Source: Rhizobium sp. NFR03 (GTDB lineage: Bacteria > Pseudomonadota > Alphaproteobacteria > Rhizobiales > Rhizobiaceae). Taken from it: a stretch of DNA of 64,000 nt. The translations under genes were made by a program, and so were the position numbers. Of this stretch, positions 1-64,000 are shown piece after piece (position 1 is the stretch's first letter; each line of letters starts with the position of its first letter). The notes beneath the pieces were generated by a model. The model was given only the letters and a program-made list of their open reading frames with translations, searched no databases and was not told where the DNA came from. Location: NCBI RefSeq assembly GCF_900111275.1, contig NZ_FOGR01000003.1, positions 496,001 to 560,000 on the forward strand. The letters are read 5' to 3'.

Positions 1-1
1 G

Positions 2-517
2 CGTTTCGGCAGCGGTGGCGGGCGGCTCTCCAACGAGGAGCTGGTGCGCCGCATGCAGGAGAATGGCGGCAACAAGCCGGTGACGACCGAATACTTCCTC
101 CAGCAGGTGATCTTCGTCGTTCCCGCAGCCAAGCGGAACGCCATCATCGGCAAACGTCAGGCCGAAGCCAATGCCTCGCGCTCTTCCTATCCGGGCTGCG
201 ACGATGCCAAGGTTTTCGCAGCAACCATGCGCGACGTGTCCATTCGCAATCTCGGCCGCATGATGGTGCAGGAGATTCCCGAAGACTGGCGCCCGCTCGT
301 CGAAAAGGCTGGCGAAGGCAAGACGACCGCGACGCGCGTGACCGAAAAGGGCGTCGAATATCTCGGCATCTGCAAGAAGCGTCAGGTTTCTGACGATCTC
401 GCGGCCGAAGTTGTCTTCCGCGCCGAGGATCTCGGCAAGCAGAAGGGTGGCGAAGACCCGAACAGCGCGAAATACATGGAAGAACTGCGCAAGCGCGCGC
501 AGATCGTGGGGAAGTAA
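2..517 (+). CDS. surA: SurA-type periplasmic peptidyl-prolyl isomerase/chaperone, 3' part
   Basis: The frame is open from the first bases of the window and ends at TAA 515-517, so the N-terminal part (signal peptide, SurA N-domain) lies outside. The visible 171 residues include a stretch near FLQQVIFVV and a C-terminal segment rich in Lys/Glu ending in RKRAQIVGK. The call rests mainly on position: in rhizobia a SurA-like chaperone for outer-membrane proteins sits directly before pdxA and rsmA, downstream of lptD. SurA would act in the periplasm on unfolded porins and LptD. No parvulin catalytic motif is clearly visible in the part present. It is almost certainly cotranscribed with pdxA, which starts 11 bp after the stop. 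Confidence 0.7.
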
Positions 518-527
518 CCGGACCATC

Positions 528-1580
528 ATGACAGACGAGACCCGGGCGCCGCTTGCCCTGACCATGGGCGACCCGGCCGGCATCGGGCTCGACGTCACGC
601 TGGAAGCCTGGACGCGCCGTGAAGAGTTCGGGCTTGCACCCTTCCTGTACATCGGCGATCCCGGAGTTCTGGCCGAACGGAGCCGCCTGCTCGGCCTCGA
701 CGTTCCGATTGCGGAGGCCGACCATCGCTTGGCCCCCAGTCTCTTTGCGCACAGCCTTCCCGTTCTTCCCGTCGCCTGTCCGGCACCCGTGATCGCGGGC
801 CGGCCTGACAGCGCGAATGCACCGGCAATCATCGGTGCCATCCAGACCGCCGTGCAAATGACGCTGGCCTCGCAGACCGCTGCCGTCGTCACGAACCCGA
901 TCGCCAAATCGGTGCTCTACGCGGCAGGCTTCCGCTTTCCCGGCCACACCGAGTTCCTTGCGGAACTCGGCAGCGTTGCGCGCAACACGCCGCTGCTGCC
1001 GATCATGATGCTGGCAGGCCCGAAGCTGCGGGCGGTGCCCGTGACGATCCATATTCCCCTGAAGGACGTGCCTGCTCTGCTGACGGCCGACCTCATCTAC
1101 CGGACGGCTGTGATCACCGCGGCCGATCTCAAGGCCCGCTTTGGCATTGCCGCTCCACGCCTCGCGATTGCTGGGCTCAACCCGCATGCCGGGGAGAGCG
1201 GCGCGCTTGGAAGCGAGGACGATGCCATCATCCGGCCCGTGGTCGAGCGCCTTCTGGCGGAAGGCATCGACGCCGTGGGTCCCCTGCCCGCCGACACGAT
1301 GTTTCATGACCGGGCCCGCGCCACGTACGACGTCGCGCTCTGCATGTATCACGATCAGGCGCTCATCCCGGCAAAGGCCCTGGGCTTCGACGACAGCGTC
1401 AACGTCACGCTCGGTCTGCCCTTCATTCGCACCTCACCCGACCATGGCACCGCCTTCGGCATTGCCGGACAGCGGGTGAACGGCCGAAATGTCGCAAGGG
1501 CGGACAGCCTTGTGGCGGCGCTGCGCATGGCGCGCGAGCTTGCCGACACCGAGCGCGACAAAGTCGAGAGCGCGTCCTGA
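528..1580 (+). CDS. pdxA: 4-hydroxythreonine-4-phosphate dehydrogenase PdxA
   Basis: A 350-residue protein starting [18 protein letters not shown]. It oxidises 4-phosphohydroxy-L-threonine in pyridoxal-phosphate synthesis (DXP-dependent route, cytoplasm). Family signatures are visible in order: TMGDPAGIG near residue 12, VVTNPIAK near 120, FPGHTEFL (metal-ligand His) near 137, GLNPHAGE (second ligand) and [10 protein letters not shown] (third ligand), then [13 protein letters not shown] near the end. Length fits the family. The start was chosen because homology begins a few residues after it; the frame is open further upstream but overlaps surA. The stop shares one base with the rsmA start (TGATG), implying translational coupling. 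Confidence 0.96.
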
Positions 1581-2419
1581 TGGCGGCCATCGACGGACTG
1601 CCGCCGCTGCGCGACGTGATCCAGCGTCACGGGCTGGACGCAAAGAAGGCACTTGGTCAGAACTTCCTTCTCGACCTCAATCTTACGCAGAAGATCGCGC
1701 GCACGGCAGGACCGCTGGAGGATGCTACCGTTATCGAGGTCGGCCCCGGCCCGGGCGGACTGACACGCGCCATTCTCTCCCTCGGCGTCCGCAAGCTGAT
1801 CGCCATCGAGCGCGACAGCCGCTGTCTGCCGGCCCTTGCCGAGATTTCCGCTCATTATCCCGGCCGGCTCGACGTCATCGAGGGGGACGCGCTGAAAGTC
1901 GATTTCGCGGAGCTGGCGCGCCAGTCCGGCGCAGAAGGGCCTATCCGCATCATTGCCAATCTGCCCTACAATGTCGGCACGCAGCTTCTGGTCAACTGGC
2001 TGACATCGGACGTCTGGCCGCCCTTCTACGCCTCGATGACGCTGATGTTCCAGCGCGAGGTGGGCTTGCGGATCGTGGCGGACGAGACGAACGACCACTA
2101 TGGCCGGCTGGGCGTGCTCGCCGGCTGGCGCACCGAGGCCCGCATGGCCTTCGACGTGCCTCCCCAGGCCTTCACGCCGCCGCCGAAGGTCACCTCGACC
2201 GTCGTGCATCTGGAGCCGCGCGAGAACCCGATTCCCTGCTCGATCTCGGCACTCGAACGCGTGACGCAGGCAGCCTTCGGTCAGAGACGCAAGATGCTGC
2301 GCCAGAGCGTCAAATCGCTCGGCGGCGAGACTTTGCTCGCGAAGGCCGAGATCGACCCGCAGCGTCGGGCGGAAACGCTATCGGTGGAAGAATTCTGCCG
2401 GTTGGCGAACTGCCTGTAG
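1580..2419 (+). CDS. rsmA: 16S rRNA dimethyladenosine transferase RsmA (KsgA)
   Basis: A 279-residue SAM-dependent methyltransferase that dimethylates two adjacent adenines near the 3' end of 16S rRNA during 30S maturation. The SAM-binding motif is visible as [16 protein letters not shown] near residue 50, and the adenine-binding catalytic motif as [15 protein letters not shown] near 130. The N-terminal [11 protein letters not shown] segment is typical of the family. The gene overlaps pdxA by one base. A hairpin after the stop separates it from the convergent gmk. pdxA-rsmA coupling is widespread in proteobacteria. Confidence 0.97.
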
Positions 2420-2424
2420 CAGGA

Positions 2425-2455
2425 TGAGGGAGAAGCGCGAAATGCTTCTCCCTCA
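2425..2455. terminator. Bidirectional hairpin between rsmA and gmk
   Basis: A perfect 12-bp inverted repeat (TGAGGGAGAAGC / GCTTCTCCCTCA) with a 7-nt loop lies between the convergent stops of rsmA and gmk, 6 bp from each. There is no long T-run on either strand, so it may be an intrinsic terminator of weak type or an mRNA-stabilising 3' end. The position is what one expects for a shared terminator. Confidence 0.65.
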
Positions 2456-2461
2456 GGTCCA

Positions 2462-3133
2462 TCAGAGCTTCGGCGTTTCCGTCAGGAGACCCTGCACGTA
2501 TTCGAACAGGCCCGGGCGCCGGTCGCGGCGCAGGCGCTCGGCTTCGACGATGGCGCGCACGGCGGCGAAGGCCGTGTCCAGATCCTCGTTGACGACGATG
2601 TAGTCGTATTCCAGCCAGTGCTCGATCTCTGCCCGGGAATTCGCGAGGCGTGTGGCGATGACTTCGTCCGTATCTTCGGCACGGCGGTGCAGACGGGACT
2701 GGAGTTCCGCCATCGTCGGCGGCAGGATAAAGATCGAGACGACGTCACCGGCCATCTTGTCCTGAAGCTGCTGGGCGCCCTGCCAGTCGATGTCGAACAG
2801 CATGTCCTGCCCTTGCGACATCGCCTCTTCCACCGCATCGCGCGGCGTTCCGTAGAAGTTGCCGTGAACCTCCGCCCATTCCAGAAGCGCATCCGTCTGG
2901 CGCAGGCCCTCGAACTCACGGATCGACTTGAAGTGATAGTGACGGCCGTCGATCTCGCTTGGACGGCGCTTGCGCGTGGTGACGCTGACGGAGATGCTCA
3001 TCTCCGGATCGGCCTCCAGCAGGTTGCGGGCGATCGTCGATTTTCCTGCGCCAGAAGGCGAGGAGATGACGAGCATCAGGCCCCTGCGCGCAATCGCGGA
3101 AGCCTTCTTCGGTGTTTCGGCGGGTCTCATCAT
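2462..3133 (-). CDS. gmk: Guanylate kinase
   Basis: A 223-residue cytoplasmic kinase converting GMP to GDP with ATP. The P-loop is visible as [10 protein letters not shown] near residue 25, followed by the GMP-binding region [20 protein letters not shown] and the [11 protein letters not shown] segment. Length is normal, with a short N-terminal extension. Its ATG shares one base with the stop of the upstream YicC gene (TAATG); a second ATG three bases later is possible. It is the last gene of the fabD-to-gmk group on this strand. Confidence 0.97.
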
Positions 3134-4020
3134 TACTCCAGATTCTGGACCTGTTCACGGAACTGGTCGATGACGACCTTGAGATCGACGCCTGCGGCCG
3201 TGACGGCGGCGGAGGTCGACTTCGAACAGATCGTATTGGTTTCCCGGTTAAATTCCTGGCAGAGAAAGTCGAGCTTGCGGCCAATCGGGCCGCCTTTCGA
3301 CAGTAGGACGCGGGCAGCGGCGATGTGCGCCCGCAGCCGATCGATCTCTTCGCGCACATCCGCCTTGGCGGCGAGCAGCGCCGTTTCCGCATGCAGGCGG
3401 TCGCGGTCGAGCGTTGTGGCGTGGTTCGTCAACCAGTCGATCTGCTGGACGAGCTTCGCGGCGATAGCGGAGGGCGCGCGTGACGGATCGGCTTCGATCG
3501 TGGTCAGCAGCATTTCCATCTCGCCGATTTCTCGTAAGAGCACCTGTTCGAGCGCAGCACCTTCGCTTTCACGCATGGCGGCGAGATCCGCAAGCGCCTT
3601 GTCGAGGCCTTCAAGGACGGCCGTTTCCCGTGCCGCTTTGTCCGCGTCGGTCTCTTCCGGCTCCTTGAAATCGATGACGCCCCGGATGGCGAGCAGCGTA
3701 TCGAGCTTCAGCGGCGCGGGATCGATCACGTCGCGCAGCTGCTCGCGCAGCGACAGGACGGAGGCGAGCGCCGTCTGGTTGATGGTCGTCTGGATCTGCG
3801 TTTCCCCGGCATTGAGGCTGAGGCCGACCTGCATATTGCCACGCGAAAAGCGCGTGGCAATGCGTCTTCGGATATCGGCATCCAGCGCTTCGAGCCCACC
3901 CGGCAGGCGCAGCTTGACGTCGAGCCCCTTGCCGTTGACCGAGCGCAGTTCCCAGGCCCAGCGACTGCGACCGGACGTACCCTCCCGGCGGGCAAATCCG
4001 GTCATGGACTGCAAGGGCAT
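3133..4020 (-). CDS. YicC-family endoribonuclease
   Basis: A 295-residue protein beginning [14 protein letters not shown], the family's N-terminal signature, with a C-terminal DUF1732-type region ([18 protein letters not shown] near residue 250). E. coli YicC is reported to be an endoribonuclease affecting small-RNA stability; the rhizobial role is inferred. I place the start at the ATG at 4020, six bases after an AGGAG, rather than at the in-frame TTG at 4026. It sits between mltG and gmk as in other rhizobia and overlaps the gmk start by one base. Confidence 0.9.
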
Positions 4021-4112
4021 GGGCAACTCCTGGGGAAACGCCTCGGGGATGAGCGAGCGTCCTGTTTAAGACCGCAGCGACCGCACCTGCAAGGTCTATT
4101 GCGAAAGCAGGA

Positions 4113-4155
4113 CCGGGCCCGGCGCGTCATCCACAAGGTGACGTACCGGGCCCGG
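4113..4155 (-). terminator. Large GC-rich hairpin after mltG
   Basis: Two CCGGGCCCGG palindromes (4113-4122 and 4146-4155) form the arms of a 17-bp inverted repeat with two mismatches and a 9-nt loop. A second small perfect repeat (GCGTCTC/GAGACGC, 4165-4180) lies between it and the mltG stop at 4189. No T-run follows. It may attenuate transcription from mltG into YicC or stabilise the mltG 3' end. Confidence 0.45.
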
Positions 4156-4188
4156 CTGCCATATGCGTCTCACGAGACGCGCCTGTCG

Positions 4189-5391
4189 TCAGTTCTGGAC
4201 GGGCGCCTCGACAGCGTCTGCCGGCGGGGCTGCCCCACCTGCCGCCTTCGCGGCGCTGGCCTTCTCCGCCTCCAGCTTGCGCCAGCGCCGGACATTGGCG
4301 TTGTGATCGTCGAGCGTGGTCGCAAACACATGCCCGCCCGTACCGTCCGCCACGAAGTAGAGATCGGCGGTGCGCGAGGGATTGGCGACGGCTTCGAGCG
4401 CGGCCCGGCCCGGATTGGCAATCGGCGTCGGCGGCAGACCCTTGATGACATAGGTGTTGTAAGGCGTCTTCTTCTCAAGGTCGGACCGCAGGATCGGGCG
4501 ATCCGCCGGCTTCCCCTCGCCGCCGAAGATACCGTAGATGATCGTCGGATCGGACTGCAGGCGCATGCCCTTGTCGAGACGGTTGAGGAAGACCGACGCG
4601 ACGCGCGAGCGCTCGTCGGCGATGCCGGTTTCCTTCTCCACGATCGAGGCGAGCGTCACGAACTCTTCCCGCGTCTTGATCGGCAACTTCGGGTCGCGCT
4701 TCGCCCAGATCTGATCGACGATGGTCTTCTGCGCGGCCGTGGCCTGCGCGACGATCTCCGCGCGCTTGGTTCCGCGTGAGAACTTGTAGGTATCCGGCCG
4801 CAATGTGCCCTCCTCCGGAAGGCTCGCCGGCAGGTCGCCTTCGAGAATGGGATCGTCCTGCAGCTTGCGGAACATCTGCTTGACGGTGAGCCCTTCAGGC
4901 AGCGAGGCCGAATAGAGGATCGACTTGCCGGATTTCAGGAGTTCCATGATCTCCTGCATCGAGGCGCCGGCCTTGATCTCGTACTCACCGGCCTTCAGCG
5001 TCTCGTCATCCAGATAGGCTTCCGACATGAAGCGGAAGACGCGGCCGTCGGAAACGATCTGGTTGCGTTCGAGGCTCGAGGCGATCTCGGCAATGCCGGC
5101 GCCGTTGCGCACGATGAAATTGGTGTTGGCGACGAGCGGTCCCCGTGCCTCGTAAGAGGTCATGGCGTAATAGGCCGTGCCGGCTGCCGCCAGCGTCAGC
5201 ACGACGATGACCGTCATGAGGAAATTGAGAAAGATCACCACCTGGCTGCGCGCCTTGCGCGAGCGCTTGGGCGGCTGCGGAACCTTTTCCGGTCGCAGAG
5301 CCTCGATCGGCGATTTCGGAATGATCGGCCCCTTGGTGCCGCCGTCGTTCCGGCCGCTCGGAGCCGTGCTGTTTTCTTGTCCGTCGCTCAC
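4189..5391 (-). CDS. mltG: Endolytic murein transglycosylase MltG (YceG-like)
   Basis: A 400-residue inner-membrane protein that cleaves nascent peptidoglycan glycan strands. After about 55 polar, Lys/Pro-rich cytoplasmic residues comes one membrane segment (VVIFLNFLMTVIVVLTLAAA). The YceG domain follows, with the catalytic-Glu motif LASIVEKETG near residue 265 and SDPTIIYG and KGLPPTPIANPG later. I chose the GTG at 5391 (VSDGQENS) because AGGACAG precedes it by six bases and rhizobial orthologues begin at this residue. The C-terminus is Ala/Pro-rich. A strong inverted repeat lies just upstream. In E. coli fabF, pabC and mltG are neighbours; here fabF-mltG is kept. Confidence 0.93.
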   Translation of the reverse strand: MSDGQENSTAPSGRNDGGTKGPIIPKSPIEALRPEKVPQPPKRSRKARSQVVIFLNFLMTVIVVLTLAAAGTAYYAMTSYEARGPLVANTNFIVRNGAGIAEIASSLERNQIVSDGRVFRFMSEAYLDDETLKAGEYEIKAGASMQEIMELLKSGKSILYSASLPEGLTVKQMFRKLQDDPILEGDLPASLPEEGTLRPDTYKFSRGTKRAEIVAQATAAQKTIVDQIWAKRDPKLPIKTREEFVTLASIVEKETGIADERSRVASVFLNRLDKGMRLQSDPTIIYGIFGGEGKPADRPILRSDLEKKTPYNTYVIKGLPPTPIANPGRAALEAVANPSRTADLYFVADGTGGHVFATTLDDHNANVRRWRKLEAEKASAAKAAGGAAPPADAVEAPVQN

Positions 5392-5746
5392 GCCTGTCCT
5401 GCATCCGGAGTTCGCATCTTGCACGCCCCGCTTCCCGATGCGAACTCCGGAAGAGGTTCGGGACAGCGAAAAAACGATCGGGACAGGCCGCCAGCCTGAC
5501 GGAGCCGCCTTGCGCGAGCGTGGCCACCCCTAGCATGTCTCTTGCCAAAAGACGACACCGACATGCAGTCGCTTCACCCCGGCGATCCTCCAGAGAAAAC
5601 CAGGCCGCCGAAGATGCTCTGCCGTGGGTGGATCAGCAAGGTGCTTTGAGATGAGCAATGCGGCGAAAAACAGGACCGCCCCATGCCGACCGAACAATAT
5701 CGTCCGGTCTGCGCCATGGGTCTGCGATCACGTCTGCGCGAGGGCC
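5392..5746. other. Intergenic region between fabF and mltG
   Basis: 355 bp without a convincing gene. It holds the 14-bp inverted repeat near mltG and an 8-bp GACCGAAC/GTCCGGTC inverted repeat with one G-T pair at 5688-5709, which could end the fabF transcript. Short reading frames here on both strands show no recognisable protein. A promoter for mltG is expected but I could not identify one with confidence. Confidence 0.5.
5405..5450 (-). repeat. Perfect 14-bp inverted repeat in the mltG leader
   Basis: CCGGAGTTCGCATC at 5405-5418 and its exact reverse complement at 5437-5450 are separated by 18 bp. The repeat begins 14 bp upstream of the mltG GTG, so in the transcript the stem ends almost at the Shine-Dalgarno sequence. 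No T-run follows, which argues against a simple terminator. A protein-binding site or a translation-inhibiting hairpin are both possible. Confidence 0.6.
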
Positions 5747-7006
5747 TCAGGCGTAACGCTGGATGACCAGCGTGGCATTGGTGCCGCCGAAACCGAAGGA
5801 ATTCGAAAGCGCGACGTCGATCGTCTTCTTGCGCGCCTTGTGAGGCACGAGATCGATGGCCGTCTCGACGGAAGGGTTATCGAGATTGAGCGTCGGCGGC
5901 GCGATATTGTCGCGAATGGCGAGCGCGCAGAAGATTGCCTCGACGGAGCCCGCCGCACCCAGCAGATGCCCGATTGCCGATTTCGTGGAGGACATCGATA
6001 TGCCGGACGCGCTCTCGCCGACGACCCGCTCGACGGCGCCGAGCTCGATCGTATCCGCCATGGTCGATGTGCCATGGGCGTTGATGTAGTCGATGTCGGA
6101 GGGCTGCAGACCAGCGCGCTTCAGCGCCATCTTCATGCAGCGATAGGCCCCGTCGCCGTCTTCGGATGGCGCGGTGATGTGGAACGCATCGCCCGAAAGG
6201 CCGTAGCCGACGATTTCGGCATAAATCTTCGCGCCGCGTGCCTTGGCATGTTCAAGCTCTTCCAGAACGACGATGCCGGCACCCTCGCCCATGACGAAGC
6301 CGTCGCGGTCCTTGTCATAGGGGCGGGAGGCCTTGGTCGGATCGTCGTTGTGCTGTGTCGAGAGCGCCTTGCAGGCGGCAAAGCCGGCCAGCGCGATGCG
6401 GGAGATCGGCGATTCCGTACCGCCGGCCACCATGACGTCGGCATCGCCGAGCGCGATCAGCCGGGAGGCATCGCCGATGGCGTGCGCTCCGGTCGAACAG
6501 GCGGTCACGACCGAGTGATTGGGACCGCGCAGCTTGTGGCGGATAGAAACCTGGCCGGAAGCCAGATTGATCAGGCGGCCGGGAATGAAGAAGGGGGACA
6601 CGCGGCGGGGGCCTTTGTCGCGCAGCGTATAGCCGCCCTCGACAATGCCTTCGAGACCACCGATGCCGGAGCCGATCATCACGCCGGTGGCGATCTGGTC
6701 GTCGTCGGTCTTGGGGTGCCAGTCCGCGTCGTTCAGCGCCATATCGGCCGCAGCCATGGCGTAGATGATGAAGGGATCGACCTTGCGCTGCTCTTTCGGC
6801 TCCATCCAGTCATCGGCATTGAACGTGCCGTTGGAACCATCGCCAAAGGGAATGCGGCAGGCGATCTTGGCCGGGAGGTCCGAAACGTCGAATTCGGTGA
6901 CGGTGCGGGCAGCATTCTCGCCGGCAATCAGTCTCGCCCAGCTTGCTTCCGTTCCGCAACCCAACGGCGATACCATGCCGGTACCGGTGATAACGACACG
7001 TCTCAT
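5747..7006 (-). CDS. fabF: Beta-ketoacyl-ACP synthase II
   Basis: A 419-residue cytoplasmic condensing enzyme that elongates acyl-ACP with malonyl-ACP. The thiolase-fold catalytic triad is visible: the nucleophilic Cys in VVTACSTGAHA near residue 170, His in NAHGTST near 310 and His in AIGHLLGAAG near 346. The glycine-rich NSFGFGGTNA segment closes the protein. The start MRRVVITGTGMVSPLG is the standard FabF N-terminus. It lies downstream of acpP with a 275-bp gap, so it may have its own promoter. Confidence 0.97.
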   Translation of the reverse strand: MRRVVITGTGMVSPLGCGTEASWARLIAGENAARTVTEFDVSDLPAKIACRIPFGDGSNGTFNADDWMEPKEQRKVDPFIIYAMAAADMALNDADWHPKTDDDQIATGVMIGSGIGGLEGIVEGGYTLRDKGPRRVSPFFIPGRLINLASGQVSIRHKLRGPNHSVVTACSTGAHAIGDASRLIALGDADVMVAGGTESPISRIALAGFAACKALSTQHNDDPTKASRPYDKDRDGFVMGEGAGIVVLEELEHAKARGAKIYAEIVGYGLSGDAFHITAPSEDGDGAYRCMKMALKRAGLQPSDIDYINAHGTSTMADTIELGAVERVVGESASGISMSSTKSAIGHLLGAAGSVEAIFCALAIRDNIAPPTLNLDNPSVETAIDLVPHKARKKTIDVALSNSFGFGGTNATLVIQRYA

Positions 7007-7203
7007 GAACCGCGATCCATCCTCGTAAGTCTCGATATGCTCCGGCGCGGACGAGCGCTGCCGGTCGACGGAGCCGATCCCGCGGCGGGACCTCGTCGCG
7101 TCTGCCCTGTGTGCAGCGGCTTGCCGCTGAAGGGCGTCTCCGAGCCCGGAGAACAGGCCGGTCGTTCAAGCAATGCCCGAACCGGTTTCACCGGACGTTG
7201 GTG

Positions 7204-7226
7204 GGCGGGCTGCTTTCGCGCCCGCC
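7204..7226 (-). terminator. Hairpin between acpP and fabF
   Basis: A perfect 7-bp GGCGGGC/GCCCGCC inverted repeat with a 9-nt loop lies about 55 bp downstream of the acpP stop. There is no T-run. It may reduce read-through from the highly expressed acpP into fabF. Confidence 0.35.
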
Positions 7227-7281
7227 GCAACCCGCTTGATCGCACCCGGCACATCAGGCCGGGGCAAACATCCCGTGGCGA

Positions 7282-7518
7282 TTAAGCCTGGGCCTTTTCG
7301 ATGAACTTGACGGCGTCGCCGACGGTCAGGATCGAATCGGCAGCGTCGTCAGGAATTTCAACGCCGAATTCTTCTTCGAAGGCCATGACCAGTTCGACCG
7401 TGTCGAGCGAGTCCGCGCCGAGATCGTCGATGAAGCTTGCGCCTTCAGTTACCTTTTCGGCATCGACGCCAAGATGATCAATGACAATTTTCTTTACGCG
7501 TTCTGCGATGTCGCTCAT
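7282..7518 (-). CDS. acpP: Acyl carrier protein
   Basis: A 78-residue acidic protein with the phosphopantetheine attachment motif [11 protein letters not shown]; Ser37 is the modified residue. It carries the growing acyl chain for the Fab enzymes encoded on both sides. The reading frame extends upstream to 7725, but the true start is the ATG at 7518: a GAGGAATCCGAC Shine-Dalgarno context precedes it and [18 protein letters not shown] is the canonical N-terminus. Order fabD-fabG-acpP-fabF matches most proteobacteria. Confidence 0.98.
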
Positions 7519-7844
7519 GTCGGATTCCTCGACCTTCGTTTTCTCTTTATCAGGGACGCCCGAAAGCGCTCCCTTGCCAAAGCCTGTTAAACCACTGCGG
7601 TTCAACCGGCAATCTTTCAAACCGGGAGAGCCCGGACGGGCGCCGGCAAGCCGGCATCCGCGTCTTCTCCATGATCCGTTCGGACCGTCCGGCGAAGGGC
7701 GAAAGCTCCATGCCGTCCAGACCACTACGGCCCGATTAACACGGTTTAACGGCCGCGCAAAGTCCGAATTTGGGGCGGCAACCCTTGCTCAACAAGCATT
7801 TAGGACCAATCCTGCCGCTTGCGAACGGCCTCCCTGCACCCGAC
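7519..7844. other. Intergenic region between fabG and acpP
   Basis: 326 bp with no gene. A GCCGGC-AA-GCCGGC palindrome sits at 7642-7655 and a T/A-rich stretch around 7735-7750 contains TTAAACCGTGTTAA on the minus strand. The length suggests that acpP has its own promoter and a long leader, as is common for this highly expressed gene. I could not place a confident -35/-10 pair. Confidence 0.4.
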
Positions 7845-8582
7845 TCAGATCATCGCCATGCCGCCATTGACGTGGATCGTCTGGCCCGTGACGTAGGCCG
7901 CCTCGTTGGATGCGAGATAGGCAACGGCGCTTGCCACTTCCGCACCGGTACCCATGCGCTTCATGGGGATGGCGCCCATGATCGCGTCTTTCTGCTTGTC
8001 GTTCAGCTTACCCGTCATCGCGCTTTCGATGAAACCCGGCGCGACGCAGTTGACCGTTACGTTGCGGGTCGCGATTTCCTGTGCGAGCGATTTTGAAAAG
8101 CCGATCATGCCGGCCTTGGCGGCGCAGTAATTGGCCTGCCCGGGATTACCCGTGACGCCGACGATGGAGGTGATGTTGATGATGCGGCCATGGCGGCGGC
8201 GCATCATCGGATGGGTCAACTCTCGGGTCAGCCGGAACACGGCGGTCAGATTGACTTCCAGCACGGCGTCCCAGTCGGCATCGCTCATACGGACGAAAAG
8301 ACCGTCCTTGGTGATACCGGCATTGTTGACGAGAATATCGACGCCGCCGAGTTCGCTTTCGGCCTTCTCCCCCAGCGCCTTCACGGCGTCGCGGTCCGAC
8401 AGGTTGGCCGGGAACAGGTGCACGCGCTCGCCGAGCGCATTGCCGAGTTCTTCGAGCTTTTCGACGCGCGTGCCGTGCAGACCGACGGTCGCGCCCTGCG
8501 CGTGCAGGATACGGGCGATCTCTTCGCCGATGCCGCCGGAGGCACCGGTCACCAGGGCTTTGCGGCCTGTCAGGTCGAGCAT
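7845..8582 (-). CDS. fabG: 3-oxoacyl-ACP reductase
   Basis: A 245-residue short-chain dehydrogenase that reduces 3-oxoacyl-ACP with NADPH. The Rossmann motif TGASGGIGEEIA is near residue 12. The catalytic Ser, Tyr and Lys are visible in NITSIVGVTGNPGQANYCAAKAGM, and the NNAG motif and C-terminal VTGQTIHVNGGMAMI are typical. I prefer the ATG at 8582 (MLDLTGRK): AAGGA lies eight bases before it but only two bases before the alternative ATG at 8588. It follows fabD by 79 bp. Confidence 0.97.
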   Translation of the reverse strand: MLDLTGRKALVTGASGGIGEEIARILHAQGATVGLHGTRVEKLEELGNALGERVHLFPANLSDRDAVKALGEKAESELGGVDILVNNAGITKDGLFVRMSDADWDAVLEVNLTAVFRLTRELTHPMMRRRHGRIINITSIVGVTGNPGQANYCAAKAGMIGFSKSLAQEIATRNVTVNCVAPGFIESAMTGKLNDKQKDAIMGAIPMKRMGTGAEVASAVAYLASNEAAYVTGQTIHVNGGMAMI

Positions 8583-8661
8583 GATCATCTTCCTTTATCT
8601 TCGGTTCCCGAGGCGACCATCCAGCCGCAGTTCGAGATCAATTGCCCGCAACCGCGAGCGT

Positions 8662-9603
8662 TTACAGTACGGCTGCGAGAACGGCTTCGATATCGGCCGG
8701 CGAATTGACCGCGAGCCCCGTGACGGATTTGTCGATGCGGCGCGCAAGCCCGGTCAGGACCTTGCCGGAGCCGACCTCGTAAAGCGTCGTGACCCCGTTT
8801 GCACCGAACCACTCCACGGTTTCGCGCCAGCGCACCTGCCCCGTGACCTGCTCGACCAAGAGATCGACGATCTCGTCGGCCGAGGTGACGGGAGCGGCAC
8901 GGACGTTGGCTATCAAAGGCACGACAGGATCGTGGCGTTCCACGGTTGCCAGCGCCTGCCGCATGGCATCCGCCGCAGGCGCCATCAAAGCAGAATGAAA
9001 CGGCGCGGATACAGGCAGAATGATGGCACGCTTCGCACCGTTCTCGCTGGCCTGCTTTGCGGCCTTTTCCACGGCCTGCCTGTCGCCGGAAATCACGATC
9101 TGCCCGCCGCCATTGTCGTTGGCGATCTGGCACGGGCCGATCTCCGACATGTCGGCGCAGAGCGCCTGGACGGCGTCATGATCGAGCCCGATGATCGCAG
9201 CCATTGCGCCCTCGCCCACAGGCACGGCCGCCTGCATAGCGTTGCCGCGAATCCGCAGAAGGCGGGCGGTATCGGCCAGAGAAAAGGTGCCGGCAGCACA
9301 GAGAGCCGAATATTCGCCGAGAGAGTGACCGGCAACGAACTGGACATGCTTGGCAAGATCGAGCCCGCGAGCTTCCAGAACCCTGACGGCAGCGACCGAG
9401 ACGGCCATCAGCGCCGGCTGGGCATTGGCCGTCAGCGTCAGCCGATCTTCCGGGCCGTTCCACATGACATCCGAAAGCTTCTCGCCCAGAGCATCATCGA
9501 CCTCGGCGAAAACGGCAGACGCTTCTGGAAAAGCCTCCGCGAGATCGCGCCCCATGCCAACCGCCTGGCTGCCCTGTCCCGGAAACGTAAATGCGATCGC
9601 CAT
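8662..9603 (-). CDS. fabD: Malonyl-CoA:ACP transacylase
   Basis: A 313-residue enzyme that loads malonate from CoA onto ACP. It begins MAIAFTFPGQGSQAVGMG, the FabD signature, and shows the active-site serine in AGHSLGEYSAL near residue 93 and the catalytic His in SAPFHSALMAPA near 205. A strong AGGAGG sits six bases before the ATG. It is the first gene of the fabD-fabG-acpP-fabF group; the upstream 290 bp carries a tandem repeat but no other gene. Confidence 0.97.
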   Translation of the reverse strand: MAIAFTFPGQGSQAVGMGRDLAEAFPEASAVFAEVDDALGEKLSDVMWNGPEDRLTLTANAQPALMAVSVAAVRVLEARGLDLAKHVQFVAGHSLGEYSALCAAGTFSLADTARLLRIRGNAMQAAVPVGEGAMAAIIGLDHDAVQALCADMSEIGPCQIANDNGGGQIVISGDRQAVEKAAKQASENGAKRAIILPVSAPFHSALMAPAADAMRQALATVERHDPVVPLIANVRAAPVTSADEIVDLLVEQVTGQVRWRETVEWFGANGVTTLYEVGSGKVLTGLARRIDKSVTGLAVNSPADIEAVLAAVL

Positions 9604-9793
9604 GACGAACCTCCTGAATTTTTGGCTTCTCCATTCACATTAAGGGCGGGCGAGTCAAGGAGCGAGGGGAAATGCCGGCGGGGAAGCACGACCTCGTGAA
9701 GGCTTCGCGAGACCCCGATGCGTCCCCTGAAGCGCTTGACCTTGTGCCGATGCCGATTATGTTGCGTCGCAGCAGGGCGCGAGCATTTTTCGC

Positions 9794-9844
9794 GGATCAC
9801 CCTCTTTCGTGGATCACCCTTCTTCATGGATCACCCCTCTTCAT
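9794..9844. repeat. 17-bp direct tandem repeat, three units plus a partial fourth
   Basis: Three consecutive 17-bp units start at 9794, 9811 and 9828, each beginning GGATCACCC and ending TTCGT or TTCAT. A fourth partial unit (AGATCACA) starts at 9845. The block ends about 43 bp before the aldo/keto reductase ATG. It falls in the divergent promoter region between fabD and that gene. Confidence 0.8.
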
Positions 9845-9894
9845 AGATCACAAGGGACCGGGTCTCCGGTCTCGTTCGACAAGGTCATTCCTTC

Positions 9895-10938
9895 ATGCAG
9901 TATAAACAACTCGGCCGCACCGGCATCGAGGTCTCCACCATTTGCCTGGGGACCATGACGTGGGGATCGCAGAACACGCAGGACGAGGCCTTCGCCCAGC
10001 TCGACGCCTCTGTCGAAGCCGGGGTGAACTTCATCGATACGGCGGAACTCTACCCGACGACGCCCCTTTCGGAAGCGACCTATGGCGGCACCGAACGGAT
10101 CATCGGGAACTGGTTGGCGGAGCGCGGCAACCGCGACCGGATCGTGCTCGCAACCAAGATCGCCGGATCGGGCCGCAATTACATTCGCGGCGGCGGCCCT
10201 ATGACGGCCGACGGCATCGTGACGGCGCTCGACGCCAGCCTTGAGCGATTGCAGACCGACCATGTCGACCTCTACCAGCTGCACTGGCCGAACCGTGGAC
10301 ATTATCACTTCCGCAATGCCTGGAGCTACGATCCGAGCAAGCAGGACACCGACAAGGTGGTCGAGGATCTCGGCGCGCTGCTGCATGCGCTCGACACGCA
10401 GGTAAAAGCGGGGAAGATCCGGGCGGTCGGCGTGTCCAACGATACGGTGTGGGGCACCCAGAAGCTGCTCGATCTCGCCGAGCGCCACGGCCTGCCACGG
10501 GTCGCCTCCGTACAGAACGAGTACAACCTTCTCTATCGTCCGCACGATCTCGATTTTGCCGAGCTGTCGCATCACGAATCGGTCGGACTTCTCGCCTATT
10601 CGCCGCTTGCCGCCGGGCTGCTGTCCGGCAAATATATCGGTGGATCGCGGCCGGATGGCAGCCGCCTGTCGATCAACGGCGACCTTGGCGGTCGTTTCAC
10701 ACCACATCAGGAGCCGGCGGTCGAGGCCTATGTGGCGCTTGCCCGCGACCACGGGCTCGACCCGTCTCAGCTGGCGCTCGCCTTCGTGCTCTCGCGCCCC
10801 TTCACGACATCCGCCATCATCGGCGCGACGACGATGGAGCAGCTCGACATCAATCTCGGCGCCGCCGATCTGGCGCTGACACCGGAACTGGTCAACGGCA
10901 TTCGCCGGATCCACCGCCTCTATCCGATGCCGATCTGA
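9895..10938 (+). CDS. Aldo/keto reductase, Tas family
   Basis: A 347-residue NADP(H)-dependent TIM-barrel reductase, close in layout to E. coli Tas. Visible are MQYKQLGRTGIEVSTICLGT at the start, the catalytic Asp and Tyr in FIDTAELYP near residue 45, Lys in VLATKIAGSG, and His in LYQLHWPNRG near 127. The GVSNDTVWG motif and C-terminal GATTMEQLDINL fit the family. The substrate is unknown; family members act on small aldehydes. The gene stands alone between the fab cluster and the rpsF operon. The ATG is preceded only by a weak AAGG-like element. Confidence 0.92.
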   Translation: MQYKQLGRTGIEVSTICLGTMTWGSQNTQDEAFAQLDASVEAGVNFIDTAELYPTTPLSEATYGGTERIIGNWLAERGNRDRIVLATKIAGSGRNYIRGGGPMTADGIVTALDASLERLQTDHVDLYQLHWPNRGHYHFRNAWSYDPSKQDTDKVVEDLGALLHALDTQVKAGKIRAVGVSNDTVWGTQKLLDLAERHGLPRVASVQNEYNLLYRPHDLDFAELSHHESVGLLAYSPLAAGLLSGKYIGGSRPDGSRLSINGDLGGRFTPHQEPAVEAYVALARDHGLDPSQLALAFVLSRPFTTSAIIGATTMEQLDINLGAADLALTPELVNGIRRIHRLYPMPI

Positions 10939-10982
10939 TCGGCATATCGCGCTCTCGATACGGGTGTTTCGCGCTCCGGGTC

Positions 10983-11010
10983 TTGCAATCCCGGAGAATC
11001 CGCGTATAAG
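10983..11010 (+). promoter_or_regulatory. Probable promoter and long leader of the rpsF operon
   Basis: TTGCAA (10983-10988) and TATAAG (11005-11010) are separated by 16 bp, a good sigma-70-type pair. The -35 lies inside a 7-bp CTCCGGG/CCCGGAG inverted repeat (10974-10996) that may end the upstream reductase gene. Transcription would start near 11017, leaving a leader of about 220 nt before rpsF. The leader contains a GGATCC-TGAAG-GGATCC hairpin (11085-11101). Leaders of rpsF operons in many bacteria bind the S6:S18 complex; I cannot identify that motif here with certainty. Confidence 0.5.
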
Positions 11011-11235
11011 CCGCCCTGTTCGAAACACCCGGTCCATCTGGCTGGTGGCTGAACGGAGGGCCGGCGCTCTTGTAGTGCCTGTCGGGATCCTGAAGGGATC
11101 CAGCCTCCCGTGTCTCCGCTCTCGACCGTCTCGAAACAACACTTTCTTGCCGATGCCTCGCGCGTCCTTAAGAACAGTCGTTGAGGCTTAGCGCCGTTGC
11201 CGGGTGACGTTAAACGCAAGAAAGGTAAGCCAATC

Positions 11236-11676
11236 ATGGCTCTCTATGAACATGTGTTCCTGGCCCGCCAGGACGTGTCCGCACAGCAGGTCGAAGCCCT
11301 CGTCGAACAGTACAAGGGTGTGATCGAAGCCAATGGCGGCAAGGTCGGCCGGGTGGAAAACTGGGGCCTCAAGTCCCTCACCTACCGTATCGCCAAGAAC
11401 CGCAAGGCTCACTACGTCCTCATGGACATCGATGCTCCGGCACCGGCCGTCCACGAAGTCGAGCGCCAGATGCGCATCAACGAAGACGTTCTTCGTTACA
11501 TGACCATCGCTGTCGAAAAGCATGAAGACGGCCCGTCCGCCATGATGCAGAAGCGTGACCGCGACGACCGTCCCCGCCGTGACGGCGACCGTCCGGACCG
11601 GGGCTTCGGCGACCGTCCGCGCCGTGATGGCGACCGCGAAGATCGTCCGCGCCGTCCGCGCGAAGACCGCGTTTAA
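11236..11676 (+). CDS. rpsF: Ribosomal protein S6 with an Arg/Asp-rich tail
   Basis: A 146-residue small-subunit protein that binds 16S rRNA together with S18. The first about 95 residues ([15 protein letters not shown] to [10 protein letters not shown]) are the S6 fold. The remaining about 45 residues are low-complexity repeats of [13 protein letters not shown] type, a common extension in rhizobial S6. The start is the ATG at 11236 after AAGAAAGGTAAGCC; the open frame upstream is not conserved sequence. It is followed by rpsR after 20 bp. Confidence 0.97.
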
Positions 11677-11696
11677 GTTCGAAGGGATTATAGACA

Positions 11697-11945
11697 ATGG
11701 CTGATATCTCCTCCGCTCCGGCACGCCGCCCCTTCCATCGCCGCCGCAAGACGTGCCCCTTCTCGGGCGCAAACGCTCCGCGGATCGACTACAAGGACGT
11801 ACGCCTCCTGCAGCGCTACATTTCCGAGCGTGGCAAGATCGTACCCTCGCGCATCACCGCCGTTTCCCAGAAGAAGCAGCGCGAACTGGCCCAGGCCATC
11901 AAGCGCGCCCGCTTCCTCGGCCTCCTGCCCTACGTTCTCTCGTAA
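11697..11945 (+). CDS. rpsR: Ribosomal protein S18
   Basis: An 82-residue basic protein with the S18 core: [23 protein letters not shown], then [16 protein letters not shown] and [21 protein letters not shown]. It partners S6 on the 30S platform. It lies 20 bp after rpsF with a short leader ending GGGATTATAGACA before the ATG. A strong hairpin follows its stop. Confidence 0.98.
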
Positions 11946-11962
11946 GTCAGGCTCTGATTGAC

Positions 11963-11992
11963 GAAGGCGGCCGGTCTCTATCGGCCGCCTTC
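11963..11992 (+). terminator. Hairpin after rpsR
   Basis: A perfect 11-bp inverted repeat (GAAGGCGGCCG / CGGCCGCCTTC) with an 8-nt loop begins 18 bp after the rpsR stop and is followed by TCCCTTCC. It can act as a partial terminator that lowers expression of the membrane protein gene relative to the ribosomal genes. Confidence 0.6.
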
Positions 11993-12101
11993 TCCCTTCC
12001 GCGATGGGCGCGGATCGGAACGATCGTTTTCGAGCGATCAAACCCATGTTGGGGACGGGTATCGACCCTCCTCTAACTGCCGAAGAGCAGGACAGCGAAA
12101 C

Positions 12102-13088
12102 GTGACAGCCATCGACAGGACATCGTTGCTCACCGGCATTCTGGCCGGCGTTACCGCCGCGTTCCTGTCGTTCGGCGCAACCACGCCTTCCTCACTCGCC
12201 ATTGTTCTCTATGCCGCCTCCGCGCTGCCGATCCTGATCGCAGGGCTTGGCTGGGGCAATGTCGCGGCCATCGTCGCGGTCGTCGTTGCAGGTTTCCTTG
12301 CGGCTGTCGCCGTCTCTCCCTATTTCGCCCTGCTCATCCTCGTCGTCACGCTCATCCCCGCCGCATGGCTGTCGCATCTGGCAAACCTTGCGCGGCCGGC
12401 CAGCGAGATCGGCGGACCTGACGATGCCATGGCATGGTATCCGCTCTCGGATATTCTGACCCATCTGGCGGGGCTCGTTGCCGGAGGCATGCTGATCATC
12501 GGCGTCGTGCTCGGCTACAGCACGGAAACGGCGGCCGGCATGGTCGATATCGTCATTGAAGCGCTGAAGAGCCAGGAGCCGACCTACAATCCGGATCCCG
12601 CCGCTCTCGCGCAGATCAAGGCGGTGTTCAGCGTCGCGCTTCCGATGGTTCAGGGCGCGCTCTGGGTGCTGATGCTGTTTGCAGCCTATTACACCGCAAC
12701 ACGGATCGTGCAGATCTCCGGTCGTAGCCTGCGTCCCCGCGAGGATATCCCGTCGACGTTGCGGATGCATCGCTTCGCCATCTTCGCCTTTCTCGGCGGG
12801 CTGGTGCTGACATTTGCCGGCGGTGCGGCGGGTGCTGTGGGCGCTCTCGTCTGCGGCACGTTCGGCGCCGGCTTCCTGCTCTCGGGCTTCGCCGTCTTCC
12901 ACTTCCGCACCCGGGGCAAGTCCTGGCGGCTGCCGGTCCTTTGGCTCGGCTACCTCTCGGTGCTGCTGTTCACCATTCCCGCTTTCTTCTTCCTCCTGTC
13001 CGGCCTCATGGATACACGCCGAGCGATCGCGCTGTCTCCCGCCCAGAAAACACCTGGGCAGAAGCCGACGGGAAAGACGCCTGAATAA
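12102..13088 (+). CDS. DUF2232 membrane protein between rpsR and rplI
   Basis: A 328-residue multi-pass membrane protein with roughly eight hydrophobic segments spread over residues 10-310 and a short polar C-tail rich in Lys/Pro. I recognise the DUF2232/YybS-like type from its position between rpsR and rplI and its overall composition, not from a catalytic motif. The start chosen is GTG at 12102 (VTAIDRTSLLTG), since AGGACAG precedes it and hydrophobic homology begins there; the frame upstream is open but runs through the rpsR terminator. Function unknown. It lies 36 bp before rplI. Confidence 0.8.
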   Translation: MTAIDRTSLLTGILAGVTAAFLSFGATTPSSLAIVLYAASALPILIAGLGWGNVAAIVAVVVAGFLAAVAVSPYFALLILVVTLIPAAWLSHLANLARPASEIGGPDDAMAWYPLSDILTHLAGLVAGGMLIIGVVLGYSTETAAGMVDIVIEALKSQEPTYNPDPAALAQIKAVFSVALPMVQGALWVLMLFAAYYTATRIVQISGRSLRPREDIPSTLRMHRFAIFAFLGGLVLTFAGGAAGAVGALVCGTFGAGFLLSGFAVFHFRTRGKSWRLPVLWLGYLSVLLFTIPAFFFLLSGLMDTRRAIALSPAQKTPGQKPTGKTPE

Positions 13089-13124
13089 CCATTCCAGACA
13101 ACCGATACCTGAAAGGACAATACA

Positions 13125-13700
13125 ATGGATGTCATTCTTCTCGAACGCGTCGCCAAGCTCGGCCAGATGGGCGAAACGGTCAAGGTCAAGGACGGCTTTG
13201 CCCGTAACTACCTGCTGCCGCTCGGCAAGGCGCTGCGCGCCAACGCTGCCAACAAGGCCCGTTTCGAAAGCGAGCGCGCAACGCTCGAAGCCCGCAACCT
13301 CGAGCGCAAATCGGAAGCCCAGACGGTTGCCGAACAGCTCGACGGCAAGAGCTTCAACGTCGTTCGCTCCGCCGGCGAAACCGGCCAGCTCTACGGTTCT
13401 GTCGCGGCTCGCGACGTTGCCGAAGTGCTTGCTGCCGAAGGCTTCAACGTCGGCCGTAACCAGGTCGATCTGAACAACCCGATCAAGTCGATCGGCCTGC
13501 ACGCGGTGAAGATCCACCTGCATGCCGAAGTCGAAATCACGGTTACGATGAACGTTGCCCGTTCGGCCGATGAAGCCGAGCGCCAGGCCAAGGGCGAAAA
13601 CCTCAACTCCGCCGATGCTATCTACGGCGTCGACGAAGATGCCCTGCGTCCGGAAGACTTCTTCAACCCGGAAGCCGAATTCGACAACGACGAAGAATAA
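13125..13700 (+). CDS. rplI: Ribosomal protein L9
   Basis: A 191-residue large-subunit protein. The N-terminal rRNA-binding domain is visible ([32 protein letters not shown]), then a long charged helix rich in Glu/Arg/Ala, then the C-terminal domain with [11 protein letters not shown] and [18 protein letters not shown] further acidic tail of about 40 residues is typical in rhizobia. AAAGGACAATACA precedes the ATG. The gene ends at a very strong hairpin terminator. Confidence 0.98.
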
Positions 13701-13717
13701 GCCGTCGCGATCGATTG

Positions 13718-13762
13718 ACGACAAAGGCCCCGGAGCGTTCGCCGCTCCGGGGCCTTTGTCGT
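13718..13762. terminator. Strong bidirectional terminator between rplI and efflux operon
   Basis: A perfect 20-bp stem centred on CCCCGGAGCG-TTCGC-CGCTCCGGGG, flanked by ACGACAAAGG and CCTTTGTCGT, with a 5-nt loop. TTTG follows on the plus strand and TCAATC on the minus strand. It lies between the convergent stops of rplI (13700) and the HlyD gene (13786), so it can serve both. Confidence 0.9.
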
Positions 13763-13785
13763 TTGAAACCCAACATTCTGTGCCG

Positions 13786-14853
13786 TTACTCGGCGTCGGC
13801 GATCTTTGCGTCGGGATCGAGCGACTTGTCGATGCGCACGACGACCGAAAGGCCCGGTGCGAGCCGTTCGGCGGCGGGCTGGTCCGGATCGATGGAGATG
13901 CGGACACCGACGCGCTGGGCGATCTTGGTAAAATTGCCGGTGGCGTTGTCGGGGCGGATGACGCTGAACTCGGAGCCCGTTGCCGGCGAGAAGCGCTGCA
14001 CGTGGCCGGTCAGCTTCTGGTGCTCCAGTGCATCCACCGTGAAGGTGACGGGCTGGCCGACCTTCATGCCGTCGAGCTGCGTTTCCTTGTAGTTGGCGAC
14101 CACCCACAATTCACCCGGCACCACCGACATCAACTGCGTGCCGGCCGTCACATACTGCCCCAGGCGCACGCCGACTTCGCCCAGATGCCCGTCGCGCGGC
14201 GCACGGATGGCGGTATTGGCGAGATCGATCTCCGCGAGCTCGACGGACGCCTCTGCGCCGGCCACGGCTGCCTGCAGGGAACCGCGATTGACGATGATGG
14301 TGGCGAGCGACTGGCGGTTGACCTCGACCGCAGCCTCGGCCTGAGCCTCCGCCGCCTTGGCCTGCTCGAACGTCGCCTGCGCCGATTCGACCTCGCTGGT
14401 GGACGCGACGCTGCGGGCCGCAAGCTGGCTCACGCGCTCGGAGGCGAGTTCCGCCCGGCGCAACGCTGCCTTCGCACCGAGAACCTGCGCCTCGCTGGAG
14501 GCGATGCTGGCTTTGGCTGAGGCTTCCTGCTGGCGCGAATTGTCGAGAGCCGCCTTCTGCCCGGCGAGCGTCGCGCGGGCCTGCGCCACCTTCTGCTGGT
14601 AAATCCGCTCGTCGATGCGGGCAAGCACGTCGCCCTCCTTCACCGCCTGATAGTCGCGAACGGGAACCTCCACCACATAGCCCGCGACCTGCGGGCTCAT
14701 GATGGTGACGTAGCCCTTCACATAGGCGTTGTCGGTGGTTTCCACCGAGGTAACGAAAGGCGGAAGTCGCCACGCATAGAGCACGAGCAAGACGCCGATG
14801 ACGCCAGCGAGAAGGACGAGGATGGTAACGGGAGAGCGGGTGAGCTTGGACAT
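13786..14853 (-). CDS. HlyD/EmrA-type membrane fusion protein
   Basis: A 355-residue periplasmic adaptor of a tripartite efflux pump. One N-terminal membrane anchor (VTILVLLAGVIGVLLVLYAW) is followed by the biotinyl-lipoyl half TTDNAYVKGYVTIMSPQVAGYV. Then comes a long Ala/Glu/Gln-rich coiled-coil hairpin (residues about 85-200), the second lipoyl half near AIRAPRDGHLGEVGVRLGQ, and a beta-barrel. It would link the MFS permease encoded just upstream (44-bp gap) to an outer-membrane channel not present here. Likely substrates are toxic compounds; specificity unknown. Confidence 0.93.
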   Translation of the reverse strand: MSKLTRSPVTILVLLAGVIGVLLVLYAWRLPPFVTSVETTDNAYVKGYVTIMSPQVAGYVVEVPVRDYQAVKEGDVLARIDERIYQQKVAQARATLAGQKAALDNSRQQEASAKASIASSEAQVLGAKAALRRAELASERVSQLAARSVASTSEVESAQATFEQAKAAEAQAEAAVEVNRQSLATIIVNRGSLQAAVAGAEASVELAEIDLANTAIRAPRDGHLGEVGVRLGQYVTAGTQLMSVVPGELWVVANYKETQLDGMKVGQPVTFTVDALEHQKLTGHVQRFSPATGSEFSVIRPDNATGNFTKIAQRVGVRISIDPDQPAAERLAPGLSVVVRIDKSLDPDAKIADAE

Positions 14854-14897
14854 GGCGGACTCTGCTTGAAGACGGCTTCAATGAAAGAATGGTGGCA

Positions 14898-16589
14898 TCA
14901 GGCGGGAACGGCTGACGGGTCGGGAGATGCGACGAGGCGACGCCAGATCAGGTGACCGAAGAGAATGGCCAGCGAGATCGCGCAGCCGATGAAGATGATG
15001 AAGAATGCATCGTTATAGGCAAGCACATAGGCCTCGCGGCTGACCTGCTGCGTCAGGAGCTGCAAACCTTCGGCATTCAGCAGCGTCTTGTCGGTGATGA
15101 CCTTGCCATAGGAGCCGGCGAGTTGCGTCACGCGATTGGCGACCAGCGGGTCGGACAGCATGATCTGCTCGGCCAGCAGGTTGGAGTGGAATTTCTCGCG
15201 GATGGTGACGAAGGTGCCGAGGGCGGCAGAGGCCATCAGGCTGCCGAGGCTCTGGGTGAAAAGGAAGATCACGATGAAGTTGACCACGTAGATCGGCCCC
15301 TTGGCGAGCGCCGCCCCGAAGCCCGTCGTCATCACCGGCGGCAGGAACATTGCCGCCCCCGCCGCGACCAGCGCCTGGCTGACATACATCTGCTCGGGCC
15401 GCGTGAGATTGGTCGACTGGCTGTCGAGCCACGCTCCCGCACCGATGAGGACCAGCGCGATGACATGGGCGAGATCGAGCTGTTTCTTCACCATGAGGAA
15501 GGTGCAGAACAGCCCGGCCGCGACCGAAGCTGCAAGCACGATCAGGTATAGAAACATCGTCTGGTCGTTCAGGAGGCCGATCTGCTGGTAGAAGCCCGAC
15601 ACGGTCGCCGTCTGCTCCGACGAGACGGTGCGAAACAGGATGAGGACGCCGGCCATGTGGATATTCGGCCAGGAAAAGATCCAGCGCAGGTCGAGCATGG
15701 GCTGTGACCGGTTGATCTCGATAGCGACGAAGAGCGAGAGGAGGCCGATGGCAGAGGCCAGCAGGACGCCGAGCCAGGGCGCCTCGAACCACCAGTAGAA
15801 GCGCCCGAGCGACAGAATGATGGCGAGACAGCCGAAGCCACCGGCAAGGATCAGATAGCTTAAGATATCGAGCGTCTGGATGACCTTGGCGCGTGGCGGC
15901 GCGGTGACGGGCAGCAGGTAGATGAAGGGAAGAGCGATCAGCGCCAGCGCCACCTCGAACGTATAAAGCGCGCGCCAGCCGCCATACTCCATCAAAGCGG
16001 GCGATATGATGCGGGCGAGCGGCGCGGACAGCAGCGTGTTCATGACCGCGAGGCTGAGGCCCATGGACAGCTTCTTCGCCGGTGGGAAGGCCTCCAGCAT
16101 GTAGAGAATGCCGATGGTGGACAAAGGCGCGGCGGCGACGCCGTTGACGAAGCGGATGATCAGCGCCGAATGCAGATCCGACACGAAGAGATTGGCGAAG
16201 GCGGCAAAGACGAAGCATAGAATGCCAAGCTCGGCGAAGCGGCGCAGGCCATATTGCGTCCGGATTTTGAAGAGCGCCACCGACAGGCTGGCATAAGGCG
16301 CCATATAGGCCGCCGACAGCCAGGCGAGTTCGTTGACGGTCGCGGAGAAGGCACCCTGCAACTGGTAGAGATTGGCGTTGAGCAGGTTCATGCCGAGACC
16401 CTGCGTCAGGAACATCAGCACGGATGTGAACATGTACAGCGAGGCACGGCGGCGCGAAATATGCACGGCCGGCTGCGGCACGGTTGCCTGTTGGGTGGGT
16501 GCCTGTTGCGTAGATACCGGAGTGCTCTCCATGGCATCGGGCTCGGGAGCCGTCCGGTTCTCCGGCAAGGGCGTGTTGGTGCTGGTCAC
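14898..16589 (-). CDS. EmrB/QacA-family MFS drug-efflux permease (DHA2 type)
   Basis: A 563-residue inner-membrane transporter with about 14 hydrophobic segments between residues 60 and 545, as in DHA2 proton-drug antiporters. The first 50 residues are polar and Thr/Pro/Gln-rich. I take the GTG at 16589 as start because it overlaps the MarR stop (GTGA), giving translational coupling; an ATG (MESTPVST) about 22 codons later is possible. The frame upstream of 16589 is antisense-like shadow inside MarR. Order MarR-EmrB-EmrA suggests an inducible multidrug pump. Confidence 0.9.
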   Translation of the reverse strand: MTSTNTPLPENRTAPEPDAMESTPVSTQQAPTQQATVPQPAVHISRRRASLYMFTSVLMFLTQGLGMNLLNANLYQLQGAFSATVNELAWLSAAYMAPYASLSVALFKIRTQYGLRRFAELGILCFVFAAFANLFVSDLHSALIIRFVNGVAAAPLSTIGILYMLEAFPPAKKLSMGLSLAVMNTLLSAPLARIISPALMEYGGWRALYTFEVALALIALPFIYLLPVTAPPRAKVIQTLDILSYLILAGGFGCLAIILSLGRFYWWFEAPWLGVLLASAIGLLSLFVAIEINRSQPMLDLRWIFSWPNIHMAGVLILFRTVSSEQTATVSGFYQQIGLLNDQTMFLYLIVLAASVAAGLFCTFLMVKKQLDLAHVIALVLIGAGAWLDSQSTNLTRPEQMYVSQALVAAGAAMFLPPVMTTGFGAALAKGPIYVVNFIVIFLFTQSLGSLMASAALGTFVTIREKFHSNLLAEQIMLSDPLVANRVTQLAGSYGKVITDKTLLNAEGLQLLTQQVSREAYVLAYNDAFFIIFIGCAISLAILFGHLIWRRLVASPDPSAVPA

Positions 16590-17035
16590 GAGACGCTCTC
16601 CCGCCCGATCAGTGTCATGTTGCCCGCCATGGCCGTCATCACAGCCAGCGCGGTTTCCTTGTCCTTGAGGCTGACGCCTGAGAGAAGGTCCGCGCGGATG
16701 CCGCAGGCGATGACCTCTATCTCCTCTGCCAGCGCGCGCCCCATCGGCGTCATGTGGATCTGCTTGGCCCGCCGGTCGGATTTTTCCACCCGGCGCTCGA
16801 TGAAGCCCTGCGTCTCCATGCCGTCCAGAAGGCGCACGATCGTCGGCGTCTCGATCGCCAGCTCCTCGGCAAGCTCGCGCTGGTTCAGCCCGTCGCGGCG
16901 CGACAGCACGAAGAGCGCCCGCGCCCGCGACAGCGTGAGCCCGCGTTCCCTGACCTTTGCATCGAAGACGGCGCGGAGCTTCCGGTTCACGGATTGCAAG
17001 GCGTCGAACAAGGCGCGATTTGCGAGATCGTTCAA
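16586..17035 (-). CDS. MarR-family transcriptional regulator of the efflux operon
   Basis: A 149-residue winged-helix regulator. The recognition region LNQRELAEELAIETPTIVRLLDGME and the wing ERRVEKSDRRAKQIHMT are clearly MarR. It starts with TTG at 17035 after a GGAAAGAG element; I find no upstream ATG in frame. It is first in the operon and overlaps the permease gene, so it probably represses its own operon and is released by pump substrates. SlyA/EmrR-like members behave this way; the ligand is unknown. Confidence 0.9.
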   Translation of the reverse strand: MNDLANRALFDALQSVNRKLRAVFDAKVRERGLTLSRARALFVLSRRDGLNQRELAEELAIETPTIVRLLDGMETQGFIERRVEKSDRRAKQIHMTPMGRALAEEIEVIACGIRADLLSGVSLKDKETALAVMTAMAGNMTLIGRESVS

Positions 17036-17340
17036 CTGCTACTCTTTCCATACTAGTAGTGTGCTAACTATGTGCGGTCGAAGTAATACAGAATGCCGCC
17101 GGTTTCAAGCCATGGTCATGTCCGTCCACTGCGTTTCATGCGGCTGGCGTTTGGCGTATCCTTCCGAAACGATTCGCTGCCGCGGCGTGTATGGCGGTCG
17201 GTCAAGCAGAGATGGCGCAGGCGGGACCGATTTCCACCGTACCTTCCCTTTGGCTGTGGAGAGCGGTAACAGGCCGTCCCACCGCTTGACTCGGTGCCAC
17301 GGTCAGCCAATCACAGGACCTCAAGCGGCCAAGACGAGAG
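17036..17340. other. Divergent region between marR-type gene and dnaB
   Basis: 305 bp with no gene. Near the MarR start, 17054-17070 reads TAGT-AG-TGTG-CT-A-ACTA, an imperfect palindrome that could be the MarR operator, but it is short and uneven. TTGACT at about 17287 upstream of dnaB could be a -35, but no good -10 follows at the right distance. Confidence 0.35.
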
Positions 17341-18849
17341 ATGACGATGAATGAAGCAGCGCGCAGAGTGGCGGCGATGAACCAGCAGCCCATGGAACCC
17401 CAGTACCGGGAAGCTCCGAGCAATATCGAGGCGGAACAGGCCCTGCTCGGCGCTATTCTCGTGAACAACGACGCCTTCTACCGCGTCTCGGACTTCCTGA
17501 AGCCGGTGCACCTGCACGAACCGCTGCACCGCAAGATCTACGAAGTCGCCGGCGACATCATCCGCATGGGCAAGACCGCCCATCCCGTGACCGTGAAGAC
17601 ATTCCTCGCGCCCGACCAGAAGGTCGGCGACATGACGATCTCGCAATATCTCGCGCAGCTTGCCGCCAATGCCGTGACGATCATCAATGCAGAGGATTAC
17701 GGCCGGGCGATCTACGATCTCGCGCTACGCCGCTCGCTGATCACCATCGGCGAGGACATGGTCAACATCGCCTTCGACGCACCACTGGACATGCCGCCGC
17801 AGGGACAGATCGAGGATGCCGAGCGGCGCCTGTTCGAACTGGCGGAGACCGGCCGCTACGATGGCGGTTTCCAGGCGTTCAACGACGCCGTGGCGCTGGC
17901 CATCGACATGGCGGGGCAGGCCTTCGAGCGCGACGGGCACCTGTCGGGCATTTCCACCGGCATTCACTCGCTCGACGGCAAGATGGGCGGCCTGCAGCGC
18001 TCGGACTTGATCGTGCTTGCCGGACGCCCCGGCATGGGCAAGACGTCGCTCGCCACCAACATCGCCTATAACATCGCCGCCTCCTACGAGCCGGAGATCC
18101 AGGCCGATGGCTCCTACAAGGCCAAGAATGGCGGCGTCGTCGGGTTCTATTCGCTCGAAATGTCGTCCGAACAGCTGGCGACCCGTATCATTTCCGAACA
18201 GACCGAAGTCTCCTCCTCCAAGATCCGCCGCGGCGAGATCACCGAGCACGACTTCGAGAAGCTGGTCGCCTGCGCCCAGATGATGCAGAAGGTGCCGCTC
18301 TATATCGACCAGACCGGTGGTATTTCGATTGCCCAGCTGTCCGCCCGGGCACGCCGCCTGAAGCGCCAGCGGGGCCTCGACTGCCTCGTGGTGGACTATA
18401 TCCAGCTGATGACCGGCGCCGGAAAATCCGGCGAGAACCGCGTGCAGGAAATCACCCAGATCACGACGGGCCTGAAGGCGCTCGGCAAGGAGCTGAACGT
18501 TCCGATCATCGCGCTGTCCCAGCTTTCGCGTGCGGTGGAAAGCCGTGAAGACAAGCGTCCGCAGCTTTCCGACCTTCGCGAATCGGGCTCGATCGAGCAG
18601 GACGCCGACGTTGTGCTCTTCGTGTTCCGCGAGGAATACTACGTGAAGAACATGGAGCCCCGCGACGAGTTCGACCCGAAATACGAGGAATGGAAGCAGA
18701 CCTTCGAGAAGGTGAAAGGCACCGCCGACGTCATCATCGCCAAGCAGCGCCACGGCCCGACCGGCACGGTGAAGCTCGCCTTCCAGTCCGAGTACACCCG
18801 CTTCACCGACCTCGCCGACCCCTCGTTCACGCAGTACGAGGAGCATTGA
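17341..18849 (+). CDS. dnaB: Replicative DNA helicase DnaB
   Basis: A 502-residue hexameric helicase that unwinds DNA ahead of the replication fork. The N-terminal domain begins around PSNIEAEQALLGAILVNN (residue 28). The RecA-like domain carries the Walker A motif AGRPGMGKTS near residue 230, Walker B in CLVVDYIQLM, the LSQLSRAVE motif and the arginine-finger region LRESGSIEQDADVV. The end KQRHGPTGTVKLAF is typical. There is no intein. The gene stands alone with its own promoter region. Confidence 0.98.
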   Translation: MTMNEAARRVAAMNQQPMEPQYREAPSNIEAEQALLGAILVNNDAFYRVSDFLKPVHLHEPLHRKIYEVAGDIIRMGKTAHPVTVKTFLAPDQKVGDMTISQYLAQLAANAVTIINAEDYGRAIYDLALRRSLITIGEDMVNIAFDAPLDMPPQGQIEDAERRLFELAETGRYDGGFQAFNDAVALAIDMAGQAFERDGHLSGISTGIHSLDGKMGGLQRSDLIVLAGRPGMGKTSLATNIAYNIAASYEPEIQADGSYKAKNGGVVGFYSLEMSSEQLATRIISEQTEVSSSKIRRGEITEHDFEKLVACAQMMQKVPLYIDQTGGISIAQLSARARRLKRQRGLDCLVVDYIQLMTGAGKSGENRVQEITQITTGLKALGKELNVPIIALSQLSRAVESREDKRPQLSDLRESGSIEQDADVVLFVFREEYYVKNMEPRDEFDPKYEEWKQTFEKVKGTADVIIAKQRHGPTGTVKLAFQSEYTRFTDLADPSFTQYEEH

Positions 18850-18891
18850 TCGGGCTTTGAAGGGCGAACCAGCGCGTTCCCCCACCGCGTT

Positions 18892-19224
18892 CTACATGCC
18901 GGCTGCCCGCAACATCGCGACGGTGAAAACCCCCGTTGCGACCGCGGCCAGCAGTGGCAGCCGTGTTGCGGCGGCAGCGGTGACGATGGTCGCAGCCGTT
19001 TCCGAAGGCCCGGTTGCGAATGCCGTCGGCGTGATCACCGCCATGAGAACGGCGGGTGGAATGGCACTCATGGCGCGGCGCACACGCGGGCGGAGCGCGA
19101 CATGACCGATCAGCACGAGCCCCGCGAGCCGCGTCATCGCGGTAGCTCCGGCCATTGCCGTGATGGCCAATAGCGTGGCGCCATTCAGAGCGAGGAACGG
19201 AACGGCTTCCAAAGTCGAAGTCAT
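18892..19224 (-). CDS. azlD: AzlD-family branched-chain amino-acid exporter subunit
   Basis: A 110-residue hydrophobic protein with about four membrane segments, the size and profile of AzlD. It works with AzlC as an exporter of branched-chain amino acids or analogues. Its ATG overlaps the azlC stop by four bases (ATGA). The pair lies downstream of an AraC-type regulator and shares a binding-site-like sequence with it. Confidence 0.85.
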   Translation of the reverse strand: MTSTLEAVPFLALNGATLLAITAMAGATAMTRLAGLVLIGHVALRPRVRRAMSAIPPAVLMAVITPTAFATGPSETAATIVTAAAATRLPLLAAVATGVFTVAMLRAAGM

Positions 19225-19931
19225 GAGGAAGCCGCCTCATCGCCCGCGTCGATGAAGGTGGCTACAGCCAGGCCAGCAGCCGCGCCGACAGCGATGTACC
19301 AGACGCCGGGAACGAACCTGTGCACCAGCAAGGCCGCCGCCGCGCTCGCTGCAAGCGTGAAACCCGCCTGCCGGTCTTTCCAGAACCCGATGACCAGCAC
19401 GACGAAGACGGCCGGAAAGGCAAAGTCGAGCCCGACCGTCCTTGGATCGCCAAGGAATGCGCCCACCGTTGCGCCAAGAAGCGTGGAAAGCACCCATGCT
19501 CCATAAAAAGGGACGACAAGACCGGCAAAAAACGAGGGTGTCAGCGGCGCAAGCCGGCTGCGAACCTCGGCCATTGCCCAGATCTCATCCGCCAGAAACA
19601 GCATGGCAACACCTCGGCCGGTCGGGGAGAAGCCCTGCATCCCGCGCCCGAGCGACGCACTCATCAGCACATGCCGGATATTGACGAGCAAGGCGGCGGC
19701 GCCAACGGCGCTCCAGGATGCGGGATGGCTCCAGATATCCATGGCGACGAACTGCGATCCACCGGCAAAGACCAACACACTCATCAGCGTTGCTTCAAGC
19801 GGCGAGAGCCCCTTGGTCGCAGCCACCGACCCGAACACCAGACCGATGGGGATCAGGGCAACGATCAGCGGTGTGATCGCCCGCATGCCGTTCAGGAAGC
19901 CGTCATCCTCATCTGTCCGTATTTTCGCCAT
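19221..19931 (-). CDS. azlC: AzlC-family branched-chain amino-acid exporter subunit
   Basis: A 236-residue inner-membrane protein. Family traits visible: ITPLIVALIPIGLVFGSVAA near residue 17, LVFAGGSQFVAM near 55 and VNIRHVLMSASLG near 85, with six or more hydrophobic segments. It is the large subunit of the AzlCD exporter. A 20-bp element identical in 18 positions to one before the AraC gene lies 53 bp upstream of the start. Confidence 0.9.
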   Translation of the reverse strand: MAKIRTDEDDGFLNGMRAITPLIVALIPIGLVFGSVAATKGLSPLEATLMSVLVFAGGSQFVAMDIWSHPASWSAVGAAALLVNIRHVLMSASLGRGMQGFSPTGRGVAMLFLADEIWAMAEVRSRLAPLTPSFFAGLVVPFYGAWVLSTLLGATVGAFLGDPRTVGLDFAFPAVFVVLVIGFWKDRQAGFTLAASAAAALLVHRFVPGVWYIAVGAAAGLAVATFIDAGDEAASS

Positions 19932-19983
19932 GACACTGTCTCCGCTGTTCGGAAAGCGTCTTACGGTGTCAGCTCAAGCATCG

Positions 19984-20003
19984 TCTTGAACGAAAGTGAT
20001 GCG
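19984..20003 (-). promoter_or_regulatory. Candidate AraC-regulator site upstream of azlC
   Basis: TCTTGAACGAAAGTGATGCG on the plus strand, 53 bp upstream of the azlC start, matches 18 of 20 bases with 20915-20934 upstream of the AraC gene, in the same orientation relative to each gene. GCATC/GATGC arms flank this copy (19978-19982 and 19998-20002). Confidence 0.55.
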
Positions 20004-20025
20004 CACAGGCTGCACAGACGAACGG

Positions 20026-20883
20026 CTACCGGGCGCGAAACTGCCCCGGCGTCAGCCCCGTTCGCGCCTTGAAGTGGCGTGTGAAATGAGCCTGATCGGC
20101 AAAGCCGCAATCGAACGCAACCGTAGAAGGCGTGGCTCCGAAGCGCAGCAGCCGACGCGCCTCACGAATACGGCAATCCGTGAGAAAGGCATGCGGCGTG
20201 ACGTAATAGGCCCGTCGGAAGGCCCGGATGAGATGCGCACGGCTGAGGCCGGCGATGCGCGCCAGCTCCACCAATCCAACATCCTGACGAAAATGCTCTT
20301 TCAGATAATCGCGTGCACGCGCAACGGCCGTGGCTTCCCGGGTGTCGATCGGCTGGAGGATGAGGCTACCGTGACGCTGAAACATTGCGGCCAGAACCGT
20401 ATAGATGCTTTCGTCGGCTTCCAGCGCCCCGACCCGCATCTCAAGCGTCCGGTGCGCGCGCTGAAAGGCTGCGGCGAGCGGGGCATCGTGCAGGATCTGG
20501 CGGGAAAATGCCGGGGACGGGTGAAGCGTGCGGCCGGTAACATCCTCCAGGATCTCGCGCAGAAGGGCGGCATCCGGGTAGATCATCCTGTAGCGGTAGC
20601 CATCGCTTCCCGGCACGCCATCGTGAAACTCCCCGGGGTTGATCAGATAGAGATCGCCCGGCCCGGACGCTTCGCGGCTGCCGCGAATCGTCGCGATCTG
20701 GCTGCCGCGCTCGATGGCTCCGATGCTGAACGTATCATGCGCATGGGGCGCAAAGGCGTGGGTCACGAAGGTCGCGCTGAGGCACTCCATGCCCATGAGG
20801 CTCGGCTCACGCCAGAACACAGTCTGCTCGGCCTGCGAAAGCGGCATCACCTCCGCCGCCTGTTCCTGGGATACGTTCTGCAT
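20026..20883 (-). CDS. AraC-family transcriptional regulator
   Basis: A 285-residue regulator. The N-terminal cupin-like sensing domain spans residues about 30-160 (HDTFSIGAIERG, LYLINPGEFHDG). The C-terminal double helix-turn-helix runs from VGLVELARIAGLSRAHLIRAFRR to CGFADQAHFTRHFKARTGLTPGQFR. It is on the same strand as azlCD and 94 bp upstream of it, and both genes have the same 20-bp upstream element, so it probably controls itself and the exporter. The ligand is likely an amino acid or related compound; this is inference. Confidence 0.92.
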   Translation of the reverse strand: MQNVSQEQAAEVMPLSQAEQTVFWREPSLMGMECLSATFVTHAFAPHAHDTFSIGAIERGSQIATIRGSREASGPGDLYLINPGEFHDGVPGSDGYRYRMIYPDAALLREILEDVTGRTLHPSPAFSRQILHDAPLAAAFQRAHRTLEMRVGALEADESIYTVLAAMFQRHGSLILQPIDTREATAVARARDYLKEHFRQDVGLVELARIAGLSRAHLIRAFRRAYYVTPHAFLTDCRIREARRLLRFGATPSTVAFDCGFADQAHFTRHFKARTGLTPGQFRAR

Positions 20884-20914
20884 CAGGCAACGATAGCGTA
20901 GGACGTGAATGCGA

Positions 20915-20934
20915 TCTTGAACAAAAGTGACGCG
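20915..20934 (-). promoter_or_regulatory. Candidate AraC-regulator site upstream of its own gene
   Basis: TCTTGAACAAAAGTGACGCG on the plus strand lies 32 bp upstream of the AraC gene start. It differs from the azlC copy at only two positions. It also lies in the space before alr, which is divergently transcribed. Confidence 0.55.
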
Positions 20935-21030
20935 ACGCCACGCGAAGCGCCAATAGCGGCTTCCGCTTGCTCCGCCAGTCCTGCGGGGCTATCTGGTTTC
21001 AGGCTTGAATGCGCGACCTCGGAGGTACCC

Positions 21031-22176
21031 ATGGACGACGTCTTTTCCGCTGCGGCGAACCGCCTGACCATCGACCTGCAGGCGCTGGCCGACAACTGGC
21101 GACAGATGCAGGCGCGGTCGGGAGCTGCGCGGGCGGCGGCCGTGCTCAAGGCGGATGCCTATGGGATCGGTGTCGAGGCGGCAGCTGAGACGCTTTACCG
21201 CGCAGGGGCGCGTGATTTCTTCGTGGCAAACGCCGAAGAGGGCGTGAACCTGCGGCCGCTCGTGCCGGATGGCCGCATCTATGTTCTTGCCGGCCTGTGG
21301 CCGGGCATCGAACCGTTGTTCTTCGAAAACGGACTGGTGCCGGTGATCAATTCCGAGGAGCAGCTTGCCTTCTTCATGGCAGCGCTTTCCGAACATGGCG
21401 ATCACCCCTGCGTGCTGCATGTGGATACGGGCATGAACCGGCTCGGCCTCTCCATGGAGGAAGCCATGGCGCTTGCCTCCGACCCGGCACGCCCGGCGAG
21501 CTTTTCACCCATGCTGGTCATGAGCCACCTCGCCTGCGCCGACGATCCCGCTCATCCGCTGAATGCCCGGCAGCTTGCCGCGTTCCGCGAGGTGAGCGCC
21601 GCCTTCGATGGTGTCGAAGCGAGCCTCGCGAATTCCGCAGGCGTGCATCTCGGACCCGACTATCATTTCGACCTGACCCGCCCCGGCATCGCCACCTATG
21701 GCGGCGAGGCTGTGAGCGGCATGGCCAACCCGATGACGCCGGTGGTGACGGCGGAGGCGCGTATCATCCAGGTACGCTCCGTGGCGAAAGGCGGCTCGGC
21801 CAGCTATGGCGCGACGACCACCTTCGTCCGCGACAGCCGCATCGCCATCGCCTCGGTCGGGTATGCCGATGGCTATCACCGGTCGGTTTCCGGCAGCGGG
21901 GTGACCCTGAGACAGGCCGCGCCCTCCGGCGCCCATGGATTCCTGCACGGCCACAAAGTGCCCCATGTCGGCCGCGTCACCATGGACCTCAGCCTGTTCG
22001 ACGTGACGGATCTGCCGGAAAATGCCGTCCGTGCAGGCGATTACATCGAACTCTTCGGGCGTAACATCGCGCTTGACGATGTGGCGCGCGCTGGCGGAAC
22101 GATCGGCTACGAACTGCTCACCAGCCTCGGCCACCGCTACGATCGCGCCTATCGCGAAGCCGACGAGGAAGTTTGA
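21031..22176 (+). CDS. alr: Alanine racemase
   Basis: A 381-residue PLP enzyme interconverting L- and D-alanine for peptidoglycan. The PLP lysine is in AAVLKADAYGIG near residue 40, and the catalytic tyrosine is in SVGYADGYHRSV near 278. HVDTGMNRLGL, SNSAG-like ANSAGVHL and RPGIATYG are also typical. I start at the ATG at 21031, five bases after GGAGG, because homology begins at NRLTIDLQAL; the frame is open to 20905 but lacks support. A toxin-antitoxin pair follows within 60 bp. Confidence 0.95.
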   Translation: MDDVFSAAANRLTIDLQALADNWRQMQARSGAARAAAVLKADAYGIGVEAAAETLYRAGARDFFVANAEEGVNLRPLVPDGRIYVLAGLWPGIEPLFFENGLVPVINSEEQLAFFMAALSEHGDHPCVLHVDTGMNRLGLSMEEAMALASDPARPASFSPMLVMSHLACADDPAHPLNARQLAAFREVSAAFDGVEASLANSAGVHLGPDYHFDLTRPGIATYGGEAVSGMANPMTPVVTAEARIIQVRSVAKGGSASYGATTTFVRDSRIAIASVGYADGYHRSVSGSGVTLRQAAPSGAHGFLHGHKVPHVGRVTMDLSLFDVTDLPENAVRAGDYIELFGRNIALDDVARAGGTIGYELLTSLGHRYDRAYREADEEV

Positions 22177-22233
22177 CGCGGTATCTTGGAAAGCCGTTCG
22201 AGATGCGCTAGAAGAGAACAAAAGGAGATCAGC

Positions 22234-22539
22234 ATGACTGACATCCGTTTGAGTGACGAAGACCGCGCCTTCATCGAAGGGCAGCTACAGACGGGCGCCT
22301 ACCGCACCGCCGATGACGTGATCCGGGCCGGACTTCAGGTTCTGCGCGAGGAAGACGAGGAACTGCGGCGCCTGATCGAGGTCGGCGAGGACGATTTCAA
22401 GGCAGGGCGATACGTCACGTTCGAGAAGGCCGGCGACTTGAAGAAACATATCCTCGCACTCGCACGGGAACGACAAGATGTTCGCTCGACGCCTGAACAT
22501 GAGCCGTCGCGCACTGAAAGACCTGGCGGACGCTTTTGA
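22234..22539 (+). CDS. ParD/CopG-type antitoxin
   Basis: A 101-residue protein whose first about 45 residues (MTDIRLSDEDRAFIEGQLQT, then YRTADDVIRAGL) match the ribbon-helix-helix ParD pattern. The rest is acidic and Arg-rich, as expected for the toxin-wrapping tail. AAAGGAG precedes the ATG by seven bases. The end overlaps the toxin gene by 62 bp, which is long for this family. It lies between alr and radA and is probably cotranscribed with them. Confidence 0.8.
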   Translation: MTDIRLSDEDRAFIEGQLQTGAYRTADDVIRAGLQVLREEDEELRRLIEVGEDDFKAGRYVTFEKAGDLKKHILALARERQDVRSTPEHEPSRTERPGGRF

Positions 22540-22789
22540 GTACATTGCAGAGGAGAACCCGGTTGCAGCCGACGCCTTCATAACCGATCTAACGGATCAC
22601 GTCGAAAGAATGGCAGGCCTCGGCCTTATCGGCACGAGCCGCGGTGCCGTTCCCGGTCTCCGATGTTTTGTCTATCGCGAGCGCTGCATCTATTTTTTCG
22701 TCACAGAAACGGAACTGAACGTCGCGCGCGTCCTCCACGGCCGCCGAACCATCTCCGCATCCACCTTTACCGAAAGCGATACCGACTGA
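22478..22789 (+). CDS. ParE/RelE-superfamily toxin
   Basis: A 103-residue basic protein with the ParE-like pattern: LNMSRRALKDLADAFEYIAE at the start, NPVAADAFITDL, and the C-terminal LRCFVYRERCIYFFV and VARVLHGRR strands. ParE toxins inhibit gyrase; RelE relatives cleave mRNA, and sequence alone does not separate them here. The start could be 22478 or the ATG at 22499. Its stop TGA is immediately followed by the radA ATG with no gap. Confidence 0.8.
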   Translation: MFARRLNMSRRALKDLADAFEYIAEENPVAADAFITDLTDHVERMAGLGLIGTSRGAVPGLRCFVYRERCIYFFVTETELNVARVLHGRRTISASTFTESDTD

Positions 22790-24193
22790 ATGGCCAAGGC
22801 CAGAACGAATTTCATCTGCCAGAACTGCGGCACCGTCACATCCCGCTGGGTGGGAAAGTGCGAGGGCTGCGGACAGTGGAACACCATTGTCGAGGAAGAT
22901 CCGCTTGGCGGCATCGGCGGTGGTCCGGGCAAGACGCCGAAGAAGGGCCGTCCGGTGGCCCTGACCACCCTTTCCGGCGAAACCGAGGATGCTCCGCGCA
23001 TCACGACCGGTATCTCGGAGTTCGACCGGGCGCTTGGAGGCGGCTTCGTGCGCGGGTCGGCCGTGCTGATCGGCGGCGATCCCGGCATCGGCAAATCCAC
23101 GGTTCTCATGCAGGCGGCCGCAGCTCTTTCGCGAAACGGCCATCGCATCATCTATGTCTCGGGCGAAGAGGCGGTGGCGCAGGTTCGGCTGCGAGCTCAA
23201 AGGCTTGGCGCTGCGGATACGGACGTCCTGCTGGCCGCCGAAACCAATGTCGAGGATATTCTGGCAACGGTCGCGGAGGGCAAGCGACCGGATCTCTTCA
23301 TCGTCGATTCCATCCAGACGCTCTGGAGCGATGTCGTCGATTCGGCGCCCGGCACCGTCACACAGGTTCGAACCGGTGTGCAGGCGATGATCCGGTTTGC
23401 CAAGCAGACCGGCGCCACCGTCGTGCTCGTCGGCCATGTGACCAAGGAAGGGCAGATCGCAGGCCCGCGCGTCGTGGAGCACATGGTCGATGCCGTTCTC
23501 TACTTCGAGGGCGACCGCGGGCATCACTACCGCATCCTGCGCACGGTGAAGAATCGTTTCGGGCCGACCGACGAGATCGGCGTGTTCGAGATGTCCGACA
23601 AGGGGCTGCGCGAGGTTACCAATCCGTCGGAGCTTTTCCTCGGGGAGCGCAACGCGAAATCCCCGGGTGCTGCCGTGTTTGCCGGCATCGAGGGCACGCG
23701 GCCGGTGCTGGTGGAAGTGCAGGCGCTGGTGGCGCCGACCTCGCTCGGAACGCCGCGCCGGGCCGTGGTCGGATGGGATTCGGCGCGGCTGTCGATGATC
23801 CTCGCGGTTCTGGAGGCGCATTGCGGCGTGCGGCTTGGACAACACGACGTCTATCTCAACGTGGCCGGAGGATACCGTATCGCGGAGCCTGCAGCCGACC
23901 TTGCCGTCGCTTCCGCACTGGTTTCCTCGCTTGCCGGTCTTGCCCTTCCCACCGATTGCGTTTATTTCGGCGAAATCAGCCTGTCCGGGGCCATCCGGCC
24001 GGTTGCGCATACGGCCCAGCGTCTGAAGGAATCCGAGAAACTCGGCTTCTCGCAAGCTGTCCTGCCTTCCGCCTCCCCCGACCTGCCCAAGGGCTCGGGC
24101 ATGGCGTTGGGCGAGATGGAAAGCTTGCCGGATCTGGTCGCGCGCATCGCCGGCTCCAAGGGTGCCCTACGGCAGACGGATGAGGACGATTGA
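22790..24193 (+). CDS. radA: DNA repair protein RadA (Sms)
   Basis: A 467-residue branch-migration ATPase in homologous recombination. The C4 zinc finger is visible at residues about 9-30 (FICQNCGTVTSRWVGKCEGC), Walker A as GGDPGIGKST near 95, the RadA-specific KNRFG motif near 250, and a C-terminal Lon-like domain with GGYRIAEPAADLAVASAL. It starts directly after the toxin stop. The order alr-(TA)-radA-cvpA-purF is the rhizobial core order with the TA pair inserted. Confidence 0.97.
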   Translation: MAKARTNFICQNCGTVTSRWVGKCEGCGQWNTIVEEDPLGGIGGGPGKTPKKGRPVALTTLSGETEDAPRITTGISEFDRALGGGFVRGSAVLIGGDPGIGKSTVLMQAAAALSRNGHRIIYVSGEEAVAQVRLRAQRLGAADTDVLLAAETNVEDILATVAEGKRPDLFIVDSIQTLWSDVVDSAPGTVTQVRTGVQAMIRFAKQTGATVVLVGHVTKEGQIAGPRVVEHMVDAVLYFEGDRGHHYRILRTVKNRFGPTDEIGVFEMSDKGLREVTNPSELFLGERNAKSPGAAVFAGIEGTRPVLVEVQALVAPTSLGTPRRAVVGWDSARLSMILAVLEAHCGVRLGQHDVYLNVAGGYRIAEPAADLAVASALVSSLAGLALPTDCVYFGEISLSGAIRPVAHTAQRLKESEKLGFSQAVLPSASPDLPKGSGMALGEMESLPDLVARIAGSKGALRQTDEDD

Positions 24194-24390
24194 CCGGACG
24201 GCGGAACCCCGTCAAGCCGGCCTTTCGGCCATTCCCGAGAATATCGGGCCAAAGCATATCGGGACACGGCCGCCGTTTCGGTATACATGCTCCGTCCGGT
24301 TCCGCCATAGATCGGAGCCGGGTTCAAGCGCGGTGACTGCAGATGCCCCGGTGCGGACCCCGCCTGGCGCTTGTTCGGAGTAGGACGACC

Positions 24391-25008
24391 ATGCCCATAA
24401 CCATTCTCGACGGGATCGTGATCGGTGTCGCGCTGTTCTCGGCCGTCCTTGCGATGGTCCGCGGATTCTCGCGCGAGGTGCTTTCGGTCGCGAGCTGGCT
24501 CGGCGCCGCAGCAGCCGCCTATTTCCTCTATCCCTACCTGAAGCCCTACGCGGCCCAGTACACGACGAGCGATGCCATCGCCACGGCCGGTTCGGCCGGC
24601 GTCATCTTTCTCGTTGCCCTGATCATCATCTCCTTCATCACGATGCGGATTGCGGATTTCATCATCGACAGCCGCATCGGCGCACTCGACCGTACGCTTG
24701 GCTTTCTGTTCGGTGCAGCGCGCGGCGTGCTCCTGATCGTCGTCGCCATGCTGTTCTTCAACTGGATCGTGAAGCCCGAGCAGCAGCCGACATGGGTCAT
24801 CCAGGCAAAGTCGAAGCCGTTGCTGGACAATCTCGGCGCCAAGCTGGTGGCCCTACTTCCGGAAGATGTCGGCACCACCGTCGTCAACCGCCTGACCGGC
24901 AAGCCAACGCCCGAGGGAGAGCTGGACGGCACGACGCCGCCGAACGAGCCGGTGCCGTCGGACGATGCTCCGGCCCTTGCGCCTGCTTCGCCGACGACCA
25001 ACAACTGA
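24391..25008 (+). CDS. cvpA: CvpA-family inner-membrane protein
   Basis: A 205-residue protein with four hydrophobic segments in the first 130 residues, starting MPITILDGIVIGVALFSAVLAM and containing MVRGFSREVLSVASWLGAA, the CvpA signature. The C-terminal about 70 residues are polar and Pro/Thr/Ala-rich. CvpA is linked to colicin V production and envelope stress; it is often next to purF, as here. The start is the ATG at 24391; an earlier ATG in frame lacks homology. Confidence 0.9.
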   Translation: MPITILDGIVIGVALFSAVLAMVRGFSREVLSVASWLGAAAAAYFLYPYLKPYAAQYTTSDAIATAGSAGVIFLVALIIISFITMRIADFIIDSRIGALDRTLGFLFGAARGVLLIVVAMLFFNWIVKPEQQPTWVIQAKSKPLLDNLGAKLVALLPEDVGTTVVNRLTGKPTPEGELDGTTPPNEPVPSDDAPALAPASPTTNN

Positions 25009-25028
25009 CGCTGCTGCGCCAGACATCC

Positions 25029-25047
25029 CAGCCCGCTTTGCGGGCTG
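25029..25047 (+). terminator. Intrinsic terminator after cvpA
   Basis: CAGCCCGC-TTT-GCGGGCTG followed by TTGTCGTTT, 20 bp after the cvpA stop. It is a compact 8-bp stem with a T-rich tail, 100 bp before purF. Confidence 0.75.
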
Positions 25048-25147
25048 TTGTCGTTTCATTGCCCGTTCCGCCAGTAAAGCTGGTTGAAGACACGATGACG
25101 CGCTACGATATGCCAACCGCACCCGCCGAGAAAAAGGTGATACCGCG

Positions 25148-26668
25148 ATGACCCTGCCCCATTCCACCGCTTCTGCCGCCGCCAGCCTGCGTGCGCGCGA
25201 GATCCATGACGAGATCGACGGCGATACGCTGCACGAAGAGTGCGGCGTTTTCGGTATTCTCGGGCATGAGGACGCAGCCACGCTGACGGCGCTCGGCCTG
25301 CATGCGCTCCAGCATCGCGGACAGGAAGCAGCGGGCATCGTCACCTTCGACGGGCGGCAGTTCTACACCGAGAAGCGGATGGGTCTCGTCGGCGACCACT
25401 ACACGGATCCCGCAACGCTTGCCAAGCTGCCCGGCTTCATCAGCATCGGCCATACCCGCTACTCGACAACAGGCGAAGTGGCACTGCGCAACGTGCAGCC
25501 GCTCTTTGCCGAACTCGAGGTGGGCGGCATCGCAATCGCGCATAACGGCAACCTGACGAACGGCCTGACGCTGCGCCGCCAGCTGATCGCCGATGGCGCC
25601 ATCTGTCAGTCGACGTCGGACACCGAAGTCGTCCTGCACCTCATCGCCCGCTCCAAGCATGCCGGCTCCGGCGAACGGTTCGTCGATGCGATCCGCCAGG
25701 TCGAGGGCGGCTATTCGATGCTCGCCATCACCCGCACCAAGCTCATGGCGGCGCGCGACCCCTACGGCATCCGCCCGCTTGTCATGGGCGAGCTCGACGG
25801 CAAGCCGATCTTCGCCTCCGAAACCTGCGCGCTCGACATCATCGGCGCCAAGTTCGTCCGCGATGTCGAGAACGGCGAAGTCGTGATCTGCGAGATCCAG
25901 CCGGACGGCTCGATCTCGATCGAATCGCGCAAGGCGGAAGCGCCGATGCCGGAGCGGCTCTGCCTGTTCGAATATGTCTATTTCGCCCGGCCCGATTCGG
26001 TCGTCGGCGGCCGCAACGTCTATGTCGCCCGCAAGAACATGGGTATCAACCTTGCCAAGGAAGCGCCCGTCGAGGCCGATGTGGTCGTTCCGGTTCCCGA
26101 TGGCGGCACCCCGGCTGCGATCGGCTTTGCGCAGGCGAGCGGCATCCCGTTCGAACTCGGCATCATCCGCAACCATTATGTCGGGCGCACCTTCATCGAG
26201 CCGACCCAGCAGATCCGCGCCTTCGGCGTGAAGCTGAAACATTCCGCCAACCGCGCCATGATCGAGGGCAAGCGCGTGGTGCTGATCGATGATTCGATCG
26301 TGCGCGGCACGACATCGCTGAAGATCGTCCAGATGATCCGCGAGGCCGGCGCGCTGGAAGTACACATCCGCGTGGCGAGCCCGATGATCTACCATCCGGA
26401 CTTCTACGGGATCGACACGCCCGACGCCGAGAAGCTGCTGGCCAACCAGCATGCGGACCTTGCCTCCATGTGCGCCTTCATCGGCGCGGACTCGCTGGAG
26501 TTCCTGTCCATCGATGGCCTCTACCGGGCTGTCGGCGGCGAGCCGCGCAACCCCAAGGCGCCGCAGTTCACCGATCATTACTTCACAGGCGACTATCCGA
26601 CGCGCCTTCTCGACCGCGAAGCGACCAGCAATGTGCGCAAGCTGTCCGTCATGGCGAGCAACGGCTGA
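25148..26668 (+). CDS. purF: Amidophosphoribosyltransferase
   Basis: A 506-residue enzyme for the first step of purine synthesis (PRPP plus glutamine to phosphoribosylamine). A propeptide of about 31 residues precedes the catalytic Cys in EECGVFGILG. The glutaminase motifs GHTRYSTTG and AHNGNLTNG follow. The PRPP-binding loop VVLIDDSIVRGTTS is near residue 385. AAGGTGA lies before the ATG. The SDR gene starts three bases after its stop. Confidence 0.97.
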   Translation: MTLPHSTASAAASLRAREIHDEIDGDTLHEECGVFGILGHEDAATLTALGLHALQHRGQEAAGIVTFDGRQFYTEKRMGLVGDHYTDPATLAKLPGFISIGHTRYSTTGEVALRNVQPLFAELEVGGIAIAHNGNLTNGLTLRRQLIADGAICQSTSDTEVVLHLIARSKHAGSGERFVDAIRQVEGGYSMLAITRTKLMAARDPYGIRPLVMGELDGKPIFASETCALDIIGAKFVRDVENGEVVICEIQPDGSISIESRKAEAPMPERLCLFEYVYFARPDSVVGGRNVYVARKNMGINLAKEAPVEADVVVPVPDGGTPAAIGFAQASGIPFELGIIRNHYVGRTFIEPTQQIRAFGVKLKHSANRAMIEGKRVVLIDDSIVRGTTSLKIVQMIREAGALEVHIRVASPMIYHPDFYGIDTPDAEKLLANQHADLASMCAFIGADSLEFLSIDGLYRAVGGEPRNPKAPQFTDHYFTGDYPTRLLDREATSNVRKLSVMASNG

Positions 26669-26671
26669 AGC

Positions 26672-27418
26672 ATGAGTCCGATCGACCTGAAGGGGCGCAT
26701 TGCCCTCGTCACCGGAGCCTCGCGCGGCATCGGCTATTTCACGGCTCTCGAGCTCGCCCGTGCCGGCGCGCAGGTGATTGCCTGTGCGCGAACGGTCGGC
26801 GGGCTTGAGGAACTGGATGATGCGGTCAAGGCCGATGGCGGGCTGCCGGTCACGCTTGTGCCGTTCGACCTGGGCGACATGGACGCAATCGACCGGCTGG
26901 GCGCGGCCATCCACGAGCGCTGGGGCCGGCTCGACATCCTCGTCGCCAATGCCGGCGTGCTCGGTACGATTTCGCCGATCGGCCATGTCGAAGCGAAAGT
27001 GTTCGAGAAGGTCATGGCCATCAACGTCACGGCGACGTGGCGGCTGATCCGGACGGTTGAGCCATTGATGGTCCAGTCGGATGCCGGGCGGGCGCTCATC
27101 CTCTCCTCGTCGGCCGCGCACAAGTGCAAACCGTTCTGGGGCCCCTACTCCGTCTCCAAGGCGGCCGTCGAGGCGCTGGCGCGAACATGGGCCGGGGAAA
27201 CCCAACGCCTGCCACTGCGCATTCTCTCGGTCGACCCGGGCGGCACGCGCACAGCGATGCGGGCGCAGGCCATGCCCGGCGAGGATCCGGAAACGGTTCC
27301 GCATCCCTCCGAAGTCGCCCGCGCGCTCCTGCCGCTCGTCGGCCCGGATCAGACGGAGACCGGCAAGCTGTTCATCGTCCGCGAGAAGCGGATCGTGGAT
27401 TATCGCCTGCCGGATTAG
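26672..27418 (+). CDS. Short-chain dehydrogenase/reductase next to purF
   Basis: A 248-residue Rossmann-fold oxidoreductase with TGASRGIGYFTALELA near residue 15, NAG in VANAGVLG, catalytic Ser in LSSSAAH and YSVSKAA (Tyr and Lys). The substrate is unknown. It lies 3 bp after purF and is likely cotranscribed; the same arrangement is seen in other rhizobia, so the link may have meaning beyond chance. Confidence 0.9.
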   Translation: MSPIDLKGRIALVTGASRGIGYFTALELARAGAQVIACARTVGGLEELDDAVKADGGLPVTLVPFDLGDMDAIDRLGAAIHERWGRLDILVANAGVLGTISPIGHVEAKVFEKVMAINVTATWRLIRTVEPLMVQSDAGRALILSSSAAHKCKPFWGPYSVSKAAVEALARTWAGETQRLPLRILSVDPGGTRTAMRAQAMPGEDPETVPHPSEVARALLPLVGPDQTETGKLFIVREKRIVDYRLPD

Positions 27419-27421
27419 TCT

Positions 27422-28057
27422 CTACAGTCCCATCACGAGTCTGAGCGCGATCGCAAACATCACGATGCCGATGATCGCCTCCAGAATGCGCCACGCCGCC
27501 GGCTTCTCGAAGAGCGGCCGCAGGCGGCGGGCACCGTAGCCGAGCGAGAAGAAAAACAGGAAAGAGGCGGACATCGCGCCGACGGCAAAGGCGGTCTGCG
27601 CGCCGGGAAACCGCGTCGAGATGGTGCCGAGCAGAACGACGGTATCGAGATAGACGTGCGGGTTGAGCCAGGTCAGCGCCAGGCAGGTCGCAAGCGTAAC
27701 ACCGAGGCCACGTCCCGTCTGGCCGGCGATATCGAGAGCACCGGACGCACGAACGGCCGACAGCAGGCTGCGCGCACCGTAGACGAACAGGAAGGCGGCA
27801 CCGCCGTAGCGCATGAACGGGTCGATTCCGGGGAGGATCTGCGCGATCTGCCGGAAGCTTGTGACACCAAGGGCGATCAGGGCAGCATCGGACACCGCGC
27901 AGGCGAGGCAGACGGCGAAGATATGCTCGTTGCGCAGACCCTGCCGCAGCACGAAGGCGTTCTGCGCGCCGATGGCCACGATGAGAGTGAGGCCCATTGC
28001 GAGACCGGTCGTAAAGGCGCCTACGGTCATATCGTCGAGCAGTGAGGCAGGCGGCAT
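27422..28057 (-). CDS. LysE/ArgO-family amino-acid exporter
   Basis: A 211-residue inner-membrane protein with about six membrane segments. Family motifs are LIVAIGAQNAFVLRQGLR near residue 25 and LALTWLNPHVYLDT near 145. Such proteins export basic amino acids (Lys, Arg). GGGAG lies seven bases before the ATG at 28057. It is divergent from a LysR-type gene, the classic LysE-LysG or ArgO-ArgP arrangement, and the 91-bp space between them has a palindromic operator. Confidence 0.92.
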   Translation of the reverse strand: MPPASLLDDMTVGAFTTGLAMGLTLIVAIGAQNAFVLRQGLRNEHIFAVCLACAVSDAALIALGVTSFRQIAQILPGIDPFMRYGGAAFLFVYGARSLLSAVRASGALDIAGQTGRGLGVTLATCLALTWLNPHVYLDTVVLLGTISTRFPGAQTAFAVGAMSASFLFFFSLGYGARRLRPLFEKPAAWRILEAIIGIVMFAIALRLVMGL

Positions 28058-28109
28058 CGATATCTCCCGAGGTTGCGTGAACCTCGATAGCTTCCGCCAC
28101 CGGATTAGG

Positions 28110-28130
28110 ATAGTTAAAGATTCTAACCAT
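28110..28130. promoter_or_regulatory. T-N11-A palindrome between lysE- and lysG-type genes
   Basis: ATAGTTA-AAGATTC-TAACCAT is a 7-7-7 imperfect palindrome with one mismatch; its core GTTA-N7-TAAC contains the T-N11-A pattern of LysR-type sites. It lies 52 bp upstream of the exporter start and 18 bp upstream of the regulator start, and is the obvious binding site for the divergent regulator. Confidence 0.65.
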
Positions 28131-28148
28131 AATGAAGGAGAGCTAACG

Positions 28149-29051
28149 TTGCTCGACTATACCTCGCTTCGGGCGGTGTCTGCCGTCGTGCAGACGGGGA
28201 GTTTCGAAAAGGCGGCTCGCCTGCTGAACGTCACGCCGTCTGCCATCTCCCAACGGGTGAAGACGCTGGAGGAGCGATTGGGGACGGCGCTCATCATCCG
28301 CGGGTCACCCTGCGCGGCGACAGAGAAGGGCGCATGGCTCTGCCGGCATATGGAGACGGTGGGTATGCTGGAGAGCGAGCTCTTGACCCACCTGCCGGCC
28401 CTTGCCGATCCGCTTTCGCCGGGCGCCCGGATCACCCTGCACATCGCCACCAATGCCGACAGCCTCGCCACGTGGTTCCTGTCAGCGGCATCGACGTTCT
28501 CCCGCGCATCACTGCATCTTCTGAACATCGCGGTTGACGATCAGGACCATACGGCGGAGTGGCTGCAACAGGGGCGCGTGCTGGCGGCCGTGACGTCACT
28601 GGAAGCGCCGGTTTCAGGCTGTCGCCGGACGCCTCTCGGCGCCTTGCGTTATCACGCGACAGCAAGCCCGGCTTTCGTGGAACGATATTTCGCGCAGGGT
28701 CTGACCTCGACCGCCCTGGCTCAGGCACCGGCGCTGACCTTCAACCAGAAGGACAGGCTTCAGAGCCGCTGGCTCCGGCAGGCGCTCGGCGAGGAGCCGG
28801 TATGCCCCACGCACTGGCTACCCTCGACGCAGAGCTTCGTCGAAGCGAGCCTCTCGGGAATGGGGTGGGGCATGAACCCGGAGATCCTCGTCGGCGACCA
28901 CCTGGCCAGCGGCCGGCTGGTCGCGCTTGTTCCCGATACGCCGCTGGATGTCCCGCTGTACTGGCAGATCAACCGGCTTGCGGGCGACCAGTTGACCGCG
29001 TTGACGCGGGCGGTGGTCGATACGGCGCGGGCCGTGCTTCACCCCTCGTAA
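28149..29051 (+). CDS. LysR-family regulator of ArgP/LysG type
   Basis: A 300-residue regulator. The N-terminal helix-turn-helix reads TGSFEKAARLLNVTPSAISQRVKTLEERLG at residues about 17-46, followed by a periplasmic-binding-like effector domain with FNQKDRLQSRWL. The start is TTG at 28149 (LLDYTSLRAV): AAGGAG lies nine bases before it and rhizobial orthologues begin at this residue. The ORF upstream of that runs antisense through the exporter. It probably activates the divergent exporter when basic amino acids accumulate. Confidence 0.9.
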   Translation: MLDYTSLRAVSAVVQTGSFEKAARLLNVTPSAISQRVKTLEERLGTALIIRGSPCAATEKGAWLCRHMETVGMLESELLTHLPALADPLSPGARITLHIATNADSLATWFLSAASTFSRASLHLLNIAVDDQDHTAEWLQQGRVLAAVTSLEAPVSGCRRTPLGALRYHATASPAFVERYFAQGLTSTALAQAPALTFNQKDRLQSRWLRQALGEEPVCPTHWLPSTQSFVEASLSGMGWGMNPEILVGDHLASGRLVALVPDTPLDVPLYWQINRLAGDQLTALTRAVVDTARAVLHPS

Positions 29052-29075
29052 CGCTCACGGCCATCGGCCGCAGGC

Positions 29076-29924
29076 TTATTGCCCCGGCAGGCCGTCGTCC
29101 CGCACACCCTCCGGGTGCTCCGGCCATTTGCTGCCGTACTTCTTCTTCCACGCGCGGGCGCCGAAGGGAAGTGTGGCGAGATAGGCGATAGCGGTGATGA
29201 CCATGGTTTCCCAGGTGAAGCTCATCAGGGTCGCGACATAGATGACCACGGCGAGGATCACCGGCAGCACGAGATCGCGCCGGACGCGGTTTTCCGACTT
29301 GCCGGACCAGACCGGCAGGCGGCTGACGAGCAGGAAGGCGATGAGCAGCGTATAGGCCGAGAAGATGATGCCCATGGTGCGGTTGGGCTCGATGCCGATG
29401 AGGCCGAGATAGACCGGCAGGAGCACCAGCATGGCGCCGGCGGGCGCGGGAACGCCGACGAAATATTCCGACTGCCATTTCGCCTTGATGTCGCGCTCCG
29501 CCATCACGTTGAAGCGCGCCAGCCGCAGGCCGGCGGCGATGACGTAGATCAGCGCCGCGATCCAGCCGATCGACTTGGCTTCGTCCAGCACATAGGCAAA
29601 GAGGACCAAGGCCGGCGCTACGCCGAAATTGACGATGTCGGCGAGCGAATCCATCTGCACGCCGAATTTCGACGTCGCTTTCAGGAGCCGCGCGATACGT
29701 CCATCCACACCATCGAGGAATGCCGCCACCAGCACCATGGCGACTGCCAGTTCAAAGCGGCCTTCGAAGGCCAGCCGCACGCCGGTGAGGCCGGCGCAGA
29801 TGGCAAGGACCGTGATCAGGTTGGGTATGAGCAGACGCAACGGGATCTCCCGCAGGCGCGGCCCGCGCGCCTCGTCGTCGTTCGGCCCGTTCGGTTCGTA
29901 GGGGGGAAACGGCGTCGTATCCAT
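29076..29924 (-). CDS. pssA: CDP-diacylglycerol-serine O-phosphatidyltransferase
   Basis: A 282-residue membrane enzyme making phosphatidylserine from CDP-diacylglycerol and serine. The CDP-alcohol phosphotransferase motif D-G-x2-A-R-x8-G-x3-D-x3-D is visible as DGVDGRIARLLKATSKFGVQ and the following MDSLAD, near residue 70. About eight membrane segments follow. The start is the ATG at 29924 after a GAGGAC; upstream frame is not conserved. It lies downstream of psd, which uses its product. Confidence 0.95.
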   Translation of the reverse strand: MDTTPFPPYEPNGPNDDEARGPRLREIPLRLLIPNLITVLAICAGLTGVRLAFEGRFELAVAMVLVAAFLDGVDGRIARLLKATSKFGVQMDSLADIVNFGVAPALVLFAYVLDEAKSIGWIAALIYVIAAGLRLARFNVMAERDIKAKWQSEYFVGVPAPAGAMLVLLPVYLGLIGIEPNRTMGIIFSAYTLLIAFLLVSRLPVWSGKSENRVRRDLVLPVILAVVIYVATLMSFTWETMVITAIAYLATLPFGARAWKKKYGSKWPEHPEGVRDDGLPGQ

Positions 29925-30070
29925 GGCGCTTGGGTCCTCGGGAGCACAGGCGGGACACATCGTCCCAGCAGAAGAATTGCAGTTCAACATAGCGCTGCGG
30001 CAGAAGGCTTCCAGCACCATCGCATGTCACCTGATCAAAGCGACCTGATCGGGTGACCTCGTCTCAGGGA

Positions 30071-30769
30071 TCAATCGCGGCGGCCGAGGGTCGGACCCTT
30101 TTCGGAACCGAATTCGGCCAGCACGGTCTCGCCGGCAATGGCGAGCTGTCCAAGGCTCACACGCGGCTCGGCGCCGGCAGGCAGGAAGACATCGAGGCGC
30201 GAGCCGAAACGGATGAGACCGAACCGCTGACCGGCCTGCAGCTGCTCGCCCTGCGACGACCAGCAGATGATGCGCCGGGCGACGAGACCGGCAATCTGCA
30301 CGGTGCCGATGGCGCCATGCGCCGTCTCTATGACGAGGCCGTTGCGCTCGTTCTCGCTGCTGGCCTTGTCGAGTTCGGCATTAACGAACTGGCCTGCGCG
30401 ATAGGCGATGCGCGTGATGGTGCCGCGCATCGGGGCACGGTTCACGTGACAATTGAAGACGTTCATGAAGACGGAGATGCGCAGCATCGGCTCGAAGCCG
30501 AGGCCGAGCTCTTCCGGGGGAACGATGTGAGCAATGGACGAGACGCGCCCATCGGCCGGGCTGATGACGAGATCGTCATCAACAGGCGTTACGCGCTCGG
30601 GGTCTCGGAAGAAATAGGCGCACCATGCTGTGAGGATGAAGCCGATCCAGAGCAGCGGCTCCCACAGGAAGCCGAGAAGAAGGGAGACGACGAAGAACCC
30701 GGCAATGAACGGATAACCGGCCTTGTTGATCGGCACCAGCGTGTTGCGAACGGACGTGATCAGGCTCAT
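30071..30769 (-). CDS. psd: Phosphatidylserine decarboxylase proenzyme
   Basis: A 232-residue membrane-bound enzyme giving phosphatidylethanolamine. Two N-terminal hydrophobic segments precede the catalytic region with [26 protein letters not shown] and the self-cleavage Gly-Ser in [13 protein letters not shown] near residue 205; the Ser becomes the pyruvoyl group. This short type without a long N-domain is the usual alphaproteobacterial form. I start at the ATG at 30769 ([10 protein letters not shown]); the earlier in-frame ATG lacks homology. Confidence 0.95.
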
Positions 30770-30951
30770 GAGGGCAGCGTCTCCATTAAACTCCGCTCCT
30801 GCACCTATAGGGAAATGTCCCCTGCGGCAACAATCGCTGTTATCAGGAAGATATGGAGCATCGTTGCCGAAACGGTAGCGTCGCAACGCACGAAACCCGC
30901 GGCGAGGAACAGGATCTCCCGACGTTTACGCCCAAGACTGCGGAAACCCTG

Positions 30952-32838
30952 TTATACCGCCGGAGGGCGACGGGTGACGATGCCGAGGTCGTCTTCGTCC
31001 TGCACCTTCTTCAGCTGTTCGGCGGCCTGGGTCGCTTCGCGCTGACGGCTCCACATGGAGGCGTATAGCCCGTCGCGGTCGATCAACTCGCCGTGCGTGC
31101 CGCGTTCAGCGATGACGCCGTCCTTGAGAACGATGATTTCGTCTGCCTGGATGACGGTGGAGAGGCGGTGGGCGATGACCAGCGTCGTCCGGTTGCGCGA
31201 GACGATATCGAGCGCGGCCTGGATCTCCTGCTCCGTGCGGGTATCGAGCGCCGAGGTCGCCTCGTCGAGGATGAGAATTGGCGGGCTTTTCAGCACCGTG
31301 CGGGCGATGGCCACGCGCTGTTTCTCGCCGCCCGACAGCTTCAGTCCGCGTTCGCCGACCATGGCGTCGTAGCCCTCCGGCAGCGTCTCGATGAAAGTGC
31401 CGATCTGCGCGATCTCGGCGGCGGCCTCCACCTCTGCCTGCGAGGCGGAAATGCGGCCGTAGCGGATATTGTAGGCGATGGTATCGTTAAACAGAACCGT
31501 ATCCTGCGGCACCATGCCGATCGCCGCGCGCAGGCTCTTCTGCGTCAGACTGCGCACGTCCTGCCCGTCGATGGTGATCGACCCCTGCTGCACGTCGTAG
31601 AACCGGTAAAGAAGGCGTGACAAGGTGGATTTCCCCGCCCCGGAAGGGCCGACGACTGCGACGGTCTTGCCGGCCGGCACCTCGAAGCTGATGCCCTTCA
31701 GGATCGGGCGTGCCGGATCGTAGGCGAAATGCACGTCCTTGAACACGATAGCGCCCTTGTCGATGGCGAGTTCGCGCGCCCCGGGACAGTCGACCACCTC
31801 GGCCTGCACTTCGAGAAGATCGAACATCTGCTCGATATCCGTCAGGCCCTGCCGGATTTCGCGATAGACGAAACCGATGAAGTTGAGCGGGATCGAGAGC
31901 TGCATCAGCATGGCATTGATGAAGACGAAATCGCCGATGGTCTGCTCGCCGCGCTGCACCGCGAGCGCGGACATGATCATCATGACGGCCGTGCCAAGGC
32001 CGAAGATCAGAGCCTGACCGAAGTTCAGCCAGCCGAGCGAGGTCCAGACCTGCGTTGCCGCCTTCTCGTAGCGCGCCATCGACTGGTCGAAGCGCGTCGC
32101 CTCCATCTGCTCGTTGCCGAAATATTTGACGGTCTCGAAGTTGAGCAGCGAGTCGATCGCCTTGGTGTTGGCGTCCGTGTCGCTGTCGTTCATCGAGCGG
32201 CGGATGGAAATGCGCCAGTCGCTCGCCTTGATGGTGAACCAGATGTAGACCGCAACCGTGATGGCGGTGACCAGCAGGTAGGAGAAACCATAGCCCCACC
32301 AGAAGATCGCCGCCGTCAGCAGAAATTCGATCAGCGTCGGCACGGTATTGAGAATGGTGAACCGGACGATCGTCTCGATGCCCTTCGTGCCGCGTTCGAT
32401 GATGCGCGACAGTCCGCCGGTGCGGCGCTCCAGATGGAAGCGCAGCGAGAGCTGATGCATGTGGACGAAGGTGCGATAGGCCAGCTGGCGCACGGCATGC
32501 TGGCCGACACTGGCAAAGAGCGCATCGCGCAACTGATTAAGCCCGGCTTGCAGGAGACGCGCCAGATTGTAGGCCACGACCAGCATCAGGGCGCCGGTCA
32601 TGACAGCCGGAAGCACTCCGGTCATGTCGGCGCGACCGTTCAGCGCGTCGGTCGCCCATTTGAAGAAATAGGGGACGAGCAGCAGCACGACCTTGGCGAT
32701 CAGCAGGATCACCGTTGCCCAGACCACGCGCATCTTCAGGTCGGCGCGGTCGCTCGGCCACATATAGGGCCACAGGTTGAGGATGGTCTGGAGCGGATTG
32801 CCGGCATCGGCCGACACGGTCTTCTTCTGGTCCGTCAT
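30952..32838 (-). CDS. Atm1/HMT1-type ABC exporter (fused permease and ATPase)
   Basis: A 628-residue half-transporter. Six membrane helices lie between residues about 40 and 320, with the SLRFHLERRTGGLSRIIERG segment typical of the ABCB6/7-Atm1 group. The ATPase follows with Walker [10 protein letters not shown] near 410, signature LSGGEKQRVAIAR, Walker B ILILDEATSALD and the H-loop IAHRLSTV. Bacterial Atm1 relatives export glutathione conjugates or metal-glutathione complexes. The start is the ATG at 32838. It follows the LysM gene on the same strand with a 196-bp gap. Confidence 0.93.
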   Translation of the reverse strand: MTDQKKTVSADAGNPLQTILNLWPYMWPSDRADLKMRVVWATVILLIAKVVLLLVPYFFKWATDALNGRADMTGVLPAVMTGALMLVVAYNLARLLQAGLNQLRDALFASVGQHAVRQLAYRTFVHMHQLSLRFHLERRTGGLSRIIERGTKGIETIVRFTILNTVPTLIEFLLTAAIFWWGYGFSYLLVTAITVAVYIWFTIKASDWRISIRRSMNDSDTDANTKAIDSLLNFETVKYFGNEQMEATRFDQSMARYEKAATQVWTSLGWLNFGQALIFGLGTAVMMIMSALAVQRGEQTIGDFVFINAMLMQLSIPLNFIGFVYREIRQGLTDIEQMFDLLEVQAEVVDCPGARELAIDKGAIVFKDVHFAYDPARPILKGISFEVPAGKTVAVVGPSGAGKSTLSRLLYRFYDVQQGSITIDGQDVRSLTQKSLRAAIGMVPQDTVLFNDTIAYNIRYGRISASQAEVEAAAEIAQIGTFIETLPEGYDAMVGERGLKLSGGEKQRVAIARTVLKSPPILILDEATSALDTRTEQEIQAALDIVSRNRTTLVIAHRLSTVIQADEIIVLKDGVIAERGTHGELIDRDGLYASMWSRQREATQAAEQLKKVQDEDDLGIVTRRPPAV

Positions 32839-33034
32839 GTCTCTTCGATTTCCAGCCGGCAGGGCCGTGCGGCCGACGGCGGGAGCGCCGGTCAAACGTG
32901 CGAACGGCGCCCTCCCGCGGAAGGCGCCGTTCGCGTCGATCATCACATAGGCTTCCCCGGCGGCCGCGGCAATGGCCTTGCCGACATGGCTCTGCTTGCT
33001 GCCGCAAGGCGTCTCACGGCGAAGCGCGAAATCG

Positions 33035-34933
33035 TCAGGGCGCGTGCTGCATATGCCGGCGGTGGATTTTCTCCGACTCCGCATCCGGCATCGCCGTGTC
33101 CGGCACGCCGAAGACCTGACCCGGCAGAATGCGGTCGGGATCGAGAATCTGCTCTTCGTTGGCGACGTAGATCGTGGTGTAGCGCACGCCGGCGCCATAG
33201 ACGCGACGGGAGATCTGCCACAGCGTATCGCCACGGCGGATGATCACCGAGCTTTTGCTCTGCTGGAGCGGCGCCTGCTGCACCGTCTGCGGCTCACCGC
33301 TCGCCGTCTGCGAGGACGGGGAAGCGGTGTTCGCAACGGGCTGGCCTGCCGCAGGCTCTCCCGTCATGGGCTGAACCGGCGCGGGCTGAACTGTCGTGCT
33401 CTGCTCTGTCATGCCGGCGGGGTTGTTCGCCGCAACGCGAGGCGCGGTTTCCAGCACACGGGCCATGGCGGTGTCCAGACGGCCGAGCGCCGCACCGACG
33501 GATGCAGCATCACGCGGCAGCGGCTTGAGGATCGCAAGCGCCTCCCCGGCTGCCTTCGTGGTCGCATTGACACGGTCGGTCACATCGGCCTGCATGCCAG
33601 CGACCGGCTTGACGCCTGCAAGCGATGTCAGCGCGATTTCGGTGGCGGAGCGCGCGGCTGCAAGCTGGTCGAGACCGGGTCGCTTGCCGTCGGCATAAAG
33701 CCCCTTCAGAAGCGCGAACGCCTTGGCGGCCTCCATGCGCGAGGCATCGAAGATGGCGCCGTCGAAGGCGGGATCGGAGCCACTTGCGGGCGTTTGGGCG
33801 ACGGCAGAGATCTGGTCGCCTTCCGGACGTTCGAAGGGAACGGCCGCACGCATCTGCACCTTTCCATCGGTGCCGACCATATCGACCCGTATGACGTGCT
33901 GGCCTACGGAAAGCGCGATTTCACCATCGATGACGAAGCGCCCCTGCGCATCCGCCTTGCCCTCGCCAACCACCTGATCGTCCGCATAGACGCGCACGGT
34001 CGAGCCCGGACGGGCCGTGCCGGCGACGAACAGCTTGCGGCCTTCGATTTCCACGGCGGATACGGCAACCGGCGAGGACGGGGTGCCCTGCGAAGAGGTG
34101 CCGTTCACGGGAGCGGGAACGGATGTCGATGGCGCAGGCGTCTGAAGAGCCGCTTGGTCGCCCGCAGCTGGCGCCGCACCCGGCGATGCCGCCGGAGGTG
34201 GCGTTGCCGGTGTTGTTGCAGGCGTCGTTGCAGGTGCCGACAGCTCGCCCGGCGCGGTCAGGATACGGCTTGCCTGCCCGGGTTTCGTCACCATGGCAAG
34301 AAGCTGGCCGTTATCGACCTTGGGAATGGAGACGGTGGCGACTTCGTCGGACGCGGTGACGGCGCCGGAAGGTGTCGTGCTGCGCAGCGTCAGCTGATAG
34401 TCGCCCGGCGGAAGCGGTTTGTCGAAGACGGCCGCGAAATCACCGGTATTGCCGACATCGGCCGTACCGACGACCGCATTGCCGTTGACGATCTCAAGCT
34501 TGCTGTTGGGTTCGGCACGTCCGGCGATGACGGTGGAGCCATCGGGCTCAACGCGCAGCACGTCGAAGCGCGGCGCGTCCGTCCCATCGGCCGTCTCGGT
34601 CGGTGCAGGGTCGCCGGAGGGCGCCGGCTGCGCCGCATTTGGCGCGACGGTGCCCGGCTGCGTGGAGGGAACGGAGGCCGGCGCACTCGTAGCGCTTGCG
34701 GCATCGCCGGCACCGGGGCGGTTGCCCTTGGCATCGGCCGTCGTGGTGTCGCCATTGCCCGGAAGCGCGCCGGGCGCAGCCTCGGCGGTCGCAGGGGGGC
34801 TGGCCGGAGGCGTGCCTTCGGCACGTGTCGGTGCCGCCTCGTCACCGACATTGGGCAACACGACGAAGATCATCAAAAGCGTGGCGACTGCCAGCACGAC
34901 GAGCGCGACCAGTCCTGCCGTATTCTTCCTCAT
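33035..34933 (-). CDS. Membrane-anchored LysM-domain protein
   Basis: A 632-residue protein: a short basic N-terminus, one membrane segment (LVALVVLAVATLLMIFVVLP), then a long Ala/Pro/Thr-rich region. Within that region lie two Ig-like or adhesion-type modules (around DGSTVIAGRAEPNSKLEIVN and around EGRKLFVAGTARPGSTVRVY), then a helical segment. A C-terminal LysM module follows (SSVIIRRGDTLWQISRRVYG to LPGQVFGVP). It would bind peptidoglycan from the inner membrane outward. The start is the ATG at 34933 after GGAGAGGG. Exact role unknown. Confidence 0.87.
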   Translation of the reverse strand: MRKNTAGLVALVVLAVATLLMIFVVLPNVGDEAAPTRAEGTPPASPPATAEAAPGALPGNGDTTTADAKGNRPGAGDAASATSAPASVPSTQPGTVAPNAAQPAPSGDPAPTETADGTDAPRFDVLRVEPDGSTVIAGRAEPNSKLEIVNGNAVVGTADVGNTGDFAAVFDKPLPPGDYQLTLRSTTPSGAVTASDEVATVSIPKVDNGQLLAMVTKPGQASRILTAPGELSAPATTPATTPATPPPAASPGAAPAAGDQAALQTPAPSTSVPAPVNGTSSQGTPSSPVAVSAVEIEGRKLFVAGTARPGSTVRVYADDQVVGEGKADAQGRFVIDGEIALSVGQHVIRVDMVGTDGKVQMRAAVPFERPEGDQISAVAQTPASGSDPAFDGAIFDASRMEAAKAFALLKGLYADGKRPGLDQLAAARSATEIALTSLAGVKPVAGMQADVTDRVNATTKAAGEALAILKPLPRDAASVGAALGRLDTAMARVLETAPRVAANNPAGMTEQSTTVQPAPVQPMTGEPAAGQPVANTASPSSQTASGEPQTVQQAPLQQSKSSVIIRRGDTLWQISRRVYGAGVRYTTIYVANEEQILDPDRILPGQVFGVPDTAMPDAESEKIHRRHMQHAP

Positions 34934-35172
34934 GCACCCTCTCCACCACGGAGGTTTCGGCCGATCATGATCGCCGAAAACGCCTGCCGTGTTCTGCAGC
35001 CCGACCATGGGCCATATCGTCTCGCGCGCATGCGGCTCCGCACCCCGCGCATCTCTTGAAATTGCTAGCGATATCCAGCCTTTTCCACAAGCAGCGATGC
35101 ATGTTCTGCGGCTTCGCCCGGACCTTTTTGCACGTTTTGCCTGTTCCGTACCTTGACGCGGTGCGGGACCGG

Positions 35173-35808
35173 ATGTCTGCTTCCCTCATGAGCGATCAAA
35201 CTGTTCCGATTCGATCCATCTGCGTCTATTGCGCGTCCCAGCCCGGACGTGAGCCTGAATTCATGGATGCGGGCCGCAGGCTCGGAAAATCCATTGCAGA
35301 GCATCATCTGCATCTCGTCTATGGCGGCGGCACCAAGGGCATCATGGGGGCCGTTGCCAGCGGCGTCCTGTCCGGCGGCGGCCGTGTGACGGGCATCATA
35401 CCACAGTTCCTGATCGATATGGAGGCCACACGGCACTCGCTGGGTCAGCTGAGCGAACTGGTCGTGACCGCCGACATGCACGAGCGCAAGCACAAGATGT
35501 TCGAGCGCGCAGATGCTTTCGTGACGCTGCCGGGTGGCATCGGCACGCTGGAGGAGATCGTCGAGATCATGACCTGGGCGCAGCTCGGGCGGCACCGCAA
35601 GCCGATCGTGCTCGTCAACATCAACGGTTTCTGGAACCCGTTGATGAAGCTCATTCACCACATGGCGGATAGTGGCTTCATCCACACGGCCCATCTCGTG
35701 CAGCCGCTGGTCATCGACGATCCTGACGAGGTGGTGCCCGCGCTTCTGGCGCATTGGGCAGGCACGGTGAACCGCGACGGCGAAAGCGAGATTATCGAAA
35801 AGATGTGA
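35173..35808 (+). CDS. LOG-family protein (cytokinin-activating phosphoribohydrolase type)
   Basis: About 211 residues. The Rossmann-like lysine-decarboxylase-like fold is marked by VYGGGTKGIMGAVASGVL near residue 50 and the diagnostic PGGIGTLEEIVEIMTWAQLG near 118. LOG proteins release the free base from cytokinin or other nucleoside 5'-monophosphates, including AMP. The start is uncertain: 35173 (MSASLMSDQ) or 35188. Read-through frame further upstream belongs to the antisense of the LysM gene. Confidence 0.9.
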   Translation: MSASLMSDQTVPIRSICVYCASQPGREPEFMDAGRRLGKSIAEHHLHLVYGGGTKGIMGAVASGVLSGGGRVTGIIPQFLIDMEATRHSLGQLSELVVTADMHERKHKMFERADAFVTLPGGIGTLEEIVEIMTWAQLGRHRKPIVLVNINGFWNPLMKLIHHMADSGFIHTAHLVQPLVIDDPDEVVPALLAHWAGTVNRDGESEIIEKM

Positions 35809-35873
35809 CGTAACAGCCGCCTCGAAGAGGTGGCTCACCTTGCCCGGAACCTTGGGCCTGGAACCGCGGCCCG

Positions 35874-36839
35874 TCAAGCCTTCCGGGCGGCGTGCCGGGC
35901 GTTCCGGCTCTGCACGAGCATCGACCCGGTATAGATCACCAGCGCCATCCAGATCAGCCCGAACGCCATGAGCTTCACCAGGCCGAAGGGCTCGTGGAAG
36001 ACGAAAACGGCGATGAGGAACACCATGCTGGGCGCGATATACTGCATGATGCCGATGGTGGAGAGGCGCAGCAGCTTGGCGCCGTTGGCGTAGAACAGCA
36101 GCGGCACGGCGGTGACGACGCCGGAGGAGACGAGCCACAGCACATCCGCGATGCCCGTATCGGTGAAATGCCCCTGCCCTGACCCTTCGAGATAGAAAAT
36201 ATAGGCGAGCGAGGGCACGGAGAGCAACATGACCTCCAGAAAGAAGCCCTGGTTCGGCCCGACCGGCAGGGTCTTGCGGAAGAAGGCGTAGAAGCCCCAG
36301 GAGACGCAGAGCCCGAGCGACACCCAGGGCAGCCCGCCGGCATCCACGGCAATGATCGCCACGGCGACCACCGCAAAGCCGATCGCGACCAGTTGCGCCC
36401 TGTTCAACTTTTCCTTCAGCAGCACCGCACCGAGAAAGATCGAGAAGAGCGGATTGATGTAGTAGCCGAGCGCCGCCTCCAGCGTGCGCCCGACGCTGAT
36501 GGCCCAGACGTAGATGCCCCAGTTGAACGTGACGAGCGTCGCCGTCAGCGACGCCATGGCCAGCATACGCGGCGAGCGCAGGGCAAGCTTCAGATCCGCG
36601 GTGCGGCCAAGCCACAGAATGAACGCGCCGACGAGGGGCACGGACCAGACGATGCGGTGGGCGACGACTTCGGCGGCCGGAATATGGCCGATGCCCTTCA
36701 TGAACAGCGGCAGGAAACCCCAGCAGGCATAGGCGATGGCGGCGAGCAGAAACCCGCGCGGGCTGTCGCCGCTTCCGGGAACGGCGACCGCGGGAACAGC
36801 ACCGGTTGACGCCTCCGCCTTGCTTGTCATCTCAACCAT
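35874..36839 (-). CDS. rarD: RarD-type EamA transporter
   Basis: A 321-residue inner-membrane protein with about ten hydrophobic segments, starting after a polar N-terminus at GFLLAAIAYACWGFLPLFMK. RarD hallmarks are EVVAHRIVWSVP near residue 75 and LGYYINPLFSIFLGAVLL near 140. These are DMT-superfamily permeases of unknown substrate. GGAGGAGGG precedes the ATG at 36839 by seven bases. It is convergent with the LOG gene and divergent from cpdB. Confidence 0.92.
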   Translation of the reverse strand: MVEMTSKAEASTGAVPAVAVPGSGDSPRGFLLAAIAYACWGFLPLFMKGIGHIPAAEVVAHRIVWSVPLVGAFILWLGRTADLKLALRSPRMLAMASLTATLVTFNWGIYVWAISVGRTLEAALGYYINPLFSIFLGAVLLKEKLNRAQLVAIGFAVVAVAIIAVDAGGLPWVSLGLCVSWGFYAFFRKTLPVGPNQGFFLEVMLLSVPSLAYIFYLEGSGQGHFTDTGIADVLWLVSSGVVTAVPLLFYANGAKLLRLSTIGIMQYIAPSMVFLIAVFVFHEPFGLVKLMAFGLIWMALVIYTGSMLVQSRNARHAARKA

Positions 36840-37135
36840 GTCGCGGCCCTCCTCCGGCCTTTGCGCCCTGCTTGCGCTCTGCCCCGCATGAAAGGCGAAG
36901 CCCGCGTGACGCATGTCGCATCAGGGCGCGGCTTACGCGAAAAGGCGCGGACGCTCCAATTCATTTCCCTGAACCATCAACGAATTCTGGTGACACACGA
37001 CCGTCGCTTTTGCCTGCGAGATTTCGGGCGGCGGGTTCTCTCGTCACAATGAGCCGTCCGCCCCCGTCCGAAGGTCGCCAAGCCCGCCTTTTGGTATATG
37101 GTCCCTCCGAAGTGATCCGGCACGAAAGGAACGTC

Positions 37136-39133
37136 ATGTCCTCCCCCTCAGCGCCATTCCTCCCCTCCCCAAACGTGACCCGCCGCACCTTTCTGGGCGG
37201 GCTTGCATCCGCTTCCGGGCTTGTGGTCCTGCATCCTTTCGCTGCGCGCGCGAGCGCCAACCAGACGCATTTGCGCCTCATGGAGACGACCGACATCCAC
37301 GTTCACGTCTACCCGTACGATTACTACGGCGACAAGCCGAACGAGACATTGGGTCTTTCGCGCACCGCGTCGATCATCGACGCCATTCGCGCCGAAGCCG
37401 GCAACACCCTGCTTGTCGATAATGGCGACTTCCTGCAAGGCAACCCGATGGGCGACTTCATGGCCTACCAGAAAGGCCTCAAGGAGGGTGACGTCCATCC
37501 GGTCATCAAGGCCATGAACCTGCTCGGCTACGAGGCAGGCACGCTCGGCAATCACGAGTTCAACTACGGGCTCGACTTCATGGAGAAGGCGCTTTCCGGC
37601 GCGAACTTTCCCTATGTCTGCGCCAACCTGACGAAGGGGACGCTGGCCGAAAACCCGACCAGGGACGCGCTGTTCTTCAAGCCCTATACGATCATCGAAA
37701 AGACCGTGACGGACGGCAGCGGTGCGGCGAGCGTGCTGAGGGTCGGGCTGATAGGCTTCGTGCCGCCGCAGATCATGCTCTGGGACGTCAAGAACCTGGA
37801 AGGCAAGGCGCAGACGCGCGACATCGTGGAGGCCGCCCGCGCCTGGGTTCCGGTGATGAAGGAAGAGGGCGCCGACATCATCGTCGCGCTGTCGCATTCC
37901 GGCATCGACGGCACCGGGCAGACGGAGCGCATGGAAAACGCCTCCCTCTATCTCGCCGGCGTCGAGGGCATCGACGCGGTGCTGACCGGGCACCAGCATC
38001 TGGTCTTCCCCGGCCCGAAGAGCTTTGACGGCATCGCAGGCGTGGACCCGGTCAAAGGCACGCTTCAGGGCAAACCGGCCGTGATGGCGGGCTTCTGGGG
38101 CTCGCATCTCGGGCTGATCGACCTGCTGCTGGAGAAGGACGGCAAGAGCTGGAAGGTCGTGGATTTCACCACGGAGGCCCGGCCGATCTACCACCGCGAG
38201 GACAAGAAGGTCGTGGCCGACGTCAACGACCGCGCCGATGTTCTGAGCGCCGCCAAGGCCGAACACGAAGCGACCCTTGCCTATGTCCGAACGCCCGTCG
38301 GCAAGACTTCGGCACCGCTCTATTCCTATTTCGCACTGGTGGCCGACGACCCCTCGGTGCAGATCGTTTCACAGGCGCAGACCTGGTACATCAAGGACAT
38401 GCTGAAGGAGACGGCGTGGAAGGACCTGCCCGTTCTCTCGGCCGCAGCCCCCTTCAAGGCGGGCGGTCGCAGCGGCGCGGACTATTACACCGACGTTCCC
38501 GCCGGTGATATTGCCATCAAGAATGTCGCCGATCTCTATCTCTATCCCAACACCGTGCAGGCGGTTGTCGTTACCGGCGCGCAGGTGAAGAACTGGCTGG
38601 AAATGTCGGCCGGCATGTTCAACCGGCTGAAGCCGGGCGAGAAAGACCAGCCGCTCCTGAGCTCCGGCTTCCCGTCCTATAATTTCGACGTGATCGACGG
38701 CGTGACCTACGAGATCGACCTGTCGCAGCCGACGCGCTTCGATACCGACGGCAAGCTCGCCGACGAGACCGCGCACCGCATCACGGACCTGAAGTTCAAT
38801 GGTCAACCCATCGATCCCGCACAGAAATTCGTGGTCGCCACCAATAACTACCGGGCGGGCGGCGGCGGCAAGTTCCCCGACATCGCCAGCGACAAGGTCG
38901 TCTTCGCCGCCCCAGACACCAACCGCGACGTCATCGTCCGCTACATTCACGATCAGGGCACGATCAACCCGACGGCGGACGCCAACTGGCGCTTCAAGCC
39001 CCTGCCCGGCACGACGGCCCTCTTCGAGACCGGCCCGAAGGCGAGACCGCTGCTGGGCCAAGTCAAGGCAGCGACGATCGAGGATGCGGGGGATGGCGCG
39101 GATGGGTTTGCGCGGTTCCGGCTGGTTTTGTGA
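37136..39133 (+). CDS. cpdB: 2',3'-cyclic-nucleotide 2'-phosphodiesterase/3'-nucleotidase, Tat-exported
   Basis: A 665-residue bifunctional periplasmic enzyme. The N-terminus has a twin-arginine signal (TRRTFLGGLASASGLVV then PFAARASA), so it is exported folded. The metallophosphatase half shows TTDIHVHVYPYDYYGDKP, DNGDFLQGNPMGD, GNHEFNYG and TGHQHLVFPG. The C-terminal 5'-nucleotidase substrate domain follows (NNYRAGGGGKFPDI). AAAGGA lies seven bases before the ATG. It salvages nucleosides and phosphate from external nucleotides. E. coli CpdB uses a Sec signal, so the Tat motif is a difference. Confidence 0.93.
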   Translation: MSSPSAPFLPSPNVTRRTFLGGLASASGLVVLHPFAARASANQTHLRLMETTDIHVHVYPYDYYGDKPNETLGLSRTASIIDAIRAEAGNTLLVDNGDFLQGNPMGDFMAYQKGLKEGDVHPVIKAMNLLGYEAGTLGNHEFNYGLDFMEKALSGANFPYVCANLTKGTLAENPTRDALFFKPYTIIEKTVTDGSGAASVLRVGLIGFVPPQIMLWDVKNLEGKAQTRDIVEAARAWVPVMKEEGADIIVALSHSGIDGTGQTERMENASLYLAGVEGIDAVLTGHQHLVFPGPKSFDGIAGVDPVKGTLQGKPAVMAGFWGSHLGLIDLLLEKDGKSWKVVDFTTEARPIYHREDKKVVADVNDRADVLSAAKAEHEATLAYVRTPVGKTSAPLYSYFALVADDPSVQIVSQAQTWYIKDMLKETAWKDLPVLSAAAPFKAGGRSGADYYTDVPAGDIAIKNVADLYLYPNTVQAVVVTGAQVKNWLEMSAGMFNRLKPGEKDQPLLSSGFPSYNFDVIDGVTYEIDLSQPTRFDTDGKLADETAHRITDLKFNGQPIDPAQKFVVATNNYRAGGGGKFPDIASDKVVFAAPDTNRDVIVRYIHDQGTINPTADANWRFKPLPGTTALFETGPKARPLLGQVKAATIEDAGDGADGFARFRLVL

Positions 39134-39260
39134 GGCTATATCCACAAGACCTATTCCGCAGCGCCCATGATGTCCGGTGCCACGCGACCGTCTGCAAGAC
39201 CCATTCCCGTTTCAGACGTGATGCGATAAAGTATCTGGAGAACATCAAGGAGCCGAGGGC

Positions 39261-39536
39261 ATGCAGGCATTTCGCATCACTCTTCCGGACGACATGGCAA
39301 CGCTGGTGAAGGAGAAGGTCGCCTCCGGCGAATATGCGACGGAGAGCGATGTGATCCGCGAAGGTCTCATGACCATCGCTGTGCAGGACGCCGCATTCGA
39401 AAGCTGGCTCCACGACGAAGTTCTGCCGACTGTCGATGCGTTGGCAAGGGAGCCCGGCCGCGCGATGAGTGCGGCCGCATCCTGGGCGGCGATCAAGGAC
39501 CACATCGACAGATCCAGTTTCGATGACAAGACGTGA
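39261..39536 (+). CDS. ParD-type antitoxin (second pair)
   Basis: A 91-residue protein with a clean ribbon-helix-helix start: FRITLPDDMATLVKEKVASG followed by YATESDVIREGL, the ParD consensus. The second half binds the toxin. It overlaps the toxin gene by four bases (GTGA). The pair lies between cpdB and the convergent cimA. Confidence 0.9.
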   Translation: MQAFRITLPDDMATLVKEKVASGEYATESDVIREGLMTIAVQDAAFESWLHDEVLPTVDALAREPGRAMSAAASWAAIKDHIDRSSFDDKT

Positions 39537-39835
39537 GCGATCTGCCTGTCCAGTTCACGCCTGAGGCCAACACCGATCTTACAGAACTCTTCGACTACCT
39601 TGCACCGCGCGCCGGGACCGCCATTACGCTTAAATATGTGAGCGACATTCATCGCTATTGCCTCGGCTTCGCCCTGTTTCCGGAGCGAGGTTTCGCGAGG
39701 GAAGACCTGAGACCTGGGCTCCGCGTCGTTGGCTTTCGTCGCCGGGCAAGCATCGTCTTTCAGGTTAAGAACGAGCAAGTCACGATCATTCGCATCTTCC
39801 ATCGAGGCCGCGATCTTCGCGTTTCCGAGGACTGA
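39533..39835 (+). CDS. ParE-type toxin (second pair)
   Basis: A 100-residue protein with the ParE pattern: VQFTPEANTDLTELFDYLAPRAG, then GFAREDLRPGLRVVGFRRRASIVFQV and the C-terminal IIRIFHRGRDLRV. It is predicted to poison DNA gyrase when free of ParD. It starts with GTG at 39533, overlapping the antitoxin stop. Its stop is one base from the cimA stop on the opposite strand, so no terminator fits between them. Confidence 0.9.
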   Translation: MSDLPVQFTPEANTDLTELFDYLAPRAGTAITLKYVSDIHRYCLGFALFPERGFAREDLRPGLRVVGFRRRASIVFQVKNEQVTIIRIFHRGRDLRVSED

Positions 39836-39836
39836 T

Positions 39837-41453
39837 CTACTCCGCCGCAGCCGCCACCGCGCCGTCGCGATTCTTCAGCAGCTTGAAGACGATACTGTCC
39901 ATCAGCGCCTGGAACGAGGCGTCTATGATGTTGTCGGAGACGCCGACGGTCCACCAGCGGGCGCCGGTGCCATCGGTGGATTCGATGAGGACGCGGGTGA
40001 TGGCCTCCGTGCCGCCATTGAGGATACGGACCTTGTAGTCCGCGAGTTCGAGGTCGGCGATCTCGTGCTGGTATTTGCCAAGATCCTTGCGCAATGCGAG
40101 ATCGAGCGCGTTGACGGGACCGTGACCTTCGGCAACAGAGAGCGTCTCCTCGCCGTCGATGAGGACGCGCACGACGGCTTCGGAAACCGTCTTCAGCTGA
40201 CCGTTCGCGTCGAAGCGGCGCTCGACCATGACCCGGAAGCTTTCGACGTGGAAGAAATCCGGCACGTGGGCAAGGATACGGCGGGCGAGGATGGCAAAGC
40301 TCGCATCGGCGCCCTCATAGGCATAGCCCGTCGCCTCGCGCTCCTTGACGATGGAAATCAGTCTGTCGAGGCGCGGGTCGTCCTTGCCGACCGCGATACC
40401 GCGACGCTTCAAGGCATTGATGAAATTGGCCTTGCCGCCCTGATCCGATACCATGACCTTGCGCAGATTGCCGACGCTCTCCGGCGTCACATGCTCGTAG
40501 GTGCGCGGGTCCTTCAGCAGAGCGGAGGCGTGAATGCCCGCCTTGGTGGCGAAGGCCGACGCGCCGACATAGGGCATCTGGTGGTCGGGCGAGCGGTTCA
40601 GCAACTCGTCGAAGGCGTGGGACAGCTTTGTCAGCTCCTGCAGCCTGTCGGTATCGATAGCCGTCTCGAAGCGGCTGGCATAGATGTCCTTCAGCGCGAG
40701 CGTCGGGATGAGCGTGACGAGGTTGGCATTGCCGCAGCGCTCGCCGATACCGTTCAGCGTGCCCTGGATCTGGCGAACGCCGGCCCCGACTGCGGCCAGC
40801 GAATTGGCAACCGCCTGCCCCGTATCGTTATGCGCATGGATGCCGAGGCGATCGCCGGGAATGCCGGCGGCGATGACGGCCGCGACGATGGTGCGGATCT
40901 CCTCCGGCTGCGTTCCGCCATTGGTGTCGCAGAGCACGACCCAGCGCGCGCCGGCATCGTACGCGGCGCGGGCGCAGGCGAGCGCGTAACCGGGGTTCGC
41001 CTTGTAGCCGTCGAAGAAATGCTCGCAATCGACCATGGCCTCGCGGCCGCTTTTCACGACGGCCTCCACGGAGGCCGCGATGTTGTCGAGATTTTCCTGA
41101 TCGGTGCAGCCGAGCGCGACGGCGACGTGATAATCCCAGCTCTTCGCCACAAGACAGATCGTGTCGCTTGCCGACTGCAGAAGAGCCGCAAGCCCCGGAT
41201 CGTTGGCGGCGGACACCCCGGTGCGCTTGGTCATGCCAAAGGCGACGAAGCGGGCGCTGCGGGTGCGGCGCTTGGCGAAGAAGGCGGTATCGGTCGGGTT
41301 CGCACCGGGATATCCGCCCTCGACATAGTCGATGCCGAAATCGTCGAGCATGGAGGCGATCGCGATCTTGTCCTCGACGGAAAAGTCGACGCCGGGCGTC
41401 TGCTGGCCGTCGCGAAGGGTCGTGTCGAAGAGAAAGATGCGCTCGCGTTTCAT
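39837..41453 (-). CDS. cimA: Citramalate synthase
   Basis: A 538-residue enzyme of the isopropylmalate-synthase family, condensing pyruvate and acetyl-CoA to citramalate for threonine-independent isoleucine synthesis. Visible: FDTTLRDGQQTPGVDF at the start, metal-site HAHNDTGQAVANS near residue 205 and GIGERCGNANLVT near 235, and a C-terminal regulatory LeuA-type dimer domain (RVLIDGEETLSVAEGHGPVN). It starts three bases after the pip stop, so the two are cotranscribed. Confidence 0.93.
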   Translation of the reverse strand: MKRERIFLFDTTLRDGQQTPGVDFSVEDKIAIASMLDDFGIDYVEGGYPGANPTDTAFFAKRRTRSARFVAFGMTKRTGVSAANDPGLAALLQSASDTICLVAKSWDYHVAVALGCTDQENLDNIAASVEAVVKSGREAMVDCEHFFDGYKANPGYALACARAAYDAGARWVVLCDTNGGTQPEEIRTIVAAVIAAGIPGDRLGIHAHNDTGQAVANSLAAVGAGVRQIQGTLNGIGERCGNANLVTLIPTLALKDIYASRFETAIDTDRLQELTKLSHAFDELLNRSPDHQMPYVGASAFATKAGIHASALLKDPRTYEHVTPESVGNLRKVMVSDQGGKANFINALKRRGIAVGKDDPRLDRLISIVKEREATGYAYEGADASFAILARRILAHVPDFFHVESFRVMVERRFDANGQLKTVSEAVVRVLIDGEETLSVAEGHGPVNALDLALRKDLGKYQHEIADLELADYKVRILNGGTEAITRVLIESTDGTGARWWTVGVSDNIIDASFQALMDSIVFKLLKNRDGAVAAAAE

Positions 41454-41456
41454 GGA

Positions 41457-42918
<1,462 letters not shown>

Positions 42919-42922
<4 letters not shown>

Positions 42923-43404
42923 TGCGGTCTCTCCAGCAGTGGCCAATCGTCGGTCTCGTGGTCGGGGTGCTGATAGGACACCAGCGTACTCAGAAAGGGC
43001 GCGGCCGTGATGTCGGCCATCGTGTCCTGCTCGGGAAGGTCGCGGATGCCGTCGACGCAGGGGAGTTTGGCCTCCGTGCCCCATTGGATAACGGGCGCGA
43101 TCCCCTCGGGGGCATCGAAGGTGGCAATGGCCAGCGCCGCACCATCCGGCGCCTCATAGGTCAGCGGCGTGCCGCAATCGGCGCAAAAGCCGCGGCGGAC
43201 ATGGTTGGAGGACTGGAAGTGCTTTGGCTGCCCCCGTATCCAGACGAGCTTTGCCTGTCGCACGGAGACCAGCGGCATGTAGAAACTGCCGGATGCCTTC
43301 TGACACATGCGGCAGTGGCAGACCGAGGCGTCGCCGAGAGCGCCTTCCACCCGGAAGCGGACGGCACCGCACTGGCAGCCGCCGGCGTGACGATCATCGG
43401 TCAT
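42919..43404 (-). CDS. GFA-family zinc protein, copy 2
   Basis: A 161-residue paralogue of the downstream gene with GGCQCGAVRF, VCHCRMCQKA and GFCADCGTPL at equal spacing and the same C-terminal YQHPDHETDDWP signature. AGAGGA lies nine bases before the ATG. It is the first gene of the GFA-GFA-pip-cimA operon. Confidence 0.9.
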
Positions 43405-43425
43405 GATACGATTCCTCTCAGGTCA

Positions 43426-43453
43426 GGAATATGAGAAAACGCTGCTATGTCAA
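43426..43453 (-). promoter_or_regulatory. Probable promoter of the GFA-pip-cimA operon
   Basis: On the minus strand TTGACA (43453-43448), a perfect -35 hexamer, is followed after 16 bp by TATTCC (43431-43426). Transcription would start near 43419, about 15 bp before the first GFA ATG, leaving room for the AGAGGA Shine-Dalgarno. The -10 is weak. Confidence 0.5.
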
Positions 43454-43633
43454 CGGTGAGGCGCCGGTTGTTCATCGTCTGAATCGCTGTGTGCAAGCAT
43501 CGCATGAACGAACGGATCATCGCATTCTCCTCCCGCGCCAGAGTTCAACGGCCGTGTCTCGCCGGCTGTCTGTGTCCCGTCAGCATTCCATGCCGATCAA
43601 ACGCCAAAAGCAAGGGTGACGAGAGCTGAGACT

Positions 43634-45091
43634 CTAGCGCTTGACCTCCCAGGTCGTTACCCGCTCACCGGTGGCCGCGTCCTTGCCATCCTTCAGCTGA
43701 ATGCCTTGCGCGAGAAGCTCATCCCGTATCCGGTCGGCGTCCGCGAAGTTCCGGGCCTTCAGGAGCGCCAGCCGTTCCTCGATCCGCTGGGCTACACCGG
43801 CCCATTTGTCCTCGTCGGCAAGGCTGAGGTCGAGATCCGTCGCCTGCTGGCTCAGGTGCTCGATGTCCTCGAAGCCCATCAGATCCAGAAGCCCGAGAAA
43901 CGCGGCTGCCGCATCCAGATCGCCCTTCACTGCCCCGGCGGCAAGCTGGTTCATGCCGGTGATGACGGGGTAGAGGTTGAGATCGTCAAGAACAGGGCTT
44001 TCAGGTGGAAGGGTCCAGGCGGTCGTTTCCGGACTTTCTGCCAGAAGCGCTGTAACGCGAACCTTCGCATCGGCCCAACGGCGCACAATGCCTTGCGCCT
44101 CTTCCAGCCGCTTGAGGCTGAAATCGATCGGCTGGCGATAATGCGTCATCAGCATGGCGAGGCGCAGGACCTCGCCCGGCCATGTCCGGCCGCCGAAGTT
44201 CTCCGTGTGCAGCAGGTCGTGGATCGTGACGAAGTTGCCGTCCGACTTCGACATCTTGCGGCCTTCGATCTGCACGAAACCGTTATGCATCCAGACGTTT
44301 GCCATATTTGTCGTGCCGTGAGCGCAACGCGATTGGGCGATCTCGTTCTCGTGGTGGGGAAAGATGAGATCGAGCCCGCCGCCGTGAATGTCGAAGGTTT
44401 CGCCGAGATAGCGGTGGCTCATGGCGGAGCACTCGATGTGCCAGCCCGGACGGCCCCGGCCCCATGGGCTTTCCCAGCCGGGCTCGTTGTTGGAGGACAG
44501 CTTCCACAACACGAAATCGCCGGGACTTTTCTTGTGCGCATCGACGGCGATGCGGGCGCCGGCCTGCTGCTCATCGAGATTGCGATGCGAGAGCGCGCCG
44601 TAATCCGCCATCGACGTCGTGTCGAACAGGACCTCGCCAGCGGCAACGTAAGCATGCCCGCGCGTGATCAGCGCCTCTATGATCGTGATCATCTCGGCGA
44701 TGTTCTCGGTCGCTCGCGGCTGGACGGTCGGCTCCAGCGAACCCAGCGCACGTGCATCGTCCACGAACTGCGTCTCGGTCTTCTCCGTGACGGCGCGGAT
44801 CGCCTCGTTCAGCGGCAGATCCGGAAAGTCGCGCAGCGCGCGCGCGTTGATCTTGTCATCGACGTCGGTGATGTTGCGGACATAGGTGACGTTCGTTTCG
44901 CCATAGAGATGGCGCAGCAGGCGGAACAGCACGTCGAACACGATGACCGGGCGCGCATTGCCGATATGTGCGAAGTCGTAAACGGTCGGGCCGCAGACAT
45001 AGAGACGGACATTGCCGGCATCGATGGGCGCGAAATCGGTCTTTTCGCGCGTCAGCGTATTATAGAGCCTCAGTGCCGGCACGTCCGTCAT
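43634..45091 (-). CDS. cysS: Cysteinyl-tRNA synthetase
   Basis: A 485-residue class I synthetase charging tRNA-Cys. The HIGH motif is in [12 protein letters not shown] near residue 38 and [11 protein letters not shown] near 270. Zinc ligands are expected in [19 protein letters not shown] and HHENEIAQS. The C-terminal DALR-type helical region is present. GGAG lies nine bases before the ATG. Its leader contains a Cys-rich small ORF and a segment complementary to this Shine-Dalgarno region (see separate entries). Confidence 0.97.
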
Positions 45092-45096
45092 GCGTA

Positions 45097-45232
45097 TCGT
45101 CTCCCTCTTCAGTGCTTTTTCGTCGTCAGCGTCCCGAATGATGCATCTGTCGGCAAGCCGCCGCAGATCACGCGCGCCGGCCTGCCGGCCTTCGCGTTGT
45201 CATCTTGGTCTTGGGTAAGGAGACGAAACGGA
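45097..45232 (-). promoter_or_regulatory. Complementary segments in the cysS leader (possible SD sequestration)
   Basis: In the cysS transcript, UCGUCUCCUU (45226-45217) can pair with AGGGAGACGA (45106-45097), which contains the cysS Shine-Dalgarno: ten pairs, one of them G-U. Just upstream, UCCGUUU (45232-45226) is the exact complement of AAACGGA (45291-45285) inside the small Cys ORF. The two pairings touch at one base. A GCCGGC-AG-GCCGGC hairpin lies between. No T-run terminator is visible on this strand. Confidence 0.5.
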
Positions 45233-45250
45233 AAGGGCCAGCGACAAGCG

Positions 45251-45295
45251 CTAGCAAATCATCGAGCCGCAGAAAATGCAGGTATCCGTTTTCAT
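45251..45295 (-). CDS. 14-codon Cys-rich leader peptide upstream of cysS
   Basis: ATG-AAA-ACG-GAT-ACC-TGC-... encodes MKTDTCIFCGSMIC, with Cys at 6, 9 and 14, the last codon before TAG. It ends 159 bp upstream of the cysS ATG on the same strand. The ATG lies at the position where transcription should start from the promoter just upstream, so the mRNA would be leaderless, as for the trp leader peptide of Sinorhizobium. Three cysteines in 14 codons directly before the cysteinyl-tRNA synthetase gene is the pattern of an amino-acid attenuator. An in-frame longer ORF upstream exists but runs through the promoter. Confidence 0.55.
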   Translation of the reverse strand: MKTDTCIFCGSMIC

Positions 45296-45301
45296 GGCGG
45301 C

Positions 45302-45330
45302 TTTATCGCTATTACCGCCCCCTTGGTCAA
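45302..45330 (-). promoter_or_regulatory. Probable cysS promoter
   Basis: On the minus strand TTGACC (45330-45325; CTTGAC in the rhizobial -35 form) and GATAAA (45307-45302) are spaced by 17 bp. The predicted start is 45296-45295, at the ATG of the leader peptide. The -35 lies in a perfect 7-bp CCCCCTT/AAGGGGG inverted repeat (45318-45335), which could be an operator or chance. Confidence 0.6.
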
Positions 45331-45335
45331 GGGGG

Positions 45336-45651
45336 TTCACCCTTACGTCTCGAGACTTGGCCACTGGATCGAGGGATCGGATCACGTGGACAGCTCGGTT
45401 GCGCCGCAGCATGAAACCGGTTGCATTGCAGCATGTTTTAGCGCGCAAAATGCTCGCAGGATGGACATGAATTTGTCATGATTGAAACGTTTGAAAGCCG
45501 CAGAATTTCAGGAGATTCGAGCTTGCGGGGACAATGCGAGACGTTCGGATCTCCGGGAACAAACGAGGTGCTGCAGGTTGTAATCGTCGAAAGACGGTTT
45601 CTTCCAAGCGACGCCCGACCCGGGACGGAATCTTAATCAGGAGAGAGTGAC
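45336..45651. other. Intergenic region between cysS promoter and small rhizobial gene
   Basis: 316 bp in which I see no gene. Two overlapping 64-65-codon frames on opposite strands lack recognisable features. The last 50 bp should hold the promoter of the 58-residue protein gene, but no good -35/-10 pair is evident. Confidence 0.4.
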
Positions 45652-45828
45652 ATGACGGAACGCAAGACCGACACGGCCGAGGCCGAAGCCAAGAACGAAA
45701 AGCTGATCGACCGCTATCGCCCGCTGGGCCTGAAGGCCGTCGCTGCCGCGGCGCTGCATCAGAAGCCCAAGGCATCGGCGCAGCCGGCAAAGTCTGCCGA
45801 TCGCGTTCGCGACTGGCGCGAGCACTGA
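45652..45828 (+). CDS. Small conserved-type rhizobial protein, 58 residues
   Basis: A short gene with a strong start signal: CAGGAGAGAGTGAC directly before the ATG. The protein begins MTERKTDTAEAEAKNEKLID, continues RYRPLGLKAVAAAALHQKPK and ends RVRDWREH. It is charged, helix-favouring, without membrane segment or signal. The coding frame shows G/C-rich third positions like its neighbours. I recall similar small unknown proteins in rhizobia but can assign no function. Confidence 0.7.
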   Translation: MTERKTDTAEAEAKNEKLIDRYRPLGLKAVAAAALHQKPKASAQPAKSADRVRDWREH

Positions 45829-45874
45829 TCGCTCGCCAGGAAGCGCCTCACAAGGCCTGCCGTTACTGGCGTTA

Positions 45875-46675
45875 TTAGAAAAGCGTGAGCTGAGGGCCGT
45901 CTCCATCGTCCGGCGGCCCTGCCGGTGCGGGCTTCTTTCTGTCCGGCTTCGAAGGCGCATGCGCCAGTGCCGTGAGGTCGATAGGGGTCTGGATATCGGG
46001 CGTCGTATGGGCGACCTTGTTGACGGCGTCGGAAACCGGCACGAAGTCGAACAGGTCGTCGTCGGCCGGCACCATCAGGTCGGCAACGTCGCGCGGCTCC
46101 TGCGTCTTGCAATCGAGCCATCGGGCGAAGTCTTCAGGCCGGATGACCACGGGCATGCGTTCGTGAATGAACGACATCGCCGTGTTGGAACGGGTCGTGA
46201 GAATCGCACCCGTATCCATCTCCGAGCCGTCGGCAGAGGCCCAAGTTTCCATCAGGCCGCCGAAAGCGACGAGGCCGCCGGATTTCGGCCGGATCCAGTA
46301 GGCCTGTGACGGCAGACCGCTTTCCTTGGGATGGCGTCTCCACTCGTAGAAGCCTGACGCCGGCACGAGCACGCGGCGGTGACGCATGGCCGCACGGAAA
46401 GAGGCCTTCTCGATGGCCGTTTCGGCGCGTGCGTTCAGGAGCAGCGGAAATTCGTTCGGGTCCTTGACCCAGCCCGGCAGAAAGCCCCAGCGCACGAGCG
46501 CTGTCCGGCGTGGCGGCGTGTTGCTGCGCGGGTCGGTGCGGTCTGCTGCGGTGATGACGATGATCGGCTGGGTCGGCGCGATGTTGTAGCGCGGCGGAAA
46601 GTCGCCGGCGTCGATGACGGCCAGCGCCTCCTCCAGCTCTTCGGGCGTTACCGTCAGCGCATAGCGTCCGCACAT
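45875..46675 (-). CDS. SRAP-domain protein (YedK/HMCES type)
   Basis: A 266-residue protein that should form a covalent thiazolidine cross-link to abasic sites in single-stranded DNA, protecting them. The catalytic Cys2 is in MCGRYALT. The active-site Asn is in YNIAPTQ near residue 31, LLNARAETA near 81, GFYEW near 109 and the SIHERMP-type motif FIHERMPVV near 169. The C-terminal 40 residues are Pro/Asp-rich and not part of the domain. It is divergent from the Nudix gene. Confidence 0.95.
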   Translation of the reverse strand: MCGRYALTVTPEELEEALAVIDAGDFPPRYNIAPTQPIIVITAADRTDPRSNTPPRRTALVRWGFLPGWVKDPNEFPLLLNARAETAIEKASFRAAMRHRRVLVPASGFYEWRRHPKESGLPSQAYWIRPKSGGLVAFGGLMETWASADGSEMDTGAILTTRSNTAMSFIHERMPVVIRPEDFARWLDCKTQEPRDVADLMVPADDDLFDFVPVSDAVNKVAHTTPDIQTPIDLTALAHAPSKPDRKKPAPAGPPDDGDGPQLTLF

Positions 46676-46820
46676 GATGTCGACCCCTGTTTCTTACCGC
46701 CGCTGCCGCGCACCCGGCCGATCCTTAAACACTCCGGGCCGCCGCGCCTTTCATTTGGTCGCGCTCATGCCCCTGCCTGATGTAGGATCGATTCGTCCGC
46801 AAAACCATAACGGAACCGCC

Positions 46821-47276
46821 ATGACCGCCTCTCCCCGGCCTGCCCTCGCCTCGTCCGCCGTTGTTACGCGCAACGATCGCTATCTGCTCGTACGACGCTC
46901 CAAGCCACCGTCTGCGGAGATGTTCGCCTTTCCCGGCGGACGGGCGGAGCCGGGGGAGACGCCGGCGGAAACGGCGGTCCGGGAACTCTTCGAGGAAACC
47001 GGCATCACAGGCTCGGCGCCTGCGCTGTTCGCGACCTATGACCTGCCGGCAGACAGGGCGGATGGCGCAGCCGGCCGGCACTTTTTCCTGTCGGTGTTTC
47101 GCGTCGAGGCCGATATCGACGCCGAAGCCGTGGCGGGAGATGATGCCGCAAGTCTCGGCTGGTACACGGCCGAGGAGATCGCCGACCTGCCGGCCCCGCC
47201 AAGCGTGCGCGAGTGCATCGAACGGCTCGAAGCGGTAAGAACGAGTGGAACAGAGGCGAGAGAAACAGGGGCATGA
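46821..47276 (+). CDS. Nudix hydrolase
   Basis: A 151-residue hydrolase with an intact Nudix box: GRAEPGETPAETAVRELFEE then TGI, near residue 40, matching G-x5-E-x7-RE-U-x-EE-x-G-U. The substrate (a nucleoside diphosphate linked to X) is unknown; ADP-ribose-type enzymes have similar length. I start at the ATG at 46821 because homology begins at SSAVVTRNDRYLLVRR. A secreted small protein gene follows and may overlap its stop. Confidence 0.92.
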   Translation: MTASPRPALASSAVVTRNDRYLLVRRSKPPSAEMFAFPGGRAEPGETPAETAVRELFEETGITGSAPALFATYDLPADRADGAAGRHFFLSVFRVEADIDAEAVAGDDAASLGWYTAEEIADLPAPPSVRECIERLEAVRTSGTEARETGA

Positions 47277-47326
47277 GGGACACGGTGGGACTTGCGAAAA
47301 TGACGGAACCGGGCATTTTCGCCGCC

Positions 47327-47770
47327 ATGACACCGAAGTTTCCCTTGTGCCTCGCAATCGCCGGCCCTCTCCTGCTGTGCAGCCTGCCACCGTCTCTCGC
47401 ACAGGCCCAGACGCCGCCGCCTGCCACCGCGCCTACGCCCGGCGGCGATGCGCATGCGGTAAAGCCCGCACCATACGACGCAAGGCTGATGCGCATGGCG
47501 GAGATCGTGGGGTCCGTCACCTATCTGCGGACGCTTTGCGCGGATGCAAAAGCCGGGGAATGGCGATCCGACATGCAGGCGTTGATCGACCGGGAGGCCG
47601 GCGGGGAGCCGGATCGCAAGGCGCGGCTCACTGCCGCCTTCAACAGGGGCTATCGCAGTTTCGCCTCGGTCTATACAAGCTGTACCCCGAGCGCCGTCCT
47701 GGCCGACAAGCGCTACCGTGACGAAGGGGCAACACTGGCTGCCGAAATCGTCTCACGCTTTGGAAATTAG
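47327..47770 (+). CDS. Secreted TIGR02301-like rhizobial protein
   Basis: About 147 residues with a signal peptide (MTPKFPLCLAIAGPLLLCSL then SLAQAQ) and a mature domain of about 100 residues. The domain contains EIVGSVTYLRTLCADAKAGEW, AFNRGYRSFASVYTSCTPSA and a final SRFGN; two Cys could form a disulphide. I recall this as a family confined to Rhizobiales (TIGR02301), function unknown. Start candidates are 47273 (ATGA overlap with the Nudix stop), 47300 and 47327; I prefer the last because it gives a normal signal peptide. Confidence 0.75.
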   Translation: MTPKFPLCLAIAGPLLLCSLPPSLAQAQTPPPATAPTPGGDAHAVKPAPYDARLMRMAEIVGSVTYLRTLCADAKAGEWRSDMQALIDREAGGEPDRKARLTAAFNRGYRSFASVYTSCTPSAVLADKRYRDEGATLAAEIVSRFGN

Positions 47771-47814
47771 GGCTCCGTTAACCTTTTTTCGAACGGGCCG
47801 TGTCGTTTCGGTAA

Positions 47815-47874
47815 AAGACTGCTAGTCTTGTTAAGACCATGGTAACAAGTGGCGCCGCGATTCCGATGCGGCGC
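47815..47874. repeat. Cluster of three inverted repeats before a small unknown gene
   Basis: AAGACT-GCT-AGTCTT (47815-47829), CTTGTTA-N9-TAACAAG (47827-47849) and GCGCCGC-N9-GCGGCGC (47852-47874) lie in a row, the first two overlapping by three bases, all perfect. The second contains TTAA-N7-GTAA, one mismatch from the CtrA box TTAA-N7-TTAA. They end 20 bp before the ATG at 47895. Confidence 0.6.
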
Positions 47875-47894
47875 GATGTGAGAGCGTAAATTGC

Positions 47895-48164
47895 ATGGAA
47901 CGATCGATGGAACAGAGCCTCAACGAGATAGACGACATGATCGTCCACGAGAAGATGCAGGCGGCCCTGGAACATCAGAACGAGGCCTGGGCAGACGGCA
48001 TGGCCGATGGCATCGAGCCGGAGATCATCGCCGACGCCGCCATCGCGCTCGCCATGCGCGAGACGATCCGCCTGCATGGCGAAGACGGGGCCGAAGCCAT
48101 GCTGAATTCGCTGCGCGAGCGGATGCTGGCCGGCGAGTTTTCTCCGCAGCGTTCGCTTCAGTAG
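47895..48164 (+). CDS. Small acidic rhizobial protein of unknown function
   Basis: An 89-residue protein (MERSMEQSLNEIDDMIVHEK...), mostly helical by composition, Glu/Asp/Ala/Met-rich, without signal or membrane segment. It could also start at the second Met (47907). I recall similar proteins in Rhizobiaceae but no function. Its upstream region carries three inverted repeats and a CtrA-like box, which suggests tight or cell-cycle regulation. Confidence 0.7.
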   Translation: MERSMEQSLNEIDDMIVHEKMQAALEHQNEAWADGMADGIEPEIIADAAIALAMRETIRLHGEDGAEAMLNSLRERMLAGEFSPQRSLQ

Positions 48165-48219
48165 CAACCGCCCGATGCGGAGCGCCGCTTGAATCGTTCT
48201 GCATCATCAGGGTTTCACG

Positions 48220-48288
48220 CAATCCGCTTTAGATTCTAGTTATGCAAGTCGTCGTCCTGAGACCGCTGCACAGTTTTGGGCGAGATGC
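48220..48288. repeat. Rhizobial-type intergenic palindromic element (degenerate)
   Basis: The stretch contains TTAGATTCTAGTTATGCAAG and ACCGCTGCACAGTTTTGGGC, words I recognise from a repeated extragenic element found in many Rhizobium/Agrobacterium intergenic spaces. The segment from TCGTCC to GGGCGA can fold into a hairpin around CGCTGCACA. Only one copy is in the window, so repetition cannot be shown here. Confidence 0.45.
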
Positions 48289-48321
48289 ATGAGCCGACGC
48301 CCCAGCCGTAACGAGAGTGCC

Positions 48322-49122
48322 ATGACACGTTCGTCGAACAGCCGAACCCCATCCGCTCTTCTTGGTGCACTAGCGTTCACCGCCCTTCTCGCCTCGACCT
48401 GCCTCATGCCCTTGGCACCGGCCTTCGCGCTGAGCCAGTTGCGCACGATTCCTGGCGATGCGGCGGCGGAAGAACCGAAAGCGCCCGCAGAGCCCAGCAA
48501 GGACGACTCGATTTCTCCCGGCGGCATTCCGATGCCTGACCCGCTGGTGAACAAGCCGACGACGTCGCCGCGACAAGGCAAGGCCGAGGGCGAGACTCCC
48601 GGCCAAAATCAGGGGCAGCGGCCGGGCGCGACGCCTGCCGAGGCCGGTGATGGGCCTGTGGAGGTGCTGACAGATATCTCCAAGATCCCGAAACCCGTCG
48701 CCCGGATGCGCGAACTCATTGTCGAGGCTGCTGCCTCCGGTGATATCGAACGCCTGCGTCCGCTGCTCGGCAAGGGCGAGACGGCAACGGCCATTGGCGA
48801 CAGCGAGGAGGAAACCGACCCCGTCGCTGCGGTAAAGGGGCTTTCCGGCGATGCGGACGGGCTCGAAATTCTCGCCATCATGCTGGACGTGTTGTCCACG
48901 GGCTTTACCGTGATCGACAAGGGCACGCCGGACGAAATGTATGTCTGGCCCTATTTCGCGGCCAAGTCTCTCGACAGCCTGACGCCGCCGGAAAAGGTGG
49001 ACCTGATGCGTCTCGTCACGGCCGGCGACGTCGCATCCATGCAGGAATTCGGCAGCTACAACTTCTACCGCATCGGAATTACGCCCGACGGGCAGTGGAA
49101 GTTTTTCATCGGCGGCGACTGA
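48322..49122 (+). CDS. Secreted protein of unknown function
   Basis: A 266-residue protein with a clear signal peptide (residues 1-36, ending PLAPAFA). A Pro/Glu/Gly-rich disordered stretch (about 45-115) follows, then a compact C-terminal domain of about 140 residues with RMRELIVEAAASGDIERLRP, MYVWPYFAAKSLDSLTP and a final ITPDGQWKFFIGGD. I recognise no family. It stands alone, with GAGAG seven bases before the ATG, between the repeat element and ygfZ. Confidence 0.75.
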   Translation: MTRSSNSRTPSALLGALAFTALLASTCLMPLAPAFALSQLRTIPGDAAAEEPKAPAEPSKDDSISPGGIPMPDPLVNKPTTSPRQGKAEGETPGQNQGQRPGATPAEAGDGPVEVLTDISKIPKPVARMRELIVEAAASGDIERLRPLLGKGETATAIGDSEEETDPVAAVKGLSGDADGLEILAIMLDVLSTGFTVIDKGTPDEMYVWPYFAAKSLDSLTPPEKVDLMRLVTAGDVASMQEFGSYNFYRIGITPDGQWKFFIGGD

Positions 49123-49283
49123 CCCGAGCGGCCGTTCCGCTCGTGCCGAAACGCTTGCAGTGCGCCGGGCGAACGCCTACCTCTGGACGATCCGCGGCGG
49201 TCCACGTGATCGCACGTGTGCAGCCTGCGCAGGCGCTCAACCGTTTTCATTCGCAGGGCATCCCAGCCCTCTGAGGATCGACC

Positions 49284-50144
49284 ATGTCTCTCTTCGCCGT
49301 TCCCGATCGCGCTCTCGTCACCGTATCCGGAGAGGCAGCGACAGAATTTCTCCAGGCGCTGATCACCACCGATCTGATGCAACTGACAGCGGACGAAGTG
49401 CGCCCCGGCGCTTTGCTGACGCCGCAGGGAAAGATCCTCTTCGACTTTCTGGTGAGCCGGACGGAGACGGGATTGCGGCTGGAGACCAGCGCGGAGCAGG
49501 CGCCTGCCCTCCTGAAGCGGCTGACCCTTTACAAGCTTCGCGCGCCCATCGCGCTTGCACTGGAGACCGAAACAGATGTCGCCGTATCTTTCGATGCGGC
49601 CGAGGGTGCGCTTGTCGATGTGCGTTTTGCGAACACGGGCACTCCCGCTTACCGGATGTATGGCACCCAAGGCATGCCCGACACCGAGGGTCGCGTCGAT
49701 GCGGCGCGGATTGCGGCCGGCATCGCCGTCTCCGGCGCGGACTATGCGTTGCAGGATGCCTTTCCGCACGACATCCTTCTCGACAAGAATGGCGGTCTTT
49801 CGTTCCGCAAGGGCTGCTATGTCGGACAGGAAGTCGTCTCCCGTATGCAGCATCGCGGCACGGCACGGCGGCGCGTCGTGACGGTGGAGGGTGTGTCCGA
49901 CCTGCCGGCGCCGGGAACGGCGATCACCGCTGGCGGCAAGTCGATCGGTACGCTCGGCAGCGTGGCCGGACACCGTGGCCTCGCCATCGTGCGGATCGAC
50001 AAGGCCGGTGACGCCCTGGCAAGCCAGACCGATATGCTGGCAGGCGAGGTCAAGGTGGCGCTCGCACTTCCCGCCTGGACCGGCCTTGCCTTCCCTGTGC
50101 CTTCCCCCGATGCCGCTGCCGAACCGTCCGAGGCCGGCGCCTGA
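49284..50144 (+). CDS. ygfZ: Folate-binding YgfZ protein
   Basis: A 286-residue tetrahydrofolate-dependent protein that helps maintain iron-sulphur enzymes. It is related to the GcvT aminomethyltransferase. The diagnostic K-G-C-Y-x-G-Q-E motif is present as FRKGCYVGQEVVSRM near residue 175. The N-terminal part reads LVTVSGEAATEFLQALITTD. Its stop overlaps the next start (TGATG), so it heads a coupled four-gene string that ends with the NadQ-like regulator. Confidence 0.95.
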   Translation: MSLFAVPDRALVTVSGEAATEFLQALITTDLMQLTADEVRPGALLTPQGKILFDFLVSRTETGLRLETSAEQAPALLKRLTLYKLRAPIALALETETDVAVSFDAAEGALVDVRFANTGTPAYRMYGTQGMPDTEGRVDAARIAAGIAVSGADYALQDAFPHDILLDKNGGLSFRKGCYVGQEVVSRMQHRGTARRRVVTVEGVSDLPAPGTAITAGGKSIGTLGSVAGHRGLAIVRIDKAGDALASQTDMLAGEVKVALALPAWTGLAFPVPSPDAAAEPSEAGA

Positions 50145-50761
50145 TGTCGCCACGGGCCTGGCAGCGCATGCTTTCCGGCCGGCGGCTGGATCTGCTCGAT
50201 CCGTCGCCGCTCGATGTCGAGCTTTCCGACATCGCGCACGGACTGGCGCGCGTGGCGCGATGGAACGGGCAGACGGATGGGCCGCATGCTTTTTCCGTCG
50301 CCCAGCATTCGCTCATCGTGGAGGACATCTTTCGCCGAAGCGGCAAGGCGAGCGCTGCGGAATGCCAGATGGCGCTGCTGCACGATGCGCCGGAATATGT
50401 GATCGGCGACATGATATCCCCGTTCAAGGCCGTGGTCGGCGGCGGTTACAAGGCGGTCGAGAAGCGGCTCGAAGGCGCGATCCATCTGCGGTTCGGCCTG
50501 CCGCCGATCACGCCGGAGGCGGTAAAGGAGCGCATCAAGAAGGCCGACCAGATCGCAGCCTTCTTCGAGGCGACGGTCCTGGCAGGCTTCACGCTGGAAG
50601 AGGCACGCCGCATCTTCGGGCAGCCGCGCGGCATCACCCGCGATATGCTGGCGATCGAACCCCTGCCCGCATTGGAGGCGCAGGGGCTGTTCATCGCGCG
50701 GTTCGAGGCGATCGAGGCGGAGCGGGCCGGCGCTCGCGTGTCGGAAAGGGCGGGAACATGA
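50144..50761 (+). CDS. HD-domain phosphohydrolase, YfbR-like
   Basis: A 205-residue metal-dependent phosphohydrolase. Metal ligands are visible in FSVAQHSLIVEDIF near residue 55 and the HD pair in ALLHDAPEYVIGDM near 80, with KKADQIAAFFEA later. E. coli YfbR removes phosphate from deoxynucleoside 5'-monophosphates; activity here is inferred. Coupled to ygfZ (1-bp overlap) and to the tyrosine phosphatase (ATGA overlap). Confidence 0.88.
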   Translation: MSPRAWQRMLSGRRLDLLDPSPLDVELSDIAHGLARVARWNGQTDGPHAFSVAQHSLIVEDIFRRSGKASAAECQMALLHDAPEYVIGDMISPFKAVVGGGYKAVEKRLEGAIHLRFGLPPITPEAVKERIKKADQIAAFFEATVLAGFTLEEARRIFGQPRGITRDMLAIEPLPALEAQGLFIARFEAIEAERAGARVSERAGT

Positions 50762-51306
50762 GCGTCATCGTCGTCTCGCCGCTGGCGCGGATCGGCGAAA
50801 TGGCCGTTCGGCACGGCTGTCTCGACATGCTGAGCCTGATGGCCGTGGGACACACGTTTCACCGGCCGGGCGTCATCGCCGCGACGCGACACCTCACGCT
50901 CGGGCTGAACGACATCACCTTCGCCGGCAATGAGAAGCTGATCGCCCCCGCCGAGGAGCATGTCGATGGCATCGTCACCTTTGCGCGCGGGTGGAAGCGG
51001 GAGACGCCGCTGCTCGTGCATTGCTGGATGGGGGTTTCCCGCTCGCCGGCCGCCGCCGCCATTGCCGCACTCGCCATCGCGCCCGATCAGGACGACGATG
51101 CGCTGGCAGACCGGCTGCGCATGGCATCGCCGTTCGCGACGCCGAATTCGCGCCTGATTGCCATCGGCGACGCCATGCTCGGCCGCAACGGCCGGTTGGT
51201 CACCGCCATGAAGCGCATCGGCCGCGGCAAGGATGCGGATGGCAATACGCCCTTCGTGTTCGATCCTTTTCCCGAGGCCGCCATGGTGCCTGCCGATGCC
51301 GGGTGA
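50758..51306 (+). CDS. Tyrosine/dual-specificity phosphatase family protein
   Basis: A 182-residue protein with the C-x5-R catalytic loop LLVHCWMGVSRSPAAAA near residue 88, preceded by HVDGIVTFARGWK. This is the cysteine-phosphatase fold; the true substrate could be a phosphoprotein or a small phosphorylated metabolite. Starts within the HD gene stop (ATGA). It lies directly before the NadQ-like gene. Confidence 0.88.
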   Translation: MSVIVVSPLARIGEMAVRHGCLDMLSLMAVGHTFHRPGVIAATRHLTLGLNDITFAGNEKLIAPAEEHVDGIVTFARGWKRETPLLVHCWMGVSRSPAAAAIAALAIAPDQDDDALADRLRMASPFATPNSRLIAIGDAMLGRNGRLVTAMKRIGRGKDADGNTPFVFDPFPEAAMVPADAG

Positions 51307-51310
51307 AGCC

Positions 51311-52273
51311 ATGCTGGGTGGCATGACCGTCGAGATCGGCCTCAACGCGGCCATCGTCGCGATGATCGAGCGGACACCGCGCATTCTCGTCGTCAGCGAG
51401 GGCGGCGATGGCGGGCGCGATGCCCTGCCCTTCGGCCCGTTCAACCCCGCAACGCATCGCACCTTCGAAACCAGCCTGCGGGCGCGCGTCGAGCAGCAGA
51501 CGGCGCTGGATCTCGGCTATATCGAGCAGCTCTACACCTTCGGCGATCGCGGCCGGCAGCGGCTGGCGAATGAAGACAGACTGCACATGGTCTCCGTCGG
51601 CTACCTCGCCCTGACGCGCAGCGACGCCGAGACGACCGTGCGCCTGTCGCAGGCCGGAGCCGACTGGCGGGAGTGGTATGTCTACCTGCCCTGGGAGGAC
51701 TGGCGGCACGGGCGCCCGGCGGTTCTCGATCGCGTCATCCTGCCGGCGCTCGCAACGTGGGAACGCGCGGACCCCGCCAGCCGTCGCAGCCGCATACGGC
51801 TCGCCTTCGGGCTGGACGATTTTCCCTTCGACGAGGAGCGCGTGCTGGAGCGCTACGAGCTGCTTTACGAGGCGGGGCTGGTTGGGGAGGCGGCGAGCGA
51901 TGCGCAAGGGCGCGACACCATCGACGCCGGCCGGCGTTTCGAGCCCGTGGGTCAGGCCATGCGGCACGATCACCGACGGATCGTCGCGACCGCCGTGGCG
52001 CGGCTGCGGGGAAAGATCAAATACCGCCCTGTAATCTTCGAACTCATGGCCCCGGAATTCACGCTGACCGATCTTCAAGGCGCGGTGGAAGCCATTTCTG
52101 GGCGGCACCTGCACAAGCAGAACTTCCGCCGGCTTGTCGAAGGTGCCGCGCTCGTGGAGCCGACCGGCATGACCACCTCTGCGACCGGTGGCCGGCCGGC
52201 CGCGCTCTTCCGGTTTCGCCGGCAGATCCTCGACGAGAGACCGGCGCCGGGGCTAAAGCTCGGTAGCCGGTGA
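51311..52273 (+). CDS. nadQ: NadQ-like regulator (degenerate Nudix plus winged helix)
   Basis: A 320-residue protein. The N-terminal half resembles a Nudix fold (LNAAIVAMIERTPRILVV; WYVYLPWEDWR), but the catalytic box is lost: where RE-U-x-EE should be there is RARVEQQTALDLG. The C-terminal about 100 residues look like a winged helix (PEFTLTDLQGAVEAISGR; HLHKQNFRRLVE). This architecture fits NadQ (COG4111), a proposed NAD-responsive repressor of nad genes in alphaproteobacteria; NrtR is the related alternative. nadABC lies 5 kb away with a palindrome in its promoter. Possible starts are 51296, 51311 and 51323. Confidence 0.8.
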   Translation: MLGGMTVEIGLNAAIVAMIERTPRILVVSEGGDGGRDALPFGPFNPATHRTFETSLRARVEQQTALDLGYIEQLYTFGDRGRQRLANEDRLHMVSVGYLALTRSDAETTVRLSQAGADWREWYVYLPWEDWRHGRPAVLDRVILPALATWERADPASRRSRIRLAFGLDDFPFDEERVLERYELLYEAGLVGEAASDAQGRDTIDAGRRFEPVGQAMRHDHRRIVATAVARLRGKIKYRPVIFELMAPEFTLTDLQGAVEAISGRHLHKQNFRRLVEGAALVEPTGMTTSATGGRPAALFRFRRQILDERPAPGLKLGSR

Positions 52274-52353
52274 AGCGTACCAAGGACAGCCCAAACGGTT
52301 GACCCGCGGGCCTCCCGCTCCATGTCCCCTCCTTCCAACGAAGAGGGCCTTTC

Positions 52354-53220
52354 ATGGAACCACAACAGCCAGATGTCATCCTTGCCACCCGCACGGCACT
52401 CAGTCAGGCGTCCGCTCTGGCCGTGCAGTATTCGTTCTCGATCGTCGGGGCGCTTGTGCTGCTCTGCGCCGGCTGGCTCATTGCCCGGCTGCTGCACAAC
52501 TGGGCCTATGCCGGCCTGAAGCGCGTGCATGGCATCGACGAGACGCTGGCCCGGTTCTTCTCCAACATCATCCGCTATGCCCTGCTGGTACTGGTCTTCG
52601 TCACCGTGCTCGGGCAGTTCGGCGTGCAGACAGCCTCGATCATCGCGGCGCTGGGTGCTGCCGGTCTGGCCGTCGGCCTTGCGCTGCAGGGCACGCTGCA
52701 GAATATCGCCGCCGGCATCATGCTGCTGGTTCTACGTCCTTTCCGGGTGGGAGAATCCATCGAGACGTCCAGCGTCACCGGCACGATCCGGGAAATCGGG
52801 CTCTTCGCAACCGAACTGGTGGACTCCGACGGTGTCTATCGTCTTGCGCCCAATTCGACGCTCTGGAACACGCCGGTCCGCAATTTCAGCCGCCTGCCGA
52901 CGCGGAAACACGATCTGGCGATTTCGGTCGGGGCAGATCAGGACATCGACGATTCGATGCAGCGGCTTCTCGATATCGCCCGTGGCAACGACAACGTGCT
53001 GACGAACCCTGCACCGGCCGTATTCATCTCCGAACTTGCGGGCGACGGGGCGACCGTGACGCTGCGTTACTGGGTTTCCACGCCGAACTGGTGGGCGACG
53101 ACGCGCAGCATGTTGAAGCGGGTGAAGGACGAGTTTGCGGTGAAGCCGCAAGCCGATGCCCAGCCCGACGACCAGACGGAAGAAAACCGGGGCGATGACC
53201 CCGGCCCTCTCGATCCATAA
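52354..53220 (+). CDS. mscS: Small-conductance mechanosensitive channel MscS
   Basis: A 288-residue inner-membrane channel that opens on hypo-osmotic shock. Three membrane helices lie in residues 20-130. The third, glycine/alanine-rich pore helix is followed by the signature VGLALQGTLQNIAAGIMLLV and RPFRVGESIE. The cytoplasmic beta and alpha/beta domains follow; the last 15 residues are acidic. Length is close to E. coli MscS (286). GAAGAGGG precedes the ATG. Confidence 0.95.
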   Translation: MEPQQPDVILATRTALSQASALAVQYSFSIVGALVLLCAGWLIARLLHNWAYAGLKRVHGIDETLARFFSNIIRYALLVLVFVTVLGQFGVQTASIIAALGAAGLAVGLALQGTLQNIAAGIMLLVLRPFRVGESIETSSVTGTIREIGLFATELVDSDGVYRLAPNSTLWNTPVRNFSRLPTRKHDLAISVGADQDIDDSMQRLLDIARGNDNVLTNPAPAVFISELAGDGATVTLRYWVSTPNWWATTRSMLKRVKDEFAVKPQADAQPDDQTEENRGDDPGPLDP

Positions 53221-53237
53221 TCCGAAACAGGCCGGAT

Positions 53238-53777
53238 TTACTTGATCACGGCGCAGGCGAGCCTATCGCCTGCGTCGCCCGATGGCTGGCTGCGATTGTC
53301 GTCGGCCTTGGCGTGGATCATCAGGGCACGTCCCCGAATGCCGTTGGCCTTGTCGTCCAGCGTCACCATGCTGTTGAAGACCTGAGCGCGAAGCGTGCCG
53401 TCCGAACCCACATACTGGTTCGGCATATCACCGGCATGCGGGCCGTTTGCGGCGAGGAAACCGTGTTCCGTCTTGTCCGGATTGAAATGCCCGCCTGCCG
53501 ACTGGTGCGCGTGCGCCGGGTCGCACTTCCCGGTTTCATGCACATGAAACGCGACCCACGTGCCGGCCGGCAGGCCCGTGACTTCGACCTCCATCAGCAC
53601 GCCGTTCTTTCCGGCGGTCAGAAGCGCGCGGCCGGTTTCCTTGTCGTCCTTGCCGACGAAACTCGCGGTGGCGGTCTGGGACTGCATTTGCGCGGCAGCG
53701 GGGACCGCTGCGACGACGGTGGCTGCCAGCGTGGCTGAGAGTGTAGCTGCAGCAAAAGTGATCAGCGCCGATGTCAT
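53238..53777 (-). CDS. sodC: Periplasmic Cu/Zn superoxide dismutase
   Basis: A 179-residue secreted enzyme. The signal peptide spans about 30 residues (ending VPAAAQ). Metal ligands are in VAFHVHETGKCDP (two copper His), HQSAGGHFNPD and HGFLAANGPHAGDMPN. The C-terminal IHAKADD, GDAGDRLACAVIK carries the second disulphide Cys. AAGGA lies six bases before the ATG at 53777; frame upstream is shadow. It converts superoxide in the periplasm. Confidence 0.96.
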   Translation of the reverse strand: MTSALITFAAATLSATLAATVVAAVPAAAQMQSQTATASFVGKDDKETGRALLTAGKNGVLMEVEVTGLPAGTWVAFHVHETGKCDPAHAHQSAGGHFNPDKTEHGFLAANGPHAGDMPNQYVGSDGTLRAQVFNSMVTLDDKANGIRGRALMIHAKADDNRSQPSGDAGDRLACAVIK

Positions 53778-53905
53778 GATGTTCCTTCCCTGTGGTCCCG
53801 ATCTCCGGGTTCCTTTTTCGCGCATTCGAAGAACCGCATGGACGCAACGTCCCGCGATGACCGAGGTTCCTACACGAGCGCGTGACGCCGACCGTTCCGC
53901 CCTTG

Positions 53906-54634
53906 CTAGAAGAAGCGGACGACCGACGTGGCGATGATGATCAGCGACACCGCGACCATCAGCGGTCGGACCGGCAGGTGCTTGACGATATAGGCGCCGA
54001 TGGGGGCCGCGAGAACGCCGCCGATGATGAGGCCTACCGCCGCGTCGAGCTGCGACCAGCCCAGCGTGACGATAAAGGTCGCGGAGATCGTCAGCGTGAC
54101 GGCAAACTCGGTAAGGCTGGTGGAGCCGATGACCTTCTTGGGGTCGTGGCCGCGTCCGATGAGCGATGTCGTGACGATCGGTCCCCAGCCGCCGCCGCCC
54201 GCAGCATCGAGACCCCCGCCCGCAAAGCCGACCAGCGGAACCGTCCAGTCGTGGACGTCGCGCTGGAACATCGGCCGGAACGCCTTGATGAGAATGTAGA
54301 TGCCGATGAGGATAAGGTAGACGGAGATGAAGGGCTCGATGACCTTGCCGTCGATATTGGAGAGAACGTAGGCGCCGAGAATACCGCCGATCATGCCGGC
54401 CGGTGCAAGGCGCATCACGAGCTTCCAGTCGACATTGCGCTGCCAGACATGGGAGGCGCCGGAGGCTGCCGTGGTGAAGACTTCGGTGATATGCGTCATG
54501 GCGCTTGCCACCGCCGGCGGCATGCCGAAGGCGAGAAGTGCGGTGGTACACAGGACCCCGAAGGCCATGCCGAGCGCGCCATCGACCAGTTGCGCGAAAA
54601 AGCCGATGAGGATGAACATCCAGATATCGCTCAA
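53906..54634 (-). CDS. TauE/SafE-family permease
   Basis: A 242-residue inner-membrane protein with about seven hydrophobic segments. The conserved start WMFILIGFFAQLVDGALGMAFG and the second-repeat motif VGFAGGGLDAAGGGGWGP are typical. The family exports sulphite, sulphonates or related organic acids. The start is TTG at 54634 (LSDIWMF), with GGAG a few bases upstream; the first ATG is five codons in. It lies between nadC and sodC on the same strand; whether it belongs to the nad operon is unclear. Confidence 0.88.
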   Translation of the reverse strand: MSDIWMFILIGFFAQLVDGALGMAFGVLCTTALLAFGMPPAVASAMTHITEVFTTAASGASHVWQRNVDWKLVMRLAPAGMIGGILGAYVLSNIDGKVIEPFISVYLILIGIYILIKAFRPMFQRDVHDWTVPLVGFAGGGLDAAGGGGWGPIVTTSLIGRGHDPKKVIGSTSLTEFAVTLTISATFIVTLGWSQLDAAVGLIIGGVLAAPIGAYIVKHLPVRPLMVAVSLIIIATSVVRFF

Positions 54635-54730
54635 ATGTCGTCTCCGTTGTCGTTCATGCAGCGCAAACCATCTCGCGACCGACAGGTTTCCTGGTCGGAT
54701 ACCGGGCCGTGAGATGTCCGCGCAGTTCTG

Positions 54731-55639
54731 TTAAGGCGTGTCGATCCCGATATCCAGACCGATATCGAGCGTCGGCGCCGCCATGGTGATCTTGGACGTG
54801 GAGATATAGTCCACACCCGTCTCGGCAATGGCGGCGATGGTTTTGAGATCGACGTTTCCCGAAGCCTCGAGGCGCGTGCGTCTCCGGTCGCTCGCGTAGT
54901 CTTCCGAAGAGAGCCCCCAATGCGCGGCATTCAGCGCGACCGCCTCGCGCAGACGGTCCGGACCCATATTGTCGAGGAGGATGGCATCGGGCATGGCCGT
55001 CAGCGCTTGCCCCATCTGTTCCAGCCCATCCACCTCGACCTCTACGCGGACCAGATGACCGGCATAGGCCTGGGCTGCGCGGATGGCGGACGCTACGCCG
55101 CCCGATACCGCGATATGGTTGTCCTTGATCAGGATCGCATCATCGAGACCGTAGCGGTGATTCGACCCGCCACCGAGCCGCACGGCGTATTTTTCCACGG
55201 CACGTAGGCCCGGCAGGGTCTTGCGCGTGCAGCAGACCTTGGCTGCCGTATGGGCGATGGCATCTGCGTAACGGGCCGTGGTGGTCGCGACGCCGCTCAG
55301 ATGCATGAGGAAATTCAGCGCCACCCGCTCCGCCGACAGGAGCCCGCGCGCCGGGCCGGAGATGCGCGCAATCGTCGTGCCGCCGGCAACCCGGTCACCG
55401 TCACCGGCCAGCGCTTCGAAGATCAGCGACGGGTCCACGAGACGGAAGGCGGCGCGGGCAAGGTCGAGGCCGGCCACGACGCCGGTTTCGCGGACGTTCA
55501 AGCTCGCGGTCGCTGTCAGATGCGGGGCGATGGTGGCGGCCGTGGTGATATCTCCGGCACGGCCGAGATCTTCAAGGAGAGCTGCTCGGACGATATCCTC
55601 GACCATGAGCGTGGGAAGGTAGGGCGGCAGAGCGGTCAT
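54731..55639 (-). CDS. nadC: Quinolinate phosphoribosyltransferase (NadC)
   Basis: A 302-residue enzyme converting quinolinate and PRPP to nicotinate mononucleotide. Family traits: EDLGRAGDITTAA near residue 24, LMHLSGVATTTARY near 108, CTRKTLPGLRAVEKYAV near 134 and GGSNHRYGLDDAILIKDNH near 153, then EVEVDGLEQ and LEASGNVDL. The start is the ATG at 55639; the open frame upstream overlaps nothing conserved. Third gene of the nadA-nadB-nadC operon. Confidence 0.96.
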   Translation of the reverse strand: MTALPPYLPTLMVEDIVRAALLEDLGRAGDITTAATIAPHLTATASLNVRETGVVAGLDLARAAFRLVDPSLIFEALAGDGDRVAGGTTIARISGPARGLLSAERVALNFLMHLSGVATTTARYADAIAHTAAKVCCTRKTLPGLRAVEKYAVRLGGGSNHRYGLDDAILIKDNHIAVSGGVASAIRAAQAYAGHLVRVEVEVDGLEQMGQALTAMPDAILLDNMGPDRLREAVALNAAHWGLSSEDYASDRRRTRLEASGNVDLKTIAAIAETGVDYISTSKITMAAPTLDIGLDIGIDTP

Positions 55640-55680
55640 CGTCGGTCTCTCGAAAAGGGTGCTTCGGCAAGCTGGTATCG

Positions 55681-57279
55681 TCAGGCTGTGGCGGTTTCCG
55701 TTGCATCGGCAAAGATGCGGTTGGCCTCGTCCAGCGTCATGAAGGTCCGGTGTTGCCATTGCACGCTCGGTTCTGGGAAGTCGGAGCGAAAGTGTCCGCC
55801 GCGGCTCTCCTCGCGCATGAGAGCGCCCGCAACGATCAGCTTGGCGGTCGTGACGATATTGGCGAACCGTAGACGCGGCGTGTCGCGCTCCAGCGCAGCG
55901 ATGGTGCGGGCGGCGGTGAGGAGGCCCGCTTTGTCGCGGATAACGCCGGCATAAGCGGACATGGTGCGGCGGAGTTCACCCAGCTGAGGGCTGTCCTCGA
56001 CCGTCACGAGGTCGTCGCTCTCGCCGGCATTTCCGGCCCAGTTGCCCTGGCGCGGTGCCGGCAGCATGCCCTGGATGTTCTCGGCGATCCGGGCGGCGAA
56101 GACGACAGCCTCGAGAAGCGAATTGGATGCGAGACGGTTCGCGCCATGCACGCCGGTGGACGTCACCTCGCCTGCAGCCCAGAGACCGTCGATCGAGGTG
56201 CGGCCCTCTGCATCGGTGAGGATACCGCCCATGTGGTAGTGGACGGCAGGCACAACGGGGATCGGCTGCGTCACCGGATCGATACCTGCCGCCGTGCAGG
56301 AGGCATAGACAGTCGGGAAGGCCTGCGGGAAATGCGCGCCCACGGCCTTGCGGCAATCAAGGAATGCGCCGCGGCCGGCGGCAACCTCGGCGAAGACGCC
56401 GCGCGAGACGATGTCCCGTGGTGCGAGTTCACCGTCCGGGTGGATGTCCAGCATGAAGCGGCGGCCGTTGCGGTCGATCAGGTGCGCACCGTCGCCGCGC
56501 AGGGCTTCCGTTGCGAGCGGCGCCGGGTCGCGGCCGATATCGATCGCCGTCGGGTGGAACTGGACGAATTCGGGATCGGCGATGATGGCGCCGGCGCGCG
56601 CGGCCATGCCAACGCCCTGCCCGCTCGCCTCGCGCGGATTGGTGGTGACGGAAAACAGGTGGCCGACGCCGCCCGAGCAGAGCACGACGGCGCGCGCCGG
56701 GAAGGAGATGCGCTTGCGCGATTGGCCTGCATCCGGCCGGGCGACGACGCCGGCAATGAAGCGGCCTTCGCGGATCAACTCCTCGACGACATAGCCTTCC
56801 ACGACGCGGATGGACGGCGTCGCCCGGACGGTGGCGATCAGGGCCTCCATGATGGCGCGCCCGGCCATATCGCCCTTCACGCGCACGATGCGGCGCTCCG
56901 AATGGGCAGCCTCCCGCGAGAGCAACAGGTGGCCTTCCAGATCGCGATCGAAGGGCACGCCATAGGCCAGGAGATCGTGGATGCGCGCCGGACCTTCCGA
57001 CACCATTCGGCGGGCCATCTTCTCGTCCACGATGCCGGCGCCGGCCGTCAGCGTGTCGGCCACGTGGCTATCGATCGAGTCGCCCGGACTCATGGCGGCG
57101 GCGATGCCGCCCTGCGCCCAGGCCGAAGACGCGCCGTGGCCGATGGGCGCTGCGGCCAGCACCGTGACCGGGCGCGGGCTGAGTTTCAGCGCGCAGAACA
57201 GGCCGGCGAGCCCGCCGCCGACGATGACGATGTCATCGATGCCGTTGAAGGATTGAGGACGAAAATGATCGGTCAGCAT
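55681..57279 (-). CDS. nadB: L-aspartate oxidase
   Basis: A 532-residue FAD enzyme forming iminoaspartate for quinolinate synthesis. The FAD-binding motif [14 protein letters not shown] is near residue 18, [12 protein letters not shown] near 47 and the catalytic-site region HPTAIDIG near 240. [16 protein letters not shown] and [18 protein letters not shown] follow. The Arg in PAVHYHMGG context and the C-terminal helical domain are normal. It starts 30 bp after nadA. Confidence 0.97.
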
Positions 57280-57309
57280 GGCAGTCTCCTCCGCCGGCTT
57301 TTGAACGTA

Positions 57310-58404
57310 CTACTGCTTGAGGTTGATCATCCGCTCGACGGCCATCCGCGCGCGGTCGGCAATCTCGGGGTCGATCAGAACCTCGTCCGTCATGGTCAGC
57401 AAGCTGTCCAGAATTTTCGGCAGCGTGATGCGCTTCATGTGCGGACAGAGATTGCACGGCTTGACGAACTCTACGCCCTCGACCTCCGCCTGGATGTTGG
57501 AAGCCATGGAGCATTCGGTGACCAGCAGCACTTTTGGCGGGCGCTTGTCCTTGACGTAGTTGATCATGCCGGCGGTGGAGCCCGCAAAGTCGCAGACCGC
57601 GATCACGTCCGGATGGCATTCGGGATGGCCGATGATCTCGATGCCGGGATGGGCGGCCTTGTAGGCGAGGAGTTCGCCGGCCGTGAAGCGCTCATGCACC
57701 TCGCAATGCCCCTTCCACGTCAGGATCTTCTTGTTGGTCTGCTTGGCGACGTTCATCGCCAGGTATTCGTCGGGAATGCAGAGTACCGTGTCGCTCTCCA
57801 GGCTCTCGACGATGGCGAGCACGTTGGACGAGGTGCAGCAGATATCGGTCTCGGCCTTCACATCGGCGGAGGTGTTGACGTAGGTCACGACCGGCACGCC
57901 GGGGTATCGCTGTTTCAGCAGGCGCACGTCGGCACCGGTGATCGATTCCGACAGCGAGCAGCCGGCACGGGAATCGGGAATGAGCACCGTCTTCTGCGGG
58001 TTCAGAAGCTTCGATGTTTCGGCCATGAAGTGCACGCCGCACTGCACGATGATCTCGGCATCCACCCGCGTCGCATCGCGGGCCAGCTGCAGGGAATCGC
58101 CGACGATATCGGCCACACAGTGGAAGATCTCCGGCGTCTGGTAATTATGCGCGAGAATGATCGCGTTGCGCTCCCGTTTCAGCCGGTTGATGGCTGCGAC
58201 ATAGGGTGCGTAGACCGGCCATTCGAAGGCCGGAATGAAGTCGCGGACCTTCTGGTAGAGGTGCTCGGTCTCCCGCGCGATCTCGGGCGTAAAAGTGAGG
58301 TCCGGCATGGGCACGACCCCGTAGCGCTCGGCAGCTGTGGGCGGACGCGGCGGCGATGCGCCGTCCGGCGATAGACCGTTCATCCCCTGAAATACCTGGG
58401 TCAT
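57310..58404 (-). CDS. nadA: Quinolinate synthase A
   Basis: A 364-residue 4Fe-4S enzyme condensing iminoaspartate and dihydroxyacetone phosphate to quinolinate. Three cluster Cys are expected in [20 protein letters not shown] and [17 protein letters not shown]-type [12 protein letters not shown] is near residue 83. GAGGA precedes the ATG by five bases. It heads the operon, and its promoter contains a 19-bp palindrome that is the likely NadQ operator. Confidence 0.97.
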
Positions 58405-58440
58405 GCCATCCTCGCTTTCCGCCGCTCCACCACGACAGTC

Positions 58441-58470
58441 ATATACTCATATTGAGCATAAAGGGGTCAA
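58441..58470 (-). promoter_or_regulatory. nadA promoter
   Basis: On the minus strand TTGACC (58470-58465) and GTATAT (58446-58441) are spaced by 18 bp; both are close to the rhizobial CTTGAC/CTATAT consensus. Transcription would start near 58434, about 30 bp before the nadA ATG. The spacer and -10 are covered by the palindrome. Confidence 0.65.
58442..58460. promoter_or_regulatory. 19-bp palindrome in the nadA promoter, candidate NadQ operator
   Basis: TATACTCA-TAT-TGAGCATA: two 8-bp arms around a 3-bp centre with one mismatch between arms. It lies between the -35 and -10 and covers most of the -10, an ideal place for a repressor. The nearby NadQ-like regulator is the natural candidate to bind it. 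Confidence 0.7.
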
Positions 58471-58476
58471 AACAAA

Positions 58477-58491
58477 ACCGGCTTTGCCGGT
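58477..58491 (-). terminator. Terminator of the MFS gene
   Basis: On the minus strand ACCGGC-AAA-GCCGGT is followed by TTTGTTTTG. It lies about 80 bp downstream of the MFS stop and just before the nadA -35, insulating the nad promoter from read-through. Confidence 0.7.
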
Positions 58492-58571
58492 CTTGCTGAA
58501 TTAGAAAGTTTTGTGACAAATATCAAGCCATCAACAACCCTTTTTATCATTCCGAGCATAAGCCCCTGTCA

Positions 58572-59810
58572 TCATGCGACAGCGGGGCGGACCACAGGCT
58601 TTTCCTCGATGGGCCAGTGCACAAGGGCGGCGAACAGGCCGAGCACGACGCCGATCCACCAGACCGGATCGTAGGAGCCGAAATGATCGTAGAGGTAGCC
58701 GCCCATCCAGACGCCGAGGAAGGAGCCGATCTGGTGCGAGAGGAAGACGATGCCGCCGAGGAGGCCGAGATGGCGCGTGCCGAACATAATCGCCACCAGT
58801 GCATTGGTCGGCGGCACCGTCGAGAGCCAGAGCAGGCCCATGGCGATGGCGAAGACGACGACGGTGAGCGGTGACTGCGGCACCAGCAGGAACGCGGAAA
58901 CCACGATCGAGCGGCCGATATAGATCAGCGAGAGGAAATAGGGCTTGGAATAGCGCTGCCCGATGACGCCGGCGCAAAGCGAGCCGATGATGTTGAAGAA
59001 GCCGATGAGGGCGAGCGCGATGACGGCGTATCGGGCATCGATGCCGATATCGCCGATATAGGCCGGAAAATGCGCGGTGATGAAGGCCACCTGATAGCCG
59101 CAGACGAAGAAGCCCGACACGAGGAGGAGGTAGCTCTTGTGTCCGAGCGCCTCCTTCAGCGCCTCCCCGATCGACTGCTTGTAGACGGACTGGGCCTGCG
59201 ACCCGGAGGTGGCGTTACCGCGCAAGGGGATGGCGACGAGCGGTACGACCAGCATCATCAGGCCGAGATAGACGAGACTGTCGGACCAGCCGAAGGTGGA
59301 AACGAGGCCCTGGCTCAACGGCGCGAACAGGAACATGCCGGCCGACCCCGCGGCCGTGCCGATGCCGAAAGCCATGGAGCGCTGCTCCGGCGTGACGTTG
59401 CGGGCGAAGGCGGAAAGAATGGTACCAAAGGACCCGGCACCGACGGCAAGGCCGACCAGCACCCCGCCGCCGACATGCAGCCAGACAGGGGCCGTTGCAA
59501 AGGCCATGATGACCAGTCCCGCCGCATAGAGCAGGCCCGATATCGCGAGCACCCGCCAGGTGCCGTACTTGTCGGCCATGGCGCCGAAGAAGGGCTGGCT
59601 GAGGCCCCAGCAAAGGTTCTGCAAGGCCATGGCGAGGCCGAACGTCGTCCGGTCCCAGCCAAGATCTGCAAGCATCGGCAGCTGGAAGAAGCCCATCGCC
59701 GAGCGCGGTCCGAAGGTCAGCATCGCCACCAGAGACCCTGAGAGAATGATGAGCCACGGCAGGCCGCGACGCGGGGTGCTGGCGACAGCGGACGGGATTG
59801 CGGCGGACAT
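58572..59810 (-). CDS. Major facilitator superfamily transporter
   Basis: A 412-residue inner-membrane protein with twelve hydrophobic segments in two halves. The inter-helix loop MADKYGTWRVLAISGLLYAAG near residue 80 is the MFS signature region. A Gln/Ser-rich linker joins the halves near residue 205. It resembles oxalate/formate or MCT-like antiporters in general layout; the substrate cannot be told. It is divergent from the VanZ gene. Confidence 0.9.
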   Translation of the reverse strand: MSAAIPSAVASTPRRGLPWLIILSGSLVAMLTFGPRSAMGFFQLPMLADLGWDRTTFGLAMALQNLCWGLSQPFFGAMADKYGTWRVLAISGLLYAAGLVIMAFATAPVWLHVGGGVLVGLAVGAGSFGTILSAFARNVTPEQRSMAFGIGTAAGSAGMFLFAPLSQGLVSTFGWSDSLVYLGLMMLVVPLVAIPLRGNATSGSQAQSVYKQSIGEALKEALGHKSYLLLVSGFFVCGYQVAFITAHFPAYIGDIGIDARYAVIALALIGFFNIIGSLCAGVIGQRYSKPYFLSLIYIGRSIVVSAFLLVPQSPLTVVVFAIAMGLLWLSTVPPTNALVAIMFGTRHLGLLGGIVFLSHQIGSFLGVWMGGYLYDHFGSYDPVWWIGVVLGLFAALVHWPIEEKPVVRPAVA

Positions 59811-59993
59811 GATCGGGCTCCGGAAGATGTGCCGATAAGGCGATGCGGGTTTTTCAGCTTAGGTGAGCGGACGACGCACCGAAAGTGAATTCGCGTGACC
59901 CCTGGATCAATGCAATTGATGCGCAGGTCCCGGCGCGGCGGCCTCACGGGTGTGTGCGTTGCAACAAGGACCGACTGGTTCTATGACAATTTG

Positions 59994-60476
59994 ATGACAC
60001 TTCGCTCCCTGTTCCGCGCTGCCGCATGGGCCGCCCTTCTCGTCCTCGTCGCGGTAACGATCTCGCCTCTTGGCTGGCGGCCGCATACCGTGACGATGGT
60101 CGGCCTCGACCGGGCGGCGGCTTTCGCACTTGCGGGCGGCATCTTCGCCATTGCCTATCCACGGCGGTGGATCTCGCTTGCGTTGTTTCTCATCGCCGCC
60201 GCCTTCTTCATCGAGATGCTGCAATGGATCTCGCCGACGCGGCACGCGCGGTTTTCCGATGCGCTGGTGAAGTCGCTCGGCAGCATCATTGGCCTTGCGG
60301 CCGGCAAGCTGGCGCTGGTCGCCCGCCGGCACTGGCTGGCCGGCAGGCATGGCCTCGAAATCGGGTCAGGCGCGATGCTTCATGGGCCAGCGTTCGGTTC
60401 GGGTCGAGACGATGCTGACGGCATCGCCGAGCGTGATGCGCCCGGTGCCGCGCGGTACCGCGTTCCAGCCGAATAG
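59994..60476 (+). CDS. VanZ-like membrane protein with extended C-terminus
   Basis: About 160 residues. The first 115 have four hydrophobic segments and VanZ-like features (LVAVTISPLGWRP near 20, IEMLQWISPTRHARFSDALV near 80, then SLGSIIGLAAGKLA). The final about 40 residues (from HGLEIGSGAMLHG on) are Gly/Ala/Arg-rich and lie antisense to the end of the MOSC gene, so they look like an extension gained by loss of an earlier stop. No clear Shine-Dalgarno; an earlier in-frame ATG at 59895 exists. Function unknown; VanZ relatives affect teicoplanin resistance in enterococci. Confidence 0.75.
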   Translation: MTLRSLFRAAAWAALLVLVAVTISPLGWRPHTVTMVGLDRAAAFALAGGIFAIAYPRRWISLALFLIAAAFFIEMLQWISPTRHARFSDALVKSLGSIIGLAAGKLALVARRHWLAGRHGLEIGSGAMLHGPAFGSGRDDADGIAERDAPGAARYRVPAE

Positions 60477-61238
60477 CACGCCAGGAACCCTGCGGTCGGC
60501 CGACATGCGCTCCACCCGCAGCGCCTCGATCGGATTGCCGCCGATGCGTTCGCCGGTCATCTGGTCCTGCGTGGTCATGATGCAACGCGCGCAGGGCTTG
60601 ACGAGGTCGAACCGGATGCCGCCGATCTCGACCGTTTCCCACAGATCCTCCTCCCAAGGCGTATCGTGATCGAGGAGTATGTTCGTGCGGAAGCGATCCA
60701 TGCCGACGATGGGCTCGCCCTTCGATGCGAGCGTCCGGTTGAGCGCTTCCAGCGAACCGATGGTCGTGATGAGGATCGGGAAACCGTCCGCAAATCCGAC
60801 CGGCGCAGGTTCCCCGGCCCACTCGGCGCCCACGGTGCGTTCGGCCTTTTCATCCATATGCACGAGCCGGACCGGGCGACCGAGCCAGCCGGACAGGGTC
60901 TCGTTGGCCGCATCGTCCGCGCAGGCCGCATCGACGCTGCTCGCCCAGACGCGGACGCCCATGCGCCGGTCGCCCGCAAACCGAACCGAGAGGCGAGCGT
61001 CGCCCATCTCGAGATCCACGCCAGCCTCTTGCGGCGTCGCCTTGATCCGGGCAAGCGTCTGACATTCGCGCTGGGTGATGAAGGTGCCTTCGGGATCGAC
61101 GAGCATGAAGCGGCGGTCGCCTGCAAAGCCATCCAGCCGAACCTCGGCATGATCGACGGGAATGGCCCGACCGCTTTTCAGCGGGTGGATGTTGAGTGCG
61201 ACGACCTTGGTGTTCACGGGCTTAACATTCACGGGCAT
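60366..61238 (-). CDS. MOSC-domain protein
   Basis: A 290-residue protein with the MOSC N-terminal beta-barrel (VVALNIHPLKSGRAIPVDHA; GDRRFMLVDPEGTFITQR) and the MOSC domain with the molybdenum-cofactor Cys in LVKPCARCIMTTQD near residue 220. Relatives include YcbX and mARC, which reduce N-hydroxylated compounds with a molybdenum cofactor. I start at the ATG at 61238, eight bases after AAGGA, rather than the GTG at 61244. It overlaps the VanZ gene tail to tail by 111 bp. Confidence 0.9.
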   Translation of the reverse strand: MPVNVKPVNTKVVALNIHPLKSGRAIPVDHAEVRLDGFAGDRRFMLVDPEGTFITQRECQTLARIKATPQEAGVDLEMGDARLSVRFAGDRRMGVRVWASSVDAACADDAANETLSGWLGRPVRLVHMDEKAERTVGAEWAGEPAPVGFADGFPILITTIGSLEALNRTLASKGEPIVGMDRFRTNILLDHDTPWEEDLWETVEIGGIRFDLVKPCARCIMTTQDQMTGERIGGNPIEALRVERMSADRRVPGVLFGWNAVPRGTGRITLGDAVSIVSTRTERWPMKHRA

Positions 61239-61290
61239 TCGCACGGTCCTTCAGCAGAGTCGGAAAAGCTCTGTTGTAGACGTCGGAAGG

Positions 61291-62358
61291 TCACGCCGTC
61301 GATGCGATTCTTGCGCTCGGCTCGCCCTGCAGGACAACGGCTCGCCGCGCCCGACTCCGCTTCCAGCTTTCCACCAGTCTGCGGCGAACCGGGTCCTCGA
61401 TCAGATGGTAGGAATAGGTCGCAAAGACAATCGCGAAGACAAGAGAGAGGACGACCGCAACGGGTCCGGGAACGAAGATGCCAAGCGTCTTCATCGACAG
61501 AAACATGACCGGCACATGGAAGAGATAGAGCGAAAAGCTGATCTTGCCGAGAAACCGCAGCGGCGGACTTGCGAGCAGCGCTCTCGACAGGACGTTCTCC
61601 TGCGCCGTCAGGAAGACGATCAGGCCCGCGGTCACCGCCATTCCGAGACCCCAGCCTTCCTGTTCATCGCGCCACATGAGTATCTTCGACAGAAACACGA
61701 ACCCGAGCAGCCCCAGCGTGGCGATGCCGACGATCGGGCCTTTGGGGCGCAAGCGGCCGGAAGCAAAGAGAAGACCGGCGGCAACGCCTGCCATGAAGAA
61801 ATGGATCTTCGACGGCAGCAGGATGCCCGGTCCGGGGAAGTCGAAGGTGGCATCGACAGCCAGGCAGACGGCCAGCAACAGCGCGAGAAACCGGTATCTG
61901 CGCGGATTGGAAAGGCACAGCCAGACCAGCAGGAAGACGAGGTAGAACTGGATTTCCGGCGGAACGGACCAGAACACGCCGGTCGATCCAAGGAGGACGA
62001 CGTGCCTGAGAATCTCGACCGGGCCATGGATCGGATGGATGTAATCGAGGCCGGGAACGAGCGACAGGAGCACGACGAACAGCACGGCGACAAGATAGAC
62101 CGGATAGATGCGGGCGAAGCGGTGAACCAGATAATCGGTTGCCGTCAACCGATCCAGCGGTCGCGCCGCATAAAGGCTCGCCATGAGGAACCCGCTGAGC
62201 GCAAAGAAGATCTGGACCGCCTCCGCACCGATATTCAGCGAGAACCAGCCTGGCATTTCGGGATAAAGCAGGGCGACATGCGATGTCACCACCAGGAAGG
62301 CGGCGATCCCTCTCAGGCCGTCAAGGCTGGCTATATGTCTCGTGGTGCTCATGAACAT
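61291..62358 (-). CDS. Acyltransferase-3 family membrane protein
   Basis: A 355-residue OafA/YrhL-type membrane O-acyltransferase with about ten membrane segments. The start HIASLDGLRGIAAFLVVTSH contains the catalytic His typical of the family. VQIFFALSGFLMA and RFARIYPVYL follow, and ISFSLYLFHVPVMF is near the end. Such enzymes acetylate surface or secreted polysaccharides and lipids; substrate unknown. The start could be 62358 or the ATG at 62352. Confidence 0.9.
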   Translation of the reverse strand: MFMSTTRHIASLDGLRGIAAFLVVTSHVALLYPEMPGWFSLNIGAEAVQIFFALSGFLMASLYAARPLDRLTATDYLVHRFARIYPVYLVAVLFVVLLSLVPGLDYIHPIHGPVEILRHVVLLGSTGVFWSVPPEIQFYLVFLLVWLCLSNPRRYRFLALLLAVCLAVDATFDFPGPGILLPSKIHFFMAGVAAGLLFASGRLRPKGPIVGIATLGLLGFVFLSKILMWRDEQEGWGLGMAVTAGLIVFLTAQENVLSRALLASPPLRFLGKISFSLYLFHVPVMFLSMKTLGIFVPGPVAVVLSLVFAIVFATYSYHLIEDPVRRRLVESWKRSRARRAVVLQGEPSARIASTA

Positions 62359-62454
62359 CCCGCCGGCAGCCGTTTCCGGTTACGTTCTGAAAGGGTGAAA
62401 GACACCAGCAGAACACCACCGGAAGGCGATCAAGTCAAATATTCCATTCTTCTT

Positions 62455-62661
62455 TCATATGACGCGGTTAACGTTTGAACGGAGGATTGCAGCCTGCACG
62501 TCCACCAAGCGGATCAGCCGATGTCCTGCATCAGCATGTCCGGAACGGTGCGCGGCATCATGCGAGCCGTCCTCCCCCGTTGCGCCTTCGGCAAGGAGGC
62601 TTTCCGCAAGGTCCGCAAACGGCGCGAAGGCCGCCGCGAGCGCCGATGAGGTCTGCGTCAT
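62455..62661 (-). pseudogene. Probable remnant of an HD-domain hydrolase
   Basis: A 68-codon frame begins with an ATG overlapping the DUF2339 stop (ATGA). Its first about 38 residues (ALAAAFAPFADLAESLLAEG then ATGEDGSHDAAH) match the usual start of small rhizobial HD phosphohydrolases, where GSHDAAH is followed by LxRVWxNA. After DAAH the similarity ends abruptly and the rest is unlike any HD domain. No second half is visible in other frames, so a deletion is likely. It could also be a real small protein. Confidence 0.45.
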
Positions 62662-64000
62662 GCGCCCGTTCCGGGCAGGACGTCGGCTGAGGGTTTCGGC
62701 CGCGACGTCAGGACTTTCTGGTAGAACAGGCCGATACCGATCAGCACGATGCCGAGGCCCATGAAGGACAGTGCGCGCAGCAGGCCTTCCAGATTGGCCA
62801 TGTCGAACAGGAAGACCTTGAGCACCGTCACGAAGACGAGCACACCGGAGACGATGCGCATGCTGCGGCTATGGAAGCGAAGACTGGCGACGAGCAGCAG
62901 GACGCCGAGTGCGAGCCAGACGACCGAATAGGTGTAGGTCTCCCCTGCCAGAAAGCCCTTCCAGTCGGCGATGCTTGGACCCTGCCATGCGCGGCGAACG
63001 GACAAGGTCGCCCAGGCAAAGACGAGCACGGCCGCGGCCGTTGCAAGCGCCGCAACGAAAGCGGGCGGACGCCGGCCGACGGCCATGCGGGCCAGTGCGG
63101 CATAGGCGATGCCCGGCAGCAGATAACCGATCAACAGCAGGTCGAACACGGGATAGGGTCCGAGCAACTCGCCGGTGAGGTAGGGATTGAGCCCGACGAG
63201 ATGGGCGAAGAGCGTCATCAGCAGCGAGACGGCGCCGAGGCCGATGCTGCCGTAGCGGAAGAACGAGCCGGGACGGCTGAGGTCGAGCCGCATGAGGATG
63301 GCGGAGGCGCCGATGACCAGCAGCGTATAGATCGACTGTTCAGACAGGGAGGGCGCACCGCCCTGCAGCTGACCCCCATTCATCGCGTGCCGCACGAGAA
63401 TGGCAAGCGTGAGCAGGCCGAACAGGCTGGCGATGGCCTGCAGCATGTTGCGCAGGCGATCGGACGGCCAGTCCCGAAGGGTATAGGCAGACCAGAGAGC
63501 AAAGAGCGCGGGTATGCCGTAGCCCGGCAGAAGCGCGTTCAGCACGGGCGTCCGGCCGAGCGCAAGCGGACCGACGATGGTCGGCTCCCAGCCGATGCGG
63601 GCGAGGACGAACACGAAGCCGAGCGCTCCGACCCACGGCAGCGCAGCCCAGCTTCGCACCCGCGTGGCGGCAATGAAGGCGACGGCGAAAACGGCCATGG
63701 CGAGCACCGTCCACAGTCCGTCGGAAAGCGCATGTGCAGCGATAACCAGTTGACCGAGCGCGCCGGCAAGCAGCAGTCCCTGAGCGAGGATCGGGAAGGA
63801 CGGGTTGCGGCGTGTGAAGATGTCCGCAAGCGCGAGGAAGGCGATGGCAGCCACCGTCGCGGCGAGCCCGTGCACAGGATCGAACGAATAGGTGCCGATG
63901 ATCAGGAAGGAGAGCCCGATGCAGGCAACCGACGTGATGGCGGCAAGGCCGGACCAGAGGATGGCGAACCGGTGCCTGCCCGGATGGCGATGCAGCGCGA
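62658..64000 (-). CDS. DUF2339 multi-pass membrane protein, 5' end outside window
   Basis: The frame is open from the window edge (first full codon at 63998) to TGA at 62658: about 446 residues of very hydrophobic sequence with at least twelve membrane segments in regular pairs, ending in a short polar tail. I recognise the DUF2339 type from the repeated W/L/G-rich helices and motifs such as YSVVWLALGVLLLV. These proteins are about 900 residues, so half is missing here. Function unknown. An internal GTG at 63875 is not the start. Confidence 0.8.
   Translation of the reverse strand, partial: ALHRHPGRHRFAILWSGLAAITSVACIGLSFLIIGTYSFDPVHGLAATVAAIAFLALADIFTRRNPSFPILAQGLLLAGALGQLVIAAHALSDGLWTVLAMAVFAVAFIAATRVRSWAALPWVGALGFVFVLARIGWEPTIVGPLALGRTPVLNALLPGYGIPALFALWSAYTLRDWPSDRLRNMLQAIASLFGLLTLAILVRHAMNGGQLQGGAPSLSEQSIYTLLVIGASAILMRLDLSRPGSFFRYGSIGLGAVSLLMTLFAHLVGLNPYLTGELLGPYPVFDLLLIGYLLPGIAYAALARMAVGRRPPAFVAALATAAAVLVFAWATLSVRRAWQGPSIADWKGFLAGETYTYSVVWLALGVLLLVASLRFHSRSMRIVSGVLVFVTVLKVFLFDMANLEGLLRALSFMGLGIVLIGIGLFYQKVLTSRPKPSADVLPGTGA

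Follow-up and report, generated by a model that had tools for sequence, protein, structure and literature searches.

A 17-bp sequence is repeated in tandem between fabD and a divergent aldo-keto reductase gene of Rhizobium sp. NFR03, and the locus raises the question of whether these units form a variable device that adjusts expression of the reductase, a set of binding sites, or an ordinary duplication that has been kept since it arose. The window is the whole stretch of 64,000 nucleotides that was analysed, and all coordinates refer to it; comparisons within the genus use seven genomes, one per species, designated G000 (the window genome) and G001 to G006.

Extent and placement of the array

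TRF confirms both the period of 17 bp and the location that the initial annotation had given for this direct repeat; the proposed extent of three full units and one partial unit at 9794-9851 is broadly right but too short on the left, as the array consists of four units spanning 9784-9851 in the spacer between fabD and the reductase gene (9604-9894; Table 1). Position 9794 falls within unit 1. The first unit differs from the second at 3 of 17 bases in the window and at 1 of 17 in G002, which displays a complete unit 1. Units 1-3 share an exact GGATCAC core, which becomes AGATCAC in unit 4, and AAGGGACC stands directly 3' of that last unit.

Table 1. Coordinates of the array and of the features around it
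Feature	Position	Strand	Sequence or basis
fabD, ACP S-malonyltransferase, divergent neighbour	8662-9603	-	TIGR00128, 321.4 bits (cut-off 260.9)
fabD-side promoter-like block (candidate)	~9630-9664	-	TTGACT ... on the - strand; recognised by eye, absent from the consensus-scan report
Predicted sigma-70 promoter of reductase	9736-9763	+	TTGACC-N16-TATGTT; consensus scan, 1 found, 0.1 expected
Unit 1	9784-9800	+	CATTTTTCGCGGATCAC; G002 copy nearer to the remaining units
Unit 2	9801-9817	+	CCTCTTTCGTGGATCAC; identical to the lone unit of G001
Unit 3	9818-9834	+	CCTTCTTCATGGATCAC
Unit 4	9835-9851	+	CCCTCTTCATAGATCAC; diverged furthest among the units
Leader hairpin	9854-9873	+	Core GACCGG-GTCT-CCGGTC at 9856-9871
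Probable Shine-Dalgarno AAGG	9881-9884	+	Invariant in 6 aligned genomes; putative role
Aldo-keto reductase, Tas-like, 347 aa	9895-10938	+	Profile and structure-database matches

The TRF score of the array, 79, is the highest of the 25 TRF rows in the window and exceeds the best score both in 5000 dinucleotide shuffles of the spacer 9604-9894 (62, with any row scoring at least 30 in 226 of the 5000) and in 200 shuffled versions of the complete window (75). When TRF is run on 400 kb of the same contig, 3 of 174 rows score at least 79, and arrays of such score are not rare in the host genome. The window contains four copies of the sequence GGATCACCC, compared with an expectation of 0.81; a count of four is reached in 1 of 100 shuffles, and three of the four copies are inside the array. 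Assembly error is an unlikely source of the array because G002, a separate genome, carries the same one.

The reductase belongs to PF00248 and appears to be closest to the Tas type, given its matches to NF007912 (E 5.2e-104; 348.3 bits, under the curated cut-off of 415) and to PDB 1lqa, 'Tas protein' (E 8.3e-88). The start of fabD and a shared block, compared by eye, suggest that the divergent order of the two genes may recur in many relatives; the fabD-side promoter-like block, separated from the array by about 120 bp, is likewise seen by eye upstream in many relatives. Elsewhere in the window, a 21-bp imperfect tandem repeat at 11565-11636 (TRF score 68) lies within the open frame 11197-11676, which we take to resemble ribosomal protein S6, and encodes its Arg/Asp-rich tail.

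The predicted reductase promoter is the only promoter-like site reported by the scan of 9600-9920 and resembles the rhizobial consensus CTTGAC-N17-CTATAT, as given in PMC2873474; the promoter stretch 9731-9763 is identical at 33/33 positions in G002 and at 29-31/33 in G001, G003, G004 and G005. Because this sole predicted promoter lies upstream, the array, 21-88 nt downstream of the predicted -10 element, probably belongs to the 5' leader of the reductase mRNA and is outside the promoter core, the transcript start being a predicted one. A promoter repeat would lie within or upstream of the promoter core, and the only site predicted in 9600-9920 precedes the array; the assignment of the repeat to the promoter region by the initial annotation is thus not upheld. 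Its description as lying just before the reductase ATG is loose, with 43 nt between the array end and the ATG.

A terminator-like element, a GC-rich stem with a run of five T, is present at 9762-9790 (scan: 1 found, 0.4 expected); by sequence G002 is without the T run owing to two differences in unit 1. Three candidates were rejected. Read by eye, a frame that crosses the array begins with an ATG at the -10 element, but a leader peptide is not favoured, as this ATG is inside the predicted promoter and single-base differences in leader length break the frame between species. A shared operator would be represented by TATGTTGCGTCGCA, which follows the promoter; at two mismatches or fewer it matches at 21 places in the host genome and the reversed control at 16, which is no clear enrichment. 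For an interspersed repeat family, the queries used found no second locus.

Unit number among relatives and history of the array

Four units are present in G000 and G002 and one in G001, G003, G004 and G005, while no unit is recognisable at the locus in G006. The ATG follows the -10 element at 137 nt in both carriers and at 86-87 nt in the four one-unit genomes; the gap relative to the carriers is 51 bp (3 x 17) with matching flanks in G001, G004 and G005, and comes to 52 gap columns in G003 through one further base. The locus thereby shows the marks of a lineage-specific duplication, namely a single-copy state in relatives and a length difference of whole units with matching flanks. The repeat could have lain outside any transcript or promoter and been absent from relatives, a possibility raised at the outset; it lies in a predicted leader and is carried by G002.

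Across the family, a pattern of three spaced GGATCAC units with at most one mismatch, which would miss more diverged arrays, matches 2 of 394 genomes, G000 and G002 only. A TRF array scoring at least 50 in the 350 nt upstream of the reductase is found in 1 of 47 named relatives, whose stretches were drawn from 80 loci and include three congeners, and its unit is different; the region upstream of the reductase is therefore no general repeat hotspot.

The reductase gene tree groups G000 with G002 at a support of 1.000 (other supports 0.89). In our reading, parsimony favours a single gain on their stem, as the reverse requires several losses. Comparison of the orthologous units of G000 and G002 shows no difference over the 51 sites of units 2-4 and two over the 17 of unit 1, whereas units of the same array differ mutually at 1 to 6 of 17; on this contrast, the array is considered old and stable and not hypervariable. 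It appears to predate the split of the two species, with no sign of later reshuffling in the units compared. The unit identities further point to stepwise duplication: in G002, unit 1 is the same as the lone unit of G004 and unit 2 the same as that of G001, units 3 and 4 have changes in common, and unit 4 is the furthest diverged.

Unit number was initially proposed to vary between strains by slippage, and in its strong form this would make the array a phase-variable or rheostat locus whose shifting unit number tunes the reductase. Variation is found broadly, between species, and such loci exist in other bacteria according to PMC3899988; however, both carriers have four units and these units are not homogenised, with up to 6/17 differences within the array as against none between the orthologous units 2-4. 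A rapidly slipping repeat would give the opposite pattern of identities. Ongoing slippage is disfavoured by the equal unit number in the carriers, the identity of their orthologous units 2-4 and the extent of difference within the array; moreover, slippage acts poorly on degenerate units of 17 bp. A hypervariable locus is accordingly regarded as improbable.

The preferred reading, at a probability of about 0.7, is that stepwise tandem duplication of a 17-bp segment in the conserved leader of the Tas-like reductase produced four units in an ancestor shared by two sister species of one Rhizobiaceae genus, and that the array has since remained stable. The ancestral state would be one unit, and the gain would have come about through slippage during replication or through unequal recombination; the duplication is ordinary in kind and clade-specific.

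Leader conservation and possible functions of the units

The leader outside the array (9764-9783 and 9852-9894) shows higher conservation than the mid-spacer. Identity to G000 in leader versus mid-spacer is 60/63 versus 51/66 in G001, 60/63 versus 49/66 in G004, 57/62 versus 47/66 in G005 and 55/62 versus 31/65 in G003, with p from 0.004 to 6e-7 over these four comparisons; the count left out G006. This conservation, seen in the five nearer congeners, is a more functional-looking feature than the array itself, and the same two segments are a possible uncharacterised cis element. The core of the leader hairpin has 15 of 16 bases invariant across six aligned genomes, and the hairpin is present in the predicted minimum-energy folds of four of six (G000, G002, G003 and G004, and not G001 or G005). 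Under the preferred reading, the duplication would have lengthened the leader by 51 nt upstream of an unchanged module of hairpin and ribosome-binding site, most likely altering expression little or only modestly.

Changes between the two carriers hint that units 2-4 may be under constraint, i.e. not simply neutral. For these units, a stretch chosen post hoc, 0/51 changes compare with 6/66 in the mid-spacer (Fisher p 0.035) and with 33/347 at reductase third positions (Fisher p 0.013). The whole stretch from the -35 element to the ATG has 4/164 changes, which gives p 0.035 against the mid-spacer (6/66) and p 0.14 against the middle together with the fabD side (8/127). The absence of change in units 2-4 counts against a simply neutral duplication. 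Unit 4 differs from the units of congeners at 5-7 of 17 bases (29-41%) versus a third-position divergence of 20-25% in the reductase; such divergence is not expected from plain duplication followed by neutral drift, and it too counts against the preferred reading.

These observations bear on the possibility that a regulator or an RNA-binding factor acts on the leader through the units, as repeated sites at a spacing of 17 bp, and that their multiplication strengthened this control in two species. The lone unit is located in a leader conserved above the mid-spacer (55-60 of 62-63 versus 31-51 of 65-66 positions), GGATCAC is retained in every unit save one base of unit 4, and the invariance of units 2-4 between carriers is also in its favor. 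Against such sites, the pattern TYNTGGATCACCCN{0,3}CTTC matches the host genome solely in the array, to which the three-unit pattern is also confined; by the patterns used there is thus no sign of a regulon, and the lack of the unit at other genes of the host genome argues against an array of regulator sites. A spacing of 17 bp is no helical period, and, downstream of the start point, action would be possible solely as a roadblock or in the RNA. We know of no motif that matches the unit. Rfam has no match at gathering score over the whole window. Binding sites are for these reasons considered unlikely, though the least so of the alternatives. More doubtful still is a fuller version, in which the conserved leader would act in this genus as a cis-regulatory RNA of a kind not yet described, with the pyrimidine-rich GGATCAC unit as its putative binding element, multiplied fourfold in two species and kept by selection.

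It was also suggested at the outset that unit number could tune expression. Leaders with one to four units were folded in silico with the start assumed at 9770: the ribosome-binding stretch keeps a mean unpaired probability of 0.61-0.63 throughout, while the mean exposure of AAGG, mostly paired in every case, falls slightly and stepwise (0.26, 0.22, 0.19 and 0.15 with one, two, three and four units). This fall would suit a tunable locus and counts against the preferred reading; however, the natural one-unit leaders have AAGG exposures of about 0.10, 0.22, 0.55 and 0.05, a spread larger than the one-versus-four-unit difference, and the four-unit leader of G002 has 0.12. Tuning through a simple exposure mechanism is not well supported by these folds, and start-site masking by the array was set aside, the fall being slight and inconsistent across the natural one-unit leaders.

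Translation could also be reached by mimicry, if the repeat imitated the 3' end of 16S rRNA, which we take to be GGATCACCTCCTTTC, and paired with the purine-rich Shine-Dalgarno-like sequence of the same leader. Positions 9794-9808, at the junction of units 1 and 2, match this end at 13 of 15 bases, and a pattern allowing up to two mismatches has nine matches in the host genome against one for the reversed control. Eight of the nine, however, are elsewhere in the genome and none is exact, the assembly being without an exact match to the assumed end; the likeness exists only across the junction of duplicated units, and AAGG exposure in the folds depends only slightly on unit number. Mimicry, under which the CCCTCTTT parts would matter for translation, is very improbable.

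If the duplication is ordinary, as preferred here, the locus would be a tidy example of clade-specific leader lengthening, with sister species that retain the one-unit state; should the unit prove to be a binding element, the six unit-bearing species would form a natural one-versus-four series for leader control of this reductase in rhizobia.

Comparison with known repeat systems

Expression-tuning tandem repeats in promoters are exemplified by the TAAA repeat of nadA and the TA repeats of hifA/hifB, as described in PMC3899988. The reductase array is like these in consisting of tandem units upstream of a gene whose number differs between genomes; in contrast to them, its units are longer, imperfect and downstream of the predicted promoter, and their number is the same in both carriers. 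Intergenic TAACTGA direct repeats are abundant in Beggiatoaceae, where PMC4679880 suggests a post-transcriptional role; the reductase array shares with them its nature as direct repeats between genes, but the Beggiatoaceae repeats form many sets per genome, whereas the reductase array is confined to one locus by the patterns used. Among the matches listed for literature on repeats and start sites, no title concerns a reductase-leader array. Ordinary lineage-specific tandem duplication in intergenic spacers is a known kind of event. The reductase array differs from such duplications in lying within a conserved leader and in that it may be under constraint; it resembles them in the single unit of congeners, the clean 3 x 17 bp difference with matching flanks and the restriction to a single clade.

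Follow-up and report, generated by a model that had tools for sequence, protein, structure and literature searches.

A putative leaderless Cys-codon leader upstream of cysS recurs across Hyphomicrobiales and is a candidate translational attenuator

Several bacterial groups carry short leader open reading frames (ORFs) with Cys codons. According to extracts of the paper describing it (Brewer et al. 2021, PMC8632094), uORFC-8-2 lies upstream of cysS exclusively in Rhodobacterales, usually carries tandem Cys codons at positions 14 and 15 and has the U run of an intrinsic terminator, and ribosome-mediated attenuation has been proposed for it. For Actinobacteria, including mycobacteria, the excerpted parts of PMC1262725 and PMC4633059 also describe leader ORFs whose Cys codons lie close to the stop; these parts report no conserved terminator hairpin for the Mycobacterium leaders and state that leaderless transcripts are common in mycobacteria.

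Here, we analysed the region upstream of cysS in the window, a 64,000-nucleotide stretch of DNA from Rhizobium sp. NFR03, and compared it with loci of the same order and beyond. The gene cysS is essential. A sequence-only reading of the window had interpreted this region as a cysteine attenuator, and the results below support that interpretation. The ORF that it described, 14 sense codons with Cys at 6, 9 and 14, is present on the cysS strand (45295-45251), and its CTTGACC-N17-GATAAA promoter reads as TTGACC, 17 nt, GATAAA, 6 nt and ATG, with the ATG 35 nt after the TTGACC box. We consider it likely that the leader belongs to a ribosome-mediated attenuator of cysS that is leaderless, senses Cys-tRNA and acts on translation. 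The features of the locus are as follows.

43634 to 45091, minus strand: cysS, cysteinyl-tRNA synthetase (Pfam tRNA-synt_1e, E 1.2e-113)
45325 to 45330, minus strand: -35 box TTGACC, read from the sequence; comparable box in 124/140 order sequences
45302 to 45307, minus strand: -10 box GATAAA, with a 17-nt spacer from the -35 box and 6 nt to the ATG
45251 to 45295, minus strand: putatively leaderless leader ORF MKTDTCIFCGSMIC*, ATG at 45295, TAG ending at 45251
45285 to 45290, minus strand: P1 5' strand AACGGA, inside codons 2-4 (predicted fold and covariation)
45227 to 45232, minus strand: P1 3' strand TCCGTT (predicted fold and covariation)
45249 to 45255, minus strand: P2 5' strand GCTAGCG, overlapping the TAG stop codon (predicted fold and covariation)
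45237 to 45243, minus strand: P2 3' strand CGCTGGC (predicted fold and covariation)
45217 to 45226, minus strand: segment complementary to the cysS Shine-Dalgarno (SD), TCGTCTCCTT, with nine Watson-Crick pairs and one G-U pair (window MFE)
45097 to 45106, minus strand: cysS Shine-Dalgarno region AGGGAGACGA, read from the sequence
45195 to 45204, minus strand: segment 3, GATGACAACG, which may pair alternatively with the P1 3' strand (folds of some relatives)

The 7-nt segment said to pair with codons 2-4 of the ORF was likewise confirmed (TCCGTTT, 45232-45226, complementary to AAACGGA, 45291-45285); it overlaps the SD-pairing segment by one base, and the P1 helix to which it belongs covaries across groups. 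Pairing of segment 3 with the P1 3' strand, present in the folds of some relatives, is absent from the window's own MFE. The distance from the leader stop to the cysS start is 159 nt in the window, the median of 124 leaders being 93 nt, and a longer TTG-start frame (45251-45448) runs through the leader ORF. The -35 box of the window lies inside an inverted repeat, CCCCCTTG/CAAGGGGG (45335-45318), and one to three copies of a CCTTGACC-like unit, spaced 20-22 nt where repeated, stand upstream of the leader in seven genus genomes (for example L003-L006). An Rfam identity of the leader, T-box included, was dropped: covariance models gave no match at the gathering score in the window and eight relatives, the three matches obtained all lying under their gathering scores.

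The sequence-only reading had named conservation beforehand as a test on which its proposal could fail; the ORF, its Cys codons, the promoter spacing and the downstream helix are kept across the order. Loci were fetched by CysS protein similarity at order, class and family level, and 60 further order loci were picked among the best matches listed, to spread over families. Merging of near-identical loci reduced 182 to 167, and L009 and L152, which have no recognisable CysS motif, were dropped. By a fixed criterion, a leader was an ORF that begins with ATG, spans 9-28 codons and includes Cys; it had to follow a TTGA, TTGC or TTGTC box by 33-40 nt and to leave 90 nt or more between its end and the CysS motif. 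Such a leader is found in 124/140 order upstream regions, a count of which a few are expected by chance given the shuffled rate (mean 7.8, maximum 13, in 30 rounds of dinucleotide shuffling), and in 4/140 on the opposite strand. Requiring at least two Cys codons leaves 87 order sequences (shuffled mean 2.2, maximum 5). Because 32 of the 140 loci are the window itself or came from searches with leader DNA, the fairer figure is 92/108 distinct order sequences. Among the named loci chosen by CysS similarity, with ORFs of up to 31 codons allowed, 72/80 have a leader, or 73/81 once Sinorhizobium meliloti Ak57, found by DNA match, is added; a few of these look doubtful, e.g. L225. The S. meliloti leader reads MKTVICIICRNIIR*. 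The Ak57 record (CP090106.1, L265) is described as plasmid pSymB, yet is 3,719,350 bp long and carries cysS, and may be the chromosome.

A strict match is missing from 16/140 order sequences, two of which have a variant leader. The leader was not found at the four Bartonella loci (L231, L236, L242, L254) or at the single Roseitalea, Notoacmeibacter, Aureimonas and Ancylobacter loci (L217, L240, L250, L257). DNA searches matched the region in all seven genus genomes (own included), one of them in part, and in 38/297 family genomes; outside the genus, the match mostly extends from near the -10 box to the ORF stop. Outside the order, the leader criterion selects 4/27 sequences (shuffled mean 1.1, maximum 3). 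Three loci outside the order (L076, L081, L082) have ORFs that resemble uORFC-8-2, carry Cys close to their stop (PCRCA, CCCA and CCA) and are flanked by cysS and what seems to be the end of gltX. At some other class loci, cysS follows soon after this same neighbour, which we take to be gltX.

In the genomes searched, the leader is linked exclusively to cysS. The window's own genome holds one copy, its other 39 matches being short, with E 0.025 or worse. A covariance model, R1, matched 97/131 family genomes at one place each and gave no match in the other 34; all 97 have the orientation of cysS and precede the CysS match by 23-219 nt. Among 240 class genomes, R1 matched the window and three genomes outside the order, where by eye the match also stands just before cysS.

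The distance from the -35 box to the ATG is 36 nt in 64 of the 124 leaders, 35 in 28, 37 in 21, 38 in six and 39 in five, a peak sharpened by our ranking of candidate ORFs by closeness to 36, with ties settled towards 36. Position -1 is C in 107/124 leaders, and columns -12 to -8 are A/T-rich. Support for the earlier claim that the ATG sits at the transcription start comes from geometry only: 113/124 leaders place the ATG 35-37 nt downstream of the -35 box, a spacing that suggests a putatively leaderless cysS transcript.

The Cys content of the leader was also examined by a selection blind to Cys, which took ORFs that are 9-31 codons long and begin 35-37 nt downstream of TTGAC or TTGAT. This selection qualified 113/140 sequences, and 112 of the 113 have such an ORF with Cys. 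Cys makes up 12% of the leader residues (in ORFs chosen for Cys) vs 0.9 and 1.5% in the other frames. Both figures speak against a constitutive upstream ORF that merely dampens or couples cysS translation, its Cys codons being incidental; this explanation draws on the response to Cys being a predicted one, and we find it barely credible. The sole Cys-less exception, L144 (MTFAARIRRSIIIR), has the usual promoter spacing and may reflect decay or a changed signal.

Over 44 groups, a single Cys occurs in 13, the other 31 show 15 spacing patterns and adjacent Cys codons are found in six. Such variable spacing is easier to reconcile with codon sensing than with a metal-binding motif. Together with the varying number of Cys residues and Agrobacterium 9-codon forms such as MKTTICTCC, it weighs against the view that the peptide itself matters, either through nascent-chain Cys residues sensing metal or redox state or through action in trans like peTrpL. 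Cys-X2-Cys is common in the Rhizobium type, and the S. meliloti trp leader peptide acts on a multidrug operon (extracts of PMC7298713); we nevertheless hold a role of the peptide to be very unlikely and retain Cys-codon sensing by the ribosome as the preferred reading. The shortened leaders of Agrobacterium L207 and L233, MKTTICTCC and MRTMICTCC, end in tandem Cys. Cys6 and Cys9 of the window are common to the family's MKTxxCxxC type, and codon 14 in 31 comparable leaders is Arg in 27, Asp in three and Cys in the window only. Thus, of the proposal that the Cys codons are the signal, the conserved Cys content over the order stands, and the third Cys codon was rejected as a part of it. Leader Cys codons are TGC in 190 cases and TGT in 38. 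Ile is the commonest leader residue (26.6% in the 124 order leaders), with ATT for 350/501 Ile codons; it outnumbers Cys, but was set aside as the sensed amino acid as the gene is cysS. ATT-ATT often stands just before the last leader codon, where the window has ATG-ATT (codons 12-13, 45262-45257), a tendency for which we have no explanation.

Two helices of the leader RNA covary across groups. P1 joins ORF nt 1-14 to the stretch 8-62 nt past the stop, P2 is a hairpin at the stop codon, and for both the pairing within a sequence exceeds that between sequences, at 0/20000 permutations over the 44 groups. One control pairing was neutral (13618/20000) and two were weaker within than between sequences (19997 and 19994). 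In an alignment of 53 leaders (A1), chosen for an MKT-like start and leaving out seven of the 60 collected, 90.8% of P1 cells and 94.3% of P2 cells are paired; the covariation score is 0.118 vs 0.062 shuffled and at most 0.049 slid, and pair 9-74 is GC in 47 and CG in six sequences. RNAalifold predicted only P2 on these 53 sequences.

The SD-pairing segment noted earlier is present with its nine Watson-Crick pairs and one G-U pair, but pairing of the SD with the stretch past the leader stop showed no significant covariation across the 44 groups (2532/20000 permutations). The SD did not covary with segment 2 or segment 3 either (4052 and 1604/20000). SD sequestration, tested by covariation across groups, was thus not supported, and what speaks for the pairing is its conservation within the genus together with folding. 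For the alternative pairing of the segment after the stop with segment 3 (helix B), permutations gave 30/20000 (S2xS3) and 4/20000 (P2b x S3). In the alignment, 84.8% of its cells are paired vs 60.8% at a slide of +1, and its covariation score of 0.157 lies under the 0.181 of that slide; by column counts, helix B was judged not specific in the alignment. The S1xS2 permutation test was not used because S2 was picked by its pairing with S1, making the test circular. One of the 44 groups, with an unusual stop-to-start distance, was omitted from the permutations with segments 2 and 3 and from the mask simulation, Cys placement and TTTTT count given below.

We infer a leaderless transcript, a Cys-tRNA signal, a translational level and an ON direction, which together would work as follows. 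The first base transcribed would be the A of the leader ATG, leaving a bare 5' end on which the first ribosome would load. With ample Cys-tRNA, this ribosome would reach the stop codon inside P2 and leave, after which, in the predicted fold, P1 takes up the start codons, P2 closes and the SD of cysS is paired. With scarce Cys-tRNA, it would stall at the Cys codons, blocking P1 and then P2. The stall would free the post-stop segment to pair with segment 3, the antisequestor, and this pairing would expose the SD and lead to more synthetase. A bolder version makes the leaderless start codon one strand of the switch, its AUG buried in P1 after one pioneer ribosome, in a terminator-free translational attenuator; in this version, cysS control of this kind would be ancestral in Hyphomicrobiales and would have relatives in other parts of the class. 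Burial of the AUG would allow essentially one Cys-tRNA reading per transcript before cysS translation is set; we regard this version as conceivable but doubtful.

In the mask simulation, the RNA downstream of a ribosome mask was folded and the result averaged over 43 group representatives. The order average of the SD unpaired is 0.32 in the free RNA, rises to 0.50-0.54 with the A site five to one codons before the stop and returns to 0.37 at the stop; shuffled sequences give 0.37-0.39 over those five codons and 0.34-0.39 overall. This predicted opening is classical attenuation logic, with the SD in the terminator's place. In the window, the SD is unpaired at 0.06 in the free RNA, 0.35-0.36 while codons 2-4 are in the A site, 0.52 at codon 11 and 0.01 at Cys6, Cys9, Cys14 and the stop, and three genus relatives behave similarly. 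A stall that switches cysS on is therefore predicted on the order average, not by the window's own fold. Other single leaders vary: the value climbs from 0.22 to about 0.3 in Mesorhizobium, from 0.41 to about 0.6 in Agrobacterium and from 0.25 to 0.44 and 0.61 in L055, hardly changes in Bradyrhizobium, falls from 0.42 to 0.18 at Cys6 and Cys9 of S. meliloti, and in R. leguminosarum is 0.11 free, with 0.22 and 0.09 for the two Cys codons. A claim that the last Cys codon falls in the SD-open range of the simulation was dropped: p was 0.000-0.032 against random codons (masks of 12-18 nt), but 0.022-0.229 by mask length against the last of k random codons, and its placement is at best weakly better than chance. 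The first Cys codon showed no placement effect relative to this range in the 43 representatives. Given the disagreement of single leaders and the weak Cys placement, direction and level of control are what we infer, the level being probably cysS translation.

An intrinsic terminator is not evident from U-run counts and the terminator listing. TTTTT occurs in 0/43 group representatives and past +40 in 7/124 sequences, and the listing for this strand holds the P2 stem only, with CCTTTCCGTT after it. This, and the SD pairing without covariation, would also suit the same Cys-stalling leader acting on transcription via Rho, which would reach the untranslated stretch before cysS except when a stalled ribosome or an alternative fold keeps it out; Rho has been proposed for the terminator-less mycobacterial Cys leaders (extracts of PMC1262725). 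The short distance from leader stop to cysS start (median 93 nt; 159 in the window) leaves little room for Rho, however, and the order-level mask simulation moves the SD, which makes a Rho mechanism unlikely in our view. Under the preferred translational attenuator, the recurrence of the leader across the rhizobial order suggests that it probably tunes the CysS enzyme to cysteine supply.

The element stands before cysS in Sinorhizobium, Rhizobium, Agrobacterium, Mesorhizobium, Bradyrhizobium and Devosia, as a conserved and apparently undescribed candidate control element. If the proposal is true, it would be an amino-acid attenuator, in this case for cysteine, whose conservation spans a bacterial order, and a leaderless one in which access to the start codon would be part of the switch. 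Canestrari 2020 is reportedly the mycobacterial polycysteine paper. Searches of open-access PMC papers yielded no cysS leader in rhizobia, and a term search in the main text of the S. meliloti small-proteome paper gave no mention of cysS. Within this literature, the idea is known and the order-wide, putatively leaderless form appears to be undescribed.

The locus has the short ORF with codons for the regulated gene's amino acid that is typical of attenuators. It shares with uORFC-8-2, as extracts of PMC8632094 describe it, a short Cys-codon ORF directly upstream of an alphaproteobacterial cysS (97/97 model matches). It differs in its order, its leaderless geometry and its mostly separated Cys codons (6, 9 and 14 in the window, in place of a tandem near 14-15), and in having a stop-codon hairpin and the long-range P1, with a terminator U run not evident (TTTTT 0/43; 7/124 past +40). 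The actinobacterial leaders, in the excerpted descriptions, are alike in their Cys-codon ORFs and, in Mycobacterium, in having no conserved terminator hairpin; they belong to another phylum and precede cys operons, cbs, cysA2 and others, not cysS, and these descriptions do not include a stop hairpin or a P1 helix. The trpL attenuator of S. meliloti (extracts of PMC10117765) is leaderless, as is proposed here, likewise has a 14-codon leader ORF and comes from the same bacterial family, but is a tryptophan attenuator of trpE. Finally, leuS and trpS of Streptomyces lividans (extracts of PMC8079986) have leaderless leader ORFs before aminoacyl-tRNA synthetase genes, as proposed here, for other amino acids and in another phylum.
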